Virus record (IMG/VR): IMGVR_UViG_3300020220_000387
Coordinates: 1 to 21,797 of that record
DNA: 21,797 bases
Strand: one strand, 5' to 3'
Source of the DNA: a virus
The notes below the pieces were generated by a model. That model was not told the origin of the DNA, made no database searches, and saw nothing but the letters and a program-made list of their open reading frames with translations. Made by a program: the position numbers and the translations under genes. How positions within the stretch are numbered: position 1 is the first letter of the stretch; each line of letters opens with the position of its first letter. Of this stretch, positions 1 to 21,797 are shown in pieces.

Positions 1-1
1 G

Positions 2-46
2 GACTATGATGAAATTTTTGAAGACGATGATGGTTACCCCGATTAA
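2..46 (+). CDS. 3' end of an unknown acidic protein (partial)
   Basis: Only the last 14 codons are inside the window, read in frame 2 and ending at TAA 44-46. The visible C-terminus, DYDEIFEDDDGYPD, is strongly acidic. The stop lies four bases before the thyX start codon, so this gene is probably the upstream member of the same transcript. Too little is present to name a family. Acidic tails of this kind are common on phage DNA-metabolism proteins, but that is only a weak hint. Confidence 0.5.
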   Translation, partial: DYDEIFEDDDGYPD

Positions 47-50
47 TTAA

Positions 51-686
51 ATGACAGTAAAACTTATTTCGATCACGCCCGATGCAGAAAAAACAATGGC
101 GTATGTTGCTAGAGTTAGCAACCCTGCGAATCAAGACAACGAAAACTATGCCAAGTTGCTTGCTTATTGCATTAAGCATAATCATTGGTCTGTTTTTGAG
201 CAGTCTTTTATGACTCTGGAGATTGAAACGACTCGTGGTATTGCAGCTCAAATTCTTCGCCACCGTTCATTCACCTATCAAGAATTTTCACAGCGTTATG
301 CAGATTCTTCTCTACTGAGTGATTATATTCCTGTGCCTGAACTTCGTCGTCAGGACACTAAGAATCGTCAGAACTCCATTGATGATATTGCTGAGTATGA
401 GAAACTGACATTGCAGAGTAAGATTCAAGATCATTTTGCACACTCTATGCGCCTCTACAAGGAACTTCTGGATCATGGTGTGGCAAAAGAGTGTGCAAGG
501 TTTGTACTGCCTTTAGCGACGCCTACACGCATCTATATGACGGGTTCCTGCCGCTCTTGGATTCACTACATCAATCTTCGCTCAGCTAATGGTACTCAAA
601 AAGAACATATGGATATTGCACTAGCATGTAAGGAAGTCTTCAAAGAACAGTTTCCTTCAGTGGCAGAGGCACTTGAATGGAAGTAG
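51..686 (+). CDS. thyX: FAD-dependent thymidylate synthase ThyX
   Basis: Flavin-dependent thymidylate synthase converts dUMP to dTMP using methylene-tetrahydrofolate and NADPH, supplying thymidine nucleotides for phage DNA synthesis in the host cytoplasm. The 211-residue length fits the family. The signature motif is present at residues 70-83 as RHRSFTYQEFSQRY, satisfying the RHR-x7-S pattern with R70, H71, R72 and S80. Two positions differ from the usual consensus RHRxxSxNExSxRY (Thr75 for Ser, Gln77 for Asn), both mild changes. The ATG at 51 follows the preceding stop by four bases. The gene overlaps the next one by 10 bases, which suggests translational coupling. ThyX is frequent in marine T4-like cyanophages. 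Confidence 0.95.
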   Translation: MTVKLISITPDAEKTMAYVARVSNPANQDNENYAKLLAYCIKHNHWSVFEQSFMTLEIETTRGIAAQILRHRSFTYQEFSQRYADSSLLSDYIPVPELRRQDTKNRQNSIDDIAEYEKLTLQSKIQDHFAHSMRLYKELLDHGVAKECARFVLPLATPTRIYMTGSCRSWIHYINLRSANGTQKEHMDIALACKEVFKEQFPSVAEALEWK

Positions 687-1231
687 ACTATTCCTATGTT
701 TCAGATTTAATAATCGCTAGAAATATAGTAGCAATTTTTCAAGGAAAATCTGAAGCTGGTCCTCGTGCTTTGGGAAATCGTTCAATTCTTTATGATCCCA
801 GAGATCCGAATGGAAAGAATCATGTAAACAGAATTAAAAAACGGGAGTGGTTTAGACCATTTGCGGGAACAATTCTAAAAGAACATGTACATCAATGGTT
901 TGATATGGCAGGACTAAAGGAGAGTCCTTTTATGATGTATGCTGTTGATGCACACCTTGATGCAGTTCCTCACATTCCTGCTATTTTGCATGTCGATTGG
1001 ACTTGTAGAATACAAACAGTAACTCAAGAACAAAATTATCATTATTATAATCTGATAGAATCTTTCTATCAGAAAACTGGTGTTCCAATATTGTTTAATA
1101 CCTCATTTAATCTTGGCGGCGAAGTTTTAGTTGAAACTTTAAATGATGCTATAGATACGTTGAAAAGATCTGAGATTGAGTATTTGTTTTTACCAGAAGA
1201 AATGCGACTGGTTGTAGAGGAGAATAAGTAA
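677..1231 (+). CDS. Carbamoyltransferase, C-terminal half (NodU/TobZ family), separate gene
   Basis: This 184-residue protein matches only the C-terminal domain of NodU/CmcH/TobZ-type O-carbamoyltransferases. Visible landmarks are the family block GKSEAGPRALGNRSILYDPR near residues 23-42, the downstream RPFAGTILKEH block near residue 60, and GVPILFNTSFN near residue 135. The N-terminal half is encoded by the next gene, so the two halves are present but in reversed order. It starts inside the thyX 3' end (10-base overlap) and its TAA shares one base with the next ATG (TAATG), so the two halves are probably translated together and form a two-subunit enzyme. Family members transfer carbamoyl from carbamoyl phosphate, through carbamoyl-AMP, to a hydroxyl group; the substrate here is unknown. 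Confidence 0.85.
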   Translation: MEVDYSYVSDLIIARNIVAIFQGKSEAGPRALGNRSILYDPRDPNGKNHVNRIKKREWFRPFAGTILKEHVHQWFDMAGLKESPFMMYAVDAHLDAVPHIPAILHVDWTCRIQTVTQEQNYHYYNLIESFYQKTGVPILFNTSFNLGGEVLVETLNDAIDTLKRSEIEYLFLPEEMRLVVEENK

Positions 1232-2283
1232 TGTATATTCTTGGTATAAACATATCTCATGATTCTTCTACGTGTTTACTTCAAGATGGAGAGCTTATCT
1301 TCTATCGAGAATTCGAAAGGAATTCAAAGGTAAAAGGTAATAGAATTCTTGAAAGCGATCCTTTTTTGTTTTATCATAGTGAAGATATAAAACAGCACAC
1401 AACTTTTGTTGACTATGTAATATTTTCTACTTGGGAAAATCGTCTTGATCAGCAGAGGATTGCTTTTATATTGAATCAATTAAAAAATTTTGGATTGGAA
1501 TGGGGTAACGTTGTCTTCAATGCAAGCGATCACCATTTATATCATGCTTCTAACGCAGCCTTTTCTTCAGGATTTGATGAATGTGCTTGCTTAATTATTG
1601 ACGGCTCAGGATCTTGTTTGAAATCTGAAGACAGTAATCCATTCAGAGAAATTGAATCAGTATATTCTTTTAATTATTCTCAAGGATTGAGAACAAAATT
1701 TAAACATTATTCTAGATCAAGTGATGGTCTTTATACAGACTTTGAAATTAAAAACCAAGATGATTATATTGTAGTTCTTTCGGATTCTATAAGTTGTGGA
1801 AAATTATTTAATACCTTTTCATATGGACTGGGATATAAAGGTGTAGGTGATTCTGGTAAAATAATGGGATTGGCTTCTTATGGTAGACATGTTGATACTT
1901 ATGGAAGTTGGTTTAATAGAATTTTTGATATTGAAATTACAAATAACAATACAATAATTCCACTCTCAAAGATGATTGGTAATTTACCACTTCAAGATCA
2001 ACAAGATGTCTTAAAGACTCTTCAAGAAGAAACTAAAAATCATACAATACATCTTATTGAAAAGGCACTGGATCTATGCAATACAAACAATATTGTTTTA
2101 TCTGGAGGATATTTTTTGAACTGCGTGAATAATTATCATTATCTAAGGTCATTTCCAAAAGTTAATTTTTACGTTGATCCAATCGCACATGATGGCGGTA
2201 CATCTATTGGCGCAGCAAAATATTTGTGGTATGATATGACCAAAGATAAAACCATCAGAAAACTCGATACACTTTATCTCTAA
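1231..2283 (+). CDS. Carbamoyltransferase, N-terminal half (NodU/TobZ family), separate gene
   Basis: This 350-residue protein is the N-terminal ASKHA/Kae1-like domain of a NodU/TobZ-type carbamoyltransferase. Landmarks in order: GINISHDSSTCLLQDGEL at the N-terminus; the metal-binding-type block HHLYHASNAAFSSGF near residues 101-115 followed by LIIDGSGS; GDSGKIMGLASYG near residue 207; LSGGYFLNCVNN near residue 291; and DPIAHDGGTSIGAA near residue 317. It stops at KLDTLYL, about where the linker to the C-terminal domain would begin in a one-piece enzyme. That missing domain is the preceding gene. Together they total 534 residues, close to usual full-length family members. In this family the N-terminal domain makes the carbamoyl-adenylate. 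No frameshift or internal stop is visible. Confidence 0.88.
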   Translation: MYILGINISHDSSTCLLQDGELIFYREFERNSKVKGNRILESDPFLFYHSEDIKQHTTFVDYVIFSTWENRLDQQRIAFILNQLKNFGLEWGNVVFNASDHHLYHASNAAFSSGFDECACLIIDGSGSCLKSEDSNPFREIESVYSFNYSQGLRTKFKHYSRSSDGLYTDFEIKNQDDYIVVLSDSISCGKLFNTFSYGLGYKGVGDSGKIMGLASYGRHVDTYGSWFNRIFDIEITNNNTIIPLSKMIGNLPLQDQQDVLKTLQEETKNHTIHLIEKALDLCNTNNIVLSGGYFLNCVNNYHYLRSFPKVNFYVDPIAHDGGTSIGAAKYLWYDMTKDKTIRKLDTLYL

Positions 2284-2286
2284 ATA
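2280..2286 (+). promoter_or_regulatory. Candidate late promoter CTAAATA before the FmdB-like gene
   Basis: CTAAATA overlaps the stop codon of the carbamoyltransferase N-half gene and lies 22 bases before the next ATG. The T4 late consensus is TATAAATA, and CTAAATA-type variants have been proposed as late promoters in T4-like cyanophages. The same heptamer occurs before three other genes in this window, which supports a function, but this is AT-rich DNA and chance matches are expected. Confidence 0.45.
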
Positions 2287-2308
2287 ACATTACATATTAT
2301 TTCAGATT

Positions 2309-2554
2309 ATGGCAATTTATCCTATTATTCATGTAGAGACAGGTGAAAAAAGAGAAATCGAAATGAGTGTTCATGAAATTACTCAATGGTACAAAGACAA
2401 TCCCGAATGGAAAAGGGATTGGTCTGAAGGATGTGCATCCGCAGGCGAAGTGGGTGAGTGGGCAGACAAGCTCATTCAAAAAAACCCAGGGTGGAATGAC
2501 GTATTAAGAAAGGCTTCTAAAGCACCAGGATCAAAAGTTAGACCTTTTAAATAG
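2309..2554 (+). CDS. Small FmdB-like phage protein, cysteine-poor, function unknown
   Basis: This 81-residue protein opens with MAIYPIIHVETGEKREIEMS, which resembles the start of short FmdB-type zinc-ribbon proteins common in T4-like cyanophages (usual pattern: MPxY-x-CxxCG, or in phage forms a TGE-x-F/R-E-x-x-MS turn, then a 'DVL' segment). The paired cysteines of the zinc ribbon are absent; only Cys at about residue 42 is present. The C-terminal GWNDVLRKASKAPGSK segment matches the usual ending of the phage forms. It lies one base before phoH and follows a CTAAATA motif. Its role is unknown; the family link rests on pattern recall and is only moderately sure. Confidence 0.6.
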   Translation: MAIYPIIHVETGEKREIEMSVHEITQWYKDNPEWKRDWSEGCASAGEVGEWADKLIQKNPGWNDVLRKASKAPGSKVRPFK

Positions 2555-2555
2555 T

Positions 2556-3317
2556 ATGCCAAGAAAAAAATCAGCAGGGATCGGAACCAGTCCAGTTCCC
2601 TTTGGAATGAGCAACAAGATGATGAAGAGAAAGAAACCAATTAATCTCGATTACATCAGAGCTATTGATCCTCTTACAGATAATCAGGAACGTTTATTTG
2701 ATGCTTATGATGAGGGTAAAAATGTTGTTGCCTATGGTGCAGCAGGTACAGGTAAAACATTTATCACACTCTACAATGCATTGTTAGATGTTTTGAATGA
2801 AAAATCTCCTTACGAGAAGATCTATATTGTCCGCTCACTGGTAGCAACTCGTGAGATTGGTTTCCTTCCTGGAGATCATGAAGATAAGTCTTCGCTGTAT
2901 CAGATTCCATATAAGAACATGGTGAAATACATGTTCCAGATGCCTACGGAAACTGATTTTGAAATGCTCTATGGAAATCTAAAGAATCAAGGAACAATTA
3001 GTTTTTGGAGTACATCATTCATTCGTGGTACAACTCTTGATAATGCAGTTATCATCGTAGATGAATTCCAAAACTTGAATTTCCACGAACTTGATTCAAT
3101 CATTACTCGTGTTGGTGAGAATACTAAGATCATGTTCTGTGGTGATGCAACTCAGAGTGATTTGGTAAAGACAAATGAAAAAAATGGTATCATTGATTTC
3201 ATAAGAATTCTTCATCAAATGCCTTCGATGGAACTGATTGAGTTTGGATTGGAAGATATTGTAAGATCTGGTCTCTGTAAGGAATACCTCGTAGCGAAGG
3301 CCGAACTTGGAATGTAA
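2556..3317 (+). CDS. phoH: PhoH-family P-loop ATPase
   Basis: This 253-residue protein has the PhoH core of a RecA-like/SF1-type ATPase. Walker A is GAAGTGKT at residues 61-68, Walker B is VIIVDE at 165-170 (Asp169, Glu170), and a sensor-like block KIMFCGDATQSDL begins at residue 191. The first 40 residues are basic and look unstructured. PhoH is a very common marine phage gene and its biochemical role in phages is not settled; RNA or nucleic-acid metabolism and phosphate-stress links have been proposed. It begins one base after the preceding stop and ends in a TAATG overlap with the next gene, so it is within one transcript. Length and motif order are normal for cyanophage PhoH. Confidence 0.95.
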   Translation: MPRKKSAGIGTSPVPFGMSNKMMKRKKPINLDYIRAIDPLTDNQERLFDAYDEGKNVVAYGAAGTGKTFITLYNALLDVLNEKSPYEKIYIVRSLVATREIGFLPGDHEDKSSLYQIPYKNMVKYMFQMPTETDFEMLYGNLKNQGTISFWSTSFIRGTTLDNAVIIVDEFQNLNFHELDSIITRVGENTKIMFCGDATQSDLVKTNEKNGIIDFIRILHQMPSMELIEFGLEDIVRSGLCKEYLVAKAELGM

Positions 3318-3982
3318 TGGCAAATGTGAAAGTATATTATCTTGATCTTCATCAAGATAATCATGGTGAGCAACTGTTGTATAGAGAAAGAGATCTATAT
3401 GATAATCGCTATGTATATACTCAATGTCCCGCATTCAATCATAAAAGTAATAGAACTTTTGTTGGATTTTCTCCAATTGATTTTACAATTAAAATAGATA
3501 GAAATCGTAAATTAGTTCTATCAGATAATGAAAACTATCTTCATTATGATATGGAGCATTTGTTTTCTCCAAATCCAGTATTCCAATTGTCATTTCCAAA
3601 ATTTTTGTTTTGGACTAAAGAACCAAATGTTTGGTTCGAATACAAAGATCATCCAATGACATCTCTGAATAATAATTTTATTGGCATTGGTGGATGGTTT
3701 AATTTATCAAATTGGCCAAGATCCATGAGCAATGCTTTTACAGTTGTCGATGAGCAAAAACCTGTTATAATTAAGAAGGGAGATCCACTTTTTAGAGTTT
3801 CCTTTTACCCACCAGATTTAAATTCTGGTATTATTCTTAAAAAAATAACCGATCCAGAAAAAATAAATCAAATTTTAGAAAAATATCATTCGATAGGTAA
3901 AGTCAAATCAAACTGGATTAGTAAATTATTTACTAAAACTAATATTAAAAAGTGCCCATTTAAATTTTTATACGACCGATGA
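3317..3982 (+). CDS. Conserved-looking protein of unknown function (221 aa)
   Basis: I do not recognise this protein with confidence. It is rich in aromatic residues and asparagine, with segments such as LFWTKEPNVWFEYKDHP near residue 95 and FIGIGGWFNLSNWPRSMSN near residue 115, then KPVIIKKGDPLFRVSFYPPD near residue 150. The 'KGDPLFRV' type ending recalls DUF6065-like phage or bacterial proteins, but that is a guess. No signal peptide, membrane segment or P-loop is visible. A basic C-terminus (KLFTKTNIKK) closes the protein. It overlaps phoH by one base (TAATG) and the exonuclease gene by four bases (ATGA), so it is translated as part of the same DNA-metabolism block. Confidence 0.8.
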   Translation: MANVKVYYLDLHQDNHGEQLLYRERDLYDNRYVYTQCPAFNHKSNRTFVGFSPIDFTIKIDRNRKLVLSDNENYLHYDMEHLFSPNPVFQLSFPKFLFWTKEPNVWFEYKDHPMTSLNNNFIGIGGWFNLSNWPRSMSNAFTVVDEQKPVIIKKGDPLFRVSFYPPDLNSGIILKKITDPEKINQILEKYHSIGKVKSNWISKLFTKTNIKKCPFKFLYDR

Positions 3983-4662
3983 CATTTAATCATGTAGAGC
4001 TTGATCTCCCCAGATTAGAGAGAGACACTATCGATGGTGTAAGATATTATACTGTTCCTGGTGAGTCTGACACATTTAAGTTAGTCTCAATTACTTCTGT
4101 GATCAGTCACTTTAACAAAGACTTTTTTTCTTCTTGGAGAAAGAAAGTTGGTGACGCAGAAGCGGATCGTATCACACGTAAGGCCACTTCAAGAGGAACT
4201 GATACTCATACTTTGATTGAACAGTATCTTCGCAACATGGACTGCATCTCAGACGTTCTTCCTATTTCTGAGATGTTGTTTCAGATTTCAATACCAGAGT
4301 TGAAACGTATAAATAATATTCATGCGCTAGAAGATTCTCTTTACAGTAAATATCTTGGTGTCGCTGGTACTGTAGATTGTATTGCAGAGCATGATGGAGA
4401 ACTTTCTATCATTGACTTTAAGACTTCCAAAAAACCAAAGCCAAAAGAATGGATTGAGCATTACTTTGTTCAGTGTGCAGCATATGCGTGTATGCTTCAC
4501 GAATTAACAGGATTATCTGTTAAAAAGTTCGTGATCATTATGACTTGCGAAACTGGAGAATGCGTAATCTACGAAGAACGAGATAAGGGAAAATATATTC
4601 GTCTTCTAACTCAATATATTAAAAAATTTGTCACAGATAAGTTGTCCAGTCTTGACAAATAA
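3979..4662 (+). CDS. RecB/Cas4-type PD-(D/E)XK exonuclease
   Basis: This 227-residue protein carries the motif set of the RecB/Cas4-like PD-(D/E)XK nuclease fold: a helix with H77 (RGTDTHTLIEQY), D133 in GTVD, the catalytic IIDFKTS block with D146 and K148, and the QxxxY motif (Q165, Y169). Such enzymes use metal ions to cut DNA, often as exonucleases. In T4-like cyanophages a gene of this type near phoH and the 33-59-32 cluster is usually annotated as a phage exonuclease; degradation of host DNA or recombination are plausible roles. It overlaps the previous gene by four bases. Its last codons contain the -35 box of the promoter for gene 33. Confidence 0.85.
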   Translation: MTFNHVELDLPRLERDTIDGVRYYTVPGESDTFKLVSITSVISHFNKDFFSSWRKKVGDAEADRITRKATSRGTDTHTLIEQYLRNMDCISDVLPISEMLFQISIPELKRINNIHALEDSLYSKYLGVAGTVDCIAEHDGELSIIDFKTSKKPKPKEWIEHYFVQCAAYACMLHELTGLSVKKFVIIMTCETGECVIYEERDKGKYIRLLTQYIKKFVTDKLSSLDK

Positions 4663-4680
4663 TAAGTTATGTATTATGAT
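4652..4680 (+). promoter_or_regulatory. Sigma70-type promoter before gene 33
   Basis: A perfect -35 box TTGACA (4652-4657) is followed after exactly 17 bases by TATGAT (4675-4680), one base from the -10 consensus TATAAT. The predicted transcription start near 4687 is about 14 bases before the gene 33 ATG. The -35 box lies within the last codons of the exonuclease gene. This would let host RNA polymerase start the 33-59-DUF1825-32 cluster independently of the late system, which makes sense because gp33 is itself needed for late transcription. Confidence 0.65.
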
Positions 4681-4700
4681 GATCAAAATTCTTGTTATAA

Positions 4701-4982
4701 ATGTACGTTAATCTTTTAGATCCTATGCAGAACGAACTCGAAAAAGTATTCGAAGATAAGTTTTTCTGCCAATCAAAATTTGCTCAAGAAATTGAGAGTC
4801 TCGTGCATAGTGATTTAAACATGAACTATATCGATGCTATCGTGTATTTCTGCGAAAAAAATAGCATTGATTTAGAAAGCGTTCCTAAGTTGATCTCAAA
4901 ACCACTTAAGGAAAAGATTAAGTATGAAGCAATGCAATTAAACTTTCTGAAGCGTAGTTCAAGAGCCAGACTGGTATTCTAA
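4701..4982 (+). CDS. 33: gp33-like late promoter transcription co-activator
   Basis: In T4, gp33 links the sliding clamp gp45 and the late sigma factor gp55 to host RNA polymerase and is needed for late transcription. This 93-residue protein aligns by eye with the conserved core of T4 gp33: the segment NMNYIDAIVYFCEKNSIDLE (residues 34-53) corresponds to T4's GMSYLEATTAFLEENSIPE, and PLKEKIKYEAMQLNFLKRSS matches T4's IIEKIQSEAIDENLLRPS. Gene order 33-59-32 is the same as in T4, which strengthens the call. A sigma70-type promoter lies just upstream. The C-terminus RARLVF is short and hydrophobic, comparable to the clamp-binding tail of T4 gp33. Confidence 0.85.
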   Translation: MYVNLLDPMQNELEKVFEDKFFCQSKFAQEIESLVHSDLNMNYIDAIVYFCEKNSIDLESVPKLISKPLKEKIKYEAMQLNFLKRSSRARLVF

Positions 4983-5022
4983 ATTTAGCTTTTAATTCCA
5001 TTTTTGGTCGAAAAAAAACTCC

Positions 5023-5038
5023 GGCAAAAATTTTTGCC
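5023..5038. repeat. Perfect 16-base palindrome in the 33-59 gap
   Basis: GGCAAAAATTTTTGCC is a perfect inverted repeat in the 71-base gap between genes 33 and 59, 15 bases before the gp59 start. As RNA it could fold into a six-pair stem with an AAUU loop. A run of six T (5045-5050) follows after six bases, so it could act as a weak attenuator, a protein-binding site, or a translation-control element. It has no close match to a normal terminator because the stem is short and AT-rich. Confidence 0.5.
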
Positions 5039-5053
5039 CATTACTTTTTTCAA

Positions 5054-5650
5054 ATGATGCCCTTTGATACCTATAAAACCTATATTGCGCTGAAAAATCA
5101 CTTTACTCAACCTAATTATGATTACCAAAAGTATTGCGGAAAAATTAAAGCGAGTGTCCAGTCTTTTTACAAGCGAAAAGACAGATTCTGGTTCGAAAAA
5201 CTGTCCCGTAATAAAACTGACAAAGAAATTGAGGACTTTTTTGTCAGCAATTTTGTTATGGCCTCTGATCCTGCTAATTTGTGGGTTGGAAGTATTATTC
5301 GTGAAGGTGACCGAAATTACACAGAATGGCAAAAGAGGATTCAATCGCTAAGTTACGTTTTTAAGGAGGAAACGGAGCAATTGTTCTCTGAGAACAAATT
5401 TGAAGAAATCTTCGATTGTAAAAATGGTCATCCAGTAGTCCTTAAAAGATTCCTGAGCGGGAAAATTAGCCTGGAAACACTGGTGATCTATGATAGAATA
5501 TTCCTGTTCGGGAAAGACTTTGACAAAAAGTTAAAAGACCCGATTTGGGAGATTGTGAGTATGAAAATGAAAAAGTATTCTCCCTTTCTAAATATCGATG
5601 TATTCCGTTATCGTAAAATCTTGAAAGAAATTGTTGTAGGAGACCGATGA
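5054..5650 (+). CDS. 59: gp59-like DNA helicase loader
   Basis: T4 gp59 loads the gp41 replicative helicase onto forks and recombination intermediates coated with gp32. This 198-residue protein aligns with T4 gp59 from near its start: TYKTYIALKNHF with T4 VYKLYLMIKQHM, FYKRKDRFWFEKLSR with T4 YQKRRDKYFFQKLSE, and FVSNFV...LWVGSI with T4 FISNLV...AWIGDI. The position between 33 and 32 agrees with T4. Two ATG codons stand in tandem (5054 and 5057) and no clear ribosome binding site precedes them. The frame stays open upstream to 4958 but without ATG, GTG, TTG or CTG, so the start is the least certain part. It overlaps the next gene by four bases. Confidence 0.88.
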   Translation: MMPFDTYKTYIALKNHFTQPNYDYQKYCGKIKASVQSFYKRKDRFWFEKLSRNKTDKEIEDFFVSNFVMASDPANLWVGSIIREGDRNYTEWQKRIQSLSYVFKEETEQLFSENKFEEIFDCKNGHPVVLKRFLSGKISLETLVIYDRIFLFGKDFDKKLKDPIWEIVSMKMKKYSPFLNIDVFRYRKILKEIVVGDR

Positions 5651-5991
5651 GTTTTTTTGAATCCGAAGTTGTTCGTTCCGAGATGTCTGAAATTTCAGAA
5701 CTTCAGGAAGAAGTGTATCATAACGTGTTTAAGTTCTTCAAAATGACAAAGGAGGACAAAATTAAGCATGTTGACGTACTTCAGAAGTTACTGAACAAAC
5801 AACAAGTTCTCTACACAAGAATGAGTTTGTCTGATGATCCTGAAGCAAAAGCAATGAAGCAAAAAATTGCTGAATCTGCTTCGATGATGGGTCTTGAACC
5901 GAATGTTGATATGAACGTTATTTTTAGCAACATGTCAAAACTGATTGATGTGATGCGTGATCAGATTGACAAAAATGATCTGAAGGATTAG
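5647..5991 (+). CDS. DUF1825 family protein (cyanobacterial/cyanophage)
   Basis: This 114-residue protein begins MSFFESEVVRSEMSEISELQ, the characteristic opening of DUF1825, a family of small helical proteins found in cyanobacteria and T4-like cyanophages. It is predicted to be almost entirely helical and carries the QQVLYTRMSLSDDPEAKAMK segment near residues 58-77, which is also typical. The function is unknown. Its position between gp59 and gp32, with an ATGA overlap to gp59, suggests a link to replication or host-specific control of it. It is one of the better markers that the host is a cyanobacterium. Confidence 0.85.
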   Translation: MSFFESEVVRSEMSEISELQEEVYHNVFKFFKMTKEDKIKHVDVLQKLLNKQQVLYTRMSLSDDPEAKAMKQKIAESASMMGLEPNVDMNVIFSNMSKLIDVMRDQIDKNDLKD

Positions 5992-5999
5992 AATAACGG

Positions 6000-6038
6000 G
6001 GTACACAAAGGCCAAATCCAATTTATACGAGGTACACA
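6000..6038 (+). repeat. Repeated GGTACACA flanking the gene 32 leader
   Basis: GGTACACA occurs at 6000-6007 and again at 6031-6038, with starts 31 bases apart, in the 46-base gap before gene 32. The second copy lies between the ribosome binding sequence (CGAGG, 6028-6032) and the ATG at 6038. In T4, gp32 represses its own translation by binding its mRNA leader, so a repeated leader element is a reasonable candidate operator. This role is inferred only. Confidence 0.45.
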
Positions 6039-6982
6039 TGTCTTTTGCTAATCTTAAAAAGCAATCTAAACTTGGTTCGCTCACCGAAAAACTGGTGAAA
6101 GAAGTCGAGAAAATGAGCACTGGTTCTAGTGGTGCAGATGAACGTTTCTGGAAACCAGAGATGGACAAAACTGGTGTTGGTTCTGCAGTAATCCGTTTCC
6201 TGCCTGCTCCTGAGGGGGAGGATGTTCCCTGGGTGAAGATGTATTCCCATGCCTTCCAAGGCCCTGGTGGTTGGTACATCGAGAACTCCCTGACCACTCT
6301 GGGTCAGAAGGATCCTGTGTCAGAGCACAATCGTGAACTGTGGAACAGTGGTAGCGAGAAAGATAAGGAAACTGTGCGTAAGCAGAAGCGCAAACTGAAC
6401 TATTATAGCAACATCTACGTTGTAAAGGATCCTGCAAATCCTCAGAACGAAGGTAAAGTGTTCCTGTTCAAGTTCGGTAAGAAGATCTTCGACAAGATTC
6501 TGAATGCAATGCAACCAGAATTTGAAGATGAAGATCCGATCAATCCTTTTGATTTCTGGTCTGGTGCTAACTTCCGCCTGAAGATCCGCAAGGTTGAAGG
6601 GTATTGGAACTACGACAAGTCTGAGTTTGAATCTTCTGCTCCTTTGCTGGAAGATGATGATGCTCTGGAAACTCTTTGGAAGAAAGAGTATTCTCTGACT
6701 GCCGTTGCTGGTGCTGATCAGTTCAAGTCCTATGACGATCTTGAGAAGCGTCTGAAGTATGTGTTGGGTCAGAAAGGCACTCCACGTATGCAGAGCTTCG
6801 AGGAAGAGGAAGCATATGAATCTTATGTTCAGACTCCTTCCAAAGAAGACAAAGTGATGGAAGAACTCGAAGCATCGTATCAGAAGAGCAAGTCTTCTCC
6901 TTCTCTTCCGAATCTGTCAACTGTTGATGACGAAGATGAAGATGATGCAATGAAGTATTTCCAGAAACTGGTTGACGAGTGA
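6038..6982 (+). CDS. 32: gp32-like single-stranded DNA-binding protein
   Basis: gp32 coats single-stranded DNA during replication, recombination and repair. This 314-residue protein matches T4 gp32 through the OB-fold core: AVIRFLPAPEG (residues 50-60), SHAFQGPGGWYIEN (70-83) and YYSNIYVVKDPANPQNEGKVFLFKFGKKIFDKI. The N-terminus contains a basic LKKQSK segment comparable to the T4 cooperativity motif, and the C-terminus is acidic (DDEDEDD near residue 300), as expected for partner recruitment. The T4 zinc site (His64, Cys77, Cys87, Cys90) is not kept: His71 remains, but the cysteine loop reads NSLTTLGQKDPVSEHN with no Cys. A terminator follows 35 bases downstream, inside gene 53. Confidence 0.95.
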   Translation: MSFANLKKQSKLGSLTEKLVKEVEKMSTGSSGADERFWKPEMDKTGVGSAVIRFLPAPEGEDVPWVKMYSHAFQGPGGWYIENSLTTLGQKDPVSEHNRELWNSGSEKDKETVRKQKRKLNYYSNIYVVKDPANPQNEGKVFLFKFGKKIFDKILNAMQPEFEDEDPINPFDFWSGANFRLKIRKVEGYWNYDKSEFESSAPLLEDDDALETLWKKEYSLTAVAGADQFKSYDDLEKRLKYVLGQKGTPRMQSFEEEEAYESYVQTPSKEDKVMEELEASYQKSKSSPSLPNLSTVDDEDEDDAMKYFQKLVDE

Positions 6983-7657
6983 TTACTCAAATAATCTAAT
7001 ATTGTCACCCTTCTTCAAGGTGGAGTTCACATATTGATCTCCACCTTTTTTATATGGCATGATGGTTTCTAAATCATTGAATAAAGTATTCAGATATATG
7101 GGCTTCAGAACGTAGATATTTCTCTTATCTTCTTGAATTTGATTCTCATAATCATAGTTTGTCACTTCATAAGCAATATTTGACTTAGTAACTTCTTGTG
7201 CTAATCCAGAATCGTAATATGTGATCGAATATCCTTGATCAACCTCAAGTCCTTTTGGTACGATTACAAGGTCGTTTCCATTTAAAATTTCTTCTGTTTC
7301 GTAGTGATGAACACCATTATATAATGTATTATAGTCACCATATTTTTCTAACAGATACTTATCAAATGTAATCTGAGTCATTGGCCACTCAGTTCGAATA
7401 TTGAGTATATTGTTTGACAGGAGAACGACCCAATCTAATGAAGATTCACTATAAAACTTATAAGCAACATTATCTGGTCTTTCGTCACCAACTACTTGAT
7501 ACTTTGTGAAGAATGAAAGATCACCAAAGATATCTTCACGAATCTTTCCTCTTTTGAAAAGATTTTTTACATTATCATAATTTGAAATGTGTTGTTCGTC
7601 CTTATTACGACTGATGTATTCAAAATTAGGAACTTGTCTGAAGTATGGAGTTGACAT
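6983..7657 (-). CDS. 53: gp53-like baseplate wedge protein
   Basis: gp53 joins neighbouring baseplate wedges around the hub in T4. This 224-residue protein has the typical opening MSTPYFRQVPNFEYISR and the conserved PDNVAYKFYSESSLDWVVLLSNNI block near residues 61-84, followed by a YGDYNTLYNGVHHYETEEI segment; in T4-like phages these belong to the N-terminal part and a LysM-like fold. The stop codon touches the gene 32 stop with no gap, so the two genes converge. Its 3' end contains, on the other strand, the gene 32 terminator, and the encoded residues YKKGG...LKKG reflect the two arms of that hairpin. It follows the gp48-like gene by two bases. Confidence 0.88.
   Translation of the reverse strand: MSTPYFRQVPNFEYISRNKDEQHISNYDNVKNLFKRGKIREDIFGDLSFFTKYQVVGDERPDNVAYKFYSESSLDWVVLLSNNILNIRTEWPMTQITFDKYLLEKYGDYNTLYNGVHHYETEEILNGNDLVIVPKGLEVDQGYSITYYDSGLAQEVTKSNIAYEVTNYDYENQIQEDKRNIYVLKPIYLNTLFNDLETIMPYKKGGDQYVNSTLKKGDNIRLFE
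7017..7051 (+). terminator. Intrinsic terminator of the gene 32 transcript, inside gene 53
   Basis: AAGGTGGAG (7017-7025) pairs perfectly with CTCCACCTT (7039-7047) to give a nine-pair stem with a 13-base loop, and a run of six T (7046-7051) ends it. It works only for + strand transcripts; the - strand RNA lacks the trailing U run. It lies 34 bases after the gene 32 stop and within the coding sequence of the convergent gene 53. Confidence 0.8.
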
Positions 7658-7659
7658 TT

Positions 7660-9111
7660 TTAGTAACCGATAGTAGTCTTTGGTAATTCTTTATAATCTT
7701 CATTGAAGATTGGTTCAAGTTCGTTAAATTGTAAACTCAATCCATACTGAGTCATTGTAGATTCATCATCATAAAAAGTTGCATAAGAACCATCTGGAGT
7801 ATAATCAACCGAACATTGTGATAATGCACATATTTTGATTTTATTTAATGAAGTATGTTCTTCTGCAGCTCCAATAGTTTTTGGTTTTTGACCATTTCTA
7901 TAAGTAATTTTAAATACGTTTGGTGCTTTCAGGAACAAGTTATTTGGAGTTGTTCTAATTGACATTCCTTGTTTAAATAATCTAATAATACCTTTGACCT
8001 GTTTTGCTTCATCTTCACTTCTTGGTGATAATCTAAAGCTAAAATTAAAAGGTCTCAGTTGTGGGCCATTGAAGAGTAATTCAACGTTAGGATTAACAAC
8101 TGCTCCAGAAAATCTTGAAAAAATGTTTGTACCGATTGCCTTTCCAGCAAACCATTGTTGAAGATATGATTTTACATTGGGATCGGTTGCCATATCCTTG
8201 AGTTTAGCAAAATCTGCTTCTGTATACCCAGACTGCATACCTTTTAATGATAACTGAGCTCCTAATAATTGTAGAGGATTGATTGAATCATTTTGCCAAT
8301 CTACAGAATTAATATCTGAAATAGTTGGTTGTATTGGCAATATCACTCTACCAAGAACTTTTGTTTCATTAAATTGTCTTTGGCCAAGACCAGTTGTTGG
8401 AGAAAGAGACGAAAGATCTCCTCTTCCTGCATATTCCAACATTTCAAAAAGAATATAATCTTGCAGATTATCGCCCAAACCTGTTGGATATATCCAGTTA
8501 CCATAATCACCAACTTTTTGCGCTGCTGTTGGGCTTATATTGGTAACAACTGGAATTGGAGTTGAATCAATTGGTGAAGCAGCGCCTGGCGGCGTAACCG
8601 GTGGTGGAGTGCCACCAGTTCCTCCGCGAGTATTTTGTAATTTTGCAGATAATTGTCCAGCCAGTCCTTGCTGAGTATTAACCGCTGTGTTAATAACAGA
8701 ATTATTGATTGCTTGATTTAACACTCCATTTGGACTATTTAATGATGCAATTGCTTGAGGACTTAAAACTGTATCTCCTACGTTTTTACCGAACGGAATT
8801 CTTCCAGCGTTAGCATCATCTTGATCGTAGGCAAATGCTGAAAATGTTCTACCCTTATCTGCAGAGTATGCCGCTAGGCTGTATCCACCTTGTTGAAGTC
8901 CACCAGGAGCATTAGGATTCCAACCAGAAGAAGCTCCAGTTCCTGGAACTAATCCATTTGCATATGGAGTATAATAAACACGTATTTGAGAATCAATTAC
9001 TTTTCCATTATTATCTATTGTATATTCAGTTTGAGTCCTAAAAAATAACTGAGTTCCATTTAACTTTGGACCAGTTCCATCTGAGCTTATTATTCTCGTT
9101 TGCGTAGACAT
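7660..9111 (-). CDS. 48: gp48-like baseplate tail-tube cap protein
   Basis: In T4, gp48 sits on the hub and, with gp54, starts tail-tube growth. The C-terminal third of this 483-residue protein shows the tube-cap pattern: ELLFNGPQLRPFNFSFRLSP near residues 345-364, EDEAKQVKGIIRLFKQGM after it, an NVFKITYRNGQ strand, and a C-terminal MTQYGLSLQFNELEPIFNEDY. These correspond to the tube-like fold shared by gp19, gp48 and gp54. The N-terminal half is an extension relative to the T4 protein (364 aa), with a Gly/Pro-rich linker (TGGTPPPVTPPG) near residue 165. A CTAAATA motif lies just upstream, overlapping the stop of the previous gene. Assignment to gp48 rather than another tube-cap homologue is by context. 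Confidence 0.72.
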   Translation of the reverse strand: MSTQTRIISSDGTGPKLNGTQLFFRTQTEYTIDNNGKVIDSQIRVYYTPYANGLVPGTGASSGWNPNAPGGLQQGGYSLAAYSADKGRTFSAFAYDQDDANAGRIPFGKNVGDTVLSPQAIASLNSPNGVLNQAINNSVINTAVNTQQGLAGQLSAKLQNTRGGTGGTPPPVTPPGAASPIDSTPIPVVTNISPTAAQKVGDYGNWIYPTGLGDNLQDYILFEMLEYAGRGDLSSLSPTTGLGQRQFNETKVLGRVILPIQPTISDINSVDWQNDSINPLQLLGAQLSLKGMQSGYTEADFAKLKDMATDPNVKSYLQQWFAGKAIGTNIFSRFSGAVVNPNVELLFNGPQLRPFNFSFRLSPRSEDEAKQVKGIIRLFKQGMSIRTTPNNLFLKAPNVFKITYRNGQKPKTIGAAEEHTSLNKIKICALSQCSVDYTPDGSYATFYDDESTMTQYGLSLQFNELEPIFNEDYKELPKTTIGY

Positions 9112-9126
9112 TAGATGGTTTTTTAC

Positions 9127-9477
9127 CTATTTAGTGACGAATTTGGCATAAGGTAATGAACGTAAATACTCAAGTTCATTTTCCCCAATTACATGCATTT
9201 TACCCACAACTTCTTGCCAAGTATAATTTCTAGACATTCCCCAATGAAAATTTATTCCTTTGAATCCCCATCGCTCTACAGCAGTCACAGCGACTAAAGG
9301 ATGTTCGTCATATGTAATATCTGAAGTTTTGGGTATGTATATAAAGGTATAATAATTGCCAACGTCGGGAATAAATTCAGATTCTGTAAAAACTTCAAGT
9401 ATATTCATCATGATAAGTTCTGCATTTTCAGAACCGTCGAGTTTTTTTCTTAATTTTTCGACTCTTGATGATGCCAT
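9127..9477 (-). CDS. Conserved phage protein of unknown function, downstream of gene 4
   Basis: This 116-residue protein is not assigned to a T4 gene. Its central part, YYTFIYIPKTSDITYDEHPLV followed by RWGFKGINFHWG and RNYTWQEVVG, resembles a short protein seen in many myoviruses in which an 'FxYxxKT...YDxxPLV' stretch is followed by 'GFxGxNxHW/Y' . The first 35 residues are probably helical. It shares one base with gene 4 upstream (TAATG) and is followed by the gp48-like gene, so it is likely co-expressed with structural proteins and may belong to the head-tail or baseplate pathway. Its function is unknown. Confidence 0.75.
   Translation of the reverse strand: MASSRVEKLRKKLDGSENAELIMMNILEVFTESEFIPDVGNYYTFIYIPKTSDITYDEHPLVAVTAVERWGFKGINFHWGMSRNYTWQEVVGKMHVIGENELEYLRSLPYAKFVTK
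9128..9134 (-). promoter_or_regulatory. Candidate late promoter CTAAATA before the gp48-like gene
   Basis: On the - strand CTAAATA overlaps the TAG stop of the 116-residue gene and lies 16 bases before the gp48-like ATG. It is the same heptamer seen before other genes here and resembles the T4 late consensus TATAAATA. It may provide a separate late start for the 48-53 pair. Confidence 0.42.
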
Positions 9478-9920
9478 TACTTGATTCCGAGTTCTTCTTC
9501 TGTGATAACCTTGAACTCAATCATATGGTCTTTACAAAATTCTTCCGCAGCCTTCCACTTTGCTTGATTGGTTGCATAAGTATAGACTTCGTTGACGTAT
9601 GCTTTCGTCGTTCTTGACTTTTGTTTTGGTGGTTGGGTTTGTTTCTTGGGTTTAATTTCTATAATATATTTTTTAATTTGCCCTGTACTCTCTTTGACTT
9701 TAATGATAAAGTCTGGAAAATAAGTTCTAACTCTTTTTCTTACGGGATCATAATACTTGATTTTGATTTCTTCAGATCCCCATGCTATAATATTTTCATT
9801 CAAATCACACCAGCGGCAAAATACTCTCTCCCAACTGCTCCTACAAATGATATTGTTGGGATCACCTTGGTACTTATTGGGATAGGATGGTTGATAGCGA
9901 CTCTTAATACTTTCTGCCAT
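9477..9920 (-). CDS. 4: gp4-like head completion protein (nuclease fold)
   Basis: T4 gp4 (also called gp50/gp65 in older work) completes the filled head before tail joining. This 147-residue protein matches the family: SRYQPSYPNKYQGDPNNIICRSSWE at the N-terminus, then the TnsA-like PD-(D/E)XK residues E31 (SSWERVF), D70 (YFPDF) and E88-x-K90 (IIEIKPK), with the C-terminal AAEEFCKDHMIEFKVITEEELGI. The retained catalytic residues suggest a real or ancestral nuclease activity. It starts at the divergent promoter region and is the first gene of the leftward 4 - unknown - 48 - 53 block. In T4, gene 4 likewise precedes gene 53, so part of the ancestral order is kept. Confidence 0.88.
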   Translation of the reverse strand: MAESIKSRYQPSYPNKYQGDPNNIICRSSWERVFCRWCDLNENIIAWGSEEIKIKYYDPVRKRVRTYFPDFIIKVKESTGQIKKYIIEIKPKKQTQPPKQKSRTTKAYVNEVYTYATNQAKWKAAEEFCKDHMIEFKVITEEELGIK

Positions 9921-9958
9921 TACCCATATACATAATATATAAGTAAACTTATTTAGTA
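9921..9958. promoter_or_regulatory. Divergent late promoter region between gene 4 and the tail block
   Basis: These 38 bases separate the leftward gene 4 from the rightward gp54-like gene. On the - strand CTAAATA reads from 9956 to 9950, about 30 bases before the gene 4 ATG. On the + strand TATATAAG (9936-9943) is a partial match to TATAAATA, 15 bases before the ATG at 9959. The two overlap a dyad, TAAGT-AA-ACTTA (9940-9951). The region therefore looks like a compact two-way late promoter. Confidence 0.5.
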
Positions 9959-10840
9959 ATGCCTCACAGAGCCATTTCGCAGATTAAAGATACTATCTTA
10001 AAGCCTGCGTTATCTCATCTTTTTCTGGTACAATTTGATATACCGGGAAATATTGACAACCCAGAAAAGGGATTGTTAAATTGGATGTTAAATAAGACAG
10101 AGTTACCAATAGATCCAAGAACTACTGAGATGAAAGATAAACTTCTTTTACTCTGTTCCGAAGCTAATCTTCCTGGATCTTCGTTACTAACTCATGAAAT
10201 TAATAACGATTATACTGGACAAACTGAAAGACATGCGTATCGCAGATCATATGATGATCGAATAGACTTTACTTTTTATGTTGATAGCGATTATCAAATA
10301 TTGCAATTTTTTAATAATTGGATTACTTTTATTTGCAATGATGACATAAGAAAAATTAAAAGACCAACTTACAACACTCGGGTAAGATTTCCAGAAGATT
10401 ACTATACACAATCACTGGAAATTGTAAAGTTTGAAAAAAATAATGGATTGCTAGATTATGCAGGATCATCTCCTGCAACTCCTACTGGAAGGTATAACCC
10501 GCAAGTTGAACCACAAAAAAGTGTTTTATCGCACAGATTTATAAACGCATATCCAATCAATATAAACTCTATTCCAGTTTCATACGATCAACCTTCTCTC
10601 TTAAAATGTACTGTCTCTTTTACATATTCTAGATATTATGTTCAACTAGAGGCTCCTAAAATATCTCAACAACAACCCACTTCTCCACAACAACAAGAAC
10701 AACAAACAGCAGCAGTGAACGCTAATAACGTCTTTTACATTCCACGAGGACAAGCAATTGGAGCTACGCAAAGAGGAACTGTGTTCCTTGTTCCTACTCA
10801 GTTAGGTGGAGCGTTCTCACCACCACTTAATCCTCCATAA
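9959..10840 (+). CDS. 54: gp54-like baseplate tail-tube initiator
   Basis: This 293-residue protein resembles the tail-tube fold group (gp19/gp48/gp54). The clearest block is DDRIDFTFYVDSDYQILQFF followed by NNWITFICN near residues 98-127, the usual 'F.v..D......F..W...I' pattern of tube-like proteins, preceded by LLLLCSEANLPGSSLLTHEI near residue 62. The final 70 residues are Gln-rich and low in complexity (PTSPQQQEQQTAAVNANN). Being the first gene of the rightward tail block, just before the gp26-like gene, it is best explained as gp54, which in T4 sits on the hub and nucleates tube polymerisation. An alternative is a tail-tube paralogue with another name. Confidence 0.65.
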   Translation: MPHRAISQIKDTILKPALSHLFLVQFDIPGNIDNPEKGLLNWMLNKTELPIDPRTTEMKDKLLLLCSEANLPGSSLLTHEINNDYTGQTERHAYRRSYDDRIDFTFYVDSDYQILQFFNNWITFICNDDIRKIKRPTYNTRVRFPEDYYTQSLEIVKFEKNNGLLDYAGSSPATPTGRYNPQVEPQKSVLSHRFINAYPININSIPVSYDQPSLLKCTVSFTYSRYYVQLEAPKISQQQPTSPQQQEQQTAAVNANNVFYIPRGQAIGATQRGTVFLVPTQLGGAFSPPLNPP

Positions 10841-10847
10841 CTAAATA
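10841..10847 (+). promoter_or_regulatory. Candidate late promoter CTAAATA before the gp26-like gene
   Basis: CTAAATA begins immediately after the stop codon of the gp54-like gene and lies 22 bases before the next ATG, in a 29-base gap. Its spacing and sequence match the copy at 2280, supporting a late promoter for the hub operon. Confidence 0.5.
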
Positions 10848-10869
10848 CTCACATATATCATAATACATC

Positions 10870-11589
10870 ATGCCTTTACCAAAGATTTCTACGCCAACGT
10901 ATGAGTTGGAATTGCCTTCAACTGAAGAAACGATTCAGTATAGACCATTTTTAGTTCGTGAAGAAAAGCTTCTTGTTCTCGCATTGGAATCTGAGAACAT
11001 GAAGGAGATTACAACTGCAATCAAATCGGTTATCAAAAACTGCATTCTTTCAAAAGGAATCAAGATTGAAAGTCTGCCAACGTTTGATATTGAATATCTT
11101 TTCCTTAATATTCGTGGTAAGTCTGTTGGGGAAGAGATTGAAGTTAATGTAATTTGCCCTGATGATGAAGATATTACAGTTCCTGTAACAATTTCTGTAG
11201 ACGATATCAAAGTTGTAAAGAATAAAAATCATTCCAATCGAATCAAAGTAGATGATTCAATCATGATGGAGATGAAGTACCCATCATTGGATCAGTTTAT
11301 TAAAAATAACTTTGATTTCTCTGGTGCAAATCTGATGGATCAATCTTTTGATCTCGTTGCATCATGTATTGACAAGATTTATCAAGGCGATGAAGTTTGG
11401 ACCTCGGCTGATGTGACTAAGAAAGATCTTTTAGATTTTCTTGATCAATTCAATGCAGCACAGTTTCAACAGATTGAAACGTTTTTTGAAACAATGCCTA
11501 AACTGTCACATACGGTTAAGGTCAAGAATCCAAGCAGTGGTGTCGAGAGCGAAGTTGTTCTGGAGGGTTTGTCCAATTTTTTCGCATAG
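10870..11589 (+). CDS. 26: gp26-like baseplate hub/tail assembly chaperone, zero-frame product
   Basis: This 239-residue protein matches the T4-type gp26 baseplate hub family: MPLPKISTPTYELELPSTEE, then IQYRPFLVREEKLLVLALES near residues 23-42 and ITTAIKSVIKNCI near residue 46, followed by a DIEYLFLNIRGKSVGEEI segment and a 'C..D' zinc-free beta strand region. In T4, gp26 is needed to assemble the hub. The 3' end carries a slippery heptamer T TTT TTC (11577-11583), the stop TAG at 11587-11589 and a strong hairpin, so a fraction of ribosomes probably shift to -1 and extend the protein (next entries). The position directly before tape-measure-like genes equals that of the G/GT chaperone pair in lambda-like phages. 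Confidence 0.8.
   Translation: MPLPKISTPTYELELPSTEETIQYRPFLVREEKLLVLALESENMKEITTAIKSVIKNCILSKGIKIESLPTFDIEYLFLNIRGKSVGEEIEVNVICPDDEDITVPVTISVDDIKVVKNKNHSNRIKVDDSIMMEMKYPSLDQFIKNNFDFSGANLMDQSFDLVASCIDKIYQGDEVWTSADVTKKDLLDFLDQFNAAQFQQIETFFETMPKLSHTVKVKNPSSGVESEVVLEGLSNFFA
11577..11583 (+). promoter_or_regulatory. -1 ribosomal frameshift slippery site T TTT TTC
   Basis: In the gp26-like frame the codons read AAT TTT TTC GCA TAG, so the heptamer T TTT TTC fits the X XXY YYZ rule for a -1 slip; both tRNAs re-pair on TTT. The zero frame stops two codons later. The -1 frame is open from here to TGA 11760-11762. A hairpin begins seven bases after the heptamer, the usual distance for a stimulatory structure. 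Confidence 0.75.
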
Positions 11590-11762
11590 GCCTGGTCCAC
11601 ATGGACCTGGAATCTTACTACAAACTTAATTTTTCTTTGATTCAGTACCATAAATATTCATTAACTGAGATAGAAAACATGATGCCCTGGGAAAGGGATA
11701 TCTATGTTGCCTTACTACAACAACACTTAGACGAAGAAAGAGTTAAGCAACAAAATGCGTGA
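11583..11762 (+). CDS. -1 frame extension of gp26 (T-like domain, 59 codons), also a 53-codon ORF from ATG 11601
   Basis: Reading -1 from the slippery site gives RIGLVH then MDLESYYKLNFSLIQYHKYS and a second half with ENMMPWERDIYVALLQQHL, ending at TGA 11760-11762. The fusion with gp26 would be 297 residues (238 plus 59). The 'MPWxERxIYxxLL' helix is of the type seen in the second (T-like) frames of tail assembly chaperones that recruit the tape measure protein. The frame also has its own ATG at 11601, inside the hairpin loop, with no good ribosome binding site. It fills the otherwise empty 165-base gap and overlaps the next gene start by eight bases. Either the fusion, the free 53-residue protein, or both may be made; the fusion is favoured by the signals. 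Confidence 0.75.
   Translation, partial: RIGLVHMDLESYYKLNFSLIQYHKYSLTEIENMMPWERDIYVALLQQHLDEERVKQQNA
11591..11610 (+). promoter_or_regulatory. Stimulatory RNA hairpin for the -1 frameshift
   Basis: CCTGGTCC (11591-11598) pairs with GGACCTGG (11603-11610) around an ACAT loop, giving seven pairs with one T-T mismatch; the inner five (GGTCC/GGACC) are continuous and four of them are G-C. It starts seven bases after the slippery heptamer. Few GC-rich stems exist elsewhere in this AT-rich DNA, so the placement is unlikely to be chance. Confidence 0.7.
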
Positions 11763-13629
11763 CCAATTAGTTACAGAAGCTATTGACGCTAGAATTCTAA
11801 GACTAATTGGTCTTGAGGAAACTTTTGATCTTGACTATGAGACGTATCTTGTCTTATTAAAAGAAGCGCAAGTTAAAGGAAAAAATACTTTACCAGCAGA
11901 AGAACAAGCAATTCTTGCAAACGAAAGAAAGAGAGTAAGAGGAAAGGTCGGTCGATTCAAACCAAAAGCAAAAACAATCAACGTTAATAACATAACGTCC
12001 GTTGGAAGAGTGGGACAAAAACTTTTGCCTGCTGCAAAAGGTGTTGGTTCTGCTCCTATTGTAAAATCTTTAGCGAGTATTGGTGCGATTGTTAATTCAA
12101 TCTCAGAAGATTTGAGTAATCAAAGTAAAGAAGATAAGAAAGAAGCAGAAGAAGATAGAAAAAAAGAAGAGAATAAAAAGAGATCAGAAAGAGAAGAAAG
12201 TTTAGAATCAAAAGCAAAGAAACTATTAGCTTCTGCTAAAAAGTTATTTGCTCCAACTAAAAGTATTTTTGATTCGATTTTTAATTATCTGTATTATACT
12301 TTCCTTGGAAGGGGAGTTACTGAGGCACTGAACTGGTTAGCAGATCCAAAAAATGCAACTAAAGTTGCAGCACTGGGTAAATTTATTAAAGATTTTTGGC
12401 CTGCTTTACTTGGTGCTGCAGGATTATTTTTGACTCCTCTTGGTGGATTTATAGCAAAAACTCTTGGAATAATTAAAGGACTTGCACTTAGATTTCCATT
12501 AATTGCAGCAGCTGCAGGCGTAACTGCTTTAGGTGAACTTGGTACTGAAGCAATGAGAAAAGCGACAGGAAAAGAATATAGATTGACTGGATATGAGGGG
12601 GGTGTACCTGGAGTTGCGCCTGGGCGTGTACCAGATGTAAACGCAAAGAAAAAAACTGCAGAGGAAGTAAAAGAAAATCAAGAGGCACCATATGGAAGGA
12701 ATCCAGATGGAACTCCAAAATTATTTCCAAGTTTATTTGAATCTGGTGGGTTAGTTGATAAGAACACTGGATTAAACATAACTGGAGCAGGGTCCGATAC
12801 ACAATTAACTGCATTGACTCCTGGAGAAATTGTAATGAACCGTGGTGCTGTAAGAGCAATTGGTGCAGGCAATTTGCTCAACTTAAATAAAATGCATGGC
12901 GGTGCTAATGCAAATAAACCAAAATTCACCAATAATATTCAATTAGCTCAGGGTGGTGGTTTAATTGGTGGATTTATGAATTGGTACAATAAAGGCAGAA
13001 ATGTTCGAATTCCACAAGAAAGTCGTGCAAATTGGTTTGATTTGCTGCGTGATGATTTAAAACAAAGAGGTCAAAGTAATTCTAATTTTGCAAAAGGAGC
13101 TAAACCATCGTTATTTGGAAGACCAGATAGGGGAGTCTTTTCAAGAGATTTTCTTGATTGGCACCGTACAAAATCACAAAGAAATCCATTAGGTATTCCA
13201 AGACCAAGATATGTCCCTGCATCCCAAGGTGGAACTGGATCAGCACCAACGCCTGCAGGTCGTCAATTCGTTGAAAGAATACCACAGTATTCTGTGGCTA
13301 TGCAATTAGGAATGTATGTCTACAATATGATGCAACAGAGAAATACCACAGTTAGAGCGCAGCAATATGGATATGGAACTGTTGAAGATATGATGGTTGC
13401 TCCTGAACGTTATCAACAACCTGCACAATTGAGCAGAACAACTCCTAGAACTCCATCATTACCTCCAACTCCAAGATCAAAATCAAGTCTTATTACACTT
13501 CCTCCAGTTGTTCAATCTGCATCAACAGCAGCACCATCAGCATCAGAATCTGAAATTCCTACATTTTCTGCGGTTGCTCCTGCAAATAGAAGAATGGTAA
13601 ATGCAGAAATTTACGGATTGATCCCATAA
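11755..13629 (+). CDS. Tape-measure-like baseplate hub protein (gp29-like)
   Basis: This 624-residue protein looks like a tail length/tape-measure component. It has a basic N-terminal part, a highly charged coiled-coil-type stretch (about residues 120-160, rich in K, E and R), then a hydrophobic region including FDSIFNYLYYTFLG (about 172-185) and Ala/Gly/Leu-rich segments to about residue 270. Next comes a glycine-rich block with FESGGLVDKNTGLNITGAGS and ALTPGEIVMNRGAV near residues 330-365, a motif common in phage tape measure proteins (TPGEFV). The tail end is Pro/Ser/Thr-rich and repetitive. T4 gp29 is 590 residues and lies in the same hub cluster, so gp29 is the likeliest counterpart. It directly follows the chaperone frameshift, as tape-measure genes do. 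Confidence 0.6.
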   Translation: MRDQLVTEAIDARILRLIGLEETFDLDYETYLVLLKEAQVKGKNTLPAEEQAILANERKRVRGKVGRFKPKAKTINVNNITSVGRVGQKLLPAAKGVGSAPIVKSLASIGAIVNSISEDLSNQSKEDKKEAEEDRKKEENKKRSEREESLESKAKKLLASAKKLFAPTKSIFDSIFNYLYYTFLGRGVTEALNWLADPKNATKVAALGKFIKDFWPALLGAAGLFLTPLGGFIAKTLGIIKGLALRFPLIAAAAGVTALGELGTEAMRKATGKEYRLTGYEGGVPGVAPGRVPDVNAKKKTAEEVKENQEAPYGRNPDGTPKLFPSLFESGGLVDKNTGLNITGAGSDTQLTALTPGEIVMNRGAVRAIGAGNLLNLNKMHGGANANKPKFTNNIQLAQGGGLIGGFMNWYNKGRNVRIPQESRANWFDLLRDDLKQRGQSNSNFAKGAKPSLFGRPDRGVFSRDFLDWHRTKSQRNPLGIPRPRYVPASQGGTGSAPTPAGRQFVERIPQYSVAMQLGMYVYNMMQQRNTTVRAQQYGYGTVEDMMVAPERYQQPAQLSRTTPRTPSLPPTPRSKSSLITLPPVVQSASTAAPSASESEIPTFSAVAPANRRMVNAEIYGLIP

Positions 13630-13633
13630 AGAC

Positions 13634-16063
13634 ATGGCAATCAACGCTCAGAAACTTTTACCACCAGCAAAACTTTCTACTTCGGAAAGAATGGCTGCAG
13701 CGTATGATAAAAAGATTGATGATCTCTTGAATTTAAGAATCAAGAAGAAATTAATTAACGTAGAAAAAATCACTAAAACTACTAAGAAAACGAAACAAGA
13801 AACAAGGAAAAAGAAAAAAATACGTGAAGAGAACGAAACAAGAAAGAAGAAGGAGCAGAAGTTAGAAGAGAAAAAACCAGATGAAACTACAAAGATACAA
13901 CTTCCATCTTTACCAAAAACAGGATTACTTGATTCTGTTCAGAACTTTTTAGCATATACCTTCCTTGGATATATGATGACAAATTATTCTGATAAGATGT
14001 CTCCTCTTGCTCAGGTGGTAAAAATACTACCATCAGCATTGGACACGTTTGGAAATATTATCAGGGGGACTGTAGATGTTGCAGGAGGCGTAATTGAAGG
14101 TGGATATAAGTTTGAGGATGATCTTCGTCAAAAAGTAGAAGAACTTGGCGGTAAAGACGCTCAAAAAACATACGATAGTTTTACAAATGGTTTTAAAGAC
14201 ATGATCAATCGGATCATGACTTTAGGAATATATCAACCACCTCCAACTCCACAGAAAGTCAATGGTGGATTGGTTACCAGGATGGCTACAGGTGGTGTCA
14301 CTAGAGCAAATCGTCCTGTAGGTGGACCAGTATCTAGACAGGTACAGACAGTTAAAGCAAAGAAACAACCAGTTGTATTCAGACAAAAAACTGAACCTGG
14401 AAAGGATATTGGTGGCACCAAAAGGATTGAAAGAATATTTCCAAAATCAAAAGATATTCAAAAACCTGGACCATTGAATACCTTAATGACAACTTCATCG
14501 GAGTTGAAAAAGATTCCATTTATTGGATCTTTGATGTCTGCTGCTGTTGATATTGCAATGGGTCAGAAACCTGATAAACGAGTTTATCAGTCATTTGGAG
14601 CAGCAATATCACACTTAGTAGGTCCTACAATTGAAGGGCAATCAAGTGCATCAATTAATAACCTAACAAGTGCCATTATAAAAATGGCTTCTGGTGGTCC
14701 TGTTCCATTAAACAGAAAAATTTCTTCTAATACTTCATCATCGGATAGACTTGCAATTGAAATTGCAAAGATGTTCCAAGTAAGTGTGGAAAATAGATTA
14801 TCTAGAATATTTTCTGAGATCTTAAAAACAAAATCTGCATCTGCGATTGCTGGAGAACAGGAAAATCAATATGGGGATATTGAGTATGGTCCTTTACCTT
14901 TAGGAATGACTGAAAAACAGGCATTCGCAACTATTTACGAACTTGCTAAAAAGAATAATGCAGCAATGCCAGAACTTGTAGCTGGTATGGCAATGCATGA
15001 GGCTGATTATTTGAGAAGTACTTTAGCAAGACAATATAATAATCCTTTTGGACAAACGGGAAATGGACCAAAAGGATCTGTAAAAATAGTAGGACCAGAT
15101 GGAAAAGAAAGGACATTTGCAATTTACAATAACTTAGAAGAAGCTGTTAAATGGCACGTTGATAATTGGAACAATGATTCCAAGTTTGGAAAAGGTTTAG
15201 GAACATATCCAAGTGCTGTTGAGGGACTAAAAGCGGGTCTTCCAACATATGCTCCTACAAGTAACGGAAACAATCATCCAGCTTATATTAGCAGCGTATC
15301 TTCTATATTAACTACGATGGGATTCAATCCACAGAAAAAGAATCCTAAAGTAGATTTAAGTAAACAGCAACTAGTTCAACAAAGGAGAGCATTAAAAGGA
15401 GGAACTATTTCTGGGGATGCTCCACCAAGTGCAGATGTATTGTCGATGAGTGAAACTGTAATTGTAGAGGGATCTTTTAGACTCAGACCTGATGCTGCTC
15501 AAGCATATCTTGCAATGAAGAGGGCTGCTGCATCAGAAGGAACAAGTATTAGTTTAGAATCTGCATGGAGAGACTTTGCAAAACAAAAAAAACTGTATGA
15601 AGCGTATGTTGCAGGAAGAGGAAATTTAGCAGCTGCACCAGGCACTTCAACGCATGAAATGGGTATTGCAATTGATCTCAGAAATGGAATACCTTGGGCA
15701 CAAAAAAATGGATCTCGTTTTGGGTGGATTAACACAGGGATGTCATTTTCTCAAAAAGAACCTTGGCACTTTGACTTTAATGCATCAAAATATCGTCCAG
15801 CAACATCACAAACACGAACTAAAAAAGTAGCAGCGTCTGCAGCTGCAGTTCCTCCTTCCGCTCAAGTTGCAACTGCAAAACCAAAAATTTTAGACGCTGC
15901 AAATCAAGTTGCAATGTTACCATCATACGACCAACCAGAACCAATTCTTTTGCTTCAGGAGAAAATTATATTAAAAGAGTCTGATAGTCAAAATAATCCT
16001 TCTAGTCTATCTAACATCGCATTTCCTGGATTAAATAGTACATCATCAACATTTATCGGATGA
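13634..16063 (+). CDS. Tape-measure-like protein with glucosaminidase-like and VanY-like peptidase domains
   Basis: This 809-residue protein has a Lys/Glu-rich coiled-coil N-terminus (about 45-85), then LLDSVQNFLAYTFLG (about 98-112), which matches the hydrophobic motif in the preceding gene, and Gly-rich GGLVTRMATGG blocks near residue 214. A glucosaminidase-like (GH73-type) region follows at about 420-575, with MAMHEAD (candidate catalytic E456), NNPFGQTGNG and a YNNLEEAVKWHV segment. From about 610 to 720 lies a peptidase M15/VanY-type domain: STHEMGIAID supplies zinc ligands H674 and D681, and EPWHFDF supplies H712 with catalytic E709. The protein probably cuts both glycan and peptide links of cyanobacterial peptidoglycan during DNA injection. 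It starts four bases after the previous gene and overlaps the next by four. Confidence 0.78.
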   Translation: MAINAQKLLPPAKLSTSERMAAAYDKKIDDLLNLRIKKKLINVEKITKTTKKTKQETRKKKKIREENETRKKKEQKLEEKKPDETTKIQLPSLPKTGLLDSVQNFLAYTFLGYMMTNYSDKMSPLAQVVKILPSALDTFGNIIRGTVDVAGGVIEGGYKFEDDLRQKVEELGGKDAQKTYDSFTNGFKDMINRIMTLGIYQPPPTPQKVNGGLVTRMATGGVTRANRPVGGPVSRQVQTVKAKKQPVVFRQKTEPGKDIGGTKRIERIFPKSKDIQKPGPLNTLMTTSSELKKIPFIGSLMSAAVDIAMGQKPDKRVYQSFGAAISHLVGPTIEGQSSASINNLTSAIIKMASGGPVPLNRKISSNTSSSDRLAIEIAKMFQVSVENRLSRIFSEILKTKSASAIAGEQENQYGDIEYGPLPLGMTEKQAFATIYELAKKNNAAMPELVAGMAMHEADYLRSTLARQYNNPFGQTGNGPKGSVKIVGPDGKERTFAIYNNLEEAVKWHVDNWNNDSKFGKGLGTYPSAVEGLKAGLPTYAPTSNGNNHPAYISSVSSILTTMGFNPQKKNPKVDLSKQQLVQQRRALKGGTISGDAPPSADVLSMSETVIVEGSFRLRPDAAQAYLAMKRAAASEGTSISLESAWRDFAKQKKLYEAYVAGRGNLAAAPGTSTHEMGIAIDLRNGIPWAQKNGSRFGWINTGMSFSQKEPWHFDFNASKYRPATSQTRTKKVAASAAAVPPSAQVATAKPKILDAANQVAMLPSYDQPEPILLLQEKIILKESDSQNNPSSLSNIAFPGLNSTSSTFIG

Positions 16064-17370
16064 CATATCAAACTGCCAATACTGCTGCTAAAGAATATAA
16101 TATATCTAAGTTTGAAATTATTTCAAATCAGGGAAAGAAACTTGATGTTTCTTTAGGCTCTGTTCAGTTACAATACTATGAAAGCATTTTAGATAATACT
16201 GTTCGTGTTACTGCGGTTTTGGTTGATAGTGGCGGAAGAACTGATGGCAGCAATTCTTCCGCATTGGAAATGGAAGATTTAAAATTGACTGGTGGTGAAA
16301 AAGTTTCTTTAGAAATGAAAGATGCTTACGGTAATACACTTTTGTTATCTGATGATAATCAACTGAGAATTAGATCTATTCGAGATTCGGTTGATACTCA
16401 GTTTACAAGTTATAAACTTGATTTGTGGTCAAAGGAATGTTTAGATAATGAATTGGTTGAAACAAGAGTTACAAAAAGATATGATGGGAAAATATCTGAC
16501 TCAGTAAAAACTATTTTGTCTGCTGTACTGAAAACTCCGAAGAAAATTGATGCCGACGAAACGGTCAATGTTTTTAGTTTTCTTGGTAGATCTGAGAAAC
16601 CATTTTACAAATGCACATGGTTGGCTAAACGATCTGTTCCAGTTGGTTCTTTGGGCAAAAGTGCAGGATACTTATTTTTTGAAACATCAGAGGGATATAA
16701 GTTTAAATCAATTGATAGTCTTTTCAAACAAAACTATAAAAGGAAGTTAATTTATACAAGAACTCCATATCTTCCAGAAGGATATAATGGTAAAATATTG
16801 GAGTACTCTTTTGATAGTTCAATTGATGTTGAACAAGCATTAGTTACTGGTTCACTATTCAAGACCGAACTCAGAGCTACAAATTTCTACGACAATAAAC
16901 CTAGAAGAAACGAAACATCACACACCAATCAAGAAGATGAAGACAAAATGGGTGGTAAAGAGCATCCAACGATTGCAAAAGATCTGGACTTACAAAATAA
17001 ATCTACTCGGGTTGTTGTTCGTTATGATAAGAAAGGAGTATTGCCTCCAGGTAAAAATTTAGAAGAACAACTTCAAAAATCGAAGCAAAATGACTTTGAT
17101 ATTGATGCGATTATTCGCCAATCTGCAATGCGATATAATCAGTTGTTTACCCAAAAATTATCTCTTACAATACCAGGAGATTATGGATTACATGCTGGTG
17201 ACTTAGTTTATTGTGACTTCCCAGAGATAGTTCAAAAGAGCTTTAAGTCAGTAAGTCAAAGAAAAGGTGGTCTATATATGATAGTAGATTTATCTCATTT
17301 GATAACAACAAATAAAACTTTTACCAGACTTAATCTGGTAAGGGAATCTATAGGAAGAAAACCTTTCTAA
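16060..17370 (+). CDS. gp27-like baseplate hub protein
   Basis: This 436-residue beta-rich protein is the likely central hub ring protein equivalent to T4 gp27. Evidence is the opening segment ISKFEIISNQGKKLDVSLGS, which is typical of hub proteins, the repeated LQYYESILDNTVRVTAVLVD pattern near residue 38, and the late motif SLTIPGDYGLHAGDLVYCDF near residue 370, the 'IPG...L.aGd.v....' strand pair found in gp27/gpD-like hubs. Gene order (tape-measure-like, this gene, then a gp5-like OB-fold protein) is what a gp27-gp5 pair requires. It overlaps the previous gene by four bases (ATGA). No symbol is given because similarity to T4 gp27 itself is not obvious by eye. Confidence 0.7.
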   Translation: MTYQTANTAAKEYNISKFEIISNQGKKLDVSLGSVQLQYYESILDNTVRVTAVLVDSGGRTDGSNSSALEMEDLKLTGGEKVSLEMKDAYGNTLLLSDDNQLRIRSIRDSVDTQFTSYKLDLWSKECLDNELVETRVTKRYDGKISDSVKTILSAVLKTPKKIDADETVNVFSFLGRSEKPFYKCTWLAKRSVPVGSLGKSAGYLFFETSEGYKFKSIDSLFKQNYKRKLIYTRTPYLPEGYNGKILEYSFDSSIDVEQALVTGSLFKTELRATNFYDNKPRRNETSHTNQEDEDKMGGKEHPTIAKDLDLQNKSTRVVVRYDKKGVLPPGKNLEEQLQKSKQNDFDIDAIIRQSAMRYNQLFTQKLSLTIPGDYGLHAGDLVYCDFPEIVQKSFKSVSQRKGGLYMIVDLSHLITTNKTFTRLNLVRESIGRKPF

Positions 17371-17379
17371 TTTAAGACC

Positions 17380-17595
17380 ATGAGCAAAACACTTCAACAA
17401 CATATCAATGATGATCGGGACGAATTAGAGAATCCCGTAATTAGTTCACAACGTCGTCGTCATATTGAAGATGAACTTGATGCATTAGAACAGTATCAGG
17501 TTAATCATCCTGACGAGGATCATGATCCAAATTCATTAGAATTATTCTGCGATACTCACCCCGATGCTCTCGAATGTAGAGTATATGATGACTGA
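17380..17595 (+). CDS. cp12: CP12-like Calvin-cycle regulator (C-terminal GAPDH-binding motif)
   Basis: CP12 is a small disordered cyanobacterial and plant protein that ties up phosphoribulokinase and GAPDH, slowing the Calvin cycle. This 71-residue acidic protein ends in SLELFCDTHPDALECRVYDD, which matches the CP12 C-terminal signature (SLEQYCDDNPEAVECRIYDD in Anabaena, from memory), including the C-x8-C pair at Cys57 and Cys66. The LDALEQ stretch near residue 33 may correspond to the AWD-VEEL region. The N-terminal Cys pair of full CP12 is missing. Cyanophages are known to carry cp12 and are thought to use it to divert carbon to the pentose phosphate pathway for NADPH and nucleotides. It sits between hub genes and overlaps the gp5-like start (TGATG), so it is probably made late. 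Confidence 0.82.
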   Translation: MSKTLQQHINDDRDELENPVISSQRRRHIEDELDALEQYQVNHPDEDHDPNSLELFCDTHPDALECRVYDD

Positions 17596-19931
17596 TGCAA
17601 GGAACTCTATTTAATCAAGAAAACGCAGCCCTTCAACCAATGTATTTTTGGTTTGGGCAAATTGTTGACGATTCTACCTGGAAAGATAATGAATTAAGTG
17701 AAAAGTGGAACGACCCAGATGAAATCCCTGGTTGGGGTTCCAGATTTCGTGTGCGTATTTTCGGAAGAGATATTGGAGATGTAGCTAATTCTCGTCTGGA
17801 TATGGCAGAGTGCATTTATCCAGTCACAGCGGGTTCTGGACATGCAGCAGGATATCAAACCACAAATCTTTCCAAAGGTGCATATGTCATTGGATTCTAC
17901 CGTGATGGAATTGATAGAGAAGATCCTGTTATTCTCGGATGTTTAGGAAATAACGATCAAACACAACTATCACAAACACTTCCATTAAAACCATTTGAGC
18001 CTCATAGTGGGTTTATTGGCGAAGGTGTTCCTTATTATTCGATGCCTCCTGGTGGCAGTCCTGCAATCCCAAATCAAAAACCTTGGGAAGCAAATACAAA
18101 ATCAGCAACGAAGAGAAACAACATTGCAGATCAAGAACAAAAAGATGATGGGCAACAAAAGAATCCCATTCAATCAAAGTGCGCTCCTGCAGAATTATCT
18201 GCAATGCAAAAGAGAATCAAGCAATTGATTAAAGATATTGAAGGTGCCAAGAAACAAGTTAAGGATTGGAAAAATTCAGTTTTAAAACCAATTAATTATA
18301 AGGGCAAAAAGATGTCCGTATCTGAATATATTACGATGAAAATTCAGATGGCATCAAATGATATTGGTAAATTCTTTAAAGATATTATTGACAAAACTCG
18401 TAAATTTGTAAAAGAGAAAGTCAATAATACTATGAAGGATACTTATTATCTTTTGTTTCCTAATGAAAGACCGAATCTTAAAAAGGCAACAGAGAAAGCA
18501 AACGATCTACTTTCTTGTTTATTCAATAAGATCATTTCCAATCTTTTGAAGATGGTTGGAAAAGCACTGTTGGCAATGGCAAATCAGGTTGTTAATACTG
18601 CCGAGTGCTTAATCAATAATTTTGTTGGTGGGTTACTTGGCAAACTTATCAATTTAATTACATCTGCAATCAGTAATATTATTAAACCAATCGAAGCTCT
18701 TATAGGTAGTGTATTTGATTTTGGTAGTCAAATTTTAGGTTTTGTCGGACAACTTCTTGGATTTCTTTCTTGTGAAGAGAAACCATCGTGCGGTAACTTA
18801 AAGGAGTGGAGTATTTGGGATGGTGCAGGATCTAATACTACAATCAATATCGACAATCTTTTCGATACAGTTAAAACGTTTGCATCAAGCGGAAAACAAT
18901 TAATAAATCCAAATAATTTTAATTTTGATTTAGACTTTTCAGATATTTTTGAAAATAGTTGCTTTACTGGTCCACTTCGTTGTGGTCCACCAAACGTCGT
19001 ATTCTATGGCGGCCAAGGGCAGGGAGCAGCAGCTAATGCAATCATAAGTGCTGCTGGAGATATTTTAGGTGTTGATATTATTGCATCTGGATTTGGATAT
19101 ACAAAACCACCATTTATTCGATTTGAGGATTCTTGTGGAAAAGGTAGTGGTTCCCGTGGAAGAGCAATCATTGGACCAGTATCGTTGGTTAAAAACTCTG
19201 ATGGAACATCAACATACAAACCTGATCCAAATGGGACAACAAATGGCGTGACTGGAGTTGTAATAGAGCAATCTGGAACGGGATATTTGGCTGCTCCTAA
19301 TGGAGATCTGGGTGGTGATGGAAGAGTTTGGGCTACAAGATGTCAATCTTATATCTTAAGGACCGATAGAACATACGACACACCATATGATCCTGGGGAG
19401 GTTATGAAAATTAATGTTGGCGATACTGTTGCGCTGGCAGGACAACTTGAATATATTGCTACGCAGGAACAATCAATTACTGCTCCAGAATGTCCACCAC
19501 TAAACAACCAAGTTGGAAATGATTCGTTGGCAAAACAACCAAGTTCTACAACTGCACAATATCCAGTTATTCTTTATATGTGCAAGGCTGAGATACCTAA
19601 CCCTGGTGTTTCATATGAAACAACCGATAAGATTGTAGTTTCGCCAGATAATGGATGCGTATTAGAACCAGTATTTGGGGCATTTGGTACACTGGAAGAC
19701 GTAAAGATTGTATCTTCTGGAATGGGATTCACTGAAAGACCAGATATTTACATTGAAACTAAAACAGGATATAATGCAAAGATCATTCCAATATTCTGTG
19801 TAGATAGAATCGGAGATACTCCCGAAGAAGAACTTATTTCAACTCCAGGTGGTGGAAAGACCACTGGTTCACCTGCTTCACCAGTTGGTGAAAAGATTAT
19901 TCATGTTGTCGATTGTGTAGGTAAAGTCTAA
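17595..19931 (+). CDS. 5: gp5-like baseplate hub protein with OB-fold, no lysozyme domain
   Basis: This 778-residue protein opens with a gp5/VgrG-type OB-fold: MYFWFGQIVDDSTWKDNELS near residue 16, RFRVRIFGRDIGDV, MAECIYPVTAGSGH, and GAYVIGFYRDGIDREDPVILGCLGNNDQT to about residue 125. T4 gp5 would continue with a lysozyme domain; none is visible. Instead there is a charged helical region (about 190-300), a long hydrophobic stretch (about 318-392, Ile/Leu/Gly rich) and beta-rich repeats: ASGFGYTKPPFIRF (about 495), QSGTGYLAAP (about 558) and SSGMGFTERPDIYIE (about 706). The spike is encoded by the following gene. It overlaps the CP12-like and spike-like genes by one base each. Confidence 0.82.
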   Translation: MQGTLFNQENAALQPMYFWFGQIVDDSTWKDNELSEKWNDPDEIPGWGSRFRVRIFGRDIGDVANSRLDMAECIYPVTAGSGHAAGYQTTNLSKGAYVIGFYRDGIDREDPVILGCLGNNDQTQLSQTLPLKPFEPHSGFIGEGVPYYSMPPGGSPAIPNQKPWEANTKSATKRNNIADQEQKDDGQQKNPIQSKCAPAELSAMQKRIKQLIKDIEGAKKQVKDWKNSVLKPINYKGKKMSVSEYITMKIQMASNDIGKFFKDIIDKTRKFVKEKVNNTMKDTYYLLFPNERPNLKKATEKANDLLSCLFNKIISNLLKMVGKALLAMANQVVNTAECLINNFVGGLLGKLINLITSAISNIIKPIEALIGSVFDFGSQILGFVGQLLGFLSCEEKPSCGNLKEWSIWDGAGSNTTINIDNLFDTVKTFASSGKQLINPNNFNFDLDFSDIFENSCFTGPLRCGPPNVVFYGGQGQGAAANAIISAAGDILGVDIIASGFGYTKPPFIRFEDSCGKGSGSRGRAIIGPVSLVKNSDGTSTYKPDPNGTTNGVTGVVIEQSGTGYLAAPNGDLGGDGRVWATRCQSYILRTDRTYDTPYDPGEVMKINVGDTVALAGQLEYIATQEQSITAPECPPLNNQVGNDSLAKQPSSTTAQYPVILYMCKAEIPNPGVSYETTDKIVVSPDNGCVLEPVFGAFGTLEDVKIVSSGMGFTERPDIYIETKTGYNAKIIPIFCVDRIGDTPEEELISTPGGGKTTGSPASPVGEKIIHVVDCVGKV

Positions 19932-20530
19932 TGTCAAAGGTAAAAAATTATCATACTGTAAGATATGGTAATAAAGATGGTGAACTTAAGTTTGGTCATA
20001 TTCATAATGACAATGAGATCTCAGCCTTTATGGTCAGAAGTGGATCTGATACTAGACATTATATGACGATGGATGCCACAGGTAATGAAGGTAGGCAAGG
20101 CGGAACAATTAATCGCTGTCCAGGAACATATCAAATCAAATGTGGTGATGATGTAACAAGTGATCCTGAAGATGGAATACCCGCATTTTACGTCGAATGT
20201 GTTAATGGTGATATTATTTTTAGCGCAACTCGTGGTAGAATCAAGTTTCAAGCAGAAAATATAGAATTTATTGCAAGTGGTGGAGACAACAAAAATGGAG
20301 TGATTACTCTTAAATCTAATGAGAAAGTTGAAATCATTTCAAAAAATGTCGAGGTCAATGCAACTTCAGTTGCAAAGTTCTTTTCATCAGGAACTTGTAA
20401 AGTTGTTGGAAATGCAATCCTAGACATCTATGGTGGTTTTGCTGCTTGTGCCACGGGAGCATCTAAGATTAATAAATCTAAATACCCCAGTACACCAGAA
20501 ATTGAAAACAATACCTTCGGAGGTTTATAA
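19931..20530 (+). CDS. Beta-helix spike-like protein (gp5 C-terminal counterpart)
   Basis: This 199-residue protein has the look of a triple-stranded beta-helix spike. From about residue 85 short strands repeat with turns: YVECVNGDIIFSATRGRIKF, then QAENIEFIASG, GVITLKSNEKVEIISKN, VEVNATSVAKFFSSG and CKVVGNAILDIYGG. In T4 gp5 such repeats form the needle below the lysozyme domain. Here it follows the OB-fold gene with a TAATG overlap, so hub and spike appear to be separate chains made in equal amounts. The C-terminus (PSTPEIENNTFGGL) is flexible. A related protein is the usual partner of the gp5-like gene in T4-like cyanophages, though the annotation there is often just structural protein. 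Confidence 0.7.
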   Translation: MSKVKNYHTVRYGNKDGELKFGHIHNDNEISAFMVRSGSDTRHYMTMDATGNEGRQGGTINRCPGTYQIKCGDDVTSDPEDGIPAFYVECVNGDIIFSATRGRIKFQAENIEFIASGGDNKNGVITLKSNEKVEIISKNVEVNATSVAKFFSSGTCKVVGNAILDIYGGFAACATGASKINKSKYPSTPEIENNTFGGL

Positions 20531-21192
20531 TGCAATTTGATGATATCGCTGTAGGAAAAAGACTTTTTGTAGGTGATGGAAAACCAGAAATCTTAGGAAG
20601 AGGACCATTGGAAGTTCGTGGTTCTTCATATATTGAAGGTCCACAGATTGTTGGTAACCCTTCAGTTTATACCACACCAAGTCCAACGGAGTTGGGAACT
20701 TTGATGTTGGGTCAAACCACAAACAGTGACATGAAACCCATTCCGTTTTATTCACTATTTGTTCAAACTTTTGCAAGAATCAAAAGTTTTCTGAAAGTAG
20801 ACACACTTTTGACAGTAAAGTTAATCAAATCAAAGATTATCTATACTGAAATTCTGATGGCAAAATCAAAGAACTTTATCATTCCGCACCCATCAAAAGA
20901 AAACAAACAACTTGTTCACGCTTGTCTTGAAGGCCCAGAGAATGGAGTGTATGTAAGAGGTAGAATCCAAGGAAACAAGATTACTCTTCCTGAGTATTGG
21001 GCAAACTTGGTTGATCCTAGAACCGTTACAGTTTGCTTGACACCTGTCGGAGCACATCAGGATGTGATTGTCAAGCGATATGATAGTCAAGAGATTCATC
21101 TTCAATCAAATGGTGGCGTCCCAATTGATTGCTTCTATCATGTCTTTGCAGAAAGAATGGACGTTCAAAAGTTAGTTGTGGAGATTGATTGA
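20530..21192 (+). CDS. Tail-fibre-like structural protein with a C-terminal EGPE/GVYVRG domain
   Basis: This 220-residue protein has an N-terminal beta-rich part (MQFDDIAVGKRLFVGDGKPE, VRGSSYIEGPQIV) and, from about residue 115, a C-terminal domain marked by IPHPSKENKQLVHACLEGPE, then VYVRGRI, ITLPEYWANLVDPRTVTVCL and a final VFAERMDVQKLVVEID. The same C-terminal domain recurs in the next gene, so the two are paralogues sharing a tail domain. Proteins with this 'LEGPE.GVY.RG' domain are common among tail-fibre or baseplate-attached proteins of cyanophages. It may be a trimerisation or end-cap domain. It begins in a TAATG overlap with the spike-like gene. Confidence 0.65.
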   Translation: MQFDDIAVGKRLFVGDGKPEILGRGPLEVRGSSYIEGPQIVGNPSVYTTPSPTELGTLMLGQTTNSDMKPIPFYSLFVQTFARIKSFLKVDTLLTVKLIKSKIIYTEILMAKSKNFIIPHPSKENKQLVHACLEGPENGVYVRGRIQGNKITLPEYWANLVDPRTVTVCLTPVGAHQDVIVKRYDSQEIHLQSNGGVPIDCFYHVFAERMDVQKLVVEID

Positions 21193-21797
21193 TGCCTTTT
21201 ACATATAAGGACTACGGAACTTTCACAGGTCCAAATAGTCTCGGTGGAGATTATAATTATGATACAAGTTCAAAAGAGGGTTCTTGGTACGCCGATTTAC
21301 CAATAGATACATCATTTAAACTAACAGATTTAGCTACAGTTCTTTTTCATATCGAAGGAGATTACGTAGGATTCTATTGCAATGGAACATCAACTCAGTT
21401 AATGACTTTTGCTCATAGTAATGGCAATATTCCAACTCTTAGAGTTCAGGCAGATACCACGATTCATACAGGAAAAATTATTGCTAATGATTCTGTCATT
21501 GTTAATGGGCCAATCTCAGCGAATGTATCAATCACCTGCGCGGGTGCTGTGACTGCATCGTCATTTAATGGTCCTCTTAATGGAGTAGCATCAGGAAATA
21601 AAGTGTTACCATTTGATATCCCCCACGTTACTCAAAAGGGAAAGAGAATTCGACATGTTATTGCGGAGGGCCCAGAAGCAGGAATTTATGTTAGAGGAAA
21701 GATTAAAGATACAAATGTCATTGAACTACCAGAATATTGGGATGGATTGATTGATCCAGAAACCATCACAGTAACTCTCACTCAAATTGGATATTCT
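21192..21797 (+). CDS. Tail-fibre-like structural protein, 3' end beyond the window
   Basis: The frame starts at ATG 21192, sharing one base with the previous stop (TGATG), and stays open for 202 codons to the window edge. The opening is MPFTYKDYGTFTGPNSLGGD. The middle has fibre-like short strands (TLRVQADTTIHTGKIIANDS, VIVNGPISANVSITCAGAV, SSFNGPLNGVASGNKV) of the type seen in phage tail fibres. From about residue 140 it has the domain also present in the preceding protein: IPHVTQKGKRIRHVIAEGPE, then IYVRGKI and LPEYWDGLIDPETITVTL. Receptor binding or a fibre attachment role is inferred from the position and repeat style. Confidence 0.7.
   Translation, partial: MPFTYKDYGTFTGPNSLGGDYNYDTSSKEGSWYADLPIDTSFKLTDLATVLFHIEGDYVGFYCNGTSTQLMTFAHSNGNIPTLRVQADTTIHTGKIIANDSVIVNGPISANVSITCAGAVTASSFNGPLNGVASGNKVLPFDIPHVTQKGKRIRHVIAEGPEAGIYVRGKIKDTNVIELPEYWDGLIDPETITVTLTQIGYS

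Follow-up and report, generated by a model that had tools for sequence, protein, structure and literature searches.

The gp26-like gene of a T4-like cyanophage ends at a stop codon that is bridged by an open reading frame in the -1 register, which raises the question whether this locus holds a tail-assembly gene followed by a small separate gene or a single gene read in two ways. The DNA analyzed here, referred to as the window, is a 21.8-kb fragment constituting an IMG/VR virus record (21,797 nt), and its gp26-gp51 region shares about 65–75% DNA identity with Synechococcus and Prochlorococcus myoviruses in nucleotide comparison. The evidence described below argues that the locus very probably encodes a tail-assembly chaperone in two lengths from one gene via a -1 frameshift.

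Anatomy of the gp26 gene end

The zero-frame gene was assigned by matches of its product to PF12322 (E 1.4e-73; 247.7 bits compared to a cut-off of 24.5) and phrog_150 (E 1e-78), and homologues of this product are named 'gp26 baseplate hub' in relatives. The gene sits between a tube-like gene at 9959–10840 (phrog_45, Phage_TTP_2) and a tape-measure-like gene, whose product is a possible client of the chaperone. The latter product carries two cell-wall-degrading domains, Glucosaminidase and VanY peptidase, in one tail protein. The features of the locus are as follows:

10870–11589, + strand: zero-frame gene, short tail-assembly chaperone (TAC-N), 239 aa
11562–11567, + strand: GGAGGG, Shine-Dalgarno-like, 9 nt before the heptamer, tentative stimulator, noted from sequence
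11577–11583, + strand: slippery heptamer T TTT TTC, candidate -1 frameshift site (F238), from sequence and conservation in relatives
11583–11762, + strand: -1 extension of 59 codons plus TGA (11760–11762), C-terminal domain of the long form, by matches to phrog_634 and the C-terminus of phrog_150
11584–11590, + strand: spacer of 7 nt containing the zero-frame TAG (11587–11589), from sequence
11591–11610, + strand: candidate stimulatory hairpin of 7 pairs with one U.U mismatch and the loop ACAT, from folding and comparative pairing
11755–13629, + strand: next gene, 624 aa, tail region, no assigned role (phrog_35029)
13634–16063, + strand: tape-measure-like gene, 809 aa, Glucosaminidase and VanY domains, from profile matches

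In the zero frame the gp26 gene ends with ..GAG GGT TTG TCC AAT TTT TTC GCA TAG. The heptamer T TTT TTC matches the X XXY YYZ phase for -1 slippage, and the TAG is the second zero-frame codon past it. After the slip the -1 frame reads RIGLVHMDLESYYKLNFSLIQYHKYSLTEIENMMPWERDIYVALLQQHLDEERVKQQNA, ending at 11760–11762 and overlapping by 8 nt with the 624-aa gene, which starts at ATG 11755. The resulting fusion (TAC-NC) would consist of residues 1–238 of the zero frame and the -1 extension, 297 aa in all. Every element that a preliminary description of the sequence had listed, namely the heptamer, its in-phase position, the TAG two codons on, the 7-nt spacer and the seven-pair hairpin, is present, and the -1 frame is indeed open for 59 codons and ends inside the start of the next gene.

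We counted 44 in-phase X XXY YYZ heptamers among the genes of the window. Only two of them, T TTT TTC and a GGGTTTG four codons before it, are located at most 10 codons from a stop or give access to a -1 frame exceeding 45 codons. Judging from the codon usage of the window alone, Asn-Phe-Phe is coded as T TTT TT[TC] at a frequency of 0.54. Since this tripeptide yields such a heptamer about half of the time, its presence in a single sequence is weak evidence, and it is conservation that decides.

Conservation of the heptamer and the -1 frame

We therefore rely on related loci, obtained by querying IMG/VR with six different gp26 sequences and by drawing on annotated records of phages. Among the 332 loci outside the Ackermannviridae with a readable gp26 boundary, 331 carry an in-phase T TTT TT[C/T/A] where gp26 ends, followed by the C-terminal domain in an open -1 frame; the sole exception, L178, has a disrupted gp26 frame. 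Conservation of the heptamer, which the preliminary description had predicted, is thus seen in all relatives of this set with an intact frame. When gp26 was clustered at 90% identity the heptamer was found in 128 of 128 clusters (107 TTTTTTC, 20 TTTTTTT and 1 TTTTTTA), and at 50% identity in 30 of 30. As the sequences are related we give no p-value for this conservation. The heptamer is present in S-PM2, P-SSM2, Pelagibacter phage HTVC008M, Sinorhizobium phage phiM19 and Pseudomonas phage pf16, as well as in Stenotrophomonas phage YB07, Vibrio phages nt-1 and V05, Aeromonas phage CC2 and Pseudoalteromonas phage XG4, and it is kept down to 24–33% gp26 identity (Vibrio nt-1, Aeromonas CC2, pf16). 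The base preceding Phe-Phe is T in every cluster while the amino acid at this position varies between Ser, Asn, Asp, Ala, His, Thr and Arg. Of 138 Phe-Phe pairs at other positions of these genes, only 4 are written T TTT TT[CT].

The domain encoded in the -1 frame matches phrog_634 'baseplate hub assembly catalyst' (E 1.3e-27) and the C-terminus of phrog_150 (E 1.6e-6). Its ATG-initiated part, 11601–11762 with 53 codons, corresponds to the 'gp51' ORF of relatives, and it might accordingly be read as an independent small gene expressed by reinitiation or translational coupling at ATG 11601, with the heptamer being incidental. This ATG lies 11 nt past the TAG, a distance permitting some reinitiation of a 53-aa product; in many close relatives an ATG follows 2–6 codons after the shift point, and many records annotate the frame as a gene of its own. 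The -1 extensions themselves speak against such a gene. All 323 complete ones span 56–73 codons, 164 of them are without ATG within the first 12 codons, and 123 of the 323 have neither ATG, GTG nor TTG there; in these 123 relatives the domain is not an independent gene, since the first codons of the -1 frame offer no start. Moreover, the stretch of residues from the shift point up to the customary ATG position is conserved in the alignment (R-I-x-L-x-H-x-x-L), the heptamer is invariant at synonymous positions, no clear Shine-Dalgarno sequence precedes ATG 11601, and the C-terminal domain is fused in T4 and 44RR. We rejected the independent gene because many relatives keep the heptamer without any start codon near the -1 frame, and regard it as very unlikely. 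The case named beforehand as speaking against frameshifting, loss of the heptamer with retention of the short frame and its own start, was seen in no relative outside the Ackermannviridae; the reverse was found in many.

The fused frame could also arise by transcriptional rather than ribosomal slippage, as a run of six T, or seven in the TTTTTTT variants, could make RNA polymerase slip, and every relative with the heptamer has at least six T in the run. However, six T are short for efficient slipping. The phase is fixed and the C of TTTTTTC is kept in 107 of 128 clusters, which suits tandem slippage of tRNA-Phe, and the hairpins that follow shortly downstream speak for the ribosome. Slippage of the polymerase appears slightly less probable still than a separate gene. 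Decay or a sequencing error, in which a once-fused gene was split by an indel, would agree with the two parts being fused in gp51 of T4-type phages, but was rejected as practically negligible, being contradicted by the same phase and heptamer at 331 loci, finished isolate genomes included, and by protein constraint on both frames.

Candidate stimulatory elements

In the window the candidate hairpin CC.GGTCC/ACAT/GGACC.GG follows the spacer, with ATG 11601 located inside the stem-loop. A 45-nt window at this position folds with an MFE of -11.3 and a z of -2.0. We surveyed folding across relatives with 45-nt windows in 82 clusters at 80% identity. The mean MFE reached its minimum immediately after the heptamer (-8.4 at offset 0) compared to a coding background of -5.1 ± 0.6, and the mean z was -1.9 as against -0.3 in control windows. 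In the window's own clade (45 distinct sequences) 81.9% of cells in the hairpin are paired, more than in all 500 shuffles and all slid versions. Three pairs are changed on both sides, a count no higher than in the shuffles, so that support for this hairpin is good but not overwhelming.

Strong stems occur in several clades: that of the window, S-PM2-like phages with a long stem, P-SSM2-like phages with a stem of different sequence, and a GCCTC-type. In a good fraction of the lineages among the 82 clusters the hairpin is weak or absent, and we rejected it as a universal element; among lambda G/GT-type chaperones, too, a stimulatory structure downstream is not found in every member. The expectation of a hairpin conserved with covarying stem bases is thus borne out as to pairing in the clade of the window, while other lineages carry other stems or none.

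In the clade comprising L208, L210, L223, L235 and L238 and their relatives the zero-frame stop is located 24 nt past the heptamer, within a GCCTCT...AGAGGC stem. Its -1 frame likewise begins without a start codon nearby.

The GGAGGG upstream of the heptamer was absent from the preliminary description. It also occurs in S-PM2 and P-SSM2, yet only some of the clusters have it, and conserved Leu-Glu-Gly codons partly account for it. The dnaX frameshift is stimulated by a similar Shine-Dalgarno-like motif upstream of its site. Going by sequence, GGAGGG may tentatively be considered a possible dnaX-like stimulator.

Two genes in T4 and two proposed products here

The two products proposed for the window have counterparts in T4 and 44RR. 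In both phages gp51 is a single ORF composed of PF12322 and the C-terminal domain, and gp26 carries PF12322 alone. Phrog_634 matches the window extension and T4/44RR gp51 alike, and a profile of the -1 extensions matches 44RR gp51 at 1.4e-7 and T4 gp51 at 1e-3. The window extension aligns with the C-terminus of T4 and 44RR gp51. In this alignment T4 gp26 stops a few residues past the shift point (..GLKEFFELL), and from there on T4 gp51 runs parallel to the -1 frame. Two copies of PF12322 were counted in T4 and in 44RR and one copy in 16 of 16 others, numbers that refer to related whole genomes, the window itself being a fragment. ORF domain content, alignment and copy counts together show that the short and long shift products correspond to T4 gp26 and gp51, respectively. 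The two-gene solution of T4, with the short TAC-N and the long TAC-NC, was reported by Vladimirov et al. 2022, as far as that study is cited in later papers. T4 and 44RR use two separate genes without a shift site, in contrast to the one gene that would here supply both forms by frameshifting. A vestigial shift site was sought in T4 gene 26 and not found: its Phe-Phe is written G TTC TTT (GAG TTC TTT GAG), and the gene has no -1 extension.

A role as chaperone, proposed before, fits this homology, as T4 gp26 and gp51 are both listed as hub assembly chaperones; gp51 is essential and its function was given as unknown in a 2010 review (PMC3004832). An AlphaFold model of the short form reached a pLDDT of 92. 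The highest probability listed for this model, 0.75, was obtained with the HK97 tail-assembly chaperone 2ob9_B (rmsd 2.7 over 62 columns), a match that is not significant at an E of 1.1. A sequence search against solved structures gave nothing significant.

Given the conserved heptamer, the missing -1 starts and the two-gene counterpart in T4 and 44RR, we assign the product to tail-assembly chaperones of the lambda G/GT type. Lambda gpG/gpGT and P2 E/E' make a short product and a rarer -1 fusion with a heptamer near the zero-frame stop, ahead of the tape-measure genes, as is proposed here. The lambda heptamer is G GGA AAG instead of T TTT TTC, and P2 likewise has a T-run shift site. The window differs in that no sequence similarity is shown, the N-terminal domain is PF12322 and the phage is contractile and T4-like.

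We propose that most ribosomes would read the zero frame to the TAG and release the 239-aa short form. A minority would move one base back on T TTT TTC, tRNA-Phe re-pairing from TTT in the P-site and TTC in the A-site to TTT TTT, and would add 59 codons to yield the 297-aa long form, so that shift efficiency would set the ratio of short to long. In the clade of the window the hairpin, which lies 7 nt downstream, may aid the slip, and GGAGGG ahead of the site could perhaps contribute. Following lambda (PMC5009743), the shared N-terminal part might coat the tape-measure protein with many short and few long copies, and the C-terminal domain might recruit tail tube or hub subunits. What the sequences show is the anatomy, the phase, the conservation, the homology to T4 gp26 and gp51 and the copy numbers; slippage itself, its rate and the contacts of the chaperone are inferred.

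A 2016 review described the G-T frameshift as conserved among long-tailed phages 'except T4' (PMC5009743). Vladimirov et al. 2022 is cited in the PRFect paper (PMC10885494) for some T4-like phages that pair a short gene with a longer, fused one, and in the phage Adele paper (PMC12846349) for poly-T signals that direct frameshifting in T4-like TAC-N genes. Since both papers cite that study for them, the essentials have probably been published, which weakens the novelty suggested earlier, when no description of such a shift in T4-like cyanophage gp26 was known. In Vandenendeviridae and Andersonviridae (phage Adele, PMC12846349) TAC-N ends in a conserved poly-T signal for a -1 shift, and the C-terminal ORF had been misannotated as a separate gene, both as here, although these families differ from that of the window phage and have a GTTTTT motif. 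The present survey adds how widespread and nearly invariant the arrangement is among uncultured cyanophages, how often start codons are missing, the contrast in copy number and the exception in Ackermannviridae. The two-product logic of tail chaperones would thereby reach a group of marine phages that is very abundant.

In Ackermannviridae (Det7, 3M and 15 IMG/VR loci) the C-terminal domain also occupies a -1 frame that runs uninterrupted past the stop, but these gp26 homologues lack an X XXY YYZ heptamer there and end with G/A ATT TTC ATT TAA or G GTT TTC ATC TGA. Such ends are located at:

L083, 2760–2950: gp26 end, C-terminal domain located in -1
L095, 2460–2660: the same arrangement
L269–L283: the same arrangement

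At these loci the downstream start region shows no clear ribosome-binding site. One chaperone family may thus have arrived at its two lengths in three ways: by -1 slippage on T TTT TT[C/T/A] (cyanophages, Pelagibacter, Vibrio, Sinorhizobium, pf16 and others), by two genes that have lost the slippery codons (T4, 44RR), and by a third way in Ackermannviridae, maybe a non-canonical ribosomal shift, a scheme that we put forward with some reserve. The first two types offer a clean natural comparison of frameshifting and separate genes inside one protein family.

These results indicate that what many cyanophage genomes list as 'gp51, baseplate hub assembly catalyst' is the end of gp26 that is reached by frameshifting, and annotations and proteomic search databases should therefore carry the fusion. 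In S-PM2, P-SSM2 and other records the 'gp26' and 'gp51' annotations cover the same locus with the same heptamer as here, deposited as two independent genes, and no joined CDS was present in the records examined. The -1 frame had been expected to be left blank in annotations; this applies to some relatives, and in others it is annotated as 'gp51'.

Annotation of cyanophages and in PHROG uses the names gp26 and gp51 in a way that confuses two T4 proteins homologous to each other. The cyanophage 'gp51' covers the C-terminal domain of T4 gp51 only.
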